A DNA stretch of 58,373 bases from the NCBI GenBank assembly GCA_949289855.1, contig CASEPS010000023.1, positions 1 through 58,373 on the forward strand, in the 5' to 3' direction. The DNA is from an uncultured Erysipelotrichaceae bacterium. GTDB taxonomy: Bacteria > Bacillota_I > Bacilli_A > Erysipelotrichales > Erysipelotrichaceae. Below are positions 1-58,373 of this stretch, piece by piece. Within the stretch, counting starts at the first letter, position 1. Every line of letters begins with the position of its first letter. The position numbers and the translations under genes are program-made. Below the pieces are notes generated by a model, which saw only the letters and a list, made by a program, of their open reading frames with translations, was not told the DNA's origin and searched no databases.

Positions 1-40
1 TCAATAATTTTACATTTGATATATGAAATACCGGGTCCGG

Positions 41-82
41 AGCAATTCATCCCACCACCTATAGAGGTGGGGGATTTCTTGC
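41..82 (+). mobile_element. IS200/IS605-type right-end hairpin (remnant or element end)
   Basis: A near-perfect hairpin (arms 52-60 and 65-73, ATAG loop) is flanked by GCAATTCAT on the left and GATTTCTTGC on the right. This layout resembles the right ends found downstream of tnpB genes in IS200/IS605-group elements, where it also forms the 3' part of the omega RNA. If so, tnpB would lie to the left, outside the window, on the plus strand, and bases after about 82 would be flanking DNA. The assignment is by remembered pattern only. Confidence 0.55.
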
Positions 83-181
83 CTGTTATGTGTTAAATTT
101 ACGTAAAACATATTATTAACATTGAAGTAACTGAATCTGTAATATTAATTTTAATTTTTTCAGCGCTGTTTTACTCATTCT

Positions 182-739
182 TCACCCTTTTAACATCATT
201 TCTATGCCTTCTTTGACCACCGCATTCAAATCCACATCTTCCCTGCTTGTTGCCCAGATCTGTAACGAACCCATCAATATCACCCCACATCCGGCAAAAA
301 GCTTCCATGGCTTTACATCCTGGCGGATACACTTTTCCTGTACTGCCCTTTCAAAGATGGCAAGGAAAGGCTGGATATGTTCACTCATCCTTGCATGTTC
401 CTTTGGCACAATATCCTTGGAAAGATTCATCATCAGTGCCTGGCGCACAACATCCTTGCCAAGAAACATAAAGTAGCTCGTTATTCTATGGAAGAAACAG
501 AGAATCTGTTCATAAGGGTCTGAATATTTCAACATCTCCCCCATAATTTCCCCTGCATCTTTACCTGTTGGTTTAAACAACGCACGAATGAGTTCCTCTT
601 TGCTTTCATAATAATAATAGAACGTGTTCTTGGAGATGTTTGAAGCACTGGCTATTTCATTGACCGTCACATTGTCATAGCCCTTTTCTTTAAACAGTTC
701 TAATGCTTTATTCAATATTTCTGTCTTCTTGTCCTGCAT
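182..739 (-). CDS. TetR/AcrR family transcriptional regulator
   Basis: The 185-residue protein has an N-terminal TetR helix-turn-helix at about residues 5-50, with the typical NVTVNEIASASNISKNTFYY core followed by YYESKEELI. The rest is a helical ligand-binding domain of ordinary size and unknown ligand. It is divergent from a two-gene ABC exporter, so it probably represses that exporter and possibly itself, as many TetR regulators of drug pumps do. I chose the ATG at 739. A GTG at 745 is in frame, but there is no ribosome binding site for either, and a -10-like box ends 6 bases before the ATG, suggesting a leaderless message. Confidence 0.88.
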   Translation of the reverse strand: MQDKKTEILNKALELFKEKGYDNVTVNEIASASNISKNTFYYYYESKEELIRALFKPTGKDAGEIMGEMLKYSDPYEQILCFFHRITSYFMFLGKDVVRQALMMNLSKDIVPKEHARMSEHIQPFLAIFERAVQEKCIRQDVKPWKLFAGCGVILMGSLQIWATSREDVDLNAVVKEGIEMMLKG

Positions 740-745
740 ACACAC

Positions 746-774
746 TATTTACCACATTTATTTGTCCATGTAAA
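746..774 (-). promoter_or_regulatory. tetR promoter, apparently leaderless
   Basis: On the minus strand a -35 box TTTACA (769-774) and a -10-like TAAATA preceded by TGG (746-751) are separated by 17 bases. Only 6 bases lie between the -10 box and the ATG at 739, so transcription should start at or next to the start codon. An imperfect inverted repeat TTTATTT/AAATAAA overlaps the -35 region and could be an autoregulatory operator. Confidence 0.5.
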
Positions 775-802
775 TAAAAATATATGACCAGATTTACATC
801 TT

Positions 803-822
803 TATATTACCGTGGTAATATA
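803..822 (+). promoter_or_regulatory. Perfect 9-bp inverted repeat, likely TetR operator
   Basis: TATATTACC and GGTAATATA form perfect arms around a GT centre, 24 bases before the exporter start codon. The size and symmetry suit a TetR-family dimer, and the position would block transcription of the ABC exporter. Assignment to the neighbouring TetR protein is inferred from adjacency. Confidence 0.6.
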
Positions 823-846
823 CGTTTAGAACAGAAAGGAACCATT

Positions 847-3024
847 ATGATCAAAGTTTTGAAATACATGAAACCGTACTGGCTATCCGTCATCGGTGTC
901 ATTCTCTTTGTCTTTGGACAGGTACAATGTGACCTTGCCTTACCAGACATGATGTCTGATATTGTGACATATGGCATACAGTATGGTGGTATTACTTCTC
1001 CACTTCCTGAAGCTATGTCTTCTTCCACCATGGAACATATGTCTTACTTCCTTGATAAAGAAGCATATGAAACACTCATGGACAAGTATGAACTGGTTGA
1101 ACAGGGAGATGCACAATATGTGGAAACCTACCCACTGCTTGAAACAGAAGATGTCTATGTCTTGGAAGAAGATATACAGTCTTCCGCAATAGAAAAAGCG
1201 TTCCTGGCAGTCACTGCCCTGGAAAGTGAAGATGTACTTTCCTCTATGTCCATTCCATCTGCTGATGCCCTGTACCAGGCAATGGATGCGTCTTCTGAAG
1301 TAAGAAACACAGTACTTTCCACAGTGGATGAAATGCTTGGCAGCTATACCGAAGAAAACCTCACCAATGCAAGTATTATGGCGGTCAGTGGTGAATATGA
1401 AAAACTCGGCATGGATAAAAACATTCTCCAGATGCAATACATCCTTGTGGAAGGTTTGGAAATGCTTGGAGTAACACTGGCTGGTTCACTTTGTGCCATC
1501 GCCTCTGCTTACCTTGCTTCACGCACCGCAACAGCCGCATGCCGCGATATGCGCAAAGATGTCTTCACCAAGGTGGAATCCTTCTCACCAGCTGAGTTTT
1601 CTTCCTTCTCTACAGCTTCTTTGATCACCCGTACCACAAACGACATCCAGCAGGTACAGATGATCATGACCATGTTGTTGAGAATTGTATTGCTGGCGCC
1701 AATGATGGGTTTCACATCCCTTTTCAAAGTATTGCGCTACCCTTCCATGTTCTCCATTCTCTTATGGGTACTGGCAGCGATTATCATCCTGATGGGTGTG
1801 TTGTTTGTCTTTGCTTTGCCAAAGTTCCGCATCATCCAGAAATTGCTCGACAGACTCAACCTTGTCACAAGAGAACAGCTCGAAGGTATGCTTGTCATCC
1901 GTGCCTTTAACAACCAGTCCTATGAAGAAAAGAAGTTTGATGATGTAAACAGTGACATCACCCGTGTCAATATCTTCGTCAACAGACTGATGGCTATCAT
2001 GATGCCGGCCATGACCTTCATTATGAGCTTTGCGTCTATTCTCATCGTCTGGTTTGGTGCCCGGCAGATAGACCAGGGCATTATGGAAATCGGTTCCATG
2101 ATGGCATTCATCCAGTATGCAATGCATGTTTTGATGTCCTTTATGATCATCGCCGCCATCTTCATCATGATCCCCCGTTCCTCTGTATCCGCAGGCCGTA
2201 TTAATGCGGTACTTGAAACAGAAGTCTCCATCAAAGACAAAGAAAACCCTGTTTCCCTTCCATCTGGAAGACAGCAGATTGTATTTGACGATGTCTGTTT
2301 CCGTTATCCAGGCGCTGAAGAAGATGTACTCAGCCACATCTCCTTCATTGCAAACCCTTCCGAAACCATTGCCTTCATCGGTTCTACCGGTTCTGGCAAG
2401 TCCACACTCATCAACCTGTTGCCACGTTTCTATGATGTCACAAGTGGAAAGATCACCATTGGCGGAGTAGATATTCGTGATGTAACACAACATGAACTGC
2501 GCGAACGCATCGGTTATGTTCCACAAAAAGGTGTACTGTTCTCCGGCACCATTGAAAGCAACCTCCGCTATGGTAACGAAGAAGCTGATGATACCACAAT
2601 GCACAATGCCCTTTCTGTTTCACAGGCAGAAGAGTTTGTCAGCCGGATGCCGGAAGGTCTCAACAGTCCGATTGCCCAGGGCGGCACGAATGTCTCCGGC
2701 GGTCAGAAACAAAGACTTTCCATTGCCAGGGCACTCACAAGAGAAAATGCAGATATCTTTATCTTTGACGACACCTTCAGTGCCCTTGACTATGCGACTG
2801 ACGCAAAGCTGAGAAGTGCACTTTCCACCATGGTCGAAAAGACAAAGGCAACTGTCTTCATCGTTGCCCAGCGTGTTTCCACCATCCGCAATGCGGATAA
2901 GATCATCGTCCTTGATGAAGGAAAGATGGCTGGTATCGGTACCCATGATGAACTGATGGAAACCTGTTCTGTCTACCAGGAAATTGCCCATTCACAACTC
3001 AGCCAGGAGGAACTTGCAAAATGA
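847..3024 (+). CDS. ABC exporter subunit 1 (degenerate ATP site half, large extracellular insert)
   Basis: This 725-residue half-transporter has a membrane domain followed by an ATPase domain. About 150 residues, mostly acidic and hydrophilic, lie between the first and second membrane helices (roughly residues 50-200) and probably face outward. The ATPase has Walker A GSTGSGKST and signature VSGGQKQR. Walker B reads IFIFDDTFS with Asp in place of the catalytic Glu, and the switch His is Gln (VAQRVSTI). These substitutions mark the degenerate-site partner of a heterodimeric exporter. The ATG at 847 follows an AGAAAGGA ribosome binding site; an upstream in-frame ATG at 784 lies in the promoter region. 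The stop overlaps the next start by four bases. The substrate is unknown, probably a drug or peptide. Confidence 0.9.
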   Translation: MIKVLKYMKPYWLSVIGVILFVFGQVQCDLALPDMMSDIVTYGIQYGGITSPLPEAMSSSTMEHMSYFLDKEAYETLMDKYELVEQGDAQYVETYPLLETEDVYVLEEDIQSSAIEKAFLAVTALESEDVLSSMSIPSADALYQAMDASSEVRNTVLSTVDEMLGSYTEENLTNASIMAVSGEYEKLGMDKNILQMQYILVEGLEMLGVTLAGSLCAIASAYLASRTATAACRDMRKDVFTKVESFSPAEFSSFSTASLITRTTNDIQQVQMIMTMLLRIVLLAPMMGFTSLFKVLRYPSMFSILLWVLAAIIILMGVLFVFALPKFRIIQKLLDRLNLVTREQLEGMLVIRAFNNQSYEEKKFDDVNSDITRVNIFVNRLMAIMMPAMTFIMSFASILIVWFGARQIDQGIMEIGSMMAFIQYAMHVLMSFMIIAAIFIMIPRSSVSAGRINAVLETEVSIKDKENPVSLPSGRQQIVFDDVCFRYPGAEEDVLSHISFIANPSETIAFIGSTGSGKSTLINLLPRFYDVTSGKITIGGVDIRDVTQHELRERIGYVPQKGVLFSGTIESNLRYGNEEADDTTMHNALSVSQAEEFVSRMPEGLNSPIAQGGTNVSGGQKQRLSIARALTRENADIFIFDDTFSALDYATDAKLRSALSTMVEKTKATVFIVAQRVSTIRNADKIIVLDEGKMAGIGTHDELMETCSVYQEIAHSQLSQEELAK

Positions 3025-4853
3025 CACAGAGACATCCACATAACAAAAATATGGCAAATGAAAAAGCAAAGAACTTCTCCGGCACAGCAAAACGGCTGCT
3101 TCATTATCTCAAGCCATATTGGATTCCGATCATCATCTGCTTTACCTTTGCGGCAGTTTCCACTGCCTTTACCATCATCGGTCCAAAGATTCTTGGCAAT
3201 GCGACCACAACCCTGGCAGAAGGTATTGTTGCCAAGTACAGCCATACCGGTGGCATTGACTTTGACAGGATTTTCAACATTCTGCTGTCCCTGACATTGA
3301 TCTACCTTGCTTCAACATTGTTCTCTTACATCCAGGGCTGGATTATGTCCACCATCACCCAGAAGATTACCTACAACCTGCGCAAGGAAATAGAAGAAAA
3401 GATCAACCGTCTTCCATTGAAGTACTTTGACAAAGAAACACATGGTGAAGTGCTTTCCCGCATCACCAATGATGTCGATACCGTTTCCCAATCCCTCAAC
3501 CAGTCTGTCCAACAGATATTGACAAGTATTGTCACAGTTATCGGTATTCTGGCAATGATGTTGTCCATTTCCTGGGCATTGACATTGATGGCACTGATCG
3601 TCGTACCACTTTCCGGTATTGGCGCCATGATCGTGGTGAAAAAGTCACAGGTTTACTTCAAACGGCAACAGAACACATTAGCTGCGGTCAATGGACATAT
3701 TGAAGAAATGTATGGTGGTCACCTTGTCATGAAAGCCTTCAATGGCGAAGAACGCTCCATCAAAGACTTTGAAAAGCTGAACAATGACCTGCAGGACAGT
3801 GCCTGGAAGTCACAATTCATGTCCGGATTGATGCAGCCGATAACAGGTTTTGTAGGAAACCTTGGCTATGTCGGGGTTACGGTACTTGGTGGGTATCTCG
3901 TCATCAATGGCAATATGCAGATTGGTGACATTCAGGCCTTCATCCAATATGTGAGAAACTTCAACCAGCCAATTACCCAGACTGCCCAGATCATGAATGT
4001 GCTGCAGTCGGTGGCAGCAGCGGCTGAACGTGTCTTCACCTTCCTTGATGAAGAGGAAGAAGTACCGGATACCACAACTCCGATATCGATTCGTGATGAA
4101 CATGGCAATATCCGCATCAAAGGCAATGTTACCTTTGAAAATGTATGCTTTGGTTATGACCCTGACAAGATTGTCATTCATGACTTCAGCTGTTACTTCC
4201 CGGCCGGTTCACAAATTTCCATTGTCGGGCCAACCGGTGCCGGCAAAACAACCATTGTGAAGCTGCTGATGCGCTTCTATGAACTCAACAGCGGTCATAT
4301 TTATATCGATGGCAAGAAGACAACTGACCTCTCAAAGAAGGACCTGCGTGACTGCTTTGGCATGGTATTGCAGGACGCATGGTTATCCTCGGATACCGTG
4401 ATGGAAAACATCCGCTATGGCAGAATGGACGCAACCGATGAAGAAGTCATTGAAGCTGCCAAAGCTGCCTGTGTAGACCACTTCATCCGTACCCTTGACC
4501 ATGGTTACAACACCATGATCAACGAAGAAAGTTCTAACATTTCCCAGGGACAGAAACAGTTGTTAACCATTGCAAGAGCCTACCTTTCTGATCCAAAGAT
4601 TTTGATTCTCGATGAAGCAACTTCTTCTGTTGACACAAGAACCGAAATTCTCATCCAGCGTGGCATGGAAAACCTCATGAAGGGCAGAACATCCTTTGTC
4701 ATTGCCCATCGTCTTTCCACCATCCGCAATGCGGACATGATTCTCTGCATGGACCATGGTGATATTGTAGAAATTGGTACACATGAACAGCTTCTTGAAA
4801 GAAATGGTTTCTATGCAAAGCTATACAACGCACAATTTGAAGAAACTGAATGA
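3021..4853 (+). CDS. ABC exporter subunit 2 (catalytic ATPase half)
   Basis: This 610-residue half-transporter has an N-terminal six-helix domain and a C-terminal ATPase. It has Walker A GPTGAGKTT, Walker B ILILDEATSS with the catalytic Glu, and switch His in IAHRLST. Its signature is altered to ISQGQKQ instead of LSGGQ. Thus its signature and the Asp-bearing Walker B of subunit 1 form the degenerate site, while its own Walker B and the normal signature of subunit 1 form the active site. AGGAGG lies 10 bases before the ATG at 3021, which overlaps the previous stop (ATGA); an in-frame ATG at 3051 is an alternative. The two genes form one unit that ends at a terminator. Confidence 0.9.
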   Translation: MTQRHPHNKNMANEKAKNFSGTAKRLLHYLKPYWIPIIICFTFAAVSTAFTIIGPKILGNATTTLAEGIVAKYSHTGGIDFDRIFNILLSLTLIYLASTLFSYIQGWIMSTITQKITYNLRKEIEEKINRLPLKYFDKETHGEVLSRITNDVDTVSQSLNQSVQQILTSIVTVIGILAMMLSISWALTLMALIVVPLSGIGAMIVVKKSQVYFKRQQNTLAAVNGHIEEMYGGHLVMKAFNGEERSIKDFEKLNNDLQDSAWKSQFMSGLMQPITGFVGNLGYVGVTVLGGYLVINGNMQIGDIQAFIQYVRNFNQPITQTAQIMNVLQSVAAAAERVFTFLDEEEEVPDTTTPISIRDEHGNIRIKGNVTFENVCFGYDPDKIVIHDFSCYFPAGSQISIVGPTGAGKTTIVKLLMRFYELNSGHIYIDGKKTTDLSKKDLRDCFGMVLQDAWLSSDTVMENIRYGRMDATDEEVIEAAKAACVDHFIRTLDHGYNTMINEESSNISQGQKQLLTIARAYLSDPKILILDEATSSVDTRTEILIQRGMENLMKGRTSFVIAHRLSTIRNADMILCMDHGDIVEIGTHEQLLERNGFYAKLYNAQFEETE

Positions 4854-4855
4854 GG

Positions 4856-4880
4856 AAAGCACCTGCGGGTGCTTTTCTTT
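4856..4880 (+). terminator. Terminator of the ABC exporter operon
   Basis: AAAGCACC and GGTGCTTT form an 8-bp stem with a TGCG loop followed by TTCTTT. It begins three bases after the exporter stop. The asnA promoter starts at its 3' edge. Confidence 0.85.
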
Positions 4881-4881
4881 G

Positions 4882-4890
4882 TGGTAGAAT
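4882..4890 (+). promoter_or_regulatory. Extended -10 of the asnA promoter
   Basis: TGGTAGAAT lies two bases after the T tract of the preceding terminator, so any -35 contact falls inside the terminator hairpin. It would give a leader of about 23 bases with a GGAGGTG ribosome binding site at 4907-4913. Confidence 0.5.
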
Positions 4891-4919
4891 ATTCCCATTA
4901 TTAAATGGAGGTGAAACAT

Positions 4920-5930
4920 ATGCGTCTTTCTATACCTGAAAACTACAACCCCGTACTCTCTGTCAGAGACACCCAGGAAGCGATCAAATACATCCGTGAC
5001 ACATTCCAGAAAGAACTTGGCAGAGAAATGAACCTTTCCCGTATCAGTGCTCCACTGTTTGTGACACGTTCTTCTGGTCTCAATGATAACCTCAATGGTT
5101 TTGAAAGACCTGTTTCCTTTGATGCCCAGGAACTGCCTGATGAAAGGCTGGAAGTTGTACACTCCCTTGCCAAATGGAAACGTTTTGCCTTGAAGAAATA
5201 TGACTTCAAAGTCCATGAAGGTCTCTATACAAACATGAATGCGATCCGCAGGGATGAAATTCTCGACAACCTGCATTCCATGTATGTTGACCAGTGGGAC
5301 TGGGAGAAAGTCATTCTGAAAGAAGAAAGAACAAAAGAAACCCTTGAAGCTACTGTCCGCACCATCTTCAAAGTCATCAAACATATGGAACATGAAGTCT
5401 GGTACAAATACCCCGAAGCAGTCTGCCATCTGGCAGATGATGTATACTTCATCACTTCCCAGAAACTAGAAGACCTCTATCCTGACCTTTCTCCACGTGA
5501 TAGGGAAACGGCCATCACAAGAGAAAAGAAATGTGTATTCATTGAACATATTGGCAAACCGCTCAAGCGCAGTGGCAAGCCACATGATGGAAGAGCACCG
5601 GACTATGATGACTGGGATCTCAATGGTGACCTATTCTTCTGGCTGCCATCCTTACAGACTGCGCTGGAAATTTCTTCCATGGGCATCCGTGTTGATGAAG
5701 ACTCCATTGTTTCCCAATGCAAGGCTGCTCATTGTGAAGGAAGACTCACCCTGCCTTACCACAAAGCCATCATAAACAAAGAACTGCCATACACCATCGG
5801 TGGTGGTATTGGTCAGTCAAGACTCTGCATGTTGTTGTTGAACAAGGCACATATTGGAGAAGTACAGGCATCCTTATGGCCTGAAAGCATGATTGCAACA
5901 TGTGCAAGACACAATATTCCATTACTCTGA
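4920..5930 (+). CDS. asnA: Aspartate-ammonia ligase (asparagine synthetase A)
   Basis: AsnA makes asparagine from aspartate, ammonia and ATP in the cytoplasm, releasing AMP and pyrophosphate. The 336-residue protein matches the family in length and has its hallmark segments: the N-terminal [19 protein letters not shown], then PVSFDA, DQWDWEK and the C-terminal [12 protein letters not shown], all part of the class II aminoacyl-tRNA-synthetase-like fold. The ATG at 4920 follows GGAGGTG; an in-frame ATG at 4905 overlaps that site and is unlikely. The gene stands alone between two terminators. An asparaginase gene lies about 7 kb away and performs the reverse overall conversion. Confidence 0.96.
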
Positions 5931-5959
5931 AAGCATATGACGCCATATGCTTTTCTTTT
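5931..5959 (+). terminator. asnA terminator
   Basis: AAGCATATG and CATATGCTT form a perfect 9-bp stem around ACGC, followed by TTCTTTT. It begins directly after the asnA stop and abuts the -10 box of the next gene. Confidence 0.88.
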
Positions 5960-5973
5960 GCTAAAATAGACGT
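5959..5973 (+). promoter_or_regulatory. Extended -10 for a leaderless gene
   Basis: TGCTAAAAT (5959-5967) is an extended -10 box, with TAAAAT ending 6 bases before the ATG at 5974. No ribosome binding site fits between them. A weak -35 candidate (ATGACG) falls in the loop of the asnA terminator, so the promoter and terminator share sequence. Confidence 0.55.
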
Positions 5974-7176
5974 ATGAACAAACAGGAATATCTTGCCGCC
6001 ATTGCGGACAAAATCAGAAATTATCCGGAATCTCTTCAGAAGGAAATATTACAGTCCTATTACATCCAGTATGATGCACTTGTGGAAGATGGTTATAGCG
6101 AAGATGAAATACTCTACCAGCTCGGTACACCATCGGAAGTTTATATTGAGGTTTCCAGAAACTACGGAGACATGGAAATCCATAACCATGCCCGGGCTTC
6201 AACAGAGGAAATGAAAAATGGATTTTCTTCGTTTGCCAAAAGCAGTATGAAATTACTGTCAACACTTGGTGAAGCTGTAGGCAAATCCATTGGTGAAGGC
6301 ATACGGGAAACAAGGGTAAAAGCCATCCAGGACCGCTTTACCAAAGACTACCTTGTGCCCATTCCAGCCTATGAGCTGTGTCACCACCTTGTCATTCATT
6401 GTGGGAAAAAGCCGGTGACCATTTATCTCACCAGTGGCCCAACCCTTTCCTTTTGTCTTACACCTTCTTCTGAAAGCAAAGCCACTGCCGACTTTGAAAC
6501 AGAAGGTGACACCATCACCTTGTCTGTGAAAAACGGTGAAGCGAAGTTATCGGTCATGGTGCCAGATATCATCACTTCCATGGAAGTGATTACCGGTCAG
6601 AACATCAATGCTACTGAGCTTTCGGTCAATGCCCTTACATTAACGACAAGTTCTGGTTCCATCTTCCTTGACCGTACTACCACAAAAACACTCACAGCAG
6701 AAACAACTTCAGAAAATGTCATACTCCAGCACAGTTCACTTGAAACAATGCGCATCAACACAAGGTCTGGTGAACTGAAACTCTATGATGTACAAGGTAC
6801 ATTGTATGCAAAAACCACCTCTGGGGACGTCAAAGCAGAACGTTTCATCGGTCCAAAGTTCCTGTTAGAAACAAAATCTGGCAAAGTTACACTTTCTGTG
6901 GATTGTGCAACCATTTCCGTAACCACAGCCTATGGCAATGTGCGCATCTTCAACACAAGCACACCAGAAGTTCTTGCGGTCACAACGGGTTCCGGAAACA
7001 TTGATTGTTCACTTCTCAAAGGTACGTATTCTGCCCGCATTACATGCCGGGAAAACAATTTTGATAACCGCACAGACTTACCGGTTTCCATCATTGATAA
7101 AACAATGCGCATTGTCGGAAGAGGCAAAGCAGCCGTAGACCTTTCCACAAAGAGTGGATTTATCACATTGTCTTAG
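5974..7176 (+). CDS. DUF1700/DUF4097 domain protein
   Basis: The first 70 or so residues (MNKQEYLAAIADKIRNYP, then YSEDEILYQLGTPSEV) match the DUF1700/HAAS-type helical domain that often accompanies PadR-like regulators. From about residue 130 to the end, repeated short beta strands of the TTSGSI, KTTSGDVKAE and TKSGKVTLS kind match DUF4097, a right-handed beta-helix-like adhesin fold. I see no signal peptide or membrane segment, unlike many DUF4097 proteins, so it is probably cytoplasmic. Its exact role is unknown; related proteins are linked to envelope stress. No PadR gene is adjacent. Translation probably starts at the message's first base, because the -10 box is 6 bases upstream. Confidence 0.8.
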   Translation: MNKQEYLAAIADKIRNYPESLQKEILQSYYIQYDALVEDGYSEDEILYQLGTPSEVYIEVSRNYGDMEIHNHARASTEEMKNGFSSFAKSSMKLLSTLGEAVGKSIGEGIRETRVKAIQDRFTKDYLVPIPAYELCHHLVIHCGKKPVTIYLTSGPTLSFCLTPSSESKATADFETEGDTITLSVKNGEAKLSVMVPDIITSMEVITGQNINATELSVNALTLTTSSGSIFLDRTTTKTLTAETTSENVILQHSSLETMRINTRSGELKLYDVQGTLYAKTTSGDVKAERFIGPKFLLETKSGKVTLSVDCATISVTTAYGNVRIFNTSTPEVLAVTTGSGNIDCSLLKGTYSARITCRENNFDNRTDLPVSIIDKTMRIVGRGKAAVDLSTKSGFITLS

Positions 7177-7376
7177 GAGACAAAACGATAGCAATATCTC
7201 CACGATGACTCACGGCCTTTCGCCTTAGCAGGAGTTTGACAGACAGTATAGAAATCGTAGCGTTCCAAATTCTGAATACTCCTTTTTTGGCGGAATAGGA
7301 AGTCGGTTTTTTCTTGATTATTTCAATGATGATTGCTATTGTATTTATGGAGAGAGTGAAATAACTTCCAAGGCAA
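7177..7376. other. Gene-poor stretch without a confident gene
   Basis: No start-codon ORF of convincing character is seen. On the minus strand one frame stays open, without ATG, from about 7430 to 7177, and includes an IAIIIEIIKKK segment like the tail of small membrane toxins. The plus strand has GGAGA and TCTCC arms near 7176-7200. This could be a decayed small toxin locus or a non-coding RNA. Confidence 0.3.
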
Positions 7377-7410
7377 AAGAGTCGATACCACCATATCGGC
7401 TCTTTTATTT
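7377..7410 (+). terminator. Bidirectional-type terminator hairpin
   Basis: AAGAGTCGATA (7377-7387) pairs with TATCGGCTCTT (7394-7404) with one wobble, followed by TTATTTT. It lies 200 bases after the DUF4097 gene and is the first good terminator for that direction. Confidence 0.7.
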
Positions 7411-7440
7411 TAAAAGCTGTGAATCCGTCAATTCACAGCT
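7406..7440 (-). terminator. Minus-strand terminator after a possible small peptide
   Basis: AGCTGTGAAT and ATTCACAGCT form a perfect 10-bp stem with a six-base loop. On the minus strand it is followed by TTTTAAAATA. It ends eight bases from the stop of the small peptide at 7448-7522. Confidence 0.65.
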
Positions 7441-7447
7441 CACAGGC

Positions 7448-7522
7448 TCACTGCCTATCCTTGTTGTTGTCGAGCCATTTGCAGATACGATTAGCAATCA
7501 CATCTGTTGTGACAGAGAACAA
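7448..7522 (-). CDS. Possible 24-residue membrane peptide ending in ICKWLD motif
   Basis: Reading the minus strand from a TTG at 7522 gives a 24-residue peptide with a short hydrophobic stretch followed by ANRICKWLDNNKDRQ and a stop. ICKWLD-type tails occur in tiny, poorly described membrane peptides of Firmicutes, some suspected to be type I toxins; I recall this pattern but cannot verify it here. AAGG lies nine bases before the TTG, and a good terminator follows. A GTG at 7501 is an alternative start but would remove the hydrophobic part. The frame is closed by TGA just upstream, so it could also be a decayed copy. Confidence 0.3.
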   Translation of the reverse strand: MFSVTTDVIANRICKWLDNNKDRQ

Positions 7523-7542
7523 CGTGAATGGCCTTCACGACA

Positions 7543-7575
7543 AAGGAAGCGGTATGCAAGTACCGCTTCCTTTTG
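7543..7575 (-). terminator. Terminator of the acn-icd operon (bidirectional)
   Basis: A 12-bp stem, AAGGAAGCGGTA with TACCGCTTCCTT around a six-base loop, lies a few bases beyond the aconitase stop. T-rich runs are present on both sides, so it may also stop transcripts from the other direction. Confidence 0.75.
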
Positions 7576-7579
7576 ATGT

Positions 7580-9796
7580 CTATTCTACTGAATGATTCAT
7601 TTCATTTCTGTTCGCATTAATAAGACTTCCTGCAAGAAGAATCTCCTTCTCTCTGTCATTCAATGACGCAACAGATAGTGTACAAGGTTGTACCCCTTCC
7701 CTGCTAATCACATAGGCTTCAAATGGTCTATCTTTTTCAAGACTGTCCTTTACACCTTTGACAAATACCCATGTACCTTTGGTGAATGTCTCTCCTTCTT
7801 CTGTCACAAATGGAATCATACCCCAGTTAATGAGATTGGAACGATACCGTTTTGTTGCATATTCCTTTGCAATGTTGGCACCTGCTCCAAGTACTCTCTG
7901 GCAGGAAGCAGCCTGTTCACGGGCAGAACCATCACCTGGTTTATTGGCATATATTGTTGAGGCAATCTCATAGTCCCCTGTTTCTATGCCAGCTTGTTTC
8001 AACTGTTCTATGACCTTTCTTACTTCTTCATCTGTCTTTGCCAATGCCTGCACAGCCTTGGCTTCTTTGACATAGTCTGGATCTCTTCTGGAAAGGGTGA
8101 ACTCTGCAAGTCTTAGTGGATTGGAACGATAACTGCTTGTTTCACCACTTGGAATGAGCTCATCTGTTGTAGTCACAGGATCATCAATGTGAGAAACTAT
8201 CTTCAAAAGAAGATTTTCTTTCAATGCCGGCATTTCTGGCCAGTCTTTGATATTTGGACCCATCTTCAGCTCAACACTATCATCTGCTCTTCCATAACCA
8301 TCAAATACACGTTTTGCATAAATAGAAGAATCAAATACATAGTCTTTGCATTCTGTTTCTTCCTGTACCACTTCATCTGCACCGGTCAATATGCCACCAT
8401 TCGCTGCGGTTGCCGCAATAGATCTTGCGTCCATAAGACATACCGCTGCCATCTGTCCTTCACCAGGTTTTGAACCCTCACGATTTGGGAAGTTTCTTGT
8501 TGTATGACGGATGGACAGTTCTCCATCAGCTGGTGTATCACCCGCCCCAAAACAAGGGCCACAGAATGCTTCACGGAAAATGGCACCACTGGAAAGCAAT
8601 TGGGAAACTGTTCCATTATCTGCTAACGCCTTATATACCGGCAAGGAATCCGGATAAACAGAAAGACGGAATGTACCATTACCAGTACTCTTGTCTTTCA
8701 ATATTTCAGTCGCAGCCATAATGTTTTCATATGTACCGCCTGCACACCCGGCAATCACTGCCTGGTCAATATGTACATTGCCACTTTCATCAACCTTGTC
8801 CACAAGATTCATCTTTCTTCCTGTTGTCTTTACAATTCTTTCTTCTGCTTCTTTGAGATACCGCTTTGGATCCTGTTTGAACACCCGTATTGGCATTGCG
8901 ATTGACGGATGCATTGGCAAAGCAATCATCGGTTCAATCTCACCAAGATCAAGAAGAATGCACCGGTCATAATAAGCACCTTCCTCTATGGATAATTTCT
9001 TATAAGCTTCTGGGCGGTTATGCTGGATGAAATACTTCTCTGTCACCGCATCTGTCTCCCAGATGGAAGAAAGACATGTTGTCTCGGTTGTCATGACATC
9101 TATTCCATTGCGGTAATCCTGCGAAAGACACGCAATACCAGGTCCGGCAAATTCCATAACCTTGTTTTTCACAAACCCATTGTCATACACTTCTTTGCAT
9201 AGTGCTAATGCCACATCATGTGGACCAACACCTGGCTTTGGTTTCCCAGTCATATAGATGAGCACAACCTCTGGTTCTCCAATGTCATACGCCTGCCCAA
9301 GCAGTTGCTTGGCAATCTCTCCGCCACCTTCACCAATTCCCATTGTACCAAGAGCACCATATCTTGTATGGGAATCCGAACCAAGGATCATCCTGCCACA
9401 GCCACTCATCATTTCCCGGTTATAACTGTGAATCACCGCAAGACACGGCGGCACATAAATACCACCATACTTCTTACAAGCCGACAAGGCAAAGGCATGG
9501 TCATCTTCATTGATTGTTCCCCCAACCGCACAAAGTGTATTGTGGCAGTTTGTCAAAACATACGGAACCGGAAACTTCTTCATGCCAGAAGCACGGGCTG
9601 TCTGTATAATCCCAACATAGGTAATATCATGACTTGTCAATGAATCAAAACGGATATGCATCACATCATCGTTTCCTTCATTGTGTGCAGAAAGAATCCT
9701 GTAGGAAAGTGTATGCTTTCTGCCCGCTTCTATATTTCCATCTGTTTCAGTTGGTTTTCCATTTTCAATCCATATACCATGATCAATCAGTTTCAT
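7580..9796 (-). CDS. acn: Aconitase-family hydratase
   Basis: The 738-residue protein belongs to the aconitase superfamily. Cys351 (in AGCAGGTYENI) and Cys412/Cys415 (in CGPCFGAGDTPADG) are the three expected [4Fe-4S] ligands. SDSHTRYGALGTMGIGEGG near residue 140 is the substrate-side motif, and the C-terminal swivel domain follows. It is shorter than classic AcnA (near 890) and closer to the roughly 750-residue YbhJ-like branch. Its start overlaps the end of icd by 14 bases, and citrate synthase is divergent next door, which strongly supports citrate-to-isocitrate isomerisation. A different hydratase activity cannot be excluded from sequence alone. The ATG follows GAGAGG. Confidence 0.85.
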   Translation of the reverse strand: MKLIDHGIWIENGKPTETDGNIEAGRKHTLSYRILSAHNEGNDDVMHIRFDSLTSHDITYVGIIQTARASGMKKFPVPYVLTNCHNTLCAVGGTINEDDHAFALSACKKYGGIYVPPCLAVIHSYNREMMSGCGRMILGSDSHTRYGALGTMGIGEGGGEIAKQLLGQAYDIGEPEVVLIYMTGKPKPGVGPHDVALALCKEVYDNGFVKNKVMEFAGPGIACLSQDYRNGIDVMTTETTCLSSIWETDAVTEKYFIQHNRPEAYKKLSIEEGAYYDRCILLDLGEIEPMIALPMHPSIAMPIRVFKQDPKRYLKEAEERIVKTTGRKMNLVDKVDESGNVHIDQAVIAGCAGGTYENIMAATEILKDKSTGNGTFRLSVYPDSLPVYKALADNGTVSQLLSSGAIFREAFCGPCFGAGDTPADGELSIRHTTRNFPNREGSKPGEGQMAAVCLMDARSIAATAANGGILTGADEVVQEETECKDYVFDSSIYAKRVFDGYGRADDSVELKMGPNIKDWPEMPALKENLLLKIVSHIDDPVTTTDELIPSGETSSYRSNPLRLAEFTLSRRDPDYVKEAKAVQALAKTDEEVRKVIEQLKQAGIETGDYEIASTIYANKPGDGSAREQAASCQRVLGAGANIAKEYATKRYRSNLINWGMIPFVTEEGETFTKGTWVFVKGVKDSLEKDRPFEAYVISREGVQPCTLSVASLNDREKEILLAGSLINANRNEMNHSVE

Positions 9797-10790
9797 TACT
9801 CAACCTCTCTATAACCGCACTTGTAAAACTCCTTAATGTTCCATTGCCACCAATATCCGCTGTGGTTTCCTGTCCTTCTTCCACAACCGTTGCGATTGCT
9901 TTTTCGAGTCTTTCTGCCTTTTCTTCCATCTCGTTATCTTTGAGCATCATCGCAAGTGCCAACAATATCGCACTTGGATTTGCCATGTTCTTACCGGCAA
10001 TATCCGGTGCTGAACCATGTACTGCTTCATAAATAGAAACATCCTCACCAATATTGGCAGAAGGCGCAAAACCAAGTCCACCAACAAGTCCTGCACAAAG
10101 GTCACTGATAATGTCCCCATACAGGTTTTCTGTCACAAGGACATCGAATTGTGTCGGTTCTTTGACAAGCTTCATACATAAAGCATCAATGATCACATCA
10201 TCTGCTTCTATGTCCGGATATTCTTTGGCCACTTCTTCAAACACATGCAGGAAAAGACCATCTGTCATCTTCATGATATTTGCCTTATGTACACAAGTCA
10301 CCTTATGACGGTTATGTTTCTTCGCGTAGTCAAACGCAAAGCGTATAATCCTTTCACTTGCCTTGCGGGTGATGAGCTTTACCCCACATGCTGTGTCTTC
10401 ATCCACCATATATTCAATACCCTTGTACAGGTCTTCACTGTTTTCTCTGACAACCACAAGATCCACATTTGCATAGGGTGTTTCTACACCCTTCCATGAA
10501 CAAAGTGGTCTCAGGTTTGCATATGTTGAAAACTGCTGTCGTAACTGCACATTGATCGAACGGAACCCTGTACCAATTGGCGTTGCGGTTGGACCTTTGA
10601 GAGCCACTTTGCATTGCTGTATGGCTTCAAGAAGTCCATCTTCTAACAATTTTCCACTTTCTTCATAATATTCTCTGCCGGCATGGTAAACCTGCCATTC
10701 AATATCTGTACCAAGTGCAGAAGAAACTTCTACCGCACTTTCTGCGATTTCTTTGCCTATGCCATCTCCTGGTATGAGTACTGCTTTCAT
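9783..10790 (-). CDS. icd: Isocitrate dehydrogenase (NAD-type, 335 residues)
   Basis: This member of the isocitrate/isopropylmalate dehydrogenase family has PGDGIGKEI at its N terminus, the substrate motif GFRSINVQLRQQFSTYANLRP region at about residues 82-103, a Lys/Asp-containing catalytic region around HKANIMKMTDG, and the C-terminal EAVHGSAPDIAGKNMANP. The short length and the loop sequences fit the NAD-dependent type, but cofactor choice is inferred. It converts isocitrate to 2-oxoglutarate and CO2. It is the first gene of an operon with the aconitase and is divergent from citrate synthase. The ATG follows GAGGTAGGAATC spacing. Confidence 0.88.
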   Translation of the reverse strand: MKAVLIPGDGIGKEIAESAVEVSSALGTDIEWQVYHAGREYYEESGKLLEDGLLEAIQQCKVALKGPTATPIGTGFRSINVQLRQQFSTYANLRPLCSWKGVETPYANVDLVVVRENSEDLYKGIEYMVDEDTACGVKLITRKASERIIRFAFDYAKKHNRHKVTCVHKANIMKMTDGLFLHVFEEVAKEYPDIEADDVIIDALCMKLVKEPTQFDVLVTENLYGDIISDLCAGLVGGLGFAPSANIGEDVSIYEAVHGSAPDIAGKNMANPSAILLALAMMLKDNEMEEKAERLEKAIATVVEEGQETTADIGGNGTLRSFTSAVIERLSNETD

Positions 10791-10823
10791 GATTCCTACC
10801 TCTTTTCTGTTTCAGTATATACC

Positions 10824-10852
10824 TTAATAAAATGAATTGGAAAAGTTTTCAA
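10824..10852 (-). promoter_or_regulatory. Promoter of icd-acn
   Basis: On the minus strand TTGAAA (10847-10852) and TATTAA (10824-10829) are 17 bases apart, upstream of the icd start at 10790. The -35 lies within a GAAAAGTTTTC palindrome that is partly repeated as GAAACTTTTTC beside the citrate synthase promoter, which could be a shared regulator site. Confidence 0.5.
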
Positions 10853-10854
10853 TC

Positions 10855-10882
10855 TTGACTGAAACTTTTTCTGAAATACAAT
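10855..10882 (+). promoter_or_regulatory. Promoter of citrate synthase gene
   Basis: TTGACT (10855-10860) and TACAAT (10877-10882) are separated by 16 bases, with AAAGGAG just downstream before the ATG at 10906. It is back to back with the icd promoter, so one factor could coordinate both. Confidence 0.55.
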
Positions 10883-10905
10883 GAAACTATTGAAAGGAGA
10901 TGTCT

Positions 10906-12273
10906 ATGCTCTATCCAAACACCCAATCTCTGACAGAAGAACAACTGAAAATCCTCTGTGATGAATACCGCAAACACAACTGCATCACCCAGAACACAAC
11001 CATGGATGTCAAACGAGGACTCCGCAATGCGGATGGTACCGGTGTACTTGCCGGATTAACCAACATATGTGATGTCGTTGGTTATCAAAAAGACAGCGAT
11101 GGCAACATCATTCCAGCTGATGGTCACCTTCTCTACCGTGGCATTGACCTCTATGACATTGTCAATGAAGCCGTGAACAGTGGCCGCTTCCTGTTTGAAG
11201 AAGTGGAATGGCTGTTATTACTTGGTACATTACCAACAAAAGAAGAACTGCAAATGTTTCAGACAATGCTCGAAAACCACCATGAACTGCCAGATGGTTT
11301 TGCGGAAACGATGATCATGAGTGCGCCATCTCCCAATATCATGAACAAGATGGCACGTTCCGTACTTGCCATGTATGCCTATGACAAAAAAGCAGAGGAC
11401 AATAGTCTTGAAAATGTCCTCCGCCAGAGTATTAATGTAATTGCTGAAATGCCGACAATGATGGTCTATGCCTATCAGATATACCGCCATGCCTTCAAAC
11501 ACCAGTCCATGTATTTCCATTATCCAAAAGCTGGTCATAGCACTGCTGAACACATCCTTGCCACATACCGGGAAGACCAGAACTTCACCCATGAAGAAGC
11601 CAAACTGCTTGACCTCTGTCTGATCTGCCATGGCGACCACGGTGGTGGCAATAACTCCACCTTTACCGACAGGGTTGTTTCCAGCACCGGCAGTGATACA
11701 TACAGTGCCATTGCCTCAGCCATCTTATCTTTGAAAGGTCCACGTCATGGTGGTGCCAACCTAAAAGTTATGGAACAGCTCGACAACATGATCCAGGCAG
11801 GCGTCAACCCTCAAAGCGATGCTTCGGTTTATGAAGCTTTGAAACAAATCCTGACTAAACAAAGTAGAGACAGAAGCGGACTGGTCTATGGCATAGGACA
11901 TGCGGTCTATACAAAGAGTGACCCAAGAGCCCAGATCCTCAAAACATACAGTTATGACCTTTCAAGAATAAAGGGCTTTGAAAAAGAATATGACCTTCTC
12001 TGTATGATTGAAAAACTGGCCCCTGAAGTCTTCAAAGAAGTCAAAGGTACAACCAAAAACATCTGTGCCAATGTAGACCTGTTCTCTGGTTTAATTTACC
12101 GGATGCTTGGCATAGATGAAGTGCTCTTTACACCAATCTTCGCTATTGCGCGGGCTGGTGGCTGGTGTGCCCACAGAATGGAAGAAATTGAATTCAATAA
12201 CCGCATCATCCGTCCTGCCTATGCCTATTGTGGAGAAAGGGGAAAGACATACTTTCCCCTTGATGAACGATAA
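10906..12273 (+). CDS. Citrate synthase
   Basis: The 455-residue enzyme condenses oxaloacetate and acetyl-CoA to citrate. It has the family histidines in FHYPKAGHSTAEH/ICHGDHGGGNNST, the motif LKGPRHGGAN near residue 285 and GIGHAVYTKSDPRA near residue 330, plus the C-terminal ARAGGWCAHRMEE. It is longer than the roughly 370-residue Bacillus enzymes because of an N-terminal extension, which is common in clostridial and related forms. I chose the ATG at 10906 because AAAGGAG lies seven bases upstream; the ATG at 10900 is part of that site. It is divergent from icd-acn, and together they form an oxidative branch to 2-oxoglutarate. The stop is immediately adjacent to the convergent asparaginase gene. 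Confidence 0.92.
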   Translation: MLYPNTQSLTEEQLKILCDEYRKHNCITQNTTMDVKRGLRNADGTGVLAGLTNICDVVGYQKDSDGNIIPADGHLLYRGIDLYDIVNEAVNSGRFLFEEVEWLLLLGTLPTKEELQMFQTMLENHHELPDGFAETMIMSAPSPNIMNKMARSVLAMYAYDKKAEDNSLENVLRQSINVIAEMPTMMVYAYQIYRHAFKHQSMYFHYPKAGHSTAEHILATYREDQNFTHEEAKLLDLCLICHGDHGGGNNSTFTDRVVSSTGSDTYSAIASAILSLKGPRHGGANLKVMEQLDNMIQAGVNPQSDASVYEALKQILTKQSRDRSGLVYGIGHAVYTKSDPRAQILKTYSYDLSRIKGFEKEYDLLCMIEKLAPEVFKEVKGTTKNICANVDLFSGLIYRMLGIDEVLFTPIFAIARAGGWCAHRMEEIEFNNRIIRPAYAYCGERGKTYFPLDER

Positions 12274-13266
12274 TCATTGCAGGATGTCATGCATGATGGG
12301 TGTTCTGAACCAATCACAGGCATCCTCCGCATCTTTCCCTTGTGCAAGTACCCACATCAGCTTTGTCACAACAGCTTCTGGTGTCATATCCCTTGCCTCC
12401 AGGACTCCTGGCAGCTCTCTTGCAATGCGGCCAACTTCATACACAGACAAGTCACTGCCTTCATGTTGTACCTGGGTGGAAAAGACAACCAGTCTTCCAT
12501 GTTCAAGCCACGCCATAACTTCCTTCAGCAGTTCGCCATCTTTGCCTCCTGGCAGTCCACCTACCCCAAAGCCTTCAATGACAATGGCATGGAACTGGGA
12601 ACGCAATGCCTTGAGAACATCTGCCCCCATACCCGGCACAAGCCGCAATACAAACACATGTGGATCCAGTTTGTCATAGAAACGAACTGGTCCATTTTCT
12701 TTCACATTGAGATAGCGGATGAGATGATCATCCCGGAAGACAGCCGTTTCCGGATAATCAATGCTGGAAAAAGCATTGAAACTCTTGGAACGTACCTTTC
12801 TTGCCCTTGTCCCAAGGATGACATGGTTGTTGAAAACAATATGCACACCACATGCCCCGTCACTTACCGCATATTGGAATGCATGGTACAGGTTCTTTCG
12901 AGCATCTGTATCACGGTTGTATATCGACTTCTGGCTGCCTGTCAGCACAATAGGTTTTGGACTATGCTGGATGAGATAACTCAGTGCCGCTGCACTATAG
13001 GCCATCGTATCCGTACCATGACTGATCACAAAACCATCATACTTCTCATAATTGTTTTTGATGGTATCCTTCATCATTAACCAGTGATCTGGTGTGATAT
13101 TGGTCGAATCAAGATCAAACAGCTGAATAGCATCAATGTCGCATACATATTTGATCTCCGGCACAAACCGCAATAATTCTTCGGCAGAAATAGCTGGTCT
13201 CAGTCCATTTTCTGTCTTTTTGGAGGCAATGGTACCTCCTGTTGCAATTAACAATATTTTCTTCAT
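12274..13266 (-). CDS. L-asparaginase (type I, cytoplasmic)
   Basis: The 330-residue enzyme hydrolyses asparagine to aspartate and ammonia. The N-terminal LIATGGTIASKKTENG carries the first catalytic Thr, and VISHGTDTMAYSAAAL near residue 80 carries the second Thr-Asp pair. There is no signal peptide, so it is the cytoplasmic form. Only 36 bases separate it from pyrB, and a terminator hairpin fills that space. No ribosome binding site precedes the ATG, and no convincing -10 box is present either, so expression may depend on read-through or on an unrecognised promoter. Its 3' end is directly adjacent to the convergent citrate synthase gene without any terminator between them. Confidence 0.92.
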   Translation of the reverse strand: MKKILLIATGGTIASKKTENGLRPAISAEELLRFVPEIKYVCDIDAIQLFDLDSTNITPDHWLMMKDTIKNNYEKYDGFVISHGTDTMAYSAAALSYLIQHSPKPIVLTGSQKSIYNRDTDARKNLYHAFQYAVSDGACGVHIVFNNHVILGTRARKVRSKSFNAFSSIDYPETAVFRDDHLIRYLNVKENGPVRFYDKLDPHVFVLRLVPGMGADVLKALRSQFHAIVIEGFGVGGLPGGKDGELLKEVMAWLEHGRLVVFSTQVQHEGSDLSVYEVGRIARELPGVLEARDMTPEAVVTKLMWVLAQGKDAEDACDWFRTPIMHDILQ

Positions 13267-13271
13267 AAGTC

Positions 13272-13298
13272 ACAAAATGCCTGTCAAAAGACAGGCAT
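13272..13298 (-). terminator. Terminator of the pyrimidine operon
   Basis: ATGCCTGTC and GACAGGCAT form a perfect 9-bp stem with a four-base loop, followed by TTTTGTG on the minus strand. It begins five bases after the pyrB stop and ends a few bases before the asparaginase ATG. Confidence 0.82.
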
Positions 13299-13302
13299 CA
13301 TT

Positions 13303-14409
13303 TCATTTGTCATATACCGCTTCTGCTTCACAATAGATACAGCGGTATGTACGGGTACGTGGATCTTTGAGACGATAGATGTGGTGAATTTCCTGTTCAC
13401 ACGATGTAATACATCTTGGATTTGTACAATGCAGTACATCTGTGAGCTCTGCTGGTAATCCATCAATCATTTCTTCATGATCATAGACATGTACACCCTG
13501 TTCTGTTAACAGCTTGCGGATGAGTGCCATACGCATGTACTTGCCGTTATAAACCTGTTTGAAATAGCAGGCACGTGGATCTTTGTCCACATCTACAGAA
13601 ATTTCATTGACCCTTGGCAGTGGATGCAAAACAATGCAATCCTCTTTTGCCTTCTTCATCTTTTCTGCATCAAGGACATACACATCCTTAAGGCGTTCAT
13701 AGTTATCCTGGCTGTCAAAGCGTTCCTTCTGGATGCGTGTCATATATAACACATCAAGGTCAAAGAGATTATCTTCAAGGTTTGTGACTTCCTTGTACGG
13801 AATACCATTCTTTTCGAGAATGTCTTCTTTCACCCATTTTGGAATGCAGAGTTCTTCCGGTGAAATGAGCACTACACTGAGTCCTTCATATCTCTGCAAT
13901 GCATTCAAAAGAGAATGCACCGTTCTGCCATAGCGAAGGTCACCACATACACCAACCTTCAGATGGTCCAGTCTTCCCTTCTCCCGATAAATCGTGCAAA
14001 GGTCTGCCAGTGTCTGGGTTGGATGGTTATGTCCACCATCTCCGGCATTGATGACCGGAATGTCACAGGACTTTGCAGCAACCAGTGGAGCACCTTCTTT
14101 GTTATGGCGCATCGCGATGATATCCGCAAGCTGGGAAACGACAATGGCAGTGTCATGGACACTTTCTCCCTTGGAGGCAGAGCTTGAAGAAGCACCTGAA
14201 AAACCAATGACAGAACCACCCATGGCAAGCACGGCAGATTCAAAGGAAAGTCTGGTTCTTGTACTTGGTTCATAGAACAATGTCGCAAGAACCTTTCCTT
14301 TCATGCAATCCGCATACTTTGATGGGTTATCCATCATATCGATGGCAGTATGGATCAGATCATCGATTTCTTCGGTTGAAAGATCGAGAATGTCGATGCA
14401 GTCTTTCAT
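13303..14409 (-). CDS. pyrB: Aspartate carbamoyltransferase with fused PyrI-type zinc domain
   Basis: Residues 1 to about 305 are a catalytic PyrB chain: FYEPSTRTRLSFESA (carbamoyl phosphate loop), SKGESVHDT, GDGGHNHPTQTLAD and LHPLPRVNEI. It joins carbamoyl phosphate to aspartate. After a short linker, the C terminus carries Cys328, Cys333, Cys357 and Cys360. The C-x4-C-x23-C-x2-C spacing is the same as the zinc site of the regulatory chain PyrI. Only the zinc part of PyrI appears present; there is no nucleotide-binding domain. Such fusions could hold catalytic trimers together. It is the last gene of the operon, and its ATG overlaps the pyrE stop by four bases. Confidence 0.93.
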   Translation of the reverse strand: MKDCIDILDLSTEEIDDLIHTAIDMMDNPSKYADCMKGKVLATLFYEPSTRTRLSFESAVLAMGGSVIGFSGASSSSASKGESVHDTAIVVSQLADIIAMRHNKEGAPLVAAKSCDIPVINAGDGGHNHPTQTLADLCTIYREKGRLDHLKVGVCGDLRYGRTVHSLLNALQRYEGLSVVLISPEELCIPKWVKEDILEKNGIPYKEVTNLEDNLFDLDVLYMTRIQKERFDSQDNYERLKDVYVLDAEKMKKAKEDCIVLHPLPRVNEISVDVDKDPRACYFKQVYNGKYMRMALIRKLLTEQGVHVYDHEEMIDGLPAELTDVLHCTNPRCITSCEQEIHHIYRLKDPRTRTYRCIYCEAEAVYDK

Positions 14410-15044
14410 TTGTTCATCCAGCTTTCATCATCCGGATTGTTGCGGAAAGCAATGAGTCTTTCCACATCTTCAGGTCTGATATAGCCTTCTTCAGCTGCAC
14501 ACTTTGCGATAGTGTCGAAGTGAACAAGGGAAACATTCTTCACATTGTTGGAAGAAAGGCGGTCATCAGCTTTCTTGAGACCATATGTCACAATGGACAC
14601 AATACCGAGCACTTCTGCCCCTGCTTCACGCAATACATTGACAACATCGACACAGCTGCCTGCTGTAGAAATGAGATCTTCCACAACAACAACCTTCTGA
14701 CCTTTTTCGAGCTTACCTTCAATCTGGTTCTTGCGGCCATGGTCCTTGGATCCGGTTCTGACATAACCCATAGGCATGCCAAGAATATGACCAGTGATTG
14801 CCGCATGAGCAATACCAGCCGTAGAAGTACCCATGAGTACTTCTGCTTCCGGATAGTTTTCCTTTACCAGTTCAGCGAGACCATTTTCGACATCTGTTCT
14901 CACCTTGACATCTGTCAGAGTAAGTCTGTTATCACAATAAATTGGTGATTTGATACCAGAAGCCCATGTGAATGGTTCATCCGGTCTGAAGAATACTGCC
15001 TTGATGGAAAGCAGATCTTTGGCAATTAATTCATCTCTTGTCAT
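14406..15044 (-). CDS. pyrE: Orotate phosphoribosyltransferase
   Basis: The 212-residue enzyme transfers ribose phosphate from PRPP to orotate, giving OMP. The PRPP-binding motif is KVVVVEDLISTAGS, and TSTAGIAHAA with GYVRTGSKDHGRKNQIEG are the usual flexible-loop regions. I chose the ATG at 15044, nine bases after GGGGAGG; earlier in-frame ATGs at 15053 and 15086 touch or precede that site. It starts one base after the pyrF stop, and its own stop overlaps pyrB, so translation is probably coupled. Confidence 0.95.
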   Translation of the reverse strand: MTRDELIAKDLLSIKAVFFRPDEPFTWASGIKSPIYCDNRLTLTDVKVRTDVENGLAELVKENYPEAEVLMGTSTAGIAHAAITGHILGMPMGYVRTGSKDHGRKNQIEGKLEKGQKVVVVEDLISTAGSCVDVVNVLREAGAEVLGIVSIVTYGLKKADDRLSSNNVKNVSLVHFDTIAKCAAEEGYIRPEDVERLIAFRNNPDDESWMNK

Positions 15045-15045
15045 T

Positions 15046-15753
15046 TTATGCATCCTCCCCCAGGAAATCCCTGATACATCTTTCATATGCAGCTACCGGA
15101 TCACTTGCGGCAGTGATAGATCTGCCAACAACGATATAATCCGAACCGATTTCACGTGCTGCTGCTGGTGTCATGACACGCTTCTGGTCACCCTTGTCAT
15201 CATCCGCAAAACGGATACCAGGTGTGACTGTCAGGAAATTCTCACCACAAGCCTTATGAACAGTTTCTGCTTCAAGTGGTGAGCAGACGACACCATCAAG
15301 ACCTGCCTTCTTTGCATTTTCAGCATAGTGCATAACAACTTCTGCCATCGGGGCATGGATCATGAGATCATCTTCCATGCTCAGCTGATCAGTACTTGTC
15401 AGCTGTGTAACCGCAATGAGAAGTGGTCTTGTGCCATCCTCCCGGGTCAATCCCTCAAGCGCTGCTTCCATCATGCGGATTGTGCCTGCCGCATGGAGGT
15501 TGACAAGGTCAACATCGAGGGAAGAAAGTACATGCATTGCCTTTTTCACCGTATTGGGAATGTCATGTAACTTGAGGTCGAGGAAGATCTTATGTCCTCT
15601 CTTTTTGATTTCACGGACAATTTCAGGACCTACCGCATAGAACAGCTCCATGCCGATTTTCACAAATGGCTTTCTTCCTGTGAACTGATCAAGAAAGCGG
15701 AATGTTTCTTCTGCTGAAGAAAAATCACAGGCAATAATGACGTCTTTTGGCAT
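15046..15753 (-). CDS. pyrF: Orotidine 5'-phosphate decarboxylase
   Basis: This 235-residue TIM-barrel enzyme turns OMP into UMP. The catalytic motif [16 protein letters not shown] (Asp-x-Lys-x-x-Asp) is intact, as are ACDFSSAEE at the N terminus, VTPGIRF and the phosphate-binding [10 protein letters not shown] near the C terminus. AAGGAG precedes the ATG, overlapping the end of pyrD, and only one base separates the two genes. Confidence 0.96.
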
Positions 15754-15754
15754 A

Positions 15755-16666
15755 TTATCGTACTCCTTTACTTAATTCTTCCAATGTTGTAATTCCATAT
15801 TTATCCATGACAGATGGAAGATCTTCAATGATCTTCTTGCAGATCCATGGATCCACAAGGTTGGCTGCACCAACTTCAACGGCTGCCGCTCCAGCCATCA
15901 TCATCTCCAGTACATCTTCCCCGCTGCTCACGCCACCCATACCGATAACCGGAATGTTGACTGCATGGGCAACCTGGTACACCATGCGTAAGGCTACCGG
16001 GAAAATGGCAGGTCCGGAGAAACCACCCATAACATTGGCAATGACCGGTTTTCTTGTCTTCAGGTCAATGCGCATGCCAAGCATCGTATTGATGAGGCTG
16101 ATACCATCTGCACCAGCTTCTTCACATGCCTTTGCGATGGCAACAATATCGGTCACATTTGGGGAAAGCTTGATGAAGACAGGCTTCTTTGTGACTTCCC
16201 GCACTGCCTTTGTGACCGTAGCGGCAGCTGTTGGATCTGTACCAAACGCCATACCACCACCATGGACATTCGGACAGCTGATGTTTACCTCAAACCAGCC
16301 GATATCCTCCACTGCATCGAGTTTCTGTACCGTATACGCATAGTCTTCCACACTGAAGCCGGACACATTGGCCATGACCTTCTTGTGGAAAACCTCTCTC
16401 ATTTTTGGCAATTCTTCACTGATCACCTTATCGACACCCGGGTTTTGCAGACCAACCGCATTGATCAATCCGGCTGTGCACTCCGCAATACGCGGTGTCG
16501 GGTTGCCAAAGCGGGGATCCTTTGTTGTTCCCTTGAAGGAGAATGTACCAAGGATATTGATATCGTAGAGGTCCGCATATTCATAGCCGTAGCCAAATGT
16601 GCCAGAAGCAGGAATGACAGGGTTGTCCAGTTCAATACCACACAGGTTTACATTCAGTCTTCCCAT
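15755..16666 (-). CDS. pyrD: Dihydroorotate dehydrogenase, class 1B catalytic subunit
   Basis: The 303-residue FMN enzyme oxidises dihydroorotate to orotate. It has [16 protein letters not shown] near the N terminus, the class 1 active-site Cys in [13 protein letters not shown], and the FMN phosphate site around [13 protein letters not shown]. Class 1B forms a complex with PyrK and uses NAD, and pyrK is directly upstream with a 13-base overlap, which fits. GAGGAGA precedes the ATG. Confidence 0.95.
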
Positions 16667-17394
16667 AGGATCTCCTCTTTGTCAAACACAGGACCATCTT
16701 TGCATACGCGCTTATAGCCATTCTTTGTCTTTGTCGAACAGCCCATGCATGCCCCAAAGCCACATCCCATTCTTTCTTCGAAGGAATACTGGCCATCTGT
16801 AACAGCTGTGTTATAGACAGCTTTTAACATTGGCATTGGACCACAGGCATACGTGAAGGTGAAGTTTTCTACAAGCGGGAAAGCATTTGTCACAAAGCCT
16901 TTGTTGCCATAGCTGCCATCCACGGTTGTGACCTTCACATCACAGCCAAGTGCCTTGAACTCCGTTTCATAGAAAACTTCTTTTGCGGTATTGAAGCCAA
17001 GTATGACACTGACTTCCTTGTGCTGTTCTTTGAGTTTCTTCGCCAGCATATAGAGTGGTGGAACACCCACCCCACCACCGATGAGCAGCGGGTGTTCTCC
17101 ACTACGATTCATATCATACCCATTGCCAAGACCCGTCAGGATGTCGAGCTTCTCTCCAACAGGAAGCTGGCTCATCACTTCAGTGCCATGTCCGACGGTT
17201 TTATAAACGATGATGATCTCACCATTTTCCAAGTCACATACACTGATAGGTCTGCGCAGGTAATAGTCATTGAGACGGATATCGATGAACTGACCAGGTG
17301 CAGTTACCGCACTGACATCTCCTTTGAGCTTCATGCGGAAGATGTTTTCTGTCAGCTGCAGATTTTCCGTAATTTCATAAACAGACTGTTTCAT
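16654..17394 (-). CDS. pyrK: Dihydroorotate dehydrogenase electron transfer subunit
   Basis: The 246-residue iron-sulfur flavoprotein passes electrons from PyrD to NAD. It has the FAD motif RRPISVCD, the nucleotide-binding GGGVGVPPLYMLAKKL, and a C-terminal [2Fe-2S] site with CGFGACMGCSTKT followed by a later Cys. I chose ATG at 17394, which has GAGGAA five bases upstream; a GTG codon immediately before it is in frame. It lies between carB and pyrD in the operon. Confidence 0.94.
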   Translation of the reverse strand: MKQSVYEITENLQLTENIFRMKLKGDVSAVTAPGQFIDIRLNDYYLRRPISVCDLENGEIIIVYKTVGHGTEVMSQLPVGEKLDILTGLGNGYDMNRSGEHPLLIGGGVGVPPLYMLAKKLKEQHKEVSVILGFNTAKEVFYETEFKALGCDVKVTTVDGSYGNKGFVTNAFPLVENFTFTYACGPMPMLKAVYNTAVTDGQYSFEERMGCGFGACMGCSTKTKNGYKRVCKDGPVFDKEEILWED

Positions 17395-17403
17395 CACAAT
17401 TCC

Positions 17404-20400
17404 TCAGGCGTCAATTGTAGAAATCTTCATTGTTGTTTCTTCCAATACATCGAGCAATGCCTTGACTGTATCAAGAGAAGTCATCAATGCAGCGTTGTTT
17501 TCTACCGCAACCTGTCTGATCTCATGACCATCTGTAGCAGTGCTGTCATCGGAAAGGTCACGGGTATTGATGATATAGGTGACATAACCCTTGCGGATTT
17601 CATCGAGGATTTCTGTAGAACCTTCACTGATCTTGCCAAATGCCCTTGTACGGATGCCGTTCTTCTTGAGGAATTCCGCTGTTCCACGAGTAGCTTCAAT
17701 GTTGAAGCCAAGGTCATAGAAGCGTCTGATGAGTGGCAGTGCTTCTTCCTTGTCATGGTCCGCAATGGTCGCAAAGACAGTACCGTAATTCAACAGTTTC
17801 ATACCAGAAGCCTGCAGTGCCTTATAGAGGGCACGGTAGAGCACATCATCATAACCGATGGCTTCACCTGTGGACTTCATTTCCGGAGAGAGGTACGCAT
17901 CAAGACCTCTGATCTTATTGAAGGAGAAGACCGGTACTTTGACATAATAGCGGCTCTTTTCTTCCGGATAGAGATCGAAGATACCCTGTTCCTTGAGGCT
18001 CTTGCCAAGGATGACTTCGGTCGCAATATCTGCCAGAGAGTAGCCGGTACTCTTGGAAAGGAATGGTACGGTTCTCGAAGATCTTGGGTTGACCTCAATG
18101 ATATACACATCATCATGTTCATCAACGATGAACTGGATGTTGTAAAGACCGACAATGCCAATGCCAGTACCGAGCTTCTTTGCATATTGCAGGATGGTAC
18201 CCTTAACCTTGTTGGAAATGGAGAAGGAAGGATAGACACTGATGGAGTCACCAGAGTGAATACCTGTTCTTTCGACCAGTTCCATGATACCAGGGACAAA
18301 GACATCTCTGCCATCGCAGATCGCATCAACTTCAACTTCCTTACCCATGATGTAATGGTCAACAAGAACCGGCTTATCTTCATCAATTTCTACAGCTGTG
18401 CGCAGGTAGTGGCGCAGCTGTTCTTCATTTGCCACAATCTGCATCGCTCTTCCGCCAAGGACAAAGCTTGGTCTGACAAGAACCGGATAACCGATTTCTT
18501 CAGCCGCTTTGACACCGTCTTCAATGCGTGTTACCGCACGGCCCTGTGGCTGTGGAATGCCAAGTTCAACGAGCAGTTTTTCGAAAGCATCACGGTTTTC
18601 TGCCTTTTCAATGGCATCGCAATCTGTACCGATGATCTTTACGCCTCTTTCTCTCAGCGGTTCAGCCAGATTGATCGCTGTCTGTCCACCAAGGGTTGCG
18701 ATGACACCAATTGGCTGTTCATAGTCAATGACATTCATGACATCTTCTGGTGTGAGTGGTTCAAAGTAAAGCTTGTCTGCTGTTGTATAGTCAGTAGAAA
18801 CTGTTTCCGGGTTGTTATTGATGATGATGGCTTCATAGCCTTCACGACGGATGGTCTGTACGGCATGGACAGTACTGTAGTCAAATTCAACACCCTGACC
18901 GATGCGGATTGGACCAGCACCAAGGACAACAACCTTCTTCTTGTCGCTCAGTCTGCTTTCATTCTTGCCTGTATAGGAAGAATAGAAGTAAGGGATATAG
19001 GCATTTGTATGGCATGTATCAACCATGCGGAACACAGGCACAATGCCATTTTCCTTGCGCATTGCATAAATGTCTGTTTCCTTCTTATTCCAGAGAAGTG
19101 CAATCTCAGCATCAGAGAAGCCCATCACCTTGGCTTCTTTGAGCACATTGACATCACCCGCATTGTCTTTGAGTGTCTTTTCCATTTTGACAATTCTGTC
19201 AAGAGCTTCCAGGAAGTACTCTGTGATCATCGTAATGCCATGGAGCTTTTCAATGGATTCATTTCTTCTCAACAGTTCCGCAATGGCGAAGATGTTATCA
19301 TCGCGGAATTCAGAAATATAGGTGAGAAGTTCGTTTGTATCCTTCTTGTCAAACTTCTTCAGGTGGAAGTGGTTTGCGCCAATTTCCAGAGATCTGACAG
19401 ACTTGAGCAGGCATTCTTCTAATGTGGAACCAATACCCATAACTTCACCAGTTGCCTTCATCTGTGTACCGAGGATGTTTGGTGCACTTGTGAACTTGTC
19501 AAATGGGAAGCGTGGCATCTTGGCTACAACATAGTCAAGTGATGGTTCGAATGCGGCATTTGTATTGGCGATGGCAATTTCTTCCAATGTCATGCCAACC
19601 GCAATCTTGGCTGTAACACGGGCAATCGGATAACCAGAAGCCTTGGAAGCCAGGGCACTGGAACGGGATACACGTGGGTTGACTTCAATCAGGAAGTAGC
19701 GGGAAGAATTTGGATCAAGGGCAAACTGTACATTACAGCCACCTTCAATCTGCAGGGCACGGATGATCTTCAATGCACTGTCATTGAGCATTTTGAGATC
19801 ATGGTCATTCAATGTCATGATCGGTGCTACGACAATGGAGTCACCTGTATGCACACCAACCGGGTCCACATTTTCCATACCGCAGATGGTGATGGCGTGG
19901 TCTGTGGAGTCGCGCATAACTTCAAATTCAATTTCCTTATAACCTTTGACTGACTTTTCTACAAGTACCTGGTGTACTGGGGAAAGACGGAAACCATTCT
20001 CCGCAATTTCGATGAGTTCTTCTTCATTGTTGGCAAAGCCACCACCTGTACCACCGAGGGTGAATGCCGGACGAAGAACAACCGGATAACCGATATCATT
20101 TGCGGCTTTGACAGCTTCTTCTACAGAATAGGTGATTTCAGATGGAATGACCGGTTCACCAATTTCTTCACAGAGTTCCTTGAACAGTTCTCTGTCCTCT
20201 GCTCTTTCAATAGAACGGGAACTTGTGCCGAGAAGTTCTACACCACATTCCTTGAGGATACCCTTCTTTTCAAGCTGGATTGCCATATTGAGACCAGTCT
20301 GTCCACCGATACCTGGTACGATGGCATCAGGACGTTCATGTCTGAGAATCTTTGCAATATATTCAAGTGTGAGCGGCTCCATATATACTTTGTCCGCAAT

Positions 20401-20577
20401 GGAAGTATCGGTCATGATGGTTGCCGGATTGGAATTGACAAGCACAACCTCATAACCCTCTTCCTTCAGGGCAAGGCATGCCTGGGTACCGGCGTAGTCA
20501 AACTCTGCCGCCTGTCCGATAACAATCGGACCGCTTCCGATGATCAGTACTTTCTTGATGTCTGTTCTTTTTGCCAT
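17404..20577 (-). CDS. carB: Carbamoyl phosphate synthase large subunit
   Basis: The 1057-residue protein is full length. It has two homologous ATP-grasp halves, the first beginning [20 protein letters not shown] and the second [19 protein letters not shown] at about residue 545, plus a C-terminal MGS-like regulatory domain (around residues 930-1057). It makes carbamoyl phosphate from bicarbonate, ATP and ammonia. The glutaminase subunit CarA that normally supplies the ammonia is not encoded beside it or anywhere else in this window. The gene overlaps the end of pyrC by 34 bases; GGAGG lies nine bases before its ATG. Confidence 0.96.
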
Positions 20578-21779
20578 ACTATTCTACCTCCATAAACTGT
20601 TGCTATGCATTCTCCATAGAGTTCCATTCCGGCAAATGGTGTTGCCCTGCCTTTGGAAAGGAAACTGTCCGGATTGACTTTGTTCACTGCGTTGAGATCC
20701 CAAATGCTGAAATCATTGTCCAGTGGAATGCGGAATCTCTTTCGTGGATTTACCACTAACATATTCAATATTGTATCGAGTGGTACGATACCTGGTCTGA
20801 CAAGTTTTGTATACACTGCCGCAAAGGCTGTTTCAAGACCGACAATGCCCATGGCACTGCCCTTCAAGCCGCGGCTCTTTTCCTCAAGACTGTGGGGGGC
20901 ATGATCTGTCGCAAGACAGTCAATTGTGCCATCCAGCACACCCGCAAGCAATGCTTCACGATCACTTCTGTCCCTGAGCGGTGGGTTCATCTTCCACCAG
21001 CCATCTTCTTTGAGGTCGCTGTCATCAAAGATCAGGTAATGTGGTCCTGTCTCACATGTCACATCAATGCCATCTTTCTTTGCCTGACGGACAAGTTCCA
21101 CCGATTCTTTTGTAGAAATGTGACATACATGGTAGGCACAGCCTGTTTCCTTGGAAAGCAGGATGTCGCGTTCTACCTGTTTCCATTCTGATGCACTGCA
21201 TATGCCATCATGGCCATGTGCCTTTGCATATTGTCCATCATGAATATATCCACCATGTAACAGATCATTGACCTCACAATGGGCTACGATCATCTTATCG
21301 AGTTTCTTTGCCCGGATCATGGCTTCTTTCATGATGCCATCATCCTGTACACCATGACCATCGTCACTGAAGGCAATGCACTGTTCTGCCATACCTTCCA
21401 GGTCCGCAATTTCTTTGCCTTTCTGGCCAACCGTAATAGAGGCATAAGGCAATACATTGATGACCGCATCTTTTCTGATGATGGAGAGCTCTTCTTCGAG
21501 ATGTTCCACACTGTCCGGTACCGGGTTGAGATTTGGCATCGGACAGACGGCAGTATAACCGCCATGGGCAGCCGCAAGTGATCCGGTATGGATGGTTTCC
21601 TTATATGAAAAACCCGGCTCTCTGAAGTGCACATGCACATCACAGAATCCGGGAAACACAACATAACGGTCACTATCATAAACACTGAGGCTGTTGGAAG
21701 AACGAAGGGAGTTCATCACAGAATGAGAAAAACCATCAAGCTGGGAAGGATTCCATATTGCGATGTTCTGTCTGTTCAT
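20544..21779 (-). CDS. pyrC: Dihydroorotase
   Basis: The 411-residue class I dihydroorotase closes carbamoyl aspartate into dihydroorotate. The metal motif [15 protein letters not shown] (two His) is near residue 45, followed by [29 protein letters not shown] and the catalytic Asp region [14 protein letters not shown]. It is the first gene of the pyrimidine operon. I chose ATG 21779, five bases after AGAGAGG; the GTG at 21785 lies inside that site. Confidence 0.93.
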
Positions 21780-21926
21780 ACGCACCTCTCTCTATCTATT
21801 TGATTTTGATCTATGGCTGCACGAAAAGTCATGCAATTTTTACTGTTATTTTTCTGCCTGCTTTTTCACTTTGCCGTAAACCACATAATATAAAACAATA
21901 AATGATTTTGTTTGTCAACGAAATAT
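21780..21926 (-). promoter_or_regulatory. Promoter and leader of the pyrimidine operon
   Basis: On the minus strand TTGACA (21919-21924) is followed 17 bases later by TTTTAT with further A/T-rich -10 candidates downstream. The leader contains one modest hairpin, TGCATGA with TCGTGCA, not followed by a U tract. I see no PyrR-type attenuator and no convincing PyrR-binding loop, so regulation may be by another route. Confidence 0.45.
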
Positions 21927-22730
21927 TTATGACTGTTGTGACACCTGGAAATACTCCTCCATCGTCAGCCCTGATTCATACAGCTCCTTTGCGAATGCCT
22001 TGCCAACGTAGCGGTAGTTCCATGGCGAATACATCGTACCGGTCACTGCTTCTTTGCCTGCAGGATGTCTTTCAATCCATCCATATTTCCAGGCATTTTC
22101 CTGCAGCCAGTTACTGGCCCCTGTACCTGAAAAGCATGTATCAAGACGGCAATATCCATCGCGTGTACCAAAGTCCGCAAGCAGTCCAAGCTGGTGTTCA
22201 CTGGCTCCTGGATGACAATCCACCTTTGCGGCATATGCCTCTCCATACGCCTCGATAAATGTCTTTTCATTTTCTACTTCAAATGCATAACTGCGATAAC
22301 CACTGATGACCTGTAGTGCAAAACCTGCTTTCTCAGCATCCGCAAACATAGCCGGAAGACTCTCAGCAGCTTCTTTACGAAGGTATTGCGTACCTTCGGA
22401 TGAAACAGACACTTCTATAAGATCAGATGGTACATAGTCACTGCCAATCGGGTGTTCCTGATTCACAATGCGCAACAGGCTGTCATCACTTGTTGTATCG
22501 ATTACCTGAGAAGGTGTCGGCACAGGTGTTCCTGATGGTTCAGGTGTACTGACCGGTGTTTCAGATGGTTCTGGTGTTAAAACAACAGGTTCCTTTGTAT
22601 GGGAAAGCGTTTCATGGATGGTTGTTATGCCTCCCCCAAGAGAAAGCGCGAATAGCGCAACCGATATCAGTGCACATAGCCCGATGATGATATACAGTTT
22701 GATATATATTTTTTTATCTGTATCCTTCAT
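21927..22730 (-). CDS. VanY-family D,D-peptidase-like protein lacking catalytic residues
   Basis: The 267-residue protein has a short cytoplasmic start, one membrane helix at about residues 9-31, a Pro/Thr/Glu-rich wall-spanning linker (about 45-75), and an M15B peptidase domain. His179 and Asp186 of the SEHQLGLLADF zinc motif are present. The second motif, normally E-P-W-H, is S-P-W-N (Ser235, Asn238), so both the catalytic Glu and the third zinc ligand are missing. It is probably a peptidoglycan-binding pseudoenzyme. Translation begins at ATG 22730, seven bases after a -10 box, with no good ribosome binding site. Its upstream neighbour encodes a sigma/TM/SH3 fusion with a similar outer linker. 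Confidence 0.82.
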   Translation of the reverse strand: MKDTDKKIYIKLYIIIGLCALISVALFALSLGGGITTIHETLSHTKEPVVLTPEPSETPVSTPEPSGTPVPTPSQVIDTTSDDSLLRIVNQEHPIGSDYVPSDLIEVSVSSEGTQYLRKEAAESLPAMFADAEKAGFALQVISGYRSYAFEVENEKTFIEAYGEAYAAKVDCHPGASEHQLGLLADFGTRDGYCRLDTCFSGTGASNWLQENAWKYGWIERHPAGKEAVTGTMYSPWNYRYVGKAFAKELYESGLTMEEYFQVSQQS

Positions 22731-22737
22731 ACCCTGG

Positions 22738-22747
22738 ATTTTACCAT
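22738..22747 (-). promoter_or_regulatory. Extended -10 for the leaderless vanY-like gene
   Basis: TATGGTAAAAT on the minus strand, with TAAAAT at 22738-22743, ends seven bases before the ATG at 22730. It abuts the T tract of the preceding terminator, and no recognisable -35 box is present, so the extended -10 must dominate. Confidence 0.55.
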
Positions 22748-22771
22748 AAAAAAAGGGGGATCTCCCCCTTT
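22747..22771 (-). terminator. Terminator of the sigma/TM/SH3 gene
   Basis: AAAGGGGGA and TCCCCCTTT form a perfect 9-bp stem followed by a run of seven T on the minus strand. It lies just beyond the stop at 22775 and separates that gene from the vanY-like gene. Confidence 0.9.
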
Positions 22772-22774
22772 GGC

Positions 22775-24109
22775 TCATTGTACATAGTTGACATAGCCAA
22801 GGCCACCATCTGTGATCCACTGTCCATCACCAATTCTGTACCAGTTCTGTGTACCATCATTATAGGTTTCCAATACCTGATACTGTTCATTTGCACTGAC
22901 TGTACCAACAATGGCACCATCCATCGATGCGCTTGATCTGACATTGAGTGCCTCTGCCACAACTGTTACTGTTCCAAGTGTTGGTGTTTCTGGCTGCGCT
23001 GGTGTTACCGGCTGTTCTGGAACTGGTGTTTCCGTTACTGGCGCTTCTGTAGGAATAACAGTAGGTACTGCGGTTTCTTCTGGTACCTGTTCTGTTTCAG
23101 AACTGTTAAGGAATGGTACCCAGGAGAACAATCCCGGCTTGAACTGATACAGGAAGAATATACCTGCACCAAGCAGAATCAATAGTGAAATAACAATGAT
23201 CACTGTTGTGACTACAGAGTTTTCTTCTTCCTCTTCATCATCGTCATCATCATTTTCCACCGGTTCTTCCTTTGCCTCAATCGGCGCAACCTTTGGTGCA
23301 CTGACTTCACTCATGCGTGGAAGAACAATGGTGCCCTTTGATTCTTCCATGTTTCTTTCAACTGGCTCTTCAACCTTCTTCTCTTCTTCAACTTCCGGCA
23401 ATGGTTCATTGGAAAGATCACGGAAATTGCGGAATGAAGTATTTTCATTATCCGGATCTTCCGGGAAGACAACAGCACTTGAAGCATGGCGTGGTGCATA
23501 GGATTCTTCCACTTCCGCAGGTACATCATTGATGGCATTGATCAAAGCAATGATTCTGCCAATCAGAATACCTGAACGATGCAATGCTTCCTTGCCACAT
23601 GACAGCCAGTCTTCAACATGTCCACGGGATGTATTGAGAATTCTGGCAATATGGTCCACCGTCAGATGATCATAATACCGCATGGCGGCAACAATTCTTT
23701 CTTCAGGGGTAAATACACCAAAACCCTGTAACAGATATTTCCGGCATGTTTTTTCATCCGGCAGGGAGAGATCACCACTCACCCTTTCATCCTCTGTGCT
23801 GTATGGTACTTCTGCTGTTTCCGCCTGTAATGGGGAAATTCTCTTAACTGCACATTCCCTGACAATAGAACGCAGCCATTTGGCAAAGTCCTGTTCAGTT
23901 TCTGCTTCCTGAAGACGTGTATAGGCTGTGTTAAATGCCAGCTGTACTGTCTTTTTGGCATCTGTCTTGTCTTCCAGATACAGCCTTGCAGCAAAGTACA
24001 TCTCATTTGTATAGTTTTGAAGAAGTGTGACTGCTGCCTCGCGATCTCCTTTGAGGGCAGCCCGAAGAATGATGCGGACATCTTCCTGTGAATATTTGTT
24101 TTGCGGCAT
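22775..24109 (-). CDS. Sigma-70-like (ECF) domain fused to a membrane helix and outer SH3 domain
   Basis: The 444-residue protein appears to combine three parts. Residues about 6-90 resemble sigma region 2 and 125-180 resemble region 4, with FTPEERIVAAMRYYDHLTVD and a following helix-turn-helix (HIARILNTSRGHVEDWL). Then come an acidic linker ending in a ten-residue Asp/Glu run (about 286-296), a membrane helix at 301-321, and a Pro/Thr/Glu-rich outer stretch. A C-terminal bacterial SH3 domain with ALNVRSSASMDGAIVG and NWYRIG follows from about 379. A DNA-binding head tethered to a wall-binding tail suggests a one-protein envelope sensor. Release by proteolysis is my inference. GAGGTGG precedes the ATG. 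It ends at its own terminator. Confidence 0.78.
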   Translation of the reverse strand: MPQNKYSQEDVRIILRAALKGDREAAVTLLQNYTNEMYFAARLYLEDKTDAKKTVQLAFNTAYTRLQEAETEQDFAKWLRSIVRECAVKRISPLQAETAEVPYSTEDERVSGDLSLPDEKTCRKYLLQGFGVFTPEERIVAAMRYYDHLTVDHIARILNTSRGHVEDWLSCGKEALHRSGILIGRIIALINAINDVPAEVEESYAPRHASSAVVFPEDPDNENTSFRNFRDLSNEPLPEVEEEKKVEEPVERNMEESKGTIVLPRMSEVSAPKVAPIEAKEEPVENDDDDDEEEEENSVVTTVIIVISLLILLGAGIFFLYQFKPGLFSWVPFLNSSETEQVPEETAVPTVIPTEAPVTETPVPEQPVTPAQPETPTLGTVTVVAEALNVRSSASMDGAIVGTVSANEQYQVLETYNDGTQNWYRIGDGQWITDGGLGYVNYVQ

Positions 24110-24179
24110 AATTCCACCTCATTTCCTGTTCATTACAGCATTATACAATGTTTGTCGCTTTTTCAAAACACCATGGCTA

Positions 24180-25733
24180 TCATACATCTCTGACAACTGC
24201 CTGTCTTTTCTTCTCAAGACCAATCCGGATCATGGTACTGGCTTCAGTGACATGGACAATGAATCTGTCCCCGGTATGTTCTACATAGACAGCCCCGGCA
24301 GCCAGCAGCTTTGTTTCATCCACCCGCTCTTCCTCAAATACATCTATACATACAGAGGAGATCGTTGATGTGACACGATGGATATTGGCAGCCCCACCAA
24401 GTGCTTCCACCATTGCATGAACCATCTTTTCCTTCCTGCCGGTATGGAAGAGATCAATTGCCATATGGCGGAAATAGAACCGTGTCATGACAAAGTAGAA
24501 CACCGCTATGCATATGCCAACAAGGACAAACATGGACAATTTCTCCTGTACACCAGGATTGGAAAGATAGGTGAACAGTTCCATCAATGACCCTGGCATG
24601 ATGCCGGATGAAAGACCATTGGGGGCATTATAGCCGATATAGATCTGCAGACTCTGCAACAGGGCGAACAACAAACCACTTACCGCACAATGCATCACAA
24701 ATAACAATGGCGCAAATAGCAGCAGGCATAGTTCTACAGGCAGAAGAATGCCGGTGAACATGGAGAACAATGTCAGGATGAGAACGAAGAAAAACTGCTT
24801 TTTCTTCTTTTCTTTGTCATTTTGTACAGAGAACATTGCCCATAACAATGCCGGCACAGTAAAGATATTCAACACATAATACGTTGTGATAAACCTGCCG
24901 CTCATACCAGTAAATACACCAGAAGATGTCTGTGCTGTCCAGATACTGACATCCCCGGCAATGCTTGTGCCGCTTTCCGCAATCCATGAACCACCTGCAC
25001 CAGTATACCAGAATGGTGTGCGGATGAGGTTATTGAGGTTCAAAATGGTGAGAATTCTGTCTGTTACACCATAGAGGGAAAGATTGACAGGATTTGCGGT
25101 ATCTACTGTGATCACGGTGATGATGCGGGCGATGATGGCATAGAAATAATGCCATAGAAACGCAACAGCTGCACCTGCCAATGCACAAAGCACAATGGTG
25201 ATAAAGAAAAACCACGTTGAACGGGTGAGAATATGGGAAAGAGCATTGTGCTTTTTTGGTTGTCTGTTGTGATACAGAAGAAGAACAATACCTGCTGTAC
25301 ATAGTGCTCCAACAATACCTGTATCCAATGGATAGACAACTGAGGATGCACTGGAATATGTCCCTGGCAATTGCAGAGATATGCCAAGTATTTCCTTAAA
25401 GGCATAGGCAGGAAGCCCTTCATTGTCAATAAGCATCGTCGATACCGCAAAGGCAACATAACCGCATAGTGCACATGGTACGGTTACAGAAGACCCTGCC
25501 TTTCTTGTCACAAGCCGCAGCATAATGAACAAAGGAAAGTTTGCAACGATGAACGCACCTGTAGTGGAAAGGATTCTTCCCACCATAACAAGCACTGGCA
25601 CATTGATGACATAGAGGGAATCGAATGTGCTGCTGATGAGCAATGATCCTGTCCCCACCATCATCATGCCAACAAGAATGATGAGTAATGGTACTTTGAG
25701 AACATCATATAAAGAATGCCACAATTTCAACAT
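24180..25733 (-). CDS. PTS EIIC-like membrane protein with degenerate IIB domain
   Basis: The 517-residue protein has about ten membrane helices in its first 410 residues, with the glucose/N-acetylglucosamine-type IIC character (TGMSGRFITTYYV, IMPGSLMELFTYL). Residues about 435-517 resemble a IIB domain (LGGAANIHRVTSTISSV, then LLAAGAVYV). The usual phosphorylated Cys is replaced by Thr457, and the only nearby Cys (462) is out of register. No IIA or intact IIB is nearby. It may therefore be a non-transporting sensor, a channel, or a transporter depending on another IIB. It follows nadK after a short gap and probably shares its transcript. ATG 25733 follows GGGAAGTG; an in-frame GTG at 25742 is possible. 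Confidence 0.75.
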   Translation of the reverse strand: MLKLWHSLYDVLKVPLLIILVGMMMVGTGSLLISSTFDSLYVINVPVLVMVGRILSTTGAFIVANFPLFIMLRLVTRKAGSSVTVPCALCGYVAFAVSTMLIDNEGLPAYAFKEILGISLQLPGTYSSASSVVYPLDTGIVGALCTAGIVLLLYHNRQPKKHNALSHILTRSTWFFFITIVLCALAGAAVAFLWHYFYAIIARIITVITVDTANPVNLSLYGVTDRILTILNLNNLIRTPFWYTGAGGSWIAESGTSIAGDVSIWTAQTSSGVFTGMSGRFITTYYVLNIFTVPALLWAMFSVQNDKEKKKKQFFFVLILTLFSMFTGILLPVELCLLLFAPLLFVMHCAVSGLLFALLQSLQIYIGYNAPNGLSSGIMPGSLMELFTYLSNPGVQEKLSMFVLVGICIAVFYFVMTRFYFRHMAIDLFHTGRKEKMVHAMVEALGGAANIHRVTSTISSVCIDVFEEERVDETKLLAAGAVYVEHTGDRFIVHVTEASTMIRIGLEKKRQAVVRDV

Positions 25734-25750
25734 AGCTTTCACTTCCCATC

Positions 25751-26524
25751 CTAAAACAGACTCTTGAGACGATCAAAGTAGTTCACGTTTCTGCCCCGCA
25801 GCATACGCACCTTATGGGTAGAAGAAATGTGCATTTCAATGCGGGATACACCATTTAATTCAATGACATCAGAATCCACCCCGAGAAGTGCACCATCAAA
25901 CGAATCGGAGACAAAGGCAAGGCGGGTGTTTTCACACATGACAATCGGGGAACCAAGTGACCTGTATTTGATATGGTGAATGCCGGAAATTTCCGTCATT
26001 TCGATAAACCGCAGTCCTTCCTGGATCACCGCCCCGCCTAGTGAACGGTTATAGGCAGTGGAGCCAAGCTGTGTACAGACACAGATACCCGTACCGCGGA
26101 ATTCTTCAAACTTTCTGCCATTGACATAGATTTTCATGTATTGTGTCCTGGCCGCATTTTCGATACGTATTTCATTGATTGCCAGTTCTTTCTTGTCATC
26201 AAAAACCGCTTCGAGCAATGGATACGTAATTTCTGTGCATTCTCCCGTTAAATATGCCGTCATGAATTCTTCCAGATCACAGTCACGGTAGTCCGTATAA
26301 AACCCGAGTGTACCTGTATGAATGCCATAGAACTGCACATGGTCGAGCTGGTCCATGTACTTATGCACCGCATAGATAAATGTGCCATCTCCACCAATGA
26401 CAAAAACGACATCTGGCTGTTTTTCATTTTCCATCTGACCTGCTTCATTCAGACTTATGCGTATCACATCCGCCAGAGCAAGTGACTGTTCATCAGGTCT
26501 GTTACATATCGTAAATTTCTTCAT
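25751..26524 (-). CDS. nadK: NAD kinase
   Basis: The 257-residue enzyme phosphorylates NAD to NADP in the cytoplasm. The GGDGTFIYAVHKY motif is near residue 45, followed by INEIRIEN and the conserved glycine-rich CTQLGSTAYNRSLGGAV. The length suits the short Firmicutes form. Its ATG is preceded by a -10 box TACAAT seven bases upstream and no ribosome binding site, so it is likely leaderless, and the promoter lies in the tail of the metS terminator. The PTS-like gene follows closely. Confidence 0.93.
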   Translation of the reverse strand: MKKFTICNRPDEQSLALADVIRISLNEAGQMENEKQPDVVFVIGGDGTFIYAVHKYMDQLDHVQFYGIHTGTLGFYTDYRDCDLEEFMTAYLTGECTEITYPLLEAVFDDKKELAINEIRIENAARTQYMKIYVNGRKFEEFRGTGICVCTQLGSTAYNRSLGGAVIQEGLRFIEMTEISGIHHIKYRSLGSPIVMCENTRLAFVSDSFDGALLGVDSDVIELNGVSRIEMHISSTHKVRMLRGRNVNYFDRLKSLF

Positions 26525-26531
26525 ATTACTT

Positions 26532-26537
26532 ATTGTA
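26532..26537 (-). promoter_or_regulatory. -10 box for the leaderless nadK gene
   Basis: TACAAT on the minus strand lies seven bases before the nadK ATG and immediately after the T tract of the metS terminator. A weak CTGTTG or TTGTCG -35 candidate falls inside the terminator loop. Confidence 0.5.
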
Positions 26538-26571
26538 AAACAAAAGATGCCCCGACAACAGTCAGAGCATC
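26538..26571 (-). terminator. metS terminator
   Basis: GATGCTCTGAC and GTCGGGGCATC form an 11-bp stem with two wobble pairs, followed by TTTTGTTTT on the minus strand, just past the metS stop. Confidence 0.85.
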
Positions 26572-26577
26572 CTCTTA

Positions 26578-28518
26578 TCAGGAAATTTTTGTGCCTGGTT
26601 CAAGACCATTGACTTCCACAACAGCAATTTCCTTGCCATTCTTTCCTGCTAACAGCATACCTCTTGATTCAACACCTCTGATCTTTGCCGGTTTGAGGTT
26701 GGCGATGACAACAATATTCTTGCCCATCACCTGACCAGGTGTATAGCTGGACGCAAGACCGGAAACAATCTGTCTTGGTTCACTTTCACCAACATCCACT
26801 TTCAGAATGTAGAGCTTGTCAGCCTGTGGATGTCTTTCACAGAACAGAACCTTGCCAACGCGCAGGTCGAGCTTTTCAAAATCAGAAATCTCGACTTCAT
26901 TTGTTCTGGCAGTTTCTGTTCTTCTTTCTGCCGCAATCTTCTTTTCAATGACCTTCACCTTGTCCATGACTTCTTTTTCATTCAGACGGGCAAAGAGAAT
27001 TTCCGGTTTCTTTGTGATTTCAAGACCAGTTTCAAGCATGCCAAATTCATGGATGGAATCATAGTCTGTGAAGGATGTATGCAGGGACTTGAGAATCTTT
27101 TCAGAAGTCTCTGGGAGATATGGCTTTAACAGCACTGCACCAATTCTTACAGATTCGAGCAGATTGTAGAGAACTGTTGCCAGTCTGCCAATCTGTTCCG
27201 GATCTTTGGCAAGTGCCCATGGCATCGTTTCATCAACATATTTGTTGCAACGCTTGAAGAGGTCGAGGATGACTTCCATCGCATCCGCAACACGGAGTTC
27301 ATTCATCTTTTCTTCAACTGCATCGACAGAAGAAAGCACTGTCTTCTTCAGATCTTCATCCACTGGCGCATCTTCATGCGGGTTGGCAACAAGTCCATTG
27401 AAATACTTGTTCTGCATGGACAATGTACGGTTGACGAGATTGCCAAGGTTGTTGGCGAGATCCGCATTGATTCTTTCTACCATCAGTTCATAGGTGACAT
27501 GTCCATCCTGGGCAAATGGCATTTCATGTAACATGATGAAACGCACTGCATCTGTACCAAACAGACTGACAAGATCATCCGCATAGATAACATTTCCTGC
27601 GGACTTGCTCATCTTGGAGTCACCTGTCAATAGCCATGGGTGACCAAAGATCTGTTTTGGTAATGGTTCACCAAGTGCCATCAACATAATTGGCCAGTAA
27701 ATGGTATGGAAGCGGACAATGTCCTTGCCGATCAGATGCAGATCTGCTGGCCAGTACTTCTTATAGAGGGCATCATGGTTGCCATCACAGTCATAGCCAA
27801 GACCTGTAATATAGTTTGTCAACGCATCAATCCATACATAAACAACATGTTTTGGATCAAAGTCTACCGGAACACCCCATGAGAAACTTGTTCTGGAAAC
27901 ACAGAGGTCCTGCAGACCTGGTTTCAGGAAGTTGTTGATCATTTCATTCTTGCGGCTTTCCGGCTGAATGAATTCCGGATGGTCTTCAATATACTGAATC
28001 AGACGATCCGCATATTTGCTCATGCGGAAGAAATATGCTTCTTCTTCCATCGGTTTGACATCATGACCACAAACCGGGCACTTTCCATCTTCCGTCAGCT
28101 GGCTCTTTGTATAGAATGCTTCGCACTCCTGGCAATACATACCTTCATACTTGCCTTTGTAAATATCGCCCTGGTCATATAATTTGCGGAAGATCTTCTG
28201 TACCTGTTTTTCATGATAAGGATCTGTCGTGCGGATAAAGTGATCATAAGAAACATTCATGACATCGAACTGTTCCTTGATCACCGCACTTACCTTGTCT
28301 GTAAATTCCTTTGGTGAAAGACCTGCTGCTTTTGCTTTTTCTTCCACCTTCTGGCCATGTTCATCCGTACCAGTCTGGAAACGGACATCATAACCAGTCA
28401 TTCTCTTGTACCTTGCGATAGAATCCGCAAGGACAATTTCATACACATTGCCAATGTGCGGTTTGCCACTGGTGTAGGCAATGGCTGTTGTCAGATAATA
28501 CTTTCCCTTGTTCTCCAT
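26578..28518 (-). CDS. metS: Methionyl-tRNA synthetase
   Basis: The 646-residue class I enzyme charges tRNA-Met. It has the HIGH-type motif KPHIGNVYE near residue 15, a zinc knuckle (YCQECEAFY and CPVCG), the KMSKS motif in GDSKMSKSAGN, and a C-terminal tRNA-binding domain (FEKLDLRVGKVLFCERHPQA) near residue 550. I chose ATG 28518, six bases after GGAGG; longer in-frame readings run into the T-box leader. Expression should respond to uncharged tRNA-Met through that leader. Confidence 0.97.
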   Translation of the reverse strand: MENKGKYYLTTAIAYTSGKPHIGNVYEIVLADSIARYKRMTGYDVRFQTGTDEHGQKVEEKAKAAGLSPKEFTDKVSAVIKEQFDVMNVSYDHFIRTTDPYHEKQVQKIFRKLYDQGDIYKGKYEGMYCQECEAFYTKSQLTEDGKCPVCGHDVKPMEEEAYFFRMSKYADRLIQYIEDHPEFIQPESRKNEMINNFLKPGLQDLCVSRTSFSWGVPVDFDPKHVVYVWIDALTNYITGLGYDCDGNHDALYKKYWPADLHLIGKDIVRFHTIYWPIMLMALGEPLPKQIFGHPWLLTGDSKMSKSAGNVIYADDLVSLFGTDAVRFIMLHEMPFAQDGHVTYELMVERINADLANNLGNLVNRTLSMQNKYFNGLVANPHEDAPVDEDLKKTVLSSVDAVEEKMNELRVADAMEVILDLFKRCNKYVDETMPWALAKDPEQIGRLATVLYNLLESVRIGAVLLKPYLPETSEKILKSLHTSFTDYDSIHEFGMLETGLEITKKPEILFARLNEKEVMDKVKVIEKKIAAERRTETARTNEVEISDFEKLDLRVGKVLFCERHPQADKLYILKVDVGESEPRQIVSGLASSYTPGQVMGKNIVVIANLKPAKIRGVESRGMLLAGKNGKEIAVVEVNGLEPGTKIS

Positions 28519-28544
28519 GGTGAACCTCCATTTCAAATAAAATA

Positions 28545-28760
28545 AAAACGTCCCTTTGAAAGGACGTATTGCACGCGTTACCACCTTTATCTTGCCTGTA
28601 ACTACAGACCACTCAATGTTTTAACGGACGTCTCCGGATTCTGCTTATCCCAGAACCAGCTCCAGAACCATGTTCACCATACCTCAGCAACAGTTTTCCA
28701 CCATACCCTGCTCTCTTTATGCTTTTTGTTATAGTTACTCTTTCCTTCACAGCTGTTACA
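28545..28760 (-). ncRNA. T-box leader of metS (methionine specifier)
   Basis: The minus-strand leader holds the T-box core AAAGGTGGTAACGCG (28571-28586 region), preceded by stem I with AGAGAGC and GGTGGAAA-type elements. The specifier candidate is AUG at 28669-28671 in GAACATGG, followed by TGGAGCTG. The terminator stem (about 28546-28566, ACGTCC with GGGACGT) is followed by TTTTATTTT. Uncharged tRNA-Met should favour the antiterminator. The core has GGTAACGCG rather than the commoner GGTACCGCG. Confidence 0.92.
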
Positions 28761-28766
28761 GCCGTT

Positions 28767-28795
28767 ATTATATAGGAACAGCAAATATTTGGAAA
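28767..28795 (-). promoter_or_regulatory. Promoter of the metS T-box transcript
   Basis: TATAAT (28767-28772) and TTTCCA (28790-28795) on the minus strand are 17 bases apart, placing the start near 28760, at the 5' edge of the T-box. Confidence 0.6.
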
Positions 28796-28869
28796 GACTG
28801 AACGCACTTTCATTCTTTCAAAATAAATGTAAAATATGCGAAAACTGTTTCTTAAGCAGTTTCATAAAC

Positions 28870-28968
28870 TTGCATGCAGGAAAAGAGAGTGATAATCTTT
28901 CTTATGTATTCGAAATAGTTGCTAAAAATATGTGACAATTAGGGGATACATAGAATAGGAGATCCAGA
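28870..28968 (+). promoter_or_regulatory. Promoter and 5' leader of the cold-shock gene
   Basis: TTGCAT (28870-28875) and TAATCT (28893-28898) form a possible promoter, giving a leader of about 60-65 bases before the ATG. AGGAG is the ribosome binding site. A long, A/U-rich leader suits cold-shock mRNAs, whose folding changes with temperature. The stretch between this and the metS promoter holds nothing else I recognise. Confidence 0.45.
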
Positions 28969-29169
28969 ATGGCAACAGGCAAAGTTAAATGGTTTAATGC
29001 CGAAAAGGGGTATGGATTCATCACAACTGATGATGGAAATGATGTATTTGTACACTACTCCGCAATTCAGAGCGAAGGTTTCAAAACTCTGGATGAAGGA
29101 CAGTCCGTCACTTTTGATATTACAGAAAGTGACCGCGGTCCTCAGGCATCCAATGTCGTCAAGCAATAA
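28969..29169 (+). CDS. Cold-shock protein
   Basis: This 66-residue protein is a complete single cold-shock domain. It has both RNA-binding motifs: [12 protein letters not shown] (RNP1 with the GYGFI core) and DVFVHYSAI (RNP2). It binds single-stranded RNA or DNA and acts as an RNA chaperone. It is monocistronic with its own terminator. Constitutive or cold-induced expression cannot be told from the sequence. Confidence 0.96.
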
Positions 29170-29181
29170 GGTGACAAAGGG

Positions 29182-29207
29182 AGAATGACAAACGTCATTC
29201 TTTTTCT
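29182..29207 (+). terminator. Cold-shock gene terminator
   Basis: AGAATGAC and GTCATTCT form an 8-bp stem around AAAC, followed by TTTTCTTT. Confidence 0.88.
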
Positions 29208-29213
29208 TTCCCC

Positions 29214-30188
29214 TTATTGTATCTGCAGCGCCTTGTCTTCCTCAATCCATTTGCGGATTGTAGATACTCTCTTTCTGACATAGCGCGCTATTTTAGAGAT
29301 GTCCATATTATCCTTTGCCATCGCAAGGGCAGTACTCCGTGCCTGTTCTTCCTTACCTTCTTTTCTGCCAGCTCTTTCTCTTGCATCGCCCCACTTATCA
29401 ATTCCAGATTTCATAATGACTTCTCCTTCCTCTGTTATCATTTTTGACTTCAACAGCTTTAGTGCCTTTGATCCTGTTGTACTTTCAATTGCATCATAGA
29501 CCAGTTCAGGTACATTTTCTACATGGTTTTGTTTTCTTTCATATAGCATAGCAGTTTATCCATGTCCTGTGCATACTTTGTGAACCAGAATACTGTCCTG
29601 AGATCCATGTCCCATGTCTTGATTTCTTCATCACTCATCCGGCATACATCCAGTACAACCATTTCAAGATCTATGGTCCTTACATCTTCACTATCATCCA
29701 GTATTCCCTTGAAGTGTCTTGGTCCCCGCCACGGTACTCTGCCCCAATACAGAACAATGGTCGTGACGGGTATCAGTCTGTCCGTCCACAGGAAACCTTC
29801 TTTGTACTCATAGAAGTCAATTCCTTTTGGCTTATGGGATTTTCCGTTTTCATCCTTCCATTCCCTTCGGTGCTTCATGCGGATATCAGAATACTGCCGC
29901 AGGTAATCCAGCACTTCTCCTTCCAGCACCCGCAGTGTCATTATCGGATTCGGGCGCTGCTGGTTTTCCATGCCAACAATCAGAATCCGCTTTCACATCC
30001 CTGTATCGTGTGCGGAAGAAGCTTTTCAGACCTGTCTCATACTTTCCGGTTTCCCGGGTATCGCCTTCTGGCAGGTCCTCAGCATGGATTTCTTCCGGAA
30101 AGGCAAGGACATGATTGATGAGGTCCTTTGCGATGGTATTATCCCGAAAGAGAAGGGATAAGGGTGAATCTTGTTTCTTGACTGTCAT
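29214..30188 (-). pseudogene. Frameshifted Rpn/PD-(D/E)XK transposase-like nuclease
   Basis: Three minus-strand pieces in different frames read as one protein of about 320 residues. Piece one (30188 to about 29990) has RDNTIAKDLINHVL and TGKYETGLKSF. Piece two (about 29980 to 29519) resumes at LIVGMENQQRPNPIMTLR. Piece three (29549 to 29214) continues with HVENVPELVYDAIESTTG and a C-terminal helical region. The pieces match the order of Rpn-family (recombination-promoting nuclease, YhgA-like) proteins. Two frameshifts, near 29985 and near an A-rich run at about 29530, break it. The catalytic PD-(D/E)XK core spans the first break, so activity is probably lost unless frameshifting occurs. Confidence 0.75.
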
Positions 30189-30251
30189 ATTAATAAATTC
30201 TCCTTACACCCTTATAGATACCCAGTAAATCGAAAATCCCTCAAAAGTTCT

Positions 30252-30848
30252 TCAAATTTCTTTCACTTTTTTTGCAATGGCTATGCCATCTCCCCTGTCA
30301 CCATAATACGTTGTTTCAAGACGCCTATCGTTCAAGAGGTGTTCACGGAACTTTTTGATCTTATGTACCATCTGGATGGTACTTCTGTTACCACTCAAAG
30401 ACTCATTATCCACAATGCCATGGAAATTGAGATTATCAAAAATGAAATATGTACCAATCCTGCTGTTTTTCCAGAAATGTTCCATATATCTTCTGTATTG
30501 TGACTTTGCGGCATCGATGAAAATCAGATCATATTGTTTCTTTGTCACAAACTCTGCCGCATCACAAAGATAACAATGAATCTGGTCTGATAAACCAGCA
30601 TCTTCAATATTCTTCACTGCCTGTGCATACATTGCAGGCATCACTTCCAATGTATCTACCGTCATATCCCATCGGATTGAAGCCATGCGCATAGACGAAT
30701 AACCAACAGCTGTTCCACATTCGAGAATGTCCCGGATTTCTGTATGTTCTTCAATGAATGCACATAACAAATCCATGCCATCATCTTTCATGATCGGCAC
30801 ATGTGCATTCCTTGCTTTGTCATGAATACTTTCCAACAACTCTTTCAT
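30252..30848 (-). CDS. Class I SAM-dependent O-methyltransferase (YrrM/TrmR-like)
   Basis: The 198-residue protein has the SAM-binding motif ILECGTAVGYSSMRMAS near residue 40, the acidic loop TLEVMPAMYAQA, LIFIDAAKSQYRRY and FIFDNLNFHG. These match the catechol O-methyltransferase-like family that includes B. subtilis YrrM/TrmR, a tRNA wobble 5-methoxyuridine methyltransferase. Its ATG overlaps the radical SAM gene's stop by four bases, so it is the last gene of an AmmeMemoRadiSam operon. Its target may be tRNA (by homology) or the product of that operon (by context). Confidence 0.8.
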   Translation of the reverse strand: MKELLESIHDKARNAHVPIMKDDGMDLLCAFIEEHTEIRDILECGTAVGYSSMRMASIRWDMTVDTLEVMPAMYAQAVKNIEDAGLSDQIHCYLCDAAEFVTKKQYDLIFIDAAKSQYRRYMEHFWKNSRIGTYFIFDNLNFHGIVDNESLSGNRSTIQMVHKIKKFREHLLNDRRLETTYYGDRGDGIAIAKKVKEI

Positions 30849-31666
30849 ATATTCCCCAATTGTACATAACGCAGATGCTTTTGTGCAACATCCCGCAATG
30901 CATATAACACTGCCTTCTCTGTCGGTGGTATTTCATACTTATACCGTGGAAAGTACTTTGTCAGATGATAGACAATTTCCGGGTTGCATGATGAAAGAAA
31001 CTTAGCCTGTTCTTCAATCCAATTCACATCATCATTCTTTCCCGGTATGACAAGTGTCGTCACTTCCACATGACAGTGCTTTGCACATAAGGAAATGTTT
31101 TCCTTTACCACATCATAGGAACCATGTAATTCTTTTGCATAGAAGTCTCTGTCACCCTTTAAATCAATATTCATCGCATCCACATAAGGCAGTAAAGTTT
31201 CTATGATACTTCTTTCTATCATGCCATTTGTCACAAGTACAATCTTCTTCCCCAGTGGTTTTAAAAGCTTTGCACAATCCACAATATATTCAAAACTGAT
31301 CAACGGTTCATTGTACGTAAAAGCAAGACCACTACTGTCTCTCTGTCCCATGACAATGTCTTTCATTTCCTCTGGTGATATGTATTGCCAGTGCACATGG
31401 TTTTCATCGCACATGGAAATAGAACTGTTCTGACAAAATGGACAGGCAAGGTTACAGCCATAGCTGCCACAGGACACAATCATTGAACCCGGGTAGAAAT
31501 GTGCCAATGGTTTCTTTTCAATTGGATCAAGCGCAAGAGAAGTAATTCTCCCATAGTTTGCACAGACATTCCTGCCTTCTTCATTTCTTCTTGCCCTGCA
31601 TAAACCTGTTTTTCCTTCTGGAATATGGCAATGATGTGGACAACAGGTACAGATGATATTAGACAT
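30845..31666 (-). CDS. AmmeMemoRadiSam system radical SAM enzyme
   Basis: The 273-residue protein resembles pyruvate formate-lyase activating enzymes. The N-terminal CTCCPHHCHIPEGKTGLCRAR is an extra Cys-rich motif, and SYGCNLACPFCQN holds the CxxxCxxC cluster for the SAM-bound [4Fe-4S]. The AFTYNEPLISFEY segment is characteristic of this radical SAM family. The biological reaction is unknown. It overlaps the Memo-AMMECR1 gene by eight bases and the methyltransferase by four, so the three proteins are translated together. Confidence 0.9.
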   Translation of the reverse strand: MSNIICTCCPHHCHIPEGKTGLCRARRNEEGRNVCANYGRITSLALDPIEKKPLAHFYPGSMIVSCGSYGCNLACPFCQNSSISMCDENHVHWQYISPEEMKDIVMGQRDSSGLAFTYNEPLISFEYIVDCAKLLKPLGKKIVLVTNGMIERSIIETLLPYVDAMNIDLKGDRDFYAKELHGSYDVVKENISLCAKHCHVEVTTLVIPGKNDDVNWIEEQAKFLSSCNPEIVYHLTKYFPRYKYEIPPTEKAVLYALRDVAQKHLRYVQLGNI

Positions 31667-33026
31667 GGCGTACTACCTCAAACCGCTCAAATATAACATC
31701 TTCATCATGTGGATCAATACCACCTTTCTGACAGGCAATCTTCACCTGCTGTTCTACCGTATCCACTCCTTCGAGGTCTGGTAATAACACCCCCCTTCTT
31801 CCATCAGGTGTACTGCAGATCACTCCATATCTCTTTGGATCTAACTGCCGCATATCCTCTATTCTTTCTGCTTCACCAAGGACATCTACCGAGATTTCCA
31901 GATATGGCAATTCCTCTTCAGTAATTGGATTGAACCGTGGATCCCTTGAACATGCACTGATAGCATTCTCTATAATTTCCCGGGCAATATTGTCATAACA
32001 AGGACTGATGGTTCCAATACAGCCACGTAACTGGCCATGTTCATGAATGGAAACAAACACGCCAGCACGTCCTTTCACCTCTTCTGGTGGCATGATCCGT
32101 GTTCTTTGTTTCACCCATGCTTCGACTGCTTCATAAGCAAGTGTCACATACAGATCGCTTGTCTTTCTCTTTGTGGTTATCTTTTCTCTTTCCTTTTCTT
32201 CATACAAAGAAAGGAAATGACGGCTCTCATCTTTACCTTTTGGTGTAAAGGAAACAAAACCATAACCAACACCAAATGGTGCTTCATGGCTATACACATG
32301 TGTAGAAAGTGCTATACCATCCAATGCCCCTGCCATGATGACAAACGAACGATGCCCACATTCCATTGCCGCATCAAGAAAAGCATGAGGATAGTCGAAT
32401 AATTCATCAAATGCTGCAGTGCCCATCGTCTTCATGATCTTTTCATCATAAGCAGGACCTTCCTTATGGTAACCATATGGACCATCCGCTTTCTGGCAAT
32501 GCGAAAGATCACCACTGCCAATAAAGACAATTCTTCTGTCTAATTGTTCAGCAGCTTTCTGTATGCCCATACCAAGCGCATAGTGCATGGTCAATGGCAG
32601 ACCACTAAGACCTATTCTCACCAGTTTGAAGTCACTGTATTCCTTCTCAATGAAATACAATGGCACCATCGTTCCATGGTCCAACATTACATCACGGTTA
32701 TATTCATCACCAGCTGGGAATGATTCTGGTAATGTTTGCTTGAGACAATCGATGAATGCCATGTCATACTGTACTTCTATGGAAACAGGACAATGGAACT
32801 GTGTAAAGTCACCATAGGCACTTTCTCCACCAGATATATCAAAGTAATCACGATACATAGTGGCATGTGGTGAGGTAACAATGATGGTGTCAGGTTTAAG
32901 CACTGCGATTTCCTTAGCGATCATTTGAAAAGACTGGATCGTTGTTTCACACTGCTTTGTTTCTTCCTTGCCTATTTCTGGTATAGCAATAGGAGGATGG
33001 GGTACCATATATGCTTTGATGATCAT
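31659..33026 (-). CDS. Memo/LigB-like and AMMECR1 fusion (AmmeMemoRadiSam A and B)
   Basis: The first 270 or so of 455 residues are a class III extradiol dioxygenase/Memo-like domain, with PHPPIAIPEIG, VTSPHATMYRDYF, LDHGTMVPLYF and IGSGDLSHCQKADGPYGYH. From about residue 285 to the end it is an AMMECR1 domain with GVFVSIHEHGQLRGCIGTI. In the AmmeMemoRadiSam system these domains occur with a radical SAM protein; here two parts are one polypeptide, and the radical SAM gene follows with an eight-base overlap. The chemistry of this system is undefined. AAAGGAAGTG precedes the ATG. Confidence 0.9.
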   Translation of the reverse strand: MIIKAYMVPHPPIAIPEIGKEETKQCETTIQSFQMIAKEIAVLKPDTIIVTSPHATMYRDYFDISGGESAYGDFTQFHCPVSIEVQYDMAFIDCLKQTLPESFPAGDEYNRDVMLDHGTMVPLYFIEKEYSDFKLVRIGLSGLPLTMHYALGMGIQKAAEQLDRRIVFIGSGDLSHCQKADGPYGYHKEGPAYDEKIMKTMGTAAFDELFDYPHAFLDAAMECGHRSFVIMAGALDGIALSTHVYSHEAPFGVGYGFVSFTPKGKDESRHFLSLYEEKEREKITTKRKTSDLYVTLAYEAVEAWVKQRTRIMPPEEVKGRAGVFVSIHEHGQLRGCIGTISPCYDNIAREIIENAISACSRDPRFNPITEEELPYLEISVDVLGEAERIEDMRQLDPKRYGVICSTPDGRRGVLLPDLEGVDTVEQQVKIACQKGGIDPHDEDVIFERFEVVRHV

Positions 33027-33047
33027 ACTATCACTTCCTTTTTCTAC

Positions 33048-33056
33048 ATTATGGCA
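33048..33056 (-). promoter_or_regulatory. Extended -10 for the AmmeMemoRadiSam operon
   Basis: TGCCATAAT on the minus strand sits directly after the T tract of the preceding terminator. The start codon is about 22 bases downstream with its own ribosome binding site, so this transcript is leadered, unlike others with the same arrangement. Confidence 0.5.
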
Positions 33057-33082
33057 AAAAGAAAAGGTCTTCGAAAGACCTT
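33054..33082 (-). terminator. Terminator after the PFL-family gene
   Basis: AAGGTCTT and AAGACCTT form an 8-bp stem with a three-base loop, followed by TTCTTTTT on the minus strand, a few bases after the stop at 33088. Confidence 0.85.
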
Positions 33083-33087
33083 CTCTA

Positions 33088-34449
33088 TCAGTTTTTCAGA
33101 CTATGAATCGGTGAAGGAATTCTTCCACCACGATTGATCATCACATCTGGTTTTGTTGTCTTCACAGGCATGATAGGACCATATCCTAACAACCCACCAA
33201 AGTTTAATGTATCACCTGCTTCTTTACCAACTGCTGGAATCAGACGGCAGGCTGTAGTCTTGTTGTTGATCATACCAATTGCAGCTTCATCCGCGATGAT
33301 GGCAGAAATGGTTTCTGCAGTTGTATCGCCAGGAATAATAACCATATCAAGACCTACTGAACATACGGCTGTCATGGCTTCGAGTTTTTCAATGGTGAGT
33401 GTACCATTCTCTGCCGCATCAATCATGCCTTGGTCTTCTGAGACCGGAATAAATGCGCCAGAAAGTCCACCAACAGAACCTGATGCCATGACACCACCTT
33501 TTTTCACAGCATCATTTAACATAGCAAGGCAGGCTGTTGTGCCTGGACCTCCACAAGTTTCCAGACCAATTTCTTCAAGAATATGGGCTACAGAGTCTCC
33601 TACGGCAGGTGTTGGTGCCAGGGAAAGGTCCACAATGCCAAATGGCACGCCAAGTCTCTCTGATGCCAGCATACCGACAAGTTGTCCCATTCTTGTAACC
33701 TTGAAGGCTGTCTTCTTGATGATTTCCGCAATCTCATCCATGGTCTTGTCCTTACCAGCTTCCTTGATTGCCATGCGCACAACACCAGGTCCGGAAACAC
33801 CTGTGTTGATGACACAATCCGCTTCACTGACACCATGGAAGGCACCTGCCATAAATGGATTATCTTCCACGGCATTGCAGAAGACAACAAGCTTGGCAGC
33901 TCCAAAACAGTTGTTATCCTTCGTCAGTTCTGCAGACTCCTTAACAATCTGTCCCATCAGCTTTACTGCATCCATATTGATACCGGCTTTTGTAGAGCCG
34001 ATATTCACTGATGAACAGACAATATCTGTTTCCGCAAGGGCACGTGGTATAGAACGAATCAGTGCTTCCTCACCTGGTGTCATACCCTTTTGCACAAGAG
34101 CACTATAACCACCAATAAAATTCACGCCTACAGCTTTACCTGCTTTGTCCAATACCTTTGCATATTTGACAGGGTCTCCACCAGAGGCACAAACCAGTAA
34201 AGATATTGGTGTCACACTGATGCGGGTGTTGACAATCGGAATACCATATTGCGCACTGATATCATGCGCAGTCTGGACAAGGTCTTTTGCCTTTGTTGTA
34301 ATCTTGTTATAGATTTTCTCACAGGATTTATCAATATCACTATCTGCACAATCTAGAAGCGAAATGCCCATTGTGATGGTTCTTACATCAAGGCATTCTT
34401 CATCAATCATGCGGATGGTTTCCAGAATATTATTCTCTCGTATTGCCAT
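33088..34449 (-). CDS. PFL family protein (UPF0210/DUF711-type)
   Basis: The protein is about 453 residues from ATG 34449. Its sequence ([69 protein letters not shown], and the C terminus [20 protein letters not shown]) matches the UPF0210 family, which is related by fold to the pyruvate formate-lyase/ribonucleotide reductase type barrel. No glycyl-radical motif is evident. The biochemical function is unknown. It follows the ACT-domain gene after 10 bases, a pairing that is conserved in many Firmicutes. GAGGG precedes the ATG. Confidence 0.88.
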
Positions 34450-34459
34450 AAAACCCTCT

Positions 34460-34732
34460 TCAGATTGTATGCATGGAATTGAAGATACCTTCATGCATCA
34501 GATGAATCTTCAAACCCTGTTCATCGCCACTCTTTTCAATTTCACTGACCAGTTCATTGAAAGAACCCTCAAGATTCTCCGGAACCTCAACGGTCATAAT
34601 CATCGTAAACAAATCCTGCAGAACACGCTGTGTCACATCAGTAATATTGATGTTACGTTCTGCACAATACGTTGCGACATACGCAAGGATGCCGGGTCTG
34701 TCCTTCCCGACCACTGAAATAACTGCTCTCAT
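34460..34732 (-). CDS. ACT-domain protein (UPF0237)
   Basis: This 90-residue protein is a single ACT domain: it begins [20 protein letters not shown] and has [18 protein letters not shown], with the rest forming the small regulatory fold that binds amino acids. It lacks an enzymatic partner domain. GcvR-like and UPF0237 proteins are its relatives. It lies 10 bases before the PFL-family gene and 15 bases after the lipoprotein gene; the pairing with the former suggests a joint, still undefined, role. GAGGAG precedes the ATG. Confidence 0.9.
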
Positions 34733-34747
34733 AAACTCCTCTTTCTT

Positions 34748-35947
34748 TTATGCTTCACTCTGCAGATCTTCCAACGTCAATCCGCAATAGTACAGCTCCA
34801 TTTCCAGCCATGATTTCACATCCCGGATCGCTTCCAGGGTGGAATCCTGACAATCACTGCTCTCTACGCCATTGGTGAAATCCAATGAACATGCGCCCAT
34901 CTGTCCGGTGTCACTCTTCCAGTTATATATATAATGGATCGTACGGTTCGAATATTCAAAGATATGGTTATCAAAATCGACCATATACGACTCATTGTCC
35001 TGGTTGAAGGAAGAAAGATATGTTCCATCTTCCTGCTCTTCATAATTGAGTCTGTTCACAAGTCTCTTTTTGAATGTATCTGTAACTGTATCCTCTGGTG
35101 AATCATCATCTGAAGTCAATGTCTCAATACTGTCTGTATCGATCTCTTCAAAGCTCACATATGCGGCCTGTTCATTCCGCTGTTCATCACTCAGTGAAAC
35201 CGTTGTCTCATTGATGTTCACCACATTAACATCTGATTCATAGATGACCTGTACAACCTCAGAAGAAAGAGTCACTTCTGTATCAAATACAGCATGTTCT
35301 TTGACAAAATGACCATCTTCATCAAAGGATACCGTGATCTTTCCATCATTTACCACAAATCCATCATAGGCATCAAGACCATACTGGTCATATCGTTCTT
35401 TGAATTGGTCTGCGCGGTATTCTTCCTTCAGGGTGATGACATAACTCATATTGCCATCTTCATCCCTGCCACCTTTGATATCTTCTATCATGTCCTCTGG
35501 GAAGACAATTGGTTCAACTGGCACAAGCATATTCTCTTCCAGCTGTTCAAACGACATATCCTCATAGTAGGTGATGTTGTTATACGTGTTGTACAACCTT
35601 CCACCATAGTAGTAGCCATCAAATGACTGCCTGAGTCCATTGGAATCAATATTCTGATAGAGATGTGCGGTCTCACCATCCCATTGCAGTACTTCATCCA
35701 TGTCATAGGCAGACATCGTATCATCTGAGTAATGCATATCATACCTGTTGGTTACCGTGATGGTATAACTATCCACAGCCGTTCTGTTTTCTACAGCACT
35801 CTGATACTGGTTATAGACATCACCACTGACCGGCTGCACAATAGCAACTGCAGATGGTAGTGGCTGTTCGTTATTCTTCGTGCATCCCGTCACAAGCAAA
35901 GGCAGAATGCATATCCATACAATTTCTGTTTTTCTCATTTGTTTCAT
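34748..35947 (-). CDS. Putative lipoprotein of unknown function
   Basis: The protein is about 399 residues from ATG 35947 (MKQMRKTEIV); ATG 35938 is also possible. A short basic start, a hydrophobic stretch and the lipobox LLVTGC around residues 16-21 mark it as a membrane-anchored lipoprotein. The mature part is acidic and Tyr/Asp-rich (VDSYTITVTNRYD, YYYGGRLYNTYNNITYY) without a domain I recognise. Its 5' end overlaps the phosphatase gene by about 77 bases, so the two are probably translated together. A role at the outer face of the membrane is the limit of what can be said. Confidence 0.75.
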   Translation of the reverse strand: MKQMRKTEIVWICILPLLVTGCTKNNEQPLPSAVAIVQPVSGDVYNQYQSAVENRTAVDSYTITVTNRYDMHYSDDTMSAYDMDEVLQWDGETAHLYQNIDSNGLRQSFDGYYYGGRLYNTYNNITYYEDMSFEQLEENMLVPVEPIVFPEDMIEDIKGGRDEDGNMSYVITLKEEYRADQFKERYDQYGLDAYDGFVVNDGKITVSFDEDGHFVKEHAVFDTEVTLSSEVVQVIYESDVNVVNINETTVSLSDEQRNEQAAYVSFEEIDTDSIETLTSDDDSPEDTVTDTFKKRLVNRLNYEEQEDGTYLSSFNQDNESYMVDFDNHIFEYSNRTIHYIYNWKSDTGQMGACSLDFTNGVESSDCQDSTLEAIRDVKSWLEMELYYCGLTLEDLQSEA

Positions 35948-37052
35948 TATAAACATCTTTTCTTCTTTGCGGATAGAGAATCAGTGGGATCATCAACTCT
36001 TCTTCCATACCACCCGCATGGTGAGCTTTCATCGCCTTTTTGCCATAGGTAAACGAAAGCGGTGTGTTGGCGACAGCCAGGTAATCTCCAGTAAACTCAG
36101 CCAGATGTCTTTCCATGATACCTGGACCAAATACCCTTTGTTGAATCACATCCTGTTGCCGCAATAGTTCAAATGCATTGCCAAACCGTTCATGGAACAA
36201 TGCTTCGAAGCGGGAAAGTTTCTCCTCACGGATATAGAATGCCGTTGCTCTTGGTTCAAGGGCTGGTTTATGTCGGAATAAAGCACATAACTCCTTATCC
36301 TTTGCAAGATCATATGCCGCCATATCCACCATACCATGGTCCGCCAGAATCAATAGTCCTGTATCTTCTCTTAGCTGGTAAGCAAGATGGGTAATCTCGT
36401 CATCAATATGCCGTAATGTCTCATATACAACAGGCGCTTCTGTTCCATTTATGTGCATGAGGTCATCAAAGCCATCCCAATAGGCATAGATGAAACGGAC
36501 ATCCTGTTCCATAGACAATTGCTTAGTCTTCTCACAAACTTCAGAAAATGTCTCACATGGGTTCTCTTTGCCAAATGAAGGCCATACACTTTCCGCATGA
36601 ATGCCTTTTGCCCGCAGCTTATCCATGATCCAGGTGACCGGTAATGACTTTTGTACAAAACCAGGATACTTCTCTTTTCCATAGTAAGACTGTTCCAGGA
36701 AGAGAATGACATGGTCATCCAGTTCTTCAAAATACTGGTTCCATCCAAGCCAGCCATTTTCTGCAGGACTTTTGCCTGTTAATAGACTGGTTGTCGCTGC
36801 AGTGGTCGTTGGAGGAAAGACAGACATCATGGATTTAGCTTTGTACTGGTGCAGAAAGGTATCCCTTTCCAGCAGTTTGTTGAGAATATAGGAGCCCATA
36901 GCATCCACAAGAAGTACGATGACACAACGAAAACCATGGTCGTCAAGCCATGCTTTGACTGTTTCATCTGCCCTGTAACCTGTATCAATTCCATAGTAGT
37001 TTTGGATGGCAGCAGATACCTGTAACAATCCGCTTTCGTAATCTGTTCTCAT
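35871..37052 (-). CDS. Alkaline phosphatase superfamily (phosphodiesterase-type) protein
   Basis: The 393-residue protein fits the type I phosphodiesterase/nucleotide pyrophosphatase family. The metal-binding Asp is in VLLVDAMGSY near residue 45, and the nucleophile loop is FPPTTTAATTSLLTGKSP, with later metal motifs ILADHGMVDMA and KAHHAGGMEEEL. I see no signal peptide, so it is probably cytoplasmic. The substrate is unknown. I chose ATG 37052, after AGAGGT. The last 23 or so residues extend past the usual end of the fold and overlap the next gene. Confidence 0.85.
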   Translation of the reverse strand: MRTDYESGLLQVSAAIQNYYGIDTGYRADETVKAWLDDHGFRCVIVLLVDAMGSYILNKLLERDTFLHQYKAKSMMSVFPPTTTAATTSLLTGKSPAENGWLGWNQYFEELDDHVILFLEQSYYGKEKYPGFVQKSLPVTWIMDKLRAKGIHAESVWPSFGKENPCETFSEVCEKTKQLSMEQDVRFIYAYWDGFDDLMHINGTEAPVVYETLRHIDDEITHLAYQLREDTGLLILADHGMVDMAAYDLAKDKELCALFRHKPALEPRATAFYIREEKLSRFEALFHERFGNAFELLRQQDVIQQRVFGPGIMERHLAEFTGDYLAVANTPLSFTYGKKAMKAHHAGGMEEELMIPLILYPQRRKDVYNETNEKNRNCMDMHSAFACDGMHEE

Positions 37053-37133
37053 GTGTACCTCTTGTTCTACAACAATACCATACTTTGCCTGCATTATGGG
37101 TCTGTAAGAGAAGAATTCATAGAGTGTTCACCA

Positions 37134-37177
37134 ACAAAAAAAGCTGTATTACCAGACATTGCCTGATAAAACAGCTT
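37134..37177 (-). terminator. Terminator of the ribosomal protein cluster
   Basis: AAGCTGT and ACAGCTT anchor an imperfect stem of about 15 pairs (with TTATCAG and CTGGTAA inside), followed by seven T on the minus strand. It lies just beyond rplQ. Confidence 0.88.
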
Positions 37178-37186
37178 ATGCAGTGC

Positions 37187-37546
37187 TTAGACCAGTTCAA
37201 TATATGCCATTGGAGCAGCATCACCGTTGCGGACACCTGTCTTGACAACACGTGTATATCCACCATTACGGTCTGCATACTTAGGCGCAATTTCATTGAA
37301 AAGCTTCTGTACTACAGTCATGCCTGTCTTTTCATCCGTTACATTACGGAGATAAGCAGCAGCTCTTCTTCTCGCAGCAAGGTCACCCTTCTTGCCAAGT
37401 GTGATCAGTTCGTCAACAACAGAGCGAAGATCCTTTGCCTTAGCTTCAGTTGTTTCGATTTTGCCATAGAGAATAACAGATGTAGCAAGATTTCTCAGCA
37501 TTGCTTTACGATGATCAGCTGTTCTGCCGAATTTGCGATTCCACAT
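37187..37546 (-). CDS. rplQ: Ribosomal protein L17
   Basis: The 119-residue protein starts [20 protein letters not shown], typical of bL17, a large-subunit protein near the exit tunnel. It is the last gene of the cluster, after rpoA. Confidence 0.97.
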
Positions 37547-37561
37547 TGTATGTTCCTCCTA

Positions 37562-38521
37562 TCAGTCAAAGGACTTGAAGCTCAGTCCGAGTTCTGTGAG
37601 CTTATCCTTAACCTCTTTCAAAGATTTCTTACCGAGGTTACGGACTCTCATCATTTCATCCTCGGTCTTTTGTGTCAGTTCATCCACTGTCTGGATGCCT
37701 GCACGCTTCAGGCAGTTATAGGAACGTACGGAGAGATCGAGGTCTTCAATCATCATCTGCTGTCCCTTGCTGGTAACTTCCTGTCCGCCTTCCTTCAGAA
37801 CATCTTCCATGTTGAGGACATCTTCATTGATGCCTGCAATCAGATCAAGATGATCAATCAGAATTCTGGCAGCCATAGCAAGTGCCTTCTGCGGGGTAAT
37901 AGAACCATCTGTCATGATTTCCATTGTCAGTGCGTCATATTTAACGTCCTGACCAACACGAGCAGGATCAACTGTATAAGCGACCTTCTCGATTGGTGTA
38001 TAAATGGAGTCAGTATAGACAGTGCCAATTCCCTGGGAAGAACCAACATTCTGCTGTTTATTGATATCTGCGCTGACGTAACCTCTGCCATTCTTGGCTT
38101 TCAGTTCCATCTCAAGACTTGTTCCAACCTCAAGATGCGCAATCTCGAGATCTTTATTCAGGATTTCTACCTGAGCAGGGCAGATAATATCCCCGGCTGT
38201 TACAACACATGGTCCCTTTGCGGAGATCTGCAGTGTATAAACTTCATCGTCTTCAATCTTCATAATCAGCTGCTTGAGCTTGAGAATGATCATGGAGACA
38301 TCTTCTCTTACGCCCGGGATAGTAGTGAATTCATGGTAAACACCATCTACCTTGATAGAGAATACCGCAGCTCCCGGCAGGGAGGACAGCAGAACTCTGC
38401 GAAGTGCGTTTCCGATTGTTGTACCGAAACCTCTTTCCAGTGGGGAAAGAACGAACTTTGCATAATTTTCAGATTCATTGAATTCCTGTACTTCGAAATC
38501 GGCGCGTTCAAACTTTTGCAT
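37562..38521 (-). CDS. rpoA: RNA polymerase alpha subunit
   Basis: The 319-residue protein has the N-terminal assembly domain (FVLSPLERGFGTTIGNALRR and LLSSLPGAAVFSIKVDG) and, from about residue 250, the C-terminal DNA-binding domain with LDLSVRSYNCLKRAGI. It scaffolds polymerase assembly and contacts activators and UP elements. Length and order (rpsK-rpoA-rplQ) are standard. Confidence 0.98.
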   Translation of the reverse strand: MQKFERADFEVQEFNESENYAKFVLSPLERGFGTTIGNALRRVLLSSLPGAAVFSIKVDGVYHEFTTIPGVREDVSMIILKLKQLIMKIEDDEVYTLQISAKGPCVVTAGDIICPAQVEILNKDLEIAHLEVGTSLEMELKAKNGRGYVSADINKQQNVGSSQGIGTVYTDSIYTPIEKVAYTVDPARVGQDVKYDALTMEIMTDGSITPQKALAMAARILIDHLDLIAGINEDVLNMEDVLKEGGQEVTSKGQQMMIEDLDLSVRSYNCLKRAGIQTVDELTQKTEDEMMRVRNLGKKSLKEVKDKLTELGLSFKSFD

Positions 38522-38546
38522 GCAACATCCTCCTTTATTCTAATGC

Positions 38547-38948
38547 TTAGCCACGAGGTCTCTTTGGCGGACGGCAGCCGTTATGAGGGATCGGTGTTAC
38601 ATCATTGATCACTGTAATTTCAAGGCCTGCAGTCTGAAGAGATCTGACAGCAGCTTCACGGCCCGGACCCGGACCCTTAACATTTACTTCAACAGTCTTC
38701 ATACCCTGCTGAACTGCTGCCTTACCAGCAGCTTCTGCACAAAGCTGTGCAACATAAGGTGTGGACTTACGGGAACCCTTGTAACCAAGAGCACCTGCAG
38801 AACTCCAGGAAATAACGTTACCTGCTTCATCAGCAATTGTAACGATTGTGTTATTAAATGTTGAATGAATGTGAGCGACACCCTTCGCCACATTTCTGCG
38901 AGCTTTTCTCTTACGAGTTTTAGCTGCATTGTTCTTCTTTGTTGGCAT
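38547..38948 (-). CDS. rpsK: Ribosomal protein S11
   Basis: The 133-residue uS11 has [18 protein letters not shown] and ends in [11 protein letters not shown], both family hallmarks. It lies on the platform of the small subunit, next to rpsM. Confidence 0.98.
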
Positions 38949-38964
38949 TCTAATGTCCTCCTGC

Positions 38965-39330
38965 TTACTTCTTCTTGTTTGCTACTGTACGGCGCGGACC
39001 CTTACGTGTACGGGCATTTGTACGTGTTCTCTGACCGCGGACCGGCAGACTTCTTCTGTGACGAAGGCCTCTGTAAGAGCCGATTTCCATCAGTCTCTTG
39101 ATGTTCAGAGCAACTTCTCTACGAAGGTCACCTTCTGTCTTGATTGCGTCAATCTGCTGACGAATAGCTGTTTCCTGCGCTTCTGTCAGGTCCTTAACAC
39201 GGATTGTTTCGTCAACACCTGCATCAGCAAGAATTTTCTTCGCTGTAGAACGGCCGATGCCGTAAATATAGGTAAGAGAAATTCCGACCTGTTTGTTGTT
39301 CGGAATATCTACACCAGCAAAACGTGCCAT
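38965..39330 (-). CDS. rpsM: Ribosomal protein S13
   Basis: The 121-residue uS13 starts [20 protein letters not shown] and ends in a basic [13 protein letters not shown] tail that contacts P-site tRNA in the small-subunit head. Confidence 0.98.
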
Positions 39331-39348
39331 AATCTTTCTTCCTCCAAA

Positions 39349-39462
39349 TTAACCCTGTCTCTGCTTATGCTTTGGGTTCTCGCAGATTACCATTACAACG
39401 CCCTTGCGCTTGATAACTCTGCACTTGTCACAAATTGGTTTTACGCTAGGTCTTACTTTCAT
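39349..39462 (-). CDS. rpmJ: Ribosomal protein L36
   Basis: The 37-residue protein starts [14 protein letters not shown] and has two further zinc ligands in ICENPKHKQ (CCCH form). It is in the expected place between infA and rpsM. Confidence 0.97.
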
Positions 39463-39495
39463 TTTTTTAACCTCCCGGACAAATACGAATGAGAC

Positions 39496-39714
39496 TTATT
39501 TGTGTCTGTATGTGATACGCCCACGTGTTAAATCATATGGTGAAATTTCGACTGTGACCCTGTCTCCCGGTAAAATGCGAATGTAATTCATTCGGATTTT
39601 ACCAGCAACGTGAGCTCGGATCTCCATTCCATTTTGAAGTTTCACCTTGAAGTTGGCATTAGGAAGTGTGTCAGTAATAACACCTTCGATTTCAATTACG
39701 TCCTGTTTTGACAT
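39496..39714 (-). CDS. infA: Translation initiation factor IF-1
   Basis: The 72-residue OB-fold protein starts [13 protein letters not shown] and has [20 protein letters not shown]. It binds the A site of the small subunit during initiation. It follows adk directly; the map gene often found between them is absent. Confidence 0.97.
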
Positions 39715-39777
39715 TTACTCTCCCTAGTAATTAATGAGACCAGAAGCGGATTGAGACCAATCCGCTCTGAACTCTAC

Positions 39778-40428
39778 TTAACCAATCTTTCCTAAAGCCT
39801 CTTTGATGTCATTGAACACATCTTCCGGTTTCTGGGATGCATCGATGTGTGCTACGACACCTTTCTGATCATAGAAATCAATGACCGGCTTTGTGCTGTT
39901 ATCATATTCATCCATGCGCTGTGTCAGCTTTTCCACTGTGTCATCTGAGCGCTGCTTTAATGCACCACCACAGACATCACATACGCCTTCAACTTTACTT
40001 GGATGATTATGAATGTGATAAATTGCTCCGCACTTACTGCATACACGGCGTCCCGTGATACGCTCCTTGAGCAGGTTAAAGTCTACATCAAGTGCCAGTA
40101 CACATTCAACTGGTTTTCCGATTTTTTGTGAAATTTCTGCAAATTTTTCGGCCTGAACCAGTGTTCTTGGGAAACCATCGAGAAGATAACCCTTCTGACA
40201 ATCAGCTTCCTGCAGTCTTGCTTCGACCATGGCATTGATGACAGCGTCCGGTACAAGCTTGCCGGCATCCATATAGGACTTAGCTTCTTTGCCAAGGTCT
40301 GTGTTGTTGCGCACATTCTCACGCAGCATATCGCCTGTGGAAATATGCGGAATGTCGTACTCCTTGAGGATCAGGTCGCTCATTGTACCTTTGCCTGCTC
40401 CTGCGGGACCCATGATCAGGATATTCAT
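39778..40428 (-). CDS. adk: Adenylate kinase
   Basis: The 216-residue enzyme converts ATP and AMP to two ADP. The P-loop is GPAGAGKGT, and the AMP site includes STGDMLR and GFPRTLVQA. The lid is the long zinc-binding form with Cys pairs in CSKCGAIYH and CDVCGGAL, as in many Gram-positive bacteria. It lies between secY and infA. Confidence 0.97.
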   Translation of the reverse strand: MNILIMGPAGAGKGTMSDLILKEYDIPHISTGDMLRENVRNNTDLGKEAKSYMDAGKLVPDAVINAMVEARLQEADCQKGYLLDGFPRTLVQAEKFAEISQKIGKPVECVLALDVDFNLLKERITGRRVCSKCGAIYHIHNHPSKVEGVCDVCGGALKQRSDDTVEKLTQRMDEYDNSTKPVIDFYDQKGVVAHIDASQKPEDVFNDIKEALGKIG

Positions 40429-40445
40429 TTTCCGTCCTCCTTCAT

Positions 40446-41732
40446 TCAGTTAAGGAATCCATGGTATTGCTTCTGTGTGAGCTGTCCTTTGAGCTGTCCC
40501 ATTGTTTCCTTTGCTACACCGACAACGATGATAATACCGGTGCCGCCAATTGCAGCTGAGGATGGGATGCTTGTGAACATTGGAAGCAGATACGGCAGGA
40601 CTGCGACAATCGTAAGTCCGATTGCGCCGAGAACGGTGATGCGGTTCAATACCTTGTGCAGATATTTCTTTGTATCTGCACCTGGTCTGATACCCGGAAT
40701 ATAGGCATCAGACTTTTTGAGATTGTCTGCCATCTTTTCCGGATCAACCTGCAGGTCTGTATAGAAGAATGTGAACAGTATGGTCAATACAGCATAGATG
40801 CCAAGACCCACCGGTGTATTCAGCGCTAGGAATGAACTCAGTTTCGTATACAGTTCTGTATTGAAGAAACTGATGACAATCTGTGGTGCGGTCATGATGC
40901 TGGAAGCGAAGATGACCGGAATAACCGATGCGCTGTTTATCTTGAGAGGAAGGAATGTAACATCATTCTTCATACCTCTTGTACTGATACTGTTTGTATA
41001 CTGGATCGGGATCTTGCGCACCGCTGTCTCCATGATGACGACAAAGATGATGATGACAAGAACCATGAAGCAGTACAGAGCAAACTGGAGAGCGCCATTG
41101 AAGACTTCTCCATTTGAGCTGCCGCCCACCAGGATGCTGTAAACCTGGGTGAACTGAGACGGCATGTTGGAAACGATACCACCGAAGATGATCATCGAAA
41201 TACCGTTACCAATTCCCTTCATACTGATACGGTCACCAATCCATACAAGGAATGCGGATCCTGCACAAAGGACGGTTGCTGTATACAGATATGCTGAGAG
41301 AGCGGAAGATTCGAGAATTGAATACTGCTTGTCAAATCCGTAAACAAGAGAAAATGCCTGCACAAATGCGAGGACAACACTGAGATAACGTGTTGTTTTC
41401 TCAATCTTCTGTCTTCCTGTCTGACCGGACTTAGCCCATTCAGAAAGTGCCGGGATAACATCCATACTCAACAGCTGAATGATAATGCTGGAGGTGATGT
41501 ATGGCGTAACACCCATCGCGAAGATGGAGAGTTGTTCCAGAGCACCACCACCGAGCATGTTCATCATACTGAGGATGGAATTGTCCGAAATCTGTTCTGA
41601 AAGCGCAACGGAATCAACTCCAGGAACTGGAATTGCTGCACCGACCCGGTAGATCAGAAGCATCGCAAGCGTAAAGAAGATCTTGTTACGGATCTCCTTG
41701 TTCTTAAACAGACTGACGAACGTCCGCAGCAT
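40446..41732 (-). CDS. secY: Protein translocase subunit SecY
   Basis: The 428-residue protein has ten predicted membrane helices, with PVPGVDSVAL near the N terminus, the plug/helix-2 region SIFAMGVTPYITSSIIIQLL and the C-terminal GIIIVVGVAKETMGQL. It forms the Sec channel. I chose ATG 41732, because the in-frame ATG at 41768 is inside rplO; AGAGGTA is a suitable site overlapping the rplO end. Confidence 0.97.
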   Translation of the reverse strand: MLRTFVSLFKNKEIRNKIFFTLAMLLIYRVGAAIPVPGVDSVALSEQISDNSILSMMNMLGGGALEQLSIFAMGVTPYITSSIIIQLLSMDVIPALSEWAKSGQTGRQKIEKTTRYLSVVLAFVQAFSLVYGFDKQYSILESSALSAYLYTATVLCAGSAFLVWIGDRISMKGIGNGISMIIFGGIVSNMPSQFTQVYSILVGGSSNGEVFNGALQFALYCFMVLVIIIFVVIMETAVRKIPIQYTNSISTRGMKNDVTFLPLKINSASVIPVIFASSIMTAPQIVISFFNTELYTKLSSFLALNTPVGLGIYAVLTILFTFFYTDLQVDPEKMADNLKKSDAYIPGIRPGADTKKYLHKVLNRITVLGAIGLTIVAVLPYLLPMFTSIPSSAAIGGTGIIIVVGVAKETMGQLKGQLTQKQYHGFLN

Positions 41733-41733
41733 T

Positions 41734-42174
41734 TCAGAGTACCTCTGCTTTTCCGCCTGCTTCTTCAATTGCCTTCAGGGCAGTCTTGGAAAACTTTTCA
41801 GCTTTGACAGTGAGCTTCTTTTCAAGCTTGCCATTGCCGAGAATCTTGACACCATCAAGGCGCTTCTTGACAAGACCAGCAGCCTTCAGGGATTCATAAT
41901 CTACTGTGACACCGTCTTCGAACTTGTTGAGCTGTTCAACGTTGACACAAGCATATTCCTTACGGGTGTAGTTTGTGAAACCACGCTTCGGCATTCTCTT
42001 GAAGAATGGTGTCTGACCACCTTCGAAACCGATAGCTACGCCACCACCAGATCTGGAGTTCTGACCCTTCTGACCCTTTCCGGAAGTCTTACCTGTACCG
42101 GAACCCTGGCCACGTCCAATTCTCTTGGAAACGAAACGGGCACCAGCATTTGGCTTCATTTCATTCAGTTTCAT
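41734..42174 (-). CDS. rplO: Ribosomal protein L15
   Basis: The 146-residue uL15 has [19 protein letters not shown] and ends near the secY start. Only 14 bases separate it from rpsE, so there is no room for rpmD (L30), which usually lies here. Confidence 0.97.
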
Positions 42175-42188
42175 TGTGAGCCTCCTCC

Positions 42189-42767
42189 TTATCTCATTTC
42201 AGCGACTTTCTTGTCGCGGAGCTTGGCAACCTGATCAACTGTACGCATCTGCTTCAGTGCATCGAGTGTTGCATAAACTACGTTTACAGATGTACGGCTT
42301 CCAATGACCTTGGAAAGAACATCGGAAATACCAGCAAGCTCAAGAATGGATCTGACTGCACCACCGGCGATAACTCCAGTACCAGGTGCAGCTGGCTGCA
42401 GGTAAACGCTGGAAGCACCATGCTTACCCTTGACTGCATGTGGAACAGTTCTGTTATCGTCAACGAGGTTGACTCTGAATACATTCTTGACAGCAGCTTC
42501 GTTAGCCTTCTTGATTGCATCTGGAACTTCAGATGCCTTGCCCATACCGAAGCCGATTCTGCCCTTCTTGTCACCGACGACAACAAGAGCTGCGAAACGC
42601 ATTGTACGACCACCCTTTGTTGTCTTGGAAACACGGTTGATGGAGACAACGACGTCTTCAAATTCCTTTGGTTCACGCTTTCTGAAAGGTTTACGCGGAC
42701 CACGGTTGCCCTTATCAGGACGCGCTGCATTGTTTGCGCGCTGCTCTGTTACATTTTCAGTTGGCAT
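42189..42767 (-). CDS. rpsE: Ribosomal protein S5
   Basis: The 192-residue uS5 has the double-stranded RNA-binding region [20 protein letters not shown] and the [20 protein letters not shown] fold. A 30-residue N-terminal extension rich in Asn, Arg and Lys precedes the usual start of the domain. Confidence 0.97.
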
Positions 42768-42782
42768 TGTTGATCTCCTTCC

Positions 42783-43139
42783 TTAGAACTTGAGTCCGCC
42801 TTCTCTTGCAGCGTCAGCAAGAGCCTGGACTCTTCCATGATATACATAGCCGCCACGGTCGAAACGGACAGCTTCGATATTCTTTTCCTTGCACTTTTCA
42901 GCAATTGCAGCACCGACCTTCTTGGCTGCTTCGACGTTACCGCCGTTTTCAAGCTTGAGGTCAAGGGAGCTTACAGCACACAGTGTGTTGCCTGTAGTAT
43001 CATCGATGACCTGTGCAAAGATGTTGGCATTAGAGCGGAATACATTGAGTCTTGGGCAGTCGGGAGTACCGCTGACGACTCTGCGTACACGCTTATGACG
43101 GCGGATACGCTCTTCATTTTTCTTTGTTTTCTTCAGCAT
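42783..43139 (-). CDS. rplR: Ribosomal protein L18
   Basis: The 118-residue uL18, with [18 protein letters not shown] and [19 protein letters not shown], binds 5S rRNA. Confidence 0.97.
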
Positions 43140-43157
43140 GTTTCTCTCTCCTTCCCA

Positions 43158-43706
43158 TTACTTCTTAGCAGAAGCAGTCTTGCCTTCCTTACGGCGTACA
43201 TGTTCATCCACATAGCGGATACCCTTTCCACCATATGGTTCAGGCTTCTTGACAGCTCTGACATTTGCAGCAAACTGACCAACAATCTGCTTATCAATAC
43301 CAGCAACGTTGATTGTGTTTGCATCAGGAACTGTAACTGTTACACCTTCTGGTACATTCAGTTCAACCGGATGGGAGAAACCGACATTCAATGTAACCTT
43401 GTTACCAGCAAGAGCTGCACGGTAACCGATACCGACTACCTTGAGCACCTTTGTATAGCCGTTGGAGCAGCCTTCAATCATTGTTGCAAGCAGTGCACGG
43501 GTTGTACCATGCAGCTGCTTTGTGTGTTTTTCTTCATTTGGGCGCTTGACAGTAAGAATGCCCTCGTTGATTTCAATCTGCATCAACGGAGAGAACTTCT
43601 TTGTCAGTGTTCCCTTAGGACCTTTTACAGTCACCTCATTGCCTTCAGCGATGTTGACTTCAACACCGGAAGGAATGGTAATCGCCTTGTTTCCGATACG
43701 TGACAT
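43158..43706 (-). CDS. rplF: Ribosomal protein L6
   Basis: The 182-residue uL6 starts MSRIGNKAITIPSGVEV and ends PEPYGGKGIRYVDEHVR with a Lys-rich tail. It lies near the factor-binding site. Confidence 0.97.
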   Translation of the reverse strand: MSRIGNKAITIPSGVEVNIAEGNEVTVKGPKGTLTKKFSPLMQIEINEGILTVKRPNEEKHTKQLHGTTRALLATMIEGCSNGYTKVLKVVGIGYRAALAGNKVTLNVGFSHPVELNVPEGVTVTVPDANTINVAGIDKQIVGQFAANVRAVKKPEPYGGKGIRYVDEHVRRKEGKTASAKK

Positions 43707-43729
43707 TCGTTTATTCCTTTCTTAATTGA

Positions 43730-44128
43730 TTACCACACATAAGCGACTACTTCGCCGCCGATGTGGTTCTTACGTGCTTCGCGATCAGTAATCATACCCT
43801 TGGATGTGGAAATGATCGCAATGCCAAGTCCATTCAGGACCTTCGGTACTTCGTTGCCCCTTGCATAGACACGAAGACCAGGCTTGGAAATTCTCTTGAT
43901 GCCGCTGATGACACCCTGACCGTTTGTATACTTGAGAGTAACAACGATCTTCTTTTCAATACCATCGCCTTCTACAGCATAGTTTTCGATGTAACCCTCG
44001 GACTTCAGGATGCGGGCAATTTCAGCCTTTACCTTGGAGTATGGAGCGACATCTACTGTTTCAAGACGTGCCTGAACACCATTACGGATTCTTGTGAGCA
44101 TGTCAGCAATAGGATCTGTCATATTCAT
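43730..44128 (-). CDS. rpsH: Ribosomal protein S8
   Basis: The 132-residue uS8, starting [17 protein letters not shown] and ending [15 protein letters not shown], binds the central domain of 16S rRNA and often regulates the spc genes. Confidence 0.98.
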
Positions 44129-44142
44129 CTCGGGTTACCTCC

Positions 44143-44328
44143 TTACCAGCTGGCCTTTCTGACTCCAGGAATCTCACCCTTGTAAGCGAGTTCTCTGAAG
44201 CAGATACGGCAAACTTTATACTTTCTCAATACGGAATGCGGACGTCCACATCTCTCGCAGCGTGTATATTCACGTGTGGAGAACTTAGCAGGACGTGCCT
44301 GTCTTACTTTCTGTGATGTCTTAGCCAT
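44143..44328 (-). CDS. rpsN: Ribosomal protein S14, zinc type
   Basis: The 61-residue uS14 has two CxxC pairs (CERCGRPH and CRICFRELA), the short zinc-binding form. It lies between rplE and rpsH, as usual. Confidence 0.97.
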
Positions 44329-44342
44329 TCAGGTTCTCCTCC

Positions 44343-44882
44343 TTATTTAGCAAATGGCATGCCGAGTTCCTTCAGCAATGCATATGCTTCCTTGTTTGTC
44401 TTTGCGGATGTGACGATAACGATATCCATACCTCTTACCTTGGAAACCTTATCGAAGTTGATTTCCGGGAAGATGAGCTGTTCTTTAACACCGAGTGTGT
44501 AGTTGCCACGGCCATCGAATGCTGTAGCACTGACACCACGGAAGTCTCTTACACGTGGAAGAGAAATATTGAACAGCTTGTCGAGGAATTCATACATTCT
44601 CTCGCCACGAAGAGTAACCTTGCAGCCGATGTTCATGCCTTCACGCAGCTTGAAGTTCGCAATGGACTTCTTAGCCTTTGTGATTACAGGCTTTTGACCA
44701 GCAATCTGTGTGAGCTCTTCAACAGCTTCATCAAGAGCCTTCGGATTTGCAATCGCATCACCGACACCCATGTTGATGACAACCTTTTCAAGCTTTGGAG
44801 CTTCCATGACAGAGCTGTATGCAAACTCCTTCATCAGGGATGGCTTGACAGTTTCAACATACTTCTGTTCGAGACGGTTCAT
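44343..44882 (-). CDS. rplE: Ribosomal protein L5
   Basis: The 179-residue uL5, with [11 protein letters not shown] and [19 protein letters not shown], binds 5S rRNA. Its ATG overlaps the rplX stop by one base (TAATG). Confidence 0.98.
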
Positions 44883-45205
44883 TACTTCTTACCTCCCTTG
44901 ACTTCATTGCCGGACTTCTTGAAAACTCTCTTCTTGTTTCCATTTTCATCGATAACAATACCGACGCGGCTTACGCTCTTTGCTTTTCTGTCATAGAGCA
45001 TGACATTGGAAGCATCGATCTTCGCTTCCATTTCAACGATACCACCTTCAGGATTTGCCTGACTCGGTTTCTGAGACTTCTTGATCATGTTGACACCTTC
45101 AACGATGATCTTGTTTTCCTTCGGGAAAACAGCTGTAACCGTGGAGACTGTTCCTTTGTAGTGACCGCTGATTACTTTGACTTCATCACCTGTCTTGATC
45201 TTCAT
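44882..45205 (-). CDS. rplX: Ribosomal protein L24
   Basis: The 107-residue uL24 starts [19 protein letters not shown] with a KOW motif and acts early in large-subunit assembly. Confidence 0.97.
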
Positions 45206-45217
45206 CTCGGCTCCTCC

Positions 45218-45586
45218 TTATAACACTTCCGGTGCGAGGGATACAATCTTCATGAAACCAGCATCACGGATTTCACGTGCAACCGGTCCGAAGATACGTG
45301 TACCTGTCGGTGTGTTGTCGTCCTTGATAATAACTGCTGCGTTATCATCGAACTTGATATAACTACCGTTTTCACGGCGCAGACCGTAGACAGTACGGAC
45401 GATAACTGCCTTAACGACCTGACCTTCTTTTACAGTTCCATTAGGAGCTGCATGCTTGACTGCGCAAACGACGATGTCGCCGATATTGGCAGTCTTGCGT
45501 CTGGAACCACCCATGCAACGGATAACCAGAAGTTCCTTTGCACCAGTGTTGTCCGCAACGCGTAATCTGCTTTCATTCTGAATCAT
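45218..45586 (-). CDS. rplN: Ribosomal protein L14
   Basis: The 122-residue uL14 starts [19 protein letters not shown] and ends IVSLAPEVL. It forms part of an intersubunit bridge. Confidence 0.98.
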
Positions 45587-45605
45587 TGCTTATTCCTCCC
45601 AGTGC

Positions 45606-45869
45606 TCAGATAATAACTGCCTTTTCAACGATCTTTACGAGTCTGAAGTGCTTGTCCTTGGAAAGCGGACGAGTCTCCATAACCTCTACAATGTCACCAA
45701 CACGAGCTTCATTGTTTTCATCGTGTGCCTTGAACTTTGTTGTGAACTTAACGTGTCTTCCATACTTAGGATGACGCTTGGAAGTGTTGATTTCAACAAC
45801 AATTGTCTTGTCCATCTTGTCGGAGACTACTGTACCGCGCAGGACCTTACGTGCATTTCTTTCTGTCAT
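45606..45869 (-). CDS. rpsQ: Ribosomal protein S17
   Basis: The 87-residue uS17 has [17 protein letters not shown] and a later [14 protein letters not shown] chose ATG 45869, seven bases after GGAGGG; the ATG at 45899 is inside rpmC. Confidence 0.97.
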
Positions 45870-45882
45870 GTCGGTGCCCTCC

Positions 45883-46083
45883 TTACTTATTCTCCGCATT
45901 AGCGCGTTCTGTCATAACTGTCTTGATGCGGGCGATTGTTTTTCTGATGTCCTTCATACGGGCAGGATTGTCAAGACTGCCTGTTGCCTGTGCAAAGCGC
46001 AGGTTATAGAGTTCTTCTTTCAGGGATGTGACTTCTTTGACGAGCTCTTCATTGCTCAGGTCTCTGACTTCTTTCACATTCAT
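45883..46083 (-). CDS. rpmC: Ribosomal protein L29
   Basis: The 66-residue uL29 has [20 protein letters not shown] and [20 protein letters not shown] chose ATG 46083; a longer in-frame reading overlaps rplP. Confidence 0.97.
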
Positions 46084-46085
46084 GC

Positions 46086-46499
46086 TTACTTGCCCTCCTG
46101 TCCTTTCATTACGAAGCGGGTCTTGACGCAAAGCTTGTTTGCAGCAAGGCGAAGCGCTTCTCTTGCGACTGTTTCATCAACACCGTCGATTTCGAACAGG
46201 ATTCTGCCCTTCTGAACAACTGCTACCCAGTGATCAGGAGCACCCTTACCGGAACCCATACGTACTTCGAGCGGCTTCTTTGTTTTAGCGAGCTGTGGGA
46301 AGATCTTGATCCAGACCTTACCACCACGGTTCATATAACGAGTCATGGCAATACGTGCAGCTTCAATCTGGTTGCTGCTGACATAAGCACCCTCGTCTGC
46401 TACAAGACCATAGGAACCAAATGCGAGCTTTGTGCCACCCTTGGCATGGCCTTCATAAGAGAGACGATGAGGTCTTCTGTACTTGACTCTCTTTGGCAT
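46086..46499 (-). CDS. rplP: Ribosomal protein L16
   Basis: The 137-residue uL16 starts [17 protein letters not shown] and has [20 protein letters not shown] and [13 protein letters not shown]. It helps form the A-site region. ATG 46499 is the standard start; an upstream ATG at 46505 is in frame. Confidence 0.97.
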
Positions 46500-46504
46500 T
46501 AACA

Positions 46505-47302
46505 TTAGTTGTTACCTCCTTCTGCAGCAGGCTTTGCAGCTTCTGCATTAGCAGCAGGCTGACGGCGGTTGTTGAAACGACGGTTGTTTCTTCTTCCACC
46601 TCTGCGATCTCTTGGGTTACGTCCTGCAGGAGCTTCAGGTTCCTTGACCATTTCTCCAGGGAGAACTTCACCACGGCAGATCCAGACCTTTACGCCCAGC
46701 TTGCCATATGTTGTCTGTGCCTCTTCAGCTGCATAGTCGATGTCCGCACGCAGTGTATGGAGCGGAACGACACCCTTGGAATAACCTTCCTGACGGGCAA
46801 TTTCAGCACCACCAAGACGGCCCTTTGCAAGAGTCTTGATACCCTTTGCGCCAGATCTCATTGTCTGCTGGATTGCCTTCTTCTGTGTGATACGGAAGGA
46901 CTGACGGTTTTCCAGAGCTTCGCAGATCTTACGTGCAACAAGACGTGCATCGAGATCAGGGTTAGCTACTGCAACAACCTCAACCTTGACACTCTTGCCA
47001 CCAGCAATCTTTGCCAGTGCCTTCTTTGTTGCATCCATCTTTTCTGCCTTGCCATCTTCTGTCTTGCCGACAATTGCACCCGGACGAGCGCAACGGATGA
47101 TGACCTTGACATTCTTCTTTCCTGCACGTTCGATTTCAACGCGGGAAATATATGCATCTTTGAGATTCTTCTCAAGATATTCGCGAATCTTGATATCTTC
47201 GTTCAGAAGATCACCAAATTCTGCTTTGTCAGCGTACCATCTGGACTCCCAGTCACGGATGACACCGACACGCATGCCGATCGGGCTTACTTTCTGTCCC
47301 AT
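46505..47302 (-). CDS. rpsC: Ribosomal protein S3 with long basic C-terminal tail
   Basis: The 265-residue uS3 starts [19 protein letters not shown], with the KH domain and the usual end at [11 protein letters not shown] near residue 217. It then adds about 45 residues rich in Arg, Asn, Pro and Ala ([16 protein letters not shown] followed by Ala-rich sequence). Most bacterial S3 proteins end near residue 218. The tail could contact mRNA at the entry channel; this is inferred. Confidence 0.96.
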
Positions 47303-47320
47303 ATTTCTGACCTTCCTCCC

Positions 47321-47656
47321 TTATTTCTCATCGGAAACCACAACTGTGATGTGGCTTGTTCTCTTCAGAATCTGTGCAGCATTACCTTTTGCTCTTGGCA
47401 TGAAACGCTTCATGACGATACCTTCGTCAGCGTAGCAGGCCTTAACATACAGAGCATCAGGATTGAGCTGGAAGTTGTGGGTAGCATCAGCCGCAGCTGT
47501 CTTGACTACCTTGTATATTGCCTTGGCAGCCTGGTTCGGTGTGAACTCAAGGATTGCCAGAGCTTCATCGACACTCTTGCCTCTTACAAGATCAAGAACC
47601 AGTCTTGCCTTGCGTGGAGTGACGCGAACTGTCTTTGCTGTTGATCTTACATCCAT
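47321..47656 (-). CDS. rplV: Ribosomal protein L22
   Basis: The 111-residue uL22 has VRVTPRKARLVLDLVRGKSV and the exit-tunnel hairpin region with MKRFMPRAKGNAAQILKR. Confidence 0.98.
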   Translation of the reverse strand: MDVRSTAKTVRVTPRKARLVLDLVRGKSVDEALAILEFTPNQAAKAIYKVVKTAAADATHNFQLNPDALYVKACYADEGIVMKRFMPRAKGNAAQILKRTSHITVVVSDEK

Positions 47657-47671
47657 GTTCTCATCTCCTCC

Positions 47672-47941
47672 TTACGATGCTTTATCACTGCCGTGTCCGC
47701 CGAACTTTCTTGTCGGAACGAACTCGCCCAGCTTATGTCCTACCATGTCTTCTGTAACATATACAGGAACATGTTCCTTGCCGTTATGAACAGCGAATGT
47801 GTGCTCTACGAAACTTGGGAAAATCGTTGAACGGCGGGACCAGGTCTTGATGACTTCATTCTTATTTGCCTTATTCTGTTCTTCAACCTTCTTGAGGAGG
47901 TATGCATCACAGAAAGGACCCTTCTTAATGCTTCTTGACAT
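47672..47941 (-). CDS. rpsS: Ribosomal protein S19
   Basis: The 89-residue uS19 starts [15 protein letters not shown] and has [13 protein letters not shown] and [13 protein letters not shown] in the small-subunit head. Confidence 0.98.
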
Positions 47942-47961
47942 TACTCTATTCTCCTTTCAGC

Positions 47962-48798
47962 TTATTTCCCGTTACGTCTTCTGACGATCAGACGGTTACT
48001 GTTCTTCTTAGGATCGCGTGTCTTGACGCCCATAGCCTTCTTGCCCCACGGTGTCATTGGAGACTTACGACCGACAGGTGCGCGGCCTTCACCACCACCG
48101 TGTGGATGGTCAACAGGGTTCATAGCAGAACCACGGACGGTAGGTCTGATACCTCTCCATCTGTTTCTACCAGCCTTACCAATGTTGACGAGGTTCCAGT
48201 CAGCGTTACCAACTGTACCGATTGTTGCACGGCAGTTAGCAAGAACCTTACGAACTTCACCAGACATCAGTCTGAGTGTTGCATACTTGCCTTCGAAACC
48301 GAGGATCTGTACATAAGAACCAGCAGCTCTTGCCATCTGTCCACCCTTGCCAGGAACAAGCTCAACATTGTGAACAAGTGTACCTTCAGGGATGTTTCTC
48401 AGTTCCATTGCATTACCCGGCTTGATATCTGCAGACTCACCAGAAACGATCATGTCGCCTGTGTTGAGTTCTGCCGGGCAGAGAATGTATCTCTTTTCAC
48501 CATCGAGGTAGTGAATCAGAGCAATGTTAGCTGTACGGTTTGGATCGTATTCGATACCAGCAACCTTACCTGGAACATTGTCCTTATTTCTCTTGAAGTC
48601 AATAATTCTGTACTTCTGCTTGACGCCACCACCCTGATGACGGACTGTGATGCGTCCATTGTTGTTTCTGCCGCCTTTTTTGTTCAACGGAGCAAGCAGA
48701 GACTTTTCAGGAGTCTGCTTTGTGATTCTGCCCTTGTTATCAAGGGAGCTCATGTTTCTGCGTCCGTTACTGGTCGGCTTGTACTTTACAATTGCCAT
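47962..48798 (-). CDS. rplB: Ribosomal protein L2
   Basis: The 278-residue uL2 starts [19 protein letters not shown] and has the peptidyl-transferase-region motif [14 protein letters not shown]. It is full length. Confidence 0.98.
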
Positions 48799-48858
48799 TT
48801 TCTTTCTTTCCTTTCGCAGTTTTTCCGGAGATAGCGTATTCCTCCGATATTCAATTCA

Positions 48859-49152
48859 TTACTCTTCTTCTGTGTTGAAGAGATCGATTGTCTGTCCTTC
48901 AGGCAGCTTTACCATAGCCTTCTTGACTGCTCTGACCTTACCGGAGTAACGACCAACTCTTCTAGTCTTTGGCTTTGTGTTAATGATATTAACAGCTACC
49001 GGCTTGATGTCGTAGATTTCCTTGACAGCCTGTGCAACAGATGTCTTGTTGGCATCCTTTGCTACTTCGAATGTGATCCAGTTGGATTCAGCGGAAATAC
49101 GGCTTGTCTTTTCCGTAACAATCGGTCTTCTGATAATGTCACGTGCGCTCAT
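48859..49152 (-). CDS. rplW: Ribosomal protein L23
   Basis: The 97-residue uL23 starts MSARDIIRRPIVTEKT, lies at the tunnel exit and serves as a docking site for trigger factor and SRP. It overlaps rplD by four bases. Confidence 0.97.
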   Translation of the reverse strand: MSARDIIRRPIVTEKTSRISAESNWITFEVAKDANKTSVAQAVKEIYDIKPVAVNIINTKPKTRRVGRYSGKVRAVKKAMVKLPEGQTIDLFNTEEE

Positions 49153-49781
49153 TCTGCAAATACCTCCCCTGCCGTAGCAGCTGCAGCTTCTGTGAATACG
49201 ATCTTGTCTGCATTAGCAATGTCATAGACATTGAGCTGCGGTACGGTAACGATAGCAGCGTTTGGAATGTTTCTCATGGAAACAAATGCATTGTCGAAGT
49301 CTTCAGTAACATCCGCAACGAACAGTGTCTTGCGTTCGAAACCGAAAGCATTGAGCAGTGCAACTGCCTTCTTTGTCTTGATCTCATCAAATGTGAGATT
49401 TTCGATGACTGTGAGATCCTTGTTCATAACCTTCTCACTCAATGCAGAGCGATAAGCAAGTCTTCTCACCTTGCGGTTCATCTTCAGGTTGTACTTTCTT
49501 GGATGCGGGCCGAATGCGATACCGCCATGTCTCCACTGTGTAGCACGTGTGGAACCCTGACGCGCACGACCTGTTCCCTTCTGACGGAACGGCTTCTTGC
49601 CAGAACCGCTGACCTGTGCTCTTGTCAGAGTGGAATGTGTGCCCTGGCGAAGACCAGCGAGGTATACCAGGACCGCATCATAGATGGACTGCTGATTCGG
49701 TTCGATTCCGAATACTGCATCATTCAGTTCAGTCTGCTTTACAACTGCACCTTCCTGATTGTAAACATCAATCTGTGCCAT
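49149..49781 (-). CDS. rplD: Ribosomal protein L4
   Basis: The 210-residue uL4 has the RNA-binding loop GSGKKPFRQKGTGRARQGS and WRHGGIAFGPHPR. In E. coli L4 regulates its own operon; whether it does here is unknown. Confidence 0.98.
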   Translation of the reverse strand: MAQIDVYNQEGAVVKQTELNDAVFGIEPNQQSIYDAVLVYLAGLRQGTHSTLTRAQVSGSGKKPFRQKGTGRARQGSTRATQWRHGGIAFGPHPRKYNLKMNRKVRRLAYRSALSEKVMNKDLTVIENLTFDEIKTKKAVALLNAFGFERKTLFVADVTEDFDNAFVSMRNIPNAAIVTVPQLNVYDIANADKIVFTEAAAATAGEVFAE

Positions 49782-49793
49782 TCTTGGTCCTCC

Positions 49794-50594
49794 TTACTTT
49801 CCCTTGCGGGCTGCACTAGCAGCAGCCTTCTTGGAAGCCTCGAGTGCTTCCTTTGCCTTTTCTTCTTCAGCAAGCTCAGCGTTGATTGTGTCAGAAACCT
49901 TTTCAAGTTCTTCCTCAACAGATGTGCCTGCATAAGAGATCAGTTCTTCAACAGCTGTTTCCTTCTTAGGCTTGACTGTTGTGTGAATCATAACAAGTCC
50001 ACGCTTAGGTCCTGGGATATTACCCTTGACGAGAATGTAACCTTCTTCAGCATCAACCTTGATGACTGTCAGGTTCTGCATGGTTGTTGTATATCCACCA
50101 TACTGACCAGGCATAACTGTACCCTTGTTGACAACACCGTTGTTACGACCGTTAGTAGCAAGGGAACCGATATGTCTGTGATGACCAGAACCATGGCTCA
50201 TCGGACCTCTGGACGCATTGTTGCGAACGATTGTTCCGGAATAACCATGACCCTTGGATGTGCCCTGTACGTCGACGATGTCGCCAGCCTTGAACAAGTC
50301 AGCCTTAACGACAGCACCAACTTCGAGGTTCATCATTTCATCAGCCTTGATTTCTCTGATGTAGTGCTTTGGAGCTGTATTAGCCTTAGCAGCATGTCCA
50401 ATAGCAGCCTTTGTTGCACGGTGCTCCTTGACATCCTCATAACCGAGCTGAACAGCTTCATAGCCATCCTTTTCCATTGTCTTCTTCTGCAGTACAACGT
50501 TCGGCTTCACATCGATAACTGTTACAGGAATCAGTGTTCCATCGATGGTGAAGACCTGAGTCATACCCAGCTTTCTTCCTAAGATACCTTTCAT
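49794..50594 (-). CDS. rplC: Ribosomal protein L3 with extended C terminus
   Basis: The 266-residue uL3 starts MKGILGRKLGMTQVFTIDG and has GPMSHGSGHHRHIGS. The conserved fold ends near residue 208, after which an additional stretch of about 55 residues, rich in Glu, Ala and Lys and probably helical (VEELISYAG then SVEEELEKVSDTIN), extends the chain. Most L3 proteins have about 209 residues. Confidence 0.96.
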   Translation of the reverse strand: MKGILGRKLGMTQVFTIDGTLIPVTVIDVKPNVVLQKKTMEKDGYEAVQLGYEDVKEHRATKAAIGHAAKANTAPKHYIREIKADEMMNLEVGAVVKADLFKAGDIVDVQGTSKGHGYSGTIVRNNASRGPMSHGSGHHRHIGSLATNGRNNGVVNKGTVMPGQYGGYTTTMQNLTVIKVDAEEGYILVKGNIPGPKRGLVMIHTTVKPKKETAVEELISYAGTSVEEELEKVSDTINAELAEEEKAKEALEASKKAAASAARKGK

Positions 50595-50617
50595 CTTTCT
50601 TTACCTGGTTCCTTTCT

Positions 50618-50929
50618 TTAAAGTTTGATTTCGATATCGACGCCGGACGGCAGATCCAGTCTGCTCAGCGCATCGATTGTCTCAGCACTTGGACCAATGA
50701 TCTCAATCAGTCTCTTGTGAGTGCGGATTTCAAACTGCTCACGGGAATCCTTGTACTTGTGAACAGCGCGCAGGATTGTAACAACCTCACGCTCAGTAGG
50801 CAGCGGAACAGGTCCGACGATCTTCTTTGCGCCGTGTCCGTTAGCAGTTGTGACGATCTTCTCGGCAGCTGCATCCAGACTTCTGTTCTCGTAAGCCTTC
50901 AGACGAATTCTTACAGAATTTTTTGCCAT
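50618..50929 (-). CDS. rpsJ: Ribosomal protein S10
   Basis: The 103-residue uS10, with [19 protein letters not shown] and [19 protein letters not shown], is the first gene of the cluster and also the NusE antitermination factor. GAGG precedes the ATG. Confidence 0.98.
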
Positions 50930-51055
50930 GAATTTTTCCTCCTTATATTCATTCCCGCTTCCTTGCGGGATCGCTCCGCGGAAGTTCCCCGGTTATCACG
51001 ATCAATGTCAACGTTCATCGGCGTGCCGGCAATCTCCCGCCTCTACGCGAGTGCT
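50930..51055 (-). promoter_or_regulatory. Structured leader of the S10 ribosomal cluster
   Basis: About 125 bases of GC-rich leader separate the promoter from rpsJ, in contrast to its A/T-rich surroundings. It contains several possible hairpins, including CCCGC with GCGGG just before the ribosome binding site and GCCGGC-type segments further up. Such a leader may bind a ribosomal protein, such as L4, for feedback. Confidence 0.5.
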
Positions 51056-51060
51056 TGAAT

Positions 51061-51089
51061 ATACTACCATCAGAAAAAGCAGTATGCAA
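51061..51089 (-). promoter_or_regulatory. Strong promoter of the S10 ribosomal cluster
   Basis: TTGCAT (51084-51089) and TAGTAT preceded by TGG (51061-51066) lie 17 bases apart on the minus strand. This is the only clear promoter found for the whole ribosomal run. Confidence 0.7.
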
Positions 51090-51223
51090 GCCTTTTTTTG
51101 CAATTTTGCAAAAACTTTCATCACAAAGATCAGACACAAATTTCACACGAATTTGACCCCCAAATTTCCATCTCAACCCGAATTTTCATCGCTTACATTC
51201 TGAAAGCGCTATCACAAGCACAT
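51090..51223. other. A/T-rich spacer upstream of the S10 promoter
   Basis: A run of C and T with TTTGCAATTTTGCAAAA lies directly upstream of the -35 box on the transcribed side and could act as an UP element. I see no gene. Confidence 0.35.
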
Positions 51224-51225
51224 AT

Positions 51226-51252
51226 AAAAATGACAGGATCATCATCCTGTCA
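51226..51252 (-). terminator. Terminator of the RpiR-family gene
   Basis: TGACAGGAT and ATCCTGTCA form a perfect 9-bp stem with a four-base loop, followed by TTTTTATATG on the minus strand. It overlaps the stop region. Confidence 0.88.
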
Positions 51253-52104
51253 TCCCTCGCAATATTTCGTCAACAATCTATAATATGCCTTCTTCTTTAC
51301 AAGATTTCCTTCATAATCACGCTCAAAGAAACATGTATACAACATATCCAAAATATATAACAAGGAAAGCCTTGTCGAAAACGAAGAAATCTTCTCACTA
51401 TGGTCTTCATATGAAGCAAAATACAACCGCATATCCGCATAGGCAAATAACTTCTCCGCCTGCTCACTGCAAATTAATAATATCCTTGTATTATTCTCCT
51501 TCAACTCCTCACAAATACTCTTCATCTGCCAGTTTCTGCCACCAAAGGAAATCACAATTGCAAAATGACCAGCATCAGAAGCAGCTGCCGACAATTTCTG
51601 CAAATACAACTCTTCAGGCACATGGACATCCACTCCGATCTCCTTCATCTGAAAGGCGAAGTTCTTTGCAAAGTGGATATTTCCTGCTGAAGTATAAATA
51701 TCTATTGCCTTGGCCTTTTCCATCTCAAGAGCTGCCCTTCGCAAAACCGATACATCGAGAAGGTTCTTTGTCATCATGACCGTCTTTGCATAATCTTCCG
51801 CAAGATTCTCCGCAATCCGCTGTACAGCCGCACCATCTTCTACCGGATAGTTGAAGTCAAATGCTGTATTTGTCTTCTTCCAGTCTTCTTTATCCTTATT
51901 GATATGGATTCTGAGATCCGCAAAACCAGACACCTGCAGCTTGTCACAAAGGCGATAAAACGTCGCCCTTGCCGCACCACTTCTTTCCATCACTTCTTCT
52001 ATCCCCATGGTCACAAAACCATCCGGATCATCCAGAATCAGTGCACGAATCTTTTCTTCCTTGTAGCCAAGTTCCAGTTTTTCAAGCTTATTCAATATAT
52101 TCAT
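51250..52104 (-). CDS. RpiR/MurR family regulator (HTH plus SIS domain)
   Basis: The 284-residue protein starts MNILNKLEKLELGYKEEKIR, has a helix-turn-helix at about residues 25-65 (TMGIEEVMERSGAARATFYR), and an SIS sugar-phosphate-binding domain at about 115-250 (IDIYTSAGNIHFAKNFAFQM, then HFAIVISFGGRN). RpiR regulators respond to phosphosugars. It lies beside a HAD phosphatase and beta-galactosidase, so it may control them or other sugar genes. ATG 52104 is seven bases after TATAAT; AAGAGGG lies between but sits directly against the ATG, so the message is probably leaderless. Confidence 0.88.
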   Translation of the reverse strand: MNILNKLEKLELGYKEEKIRALILDDPDGFVTMGIEEVMERSGAARATFYRLCDKLQVSGFADLRIHINKDKEDWKKTNTAFDFNYPVEDGAAVQRIAENLAEDYAKTVMMTKNLLDVSVLRRAALEMEKAKAIDIYTSAGNIHFAKNFAFQMKEIGVDVHVPEELYLQKLSAAASDAGHFAIVISFGGRNWQMKSICEELKENNTRILLICSEQAEKLFAYADMRLYFASYEDHSEKISSFSTRLSLLYILDMLYTCFFERDYEGNLVKKKAYYRLLTKYCEG

Positions 52105-52111
52105 CCCTCTT

Positions 52112-52117
52112 ATTATA
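52112..52117 (-). promoter_or_regulatory. -10 box for the leaderless RpiR-family gene
   Basis: A perfect TATAAT on the minus strand ends seven bases before the ATG and begins just after the T-rich tail of the preceding HAD gene terminator. Confidence 0.55.
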
Positions 52118-52145
52118 AAGCAAAAGGACCGCATGATAGCGGTCC
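52118..52145 (-). terminator. Terminator of the HAD hydrolase gene
   Basis: GGACCGC and GCGGTCC form a perfect 7-bp stem around a six-base loop, followed by TTTTGCTTT on the minus strand. Confidence 0.82.
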
Positions 52146-52174
52146 AACAGAAAAGGAATCTGTTTCAATCTGTT

Positions 52175-53008
52175 TCAAATCAATTCAAAATGCATGAAGG
52201 CATTGAACAATCCATCCTTGTCAACATCATCAGTCACATAATCAGCCGCAGCTTTGCACTCTTCGCCACCACTGCCCATCGCAGCGCCGATGTTGCAATA
52301 CTGCAACATATCAATATCAATCTTCGCATCACCAAAGGCAATGGTATCAGCCTTATCTGCACCAAGATGCTTCAACAGACAATCAATCGCATAAGACTTG
52401 AAAATATCCTTCACACCGAGATCTCCAAACAAAGCTGTTTCACCAGCACCACCCCAGGTGCCTGCCTTGAGTTCTGGGAATGCCTTCTTGGAAGCTTCAT
52501 GGTCTTCATAAGACTTCAGGATAAAGGAAATCTTATTGATGTCATCCCGATACAGGTTTTCTCCAAATAACATCTCTGGGAAACCATCGCGCATTGTCAT
52601 CATAGAAGCATTCGCTTTTCCCTTGCGGGCAGAATATTCCTGAATCACAGGTTCACCAACTGTCTCAAAGTTCTCTGAACCATACAAGCCACTGTTGCTT
52701 TCCAGATAGAACTCCAGACCTCTTTCATGGAGCCAGTCCACAACCCTTCTCTCTACATCAGCACTAATATGCTGGTCAAGCACAACCGTATTACCATCTT
52801 TGACACAAGAACCATTACCACCAATCATGCCATCGAGACCAATGTCCCAGATATAGTCATAGACTTCACCTTCTGAGCGGCCAGTGCAGATATACACCTT
52901 ATGTCCGTTCTTTCTTGCCGTGCGTATAGCTGTTACAGCAGACTTTGGCAGATTGTTGGAATAATCCAGCAACGTACCATCCACATCAATAAATATGATT
53001 TTGCCCAT
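52175..53008 (-). CDS. Cof-type HAD-IIB family hydrolase
   Basis: The 277-residue protein starts MGKIIFIDVDGTLLDYSN, with the first HAD motif DVDGT. A cap domain follows, and the C-terminal KADTIAFGDAKIDIDMLQYC holds motif IV (GD...D), then AMGSGGEECKAAADYVTDD. It probably dephosphorylates sugar phosphates or related compounds; the substrate cannot be named. ATG 53008 follows AGAGAGG. It lies between beta-galactosidase and the RpiR regulator. Confidence 0.9.
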   Translation of the reverse strand: MGKIIFIDVDGTLLDYSNNLPKSAVTAIRTARKNGHKVYICTGRSEGEVYDYIWDIGLDGMIGGNGSCVKDGNTVVLDQHISADVERRVVDWLHERGLEFYLESNSGLYGSENFETVGEPVIQEYSARKGKANASMMTMRDGFPEMLFGENLYRDDINKISFILKSYEDHEASKKAFPELKAGTWGGAGETALFGDLGVKDIFKSYAIDCLLKHLGADKADTIAFGDAKIDIDMLQYCNIGAAMGSGGEECKAAADYVTDDVDKDGLFNAFMHFELI

Positions 53009-53132
53009 ACAAACCTCTCTTTCTGCCTCTATCATGACAACACAAAAGAAAGTTGAAAATCATTATTCAAACTTGTCAGACATGTATCTCACTTATGCTT
53101 TATCTTCACTCTTTCCTGATGAGACAACCATA

Positions 53133-53157
53133 TCAAAAGGAGAGGCTGTGCCTCTCC
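53133..53157 (-). terminator. Terminator of the beta-galactosidase gene
   Basis: GGAGAGGC and GCCTCTCC form an 8-bp stem with a three-base loop, followed by TTTTGATA on the minus strand, just past the lacZ stop. Confidence 0.85.
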
Positions 53158-53162
53158 AAACA

Positions 53163-56100
53163 TCAGATACCTTTAAAGCTGAATGTGAATTCCAGCTTCT
53201 TATCACACTTCAACAAATATTCCTCATGCGTAAGAGCACCCCAGCTGTTATCACCAGCCACCCCCATCTGTTCCATCGCACAGCGCACAAAAGTATGATG
53301 CACTGCTGGCAAATCATATGGATGCCTTGCTTCTTCGAGTTCATGTGGAGAATACGGAAGAGCACTGAACAACATCGGTCCATTGTCCTCATCCATCATA
53401 AACTGAAGACCTCTGCCCAATGCATCGGTGACCTTTGCATACCGCACACCTTCCTTGGCACCACATTCCTGAGGAACGATATACTTTGCCATATTATCTT
53501 TCACAAGATTCTTCCATATACCGAGTTTGCCACCACGCTGTCTGTCCTGGTATGTTTCCTCAGGTCCTAGACCATACCACTCCACATGGTCATAGTCCGC
53601 ATGCATTCTGAATAGCATACCAAACTCTGGCATATCACCAAGTTCTTTCACCGGATCATAGGACAATGTCACACGCACTGTGCCATCCCCATATACTGCA
53701 TACGTCACTGTACAGGAAGAAACCGGTGTGGTTGGCATCGTATAAAGATAGGTAACAGTTACCACATTACCATCCTGTTTGACCTCTGGTCCATTGACCT
53801 CCGCAATGTGATCCAGTCTGAAGTCTTTATGTGTTACATACAAAGACGCAATCTTCCACTGTGCATACCTTTGCATATAGAGGTTTCCACGGTCATTATC
53901 CGTAGGTGCTCTCCAGAAGTTAGGCATTGGCTTTTCTTCCAGCATTTCCTTTCCACCATATTTATAGGACACAAGTCCTCCTTCTCCAACAGAGAAGATG
54001 GCATGGAAGTTTTCACCCTTCACACCGATATCATGTGTGTTCAAAATCACATGAATTGGCAGCTCACAAAGCTTCTTTTCCTCTTTTATCGTATAAACAT
54101 ACTGTCCAAAGGCAACTTCATAACCAGTCTTTGCCCAGAGGGTATCTTCCTTGAGATGGAAGGAAACCGTAATGCAATATTCCCCGGGTAATACTGCCTT
54201 CTCAACTGGCAGTGCATAGTCCTTTTCAGACAATGGTTCTACACATGTTTCCAGCTTGGCTTTACGAACCAATTTACCATTTCTCTCTAATGCCACAACA
54301 CAGTCATACATATCTGTATTCACAAACAGATTGTGGTTAATGACACGTACTTTATCCTCACTAATATCTGCTGTAATCCCCTGGTAGTTGAACTTCACTT
54401 CCTGCATCTTTGGGGAAGGTTCTCTGTCTCCACCATAGACAATGCCATCGGCACTGAAGCTGTAATCGGTTGGTCTGTCATCAAAGTCCCCACCAAATGC
54501 CTGGTATGGCACACCATAGCGATCCTTCTTTGTAATGGTCTGGTCAATATAGTCCCAGATAAAACCACCCTGATACAGCGGTTCTTCATAGGCATAGTCG
54601 GTATACTTATGCATTGCACCACAGGAATTGCCCATTGCATGTGTATATTCACAGAGGATAAATGGTTTGGAAGAATCGTTGGCAAGGAATTTCTTAATGT
54701 CTTCAACAGATGTATACATCTGGCTTTCCATGTCACTGGTAGAATTGTAGCTTCTATCTTCTTTGATATTTTCATAATGCACCAAACGATATGGATCTTC
54801 CTTCCGGAAGTATTCAGACATGTTGAAGATATCCTTGCCGCCAAAGGATTCGTTGCCACAAGACCAGATGATGATAGACGGATGGTTCTTATCCCTTTCA
54901 TACATCGACTTTGCCCTATCCAAAAGCATATCCTGCCACTCTGGTTTATCCTTTGGCAGCAGGTAATCATAATCATGTGTTGCTGCATAGGTATCCCATG
55001 TCCCATGAGTTTCCAGGTTTGTCTCATCAATGGTATAAAGACCATATTCATCACAAAGACGATAGACCATAGAATTGTCTGGATAATGACATGTACGAAG
55101 AGCATTAATGTTATTGCGCTTCATCGTGATGATATCTTTGCGCAGTTCCTCTTCTGTCACAACTCTTCCACGCAGAGAACTAAACTCATGGCGGTTGACA
55201 CCTTTAAAGACAATGCGCTTCCCATTAATCTTCATGATATTGCCATCCATCTCAAACCTGCGGAAACCAGTCTTCTCTGGAATATATTCCACAAGTTCTC
55301 CTCGTTCATTCATCACTTCAATCACAAGGTCATACAAATCCGGTACTTCAGCACTCCATAAATGAGGGTGTTCTACCTTCCAGCTGTATGTATCATTACC
55401 ACTTAACGCAACAGTTTCTTCAAGACACACTTCACCATTATAGGAAAGCGTCACCTTTGCACTGCCTTTGCCCCATGTTGTAAACACAACTTCAAGATCA
55501 GCACTGGTAAGTTCCTTATTCAAAACAGGGCGTACACGCAGATCACGTACATGTACTTCTGGTACCGTGAAAAGATAGACATCTCTGAAAATACCAGAGA
55601 ACCGGAAGAAATCCTGGTCTTCACACCAGCTGCCAGATGTCCACTTGAATACCTGTACAGCAATCTTGTTTACACCTTCTTTGACATAGTCTGTGAGTTC
55701 AAACTCCGATGGTGTAAAAGAATCTTCACTGTAGCCAACAAAGTTTCCATTCACCCACAAGGCCATACCACTTTCCACACCATTGAAACAAATGAAGATG
55801 CGTTTACCAGCCAGCTCTTCAGGAATGGTAATGTACTTCACATAACTTGAAACAGGATTGTATTCTGTTGGAATCTCACCTGGACGAATGTCAGCACTGC
55901 CTTCCCATGGATACTGGATATTGACATACTGTGGATTTCCATGACCTTCCATCTCTACATGGGCAGGTACACGGATATCCTCCCAGCTGTGGCAGTCATA
56001 ATCTTCCTTTTCAAAACCATGAATGGCACTTTGATAATTCCTTGCATAGTGAAACTTCCATAGACCATTGAGGCTTTCTACAAGGCGATTCTCACCTGCT

Positions 56101-56207
56101 TCATAGTCTTCGCGTGATGCATAAAAAGGATGGTCAGAATGAGCATCTAATCTTCCATCCCTGAAATACGTTGGATCTTTGACAAGATCATAATTGAATG
56201 ATTTCAT
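53163..56207 (-). CDS. lacZ: Beta-galactosidase (GH2, LacZ type)
   Basis: The 1014-residue enzyme hydrolyses lactose and related beta-galactosides. It has the N-terminal jelly-roll region (QYVNIQYPWEG, WVNGNFVGYSEDSFTPSEF), the TIM barrel with the acid/base Glu in WSCGNESFGG near residue 455, and the nucleophile Glu in ILCEYTHAMGNS near residue 515. A C-terminal domain 5 follows. No signal peptide is present, so it is cytoplasmic. ATG 56207 follows GGAAAGGA. A gene for an unknown 452-residue protein precedes it by 38 bases without a terminator, so the two probably share a transcript. Confidence 0.96.
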   Translation of the reverse strand: MKSFNYDLVKDPTYFRDGRLDAHSDHPFYASREDYEAGENRLVESLNGLWKFHYARNYQSAIHGFEKEDYDCHSWEDIRVPAHVEMEGHGNPQYVNIQYPWEGSADIRPGEIPTEYNPVSSYVKYITIPEELAGKRIFICFNGVESGMALWVNGNFVGYSEDSFTPSEFELTDYVKEGVNKIAVQVFKWTSGSWCEDQDFFRFSGIFRDVYLFTVPEVHVRDLRVRPVLNKELTSADLEVVFTTWGKGSAKVTLSYNGEVCLEETVALSGNDTYSWKVEHPHLWSAEVPDLYDLVIEVMNERGELVEYIPEKTGFRRFEMDGNIMKINGKRIVFKGVNRHEFSSLRGRVVTEEELRKDIITMKRNNINALRTCHYPDNSMVYRLCDEYGLYTIDETNLETHGTWDTYAATHDYDYLLPKDKPEWQDMLLDRAKSMYERDKNHPSIIIWSCGNESFGGKDIFNMSEYFRKEDPYRLVHYENIKEDRSYNSTSDMESQMYTSVEDIKKFLANDSSKPFILCEYTHAMGNSCGAMHKYTDYAYEEPLYQGGFIWDYIDQTITKKDRYGVPYQAFGGDFDDRPTDYSFSADGIVYGGDREPSPKMQEVKFNYQGITADISEDKVRVINHNLFVNTDMYDCVVALERNGKLVRKAKLETCVEPLSEKDYALPVEKAVLPGEYCITVSFHLKEDTLWAKTGYEVAFGQYVYTIKEEKKLCELPIHVILNTHDIGVKGENFHAIFSVGEGGLVSYKYGGKEMLEEKPMPNFWRAPTDNDRGNLYMQRYAQWKIASLYVTHKDFRLDHIAEVNGPEVKQDGNVVTVTYLYTMPTTPVSSCTVTYAVYGDGTVRVTLSYDPVKELGDMPEFGMLFRMHADYDHVEWYGLGPEETYQDRQRGGKLGIWKNLVKDNMAKYIVPQECGAKEGVRYAKVTDALGRGLQFMMDEDNGPMLFSALPYSPHELEEARHPYDLPAVHHTFVRCAMEQMGVAGDNSWGALTHEEYLLKCDKKLEFTFSFKGI

Positions 56208-56245
56208 GTGTAGTTCCTTTCCAAAATCTCTCTGCTTCTATTTTC

Positions 56246-57604
56246 CTATTTTGAAAAGTCAAATACAACCTCTCTGAGTTCAGTATTTGCACATAGTGCC
56301 ATGAAGTTCTGCAATTTCTCTCTGATTGGATAGCACGGATACCATTGATTCAAAAAATCATCATCAAAATTAGTGCCTGGCACCTTCCAGTTGTTAAGCT
56401 CTATATTGTGTGGATCATGAACCATTTCTTCAAACATTTTCCATAGGACATGGAGGCGATTGTCATCTGGATAATCAATTGTTTCTTCCACAAATTGTTT
56501 AAATCCTTTGACCCTGTAGAATTTACATGCATCCGCAAGCGTATCTATCAGAAATCGTACAGGTTTATCAAGCTGAACCCCTTCATCAGTCAATTTGTCG
56601 TATCGCCCCCTGATCTCTTCAAACCACATCTTCGTCTCATCAGTAAATATGACAGGTTTGTCCTTAGACCATGTAGCAACAAATAATGCATTATTACAGC
56701 GGAAGAAATCTTCTGTTTTGACCAGAGGTCTTGACCTGCTTACGGGAATAATCGTTTCTCTGTATGCATTCGCAACAAGCTTTATTCTTTTCCATAATCC
56801 CCAGAAATTTCTCTGATATACATCCGCAATCAGTTGAACCACTGCCGCAGGCATATAGCACAACCTGGCATGTTCCTGAATGTCTTGAAGATCTTCACTT
56901 TCTTCTCCGTGATATAGCTTATGCAATACATTCATCAGTGCATCAATTTGTTCATTCACAGGACGTGTTGAATTTTCTTTATACTTTATAAGAGAAAACT
57001 TCAGTTCAAGATAATGTCTGATATAGTCCTCAAATTCATCATTCTGGAGTAGATGGCTGATGAACTGCAGGTTGTCATGCGTTACGGCATATACCTCAAG
57101 ACCCGATAATCCAGAAGTCCCATCATCCATTGCTGCCCAGTTCGCTCTTAAGTTTTGTCCAATTTCATACTTCTTCCATAAATCATTATCTTGTCTTGGA
57201 AAACGTGTATCGAGAATATAGTTCAGCCAGCCAATATATGGTCTTTCATATTCCAGATAGCCATTCACATCAACATTCACTGGACCGCCCTGATAAATTC
57301 CCTGCAGATAATACAAAGCACACATTGCCCTGCGAAACCACATATCTCCTACTTTTCCGCTACATATTCTATTTTCGTTTTTGCTATAACCGGCATTCTC
57401 CCACCCTGCCTGTTCATAGTAGCTATACGTCACATCTATGCCATGTTCATCTATTTTTGGATCCGCAAGAAGCCACAATTTCTTTCCAAACATTTCTGTA
57501 TACCGCTCACTCATAAGTCCAGCCGCATGCATTACCTTTACTATCTGCTCTTCAAATGTCTTTTTCTCATCATCGGTCATCTCATGATGACCATATGTAG
57601 TCAT
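56246..57604 (-). CDS. Unknown 452-residue protein co-transcribed with lacZ
   Basis: I do not recognise this family. The protein has 452 residues, no signal peptide and no membrane segment, and is rich in aromatic and acidic residues (GDMWFRRAMCALYYLQGIYQ, YERPYIGWLNYILDTRFPRQ, ADVYQRNFWGLWKRIKLVA). It has no motif that I can assign. Its ATG at 57604 overlaps the TGA of a seven-codon reading frame that carries the ribosome binding site, so translation is probably coupled. It lies 38 bases before lacZ. A link with sugar use or with the regulator is only contextual. Confidence 0.75.
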   Translation of the reverse strand: MTTYGHHEMTDDEKKTFEEQIVKVMHAAGLMSERYTEMFGKKLWLLADPKIDEHGIDVTYSYYEQAGWENAGYSKNENRICSGKVGDMWFRRAMCALYYLQGIYQGGPVNVDVNGYLEYERPYIGWLNYILDTRFPRQDNDLWKKYEIGQNLRANWAAMDDGTSGLSGLEVYAVTHDNLQFISHLLQNDEFEDYIRHYLELKFSLIKYKENSTRPVNEQIDALMNVLHKLYHGEESEDLQDIQEHARLCYMPAAVVQLIADVYQRNFWGLWKRIKLVANAYRETIIPVSRSRPLVKTEDFFRCNNALFVATWSKDKPVIFTDETKMWFEEIRGRYDKLTDEGVQLDKPVRFLIDTLADACKFYRVKGFKQFVEETIDYPDDNRLHVLWKMFEEMVHDPHNIELNNWKVPGTNFDDDFLNQWYPCYPIREKLQNFMALCANTELREVVFDFSK

Positions 57605-57621
57605 GTCGATAAAAGCCCCAT
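57601..57621 (-). CDS. Tiny leader ORF (six residues) overlapping the next gene
   Basis: ATG at 57621 begins MGLLST and ends in TGA that overlaps the following ATG by four bases (ATGA). GGTGG lies five bases upstream, while the large gene has no ribosome binding site of its own. This could couple translation or could mark a lost reading frame. Confidence 0.4.
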   Translation of the reverse strand: MGLLST

Positions 57622-57659
57622 AGCAACCACCTTTCTTTTAAAATAGTTTATGTGAGCTT

Positions 57660-57688
57660 ACTATAGTATTTTATATTTAGCAATACAA
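57660..57688 (-). promoter_or_regulatory. Promoter of the unknown gene and lacZ
   Basis: TTGTAT (57683-57688) and TATAGT (57660-57665) are separated by 17 bases on the minus strand, giving a leader of about 30 bases to the tiny ORF. Confidence 0.6.
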
Positions 57689-57959
57689 AGTTTTATTCAT
57701 TAGTGAAATATATTCGGAAACTACCAGTTTCTCAATCTTTTCCTTTCACATACCCTACCAAAATGTATTTCATTGTTTCAGTAAAAGCTAATTTTACGAA
57801 ATCTGATAAATATACTTGCCTGTCACGTTACGTGATAGTTTAGTGTTGATAATAGCAGATGTAGAAAATGGCTTTTCTTCTACATAATATCTGCCAGAAA
57901 ACTTGTAACAAACAAGCCATCTTGATTAACTTACACCGTTTTGAGGGGGAAAATTAACT
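57689..57959. other. Divergent intergenic region with palindrome and hairpin
   Basis: The region holds no gene. A perfect inverted repeat TCACGT-T-ACGTGA (57823-57835) looks like an operator. A hairpin GCAGAT/ATCTGC and GTAGAA/TTCTAC (57855-57894, with a five-base bulge) lies further down, and AGGGGGAAAA is the ribosome binding site of the next gene. A possible GATAAT -10 near 57850 could serve that gene. Confidence 0.4.
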
Positions 57960-58373
57960 ATGAAAAAGAGAGAAAGTAATCTTTCCAAAATCGTGTGGTC
58001 CCTGTTGAAACCAAAATTCCTGTTTCTAATGATAGGAGTTATAGTGGTCATCATCGCCGCACCATTTGTGAAAAACGCATTCACTACTGAATCCAAATCT
58101 ACAAAGTTTGGCTTCAAAGACATTGGCGAACTGGCAACACAATCTGCCTACGTCACAGAAGTCAATGTAACAGAAGACGCAAGAGAACTATTTGGTCTTG
58201 AAATTCCTTTCACACAAAGCAAAACCATCTTCAGCTATGATGTAGTTGTCAAAGCGGGCATTGACTTCTCGGAAAGTGAACTACTCCGACTTATAGAAGT
58301 CGGAGCTTCCTGCTTCAACCACTACTGCACTGGCTGCGATTTCTCACAACGCAGTGTCTTACACAATGTCCAC
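57960..58373 (+). pseudogene. DUF4230-type membrane protein, apparently interrupted by IS200/IS605-type DNA
   Basis: The reading frame starts ATG 57960, with a basic start, a membrane helix at about residues 22-39, and then a DUF4230-like segment (DIGELATQSAYVTEV, REL FGLEIPFTQS, and VVKAGIDFSESE). At about codon 107 the family character stops and the frame runs into a hairpin and Cys-rich nonsense (VGASCFNHYCTGC). The frame remains open to the window edge but this part looks like IS DNA read through. The rest of the gene is not visible here. Confidence 0.6.
58281..58373 (-). mobile_element. IS200/IS605-type right end, minus orientation (partial)
   Basis: A perfect hairpin CTCCGACTT-ATAG-AAGTCGGAG (58284-58305) is followed by CTTCCTGCTTC. 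Read on the minus strand it is GAAGCAGGAAG, hairpin, then TAGTTCAC, as at the 3' ends of many tnpB-carrying elements. The rest (58306-58373) would be the tail of the element, with tnpB on the minus strand beyond the window. The interruption point lies near 58280. Confidence 0.55.

Follow-up and report, generated by a model that had tools for sequence, protein, structure and literature searches.

Predicted leaderless genes set against upstream terminators in an uncultured Erysipelotrichaceae bacterium

Four fused junctions in the window

The window, i.e., the whole stretch of DNA analyzed here (58,373 nt from an uncultured Erysipelotrichaceae bacterium), has four junctions with the same order of parts: a terminator hairpin, a T tract, a -10 box, 6 nt (site 1) or 7 nt (sites 2-4), and the ATG of the next gene. 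Site 1 lies on the forward strand. The asnA terminator (5929-5959, with the stem at 5929-5954 and T-rich sequence to 5959; fold -12.2 kcal/mol, z -6.4) runs into the extended -10 element TGcTAAAAT (5959-5967; TGc at 5959-5961, TAAAAT at 5962-5967), and we read the end of the T tract and the following G as the TG of that element. The ATG at 5974, 6 nt further, opens the gene of a HAAS/DUF4097 protein (5974-7176), predicted to be leaderless with its message starting at the A of this ATG. The HAAS model matches the protein from residue 5 (E 1e-5, just under the Pfam cut-off), which makes a later start codon unlikely.

The other three junctions lie on the reverse strand. At site 2, the hairpin and T7 of an upstream SH3-domain gene (22748-22771, hairpin 22771-22752; -13.1 kcal/mol, z -2.1) precede the extended -10 TGgTAAAAT (22738-22746, TAAAAT at 22743-22738), 7 nt from the ATG at 22730 of a predicted leaderless gene for a VanY-type D-Ala-D-Ala carboxypeptidase (21927-22730; PF02557). 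Site 3 joins the metS terminator (26538-26571, hairpin 26571-26546, then TTTTGTTT; -18.4 kcal/mol, z -8.6) to the -10 box TACAAT (26532-26537), 7 nt before ATG 26524 of the NAD kinase gene (25751-26524), also predicted leaderless. At site 4, the terminator of an upstream HAD-hydrolase gene (52118-52145, hairpin 52145-52126, then TTTTGCTT; -14.9 kcal/mol, z -5.2) is followed by TATAAT (52112-52117) and, after 7 nt, by ATG 52104 of a predicted leaderless gene for an RpiR-type regulator (51250-52104). Several starts are backed by the proteins themselves: the HTH_6 model matches the site-4 regulator from residue 1, and the first residue is common to homologues of both the NAD kinase and tmk, a gene considered below. 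A T-box leader lies 5' of the metS gene (28557-28759, reverse strand; Rfam RF00230, 119.7 bits).

The four hairpins are perfect or near-perfect and are predicted intrinsic terminators, having a stable GC-containing stem and then a T tract; their folds range from -12 to -18 kcal/mol, with z-scores of -2.1 to -8.6 against shuffled controls, site 2 being the least clear. TGn stands directly 5' of the -10 box at sites 1 and 2, as it does in tmk. It is not present at sites 3 and 4 (TTTTACAAT and CTTTATAAT), which are not classed as extended -10. By inspection, none of the four sites has a Shine-Dalgarno (SD) sequence at a workable distance; the GGG or GAGGG at sites 2 and 4 abuts the ATG, too near to serve as one. 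The sequence thus reads at all four sites as the earlier note had described it, with a T tract running into a -10 box 6-7 nt from an ATG that has no usable SD.

A weaker candidate is the 44-bp divergent region (740-783) between tetR on the reverse strand (starting at 739) and an ABC transporter gene on the forward strand. The tetR side reads TTTACA-17-TAAATA-6-ATG and the transporter side TTTACC-17-TAAATA-7-ATG. The TTTACA/TAAATA layout and spacing noted earlier for tetR hold, but the box is weak, since TAAATA fits TATAAT at just 3 of 6 positions. The two mirror-image promoters overlap an inverted repeat, TATTTAC/GTAAATA, which could be a TetR operator.

A preferred distance between -10 box and ATG

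The genome comprises 2.33 Mb in 116 contigs, and our statistics come from 0.84 Mb of it (36%) plus targeted fetches. Here and in stretches of other genomes, we called the genes ourselves by codon usage. A box was counted if TATAAT-like, with one mismatch allowed and this confined to the three central positions, and the gap was measured to a plausible ATG start. We use "family" for our grouping f1 plus Lactimicrobium, and "sister family" for grouping f2 of the same order.

Surveying the spacing from -10 box to ATG, as the earlier note had proposed, gave a peak at 6-8 nt that exceeds the shuffles: 46 of the 687 genes in the 0.84 Mb have a box at this distance, versus 17.3 +/- 3.9 after dinucleotide shuffling. 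The edge is abrupt, with a single gene at gap 5 and 22, 15, and 10 genes at gaps 6 (the mode), 7, and 8, and the profile has a second, leadered hump at about 18-29 nt. With an extended -10 (TGn), 18 genes fall at gaps 6-8, versus 2 at gaps 0-5 and 3 at gaps 9-12. The pooled relatives of the family repeat the pattern (1 gene at gap 5; 24, 17, and 7 at gaps 6, 7, and 8). Within the family, counts at gaps 6-8 exceed the shuffled ones in Lactimicrobium (21 vs 5.8), in genome G007 (13 vs 3.9), and in mixed loci (14 vs 2.3). The two sister-family genomes have flat profiles and no 6-8 nt excess (15 vs 20.1 shuffled in G014, 8 vs 13.2 in G018). The signal is confined to ATG, as GTG and TTG starts have no peak at 6-8 nt in the gene-based gap profile.

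The short-gap genes differ from the leadered ones in other respects. An SD match of at least 5 nt precedes 7 of the 46 (15%) versus 106 of the 161 leadered genes (66%, p = 8e-10), and TGn precedes the box in 48% versus 30% (p = 0.03). A TANNNT-type box about 10-12 nt 5' of the start, the mark of TA-led genes, occurs above the shuffled level. No -35 element is conserved, the best match over all spacings being about 3 of 6 in every gene class. In the whole genome, TGNTAWAATN{6,7}ATG has 25 matches, of which 21, by our own count, open ORFs of 86-599 aa; one of these 21 ORFs (on contig C43) scores poorly as coding. From their N-terminal peptides, we take these ORFs to include rimM, tmk, and lipoproteins. 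Class-wide counts of this motif against its N{11,12} form were set aside in favor of the gene-based profile, since codon phase is not the same in the two gap ranges.

By the strict box, the leaderless share is roughly 4-5% of genes, or some 30 above chance in the 0.84 Mb, an estimate that is probably low for the class, given the strict definition, and uncertain for any one gene; extrapolation gives perhaps 80 leaderless genes genome-wide. The "many" leaderless messages of the earlier note thus amount to a supported class but not the dominant mode. As chance accounts for about one third of the strict-box calls, sites 3 and 4 and tetR, being single genes without TG or conservation, are less secure than the class.

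Two divergent arrangements were also seen. Contig C6 of genome G000 (14518-14560, in L007) has divergent extended -10 leaderless candidates inside 43 bp, TGGTAAAATAACGCCATG on the reverse strand and TGCTAAAATACACGTATG on the forward strand. In L166-L168 (G031, contig C16), a palindromic divergent pair has outward ATGs and a symmetric AGTATAGCA..TGCTATACT core, with each ATG 6 nt from its box. From its symmetry, this core is a candidate bidirectional leaderless promoter.

Conservation in the family

The clearest conservation is that of tmk, recognized by its FEGPDGSGK protein. The motif TGNTATAAT (reported as TGnTATAAT) matches at 8 of 8 positions, 6-9 nt from the ATG, in 20 of 22 family genomes, and all eight positions are invariant in the 19 usable sequences. 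The 30 nt 5' of the box have 27% pairwise identity, the level of unrelated DNA, and these 19 sequences contain no conserved -35 column. Of eight tmk homologues from the sister family, seven scored as SD, and the remaining one (L240) is ambiguous. Judged from the alignment, tmk bears the footprint of a -10 box whose position is tied to that of the start codon.

Other genes are less uniform. Of 31 NAD kinase homologues, 10 scored as leaderless, with the sister family contributing none, as did seven VanY homologues, counting the site-2 gene. The NAD kinase of Lactimicrobium massiliense (Erysipelotrichaceae) matches that of the genome studied here at 70%. The RpiR protein was left out of this comparison, as it has few close orthologues in the family. 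Taken with the sharp gap peak, the scarcity of SD, and the restriction to ATG, the tmk footprint and the family-specific distribution bear out the earlier claim that leaderless promoters recur in this genome.

Upstream of the NAD kinase gene, L063 has a six-codon ORF (MKRDRK) that opens 7 nt past a -10 box and ends in a stop codon overlapping the NAD kinase ATG. On its layout, this is a possible leaderless mini-cistron with reinitiation. The corresponding region in L064 is without the ATG of this mini-ORF.

Terminators next to promoters, and the exchange of junctions

A terminator adjoins the promoter of 12 of the 46 short-gap genes versus 12 of the 161 leadered genes (p = 0.0013); the T tract begins 5-14 nt 5' of the -10 box in the former and within 16 nt in the latter, and the 12 short-gap genes include the four sites that prompted the question. 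The abutment of terminators and -10 boxes pointed out in the earlier note is thus enriched among short-gap genes but not exclusive to them. It is weaker in other genomes of the family (5 of 48 short-gap genes). In ten cases from the genome studied here, the T tract begins 18-21 nt before the ATG, which is close to the minimum length for a T tract, a -10 box, and a gap of 6-8 nt.

Orthologous junctions differ between relatives. The metS-NAD kinase junction has a terminator followed by an SD in L. massiliense and three family genomes (L092, L051, L056, L062), versus terminator, TACAAT, and ATG in the genome studied here. The rimM junction has a terminator followed by an SD in most family genomes; G012 has CATCCTTTTTTAGTACAATATAGTAATG (terminator, -10, ATG), and in our genome the T tract begins about 18 nt 5' of an extended -10, which precedes the leaderless ATG. 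The gene 5' of rimM is presumably rpsP, to go by its C-terminal peptide. These two comparisons indicate that terminator-SD and terminator-promoter junctions swap between relatives.

About 12 other junctions of the genome have a terminator and then an SD and start codon within 16-24 nt, with no room for a promoter. Their terminators are perhaps intra-operon and partial.

IS1182 transposase genes

A search for a T tract with an extended -10 and an ATG showed several genomes to have the motif in repeated copies; in G113, one sequence accounts for 19 of the 21 matches. The ORFs encode IS1182-family transposases (of four proteins tested against NCBIfam NF033551, two are over the cut-off and two just under). 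In seven elements with diverged hairpins, from six genomes of the same class as ours and one Tenericutes plasmid, the 5' end consists of a hairpin, TTTTGnTATAAT, 6 nt, and the ATG. Folding of four of these hairpins gave -17 to -24 kcal/mol. The fusion of terminator hairpin and extended -10, with a predicted leaderless ATG, occurs at transposase genes in L278, L282, L298, L299, L300, L301, L302, and L308. Elements of Enterococcus durans/hirae, Lactiplantibacillus plantarum, and Limosilactobacillus reuteri have the hairpin and abutting -10, but a leader of 60-72 nt; the fusion was not seen in elements of Pseudomonas, Segatella, and Sulfurimonas plasmids. Counts of TTTTGNTANAAT, high in G113 and G212, were rejected as a measure of chromosomal leaderless genes, because nearly all matches in G113 and most in G212 are one IS element. 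An element that limits incoming transcription is expected to have a terminator before its transposase promoter. By analogy, the IS1182 parallel suggests that the use of the fusion is insulation.

Proposed mechanism and alternatives

We propose, with a probability of roughly 0.87 and from sequence evidence, that these are sigma-A promoters giving leaderless messages, often set against an upstream terminator whose T tract lies in the promoter spacer, so that the downstream gene is insulated. The promoters, often extended -10 and with no recognizable -35, would depend mainly on the -10 box and have their transcription start on the A of the ATG or 1-2 nt upstream of it, and the messages would be translated through recognition of the 5' AUG. 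Where the upstream gene is co-directional, the promoter would often lie directly against its intrinsic terminator, and the T tract would fill the spacer and, when followed by G, could supply the TG of the extended -10. Such a junction would end one transcript and begin the next, with the terminator protecting it. As read-through RNA would carry the ATG without a ribosome-binding site, we infer that the downstream gene is insulated from its neighbor.

The insulation part, though not leaderlessness, faces a serious competitor, to which we give somewhat less than an even chance: that abutment reflects genome compaction, with both parts placed in a short gap and leaderless promoters needing less room. 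Most fused junctions are just 38-70 nt long, so abutment follows in part from short intergenic regions; leadered promoters also adjoin terminators, and -10 boxes are generally enriched right after co-directional terminators. Compaction sits less well with the commoner abutment of leaderless promoters, or with the IS1182 elements, which, though not confined to a gap between host genes, have the fusion with diverged hairpins.

That the messages are nearly leaderless, starting a few nucleotides upstream with leaders of 1-4 nt, seems unlikely. Gaps of 8 and 9 nt do occur, and in the four tmk homologues with gap 9 the start may lie 2-3 nt before the ATG; the modal gap of 6, in contrast, puts the A of the ATG at the usual seventh base after the -10 box. 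An addition to the proposed leaderless promoters that we consider very improbable is that the polymerase, on releasing the upstream RNA, stays over the downstream -10, takes up sigma, and starts the leaderless message; the fused geometry would favor such retention after termination, and expression of the second gene would then depend on termination of the first. Also very improbable is that the -10 boxes are chance matches in AT-rich DNA and that expression comes from read-through or from upstream promoters that escaped detection: co-directional genes probably receive some read-through, chance alone would yield about 17 of the 46 short-gap boxes, and many other terminators of this genome precede an SD without a promoter, but such chance matches would not explain the sharp spacing edge and the excess over shuffles, the lack of an SD behind the terminator at the four sites, the tmk footprint, or the absence of an excess in the AT-richer sister genome G014, where they should be commoner.

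Comparison with known systems

Leaderless genes have been predicted in 56 of 209 Firmicutes genomes, mainly Lactobacillales and Mycoplasma, with a TG peak (Zheng et al. 2011, PMC3160421). In streptococci, they were mapped at 8.6-9% of mRNAs or operons (PMC6431027, PMC6212727), and a pbp2A reporter of S. pneumoniae documents efficient leaderless translation in a Firmicute (PMC6212727). The Firmicutes background to which the earlier note pointed is thus not surprising in itself (PMC3160421, PMC6431027, PMC6212727), and what is new is the lineage, together with the fusion to terminators. Our search of the open-access literature found no report of leaderless messages in Erysipelotrichaceae or of their fusion to terminators, an absence that is weak evidence because open-access papers alone were covered.

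Our results would extend leaderless expression to a common gut family. The contrast inside one order, between a family with such genes and a sister family without them, bears on how leaderless translation is gained and lost, and the stop-start junctions, their SD orthologues, and the IS1182 parallel form natural pairs for studying reinitiation after termination, as well as insulation. Such genes will be misjudged wherever start codons are annotated or promoters predicted on the assumption of an SD.

The TA-led genes (PMC3160421) resemble ours in lacking an SD and in having a -10-like box some 12 nt 5' of the start and a TG peak in low-GC Firmicutes; they belong mainly to Lactobacillales and Mycoplasma, whereas ours are from Erysipelotrichaceae and often terminator-fused. 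The streptococcal transcripts (PMC6431027, PMC6212727) are likewise a minority class (8.6-9%) with cross-species conservation and an extended -10. Their starts were measured, unlike ours, which are predicted, and the portions of those reports considered do not mention terminator fusion. In vitro work on E. coli has established that polymerase can be retained once termination is complete (PMC6978322, PMC11347151). Recycling termination similarly has a promoter near a terminator, but at distances of up to about 1000 bp, while in our junctions the T tract reaches the promoter or overlaps with it (PMC11347151, PMC6978322). The IS1182 elements (NF033551) share the terminator hairpin, the T tract, and TTTTGnTATAAT, and the seven sampled elements share the 6-nt gap to the ATG as well; several from Lactobacillales differ in the long leader after the fusion.
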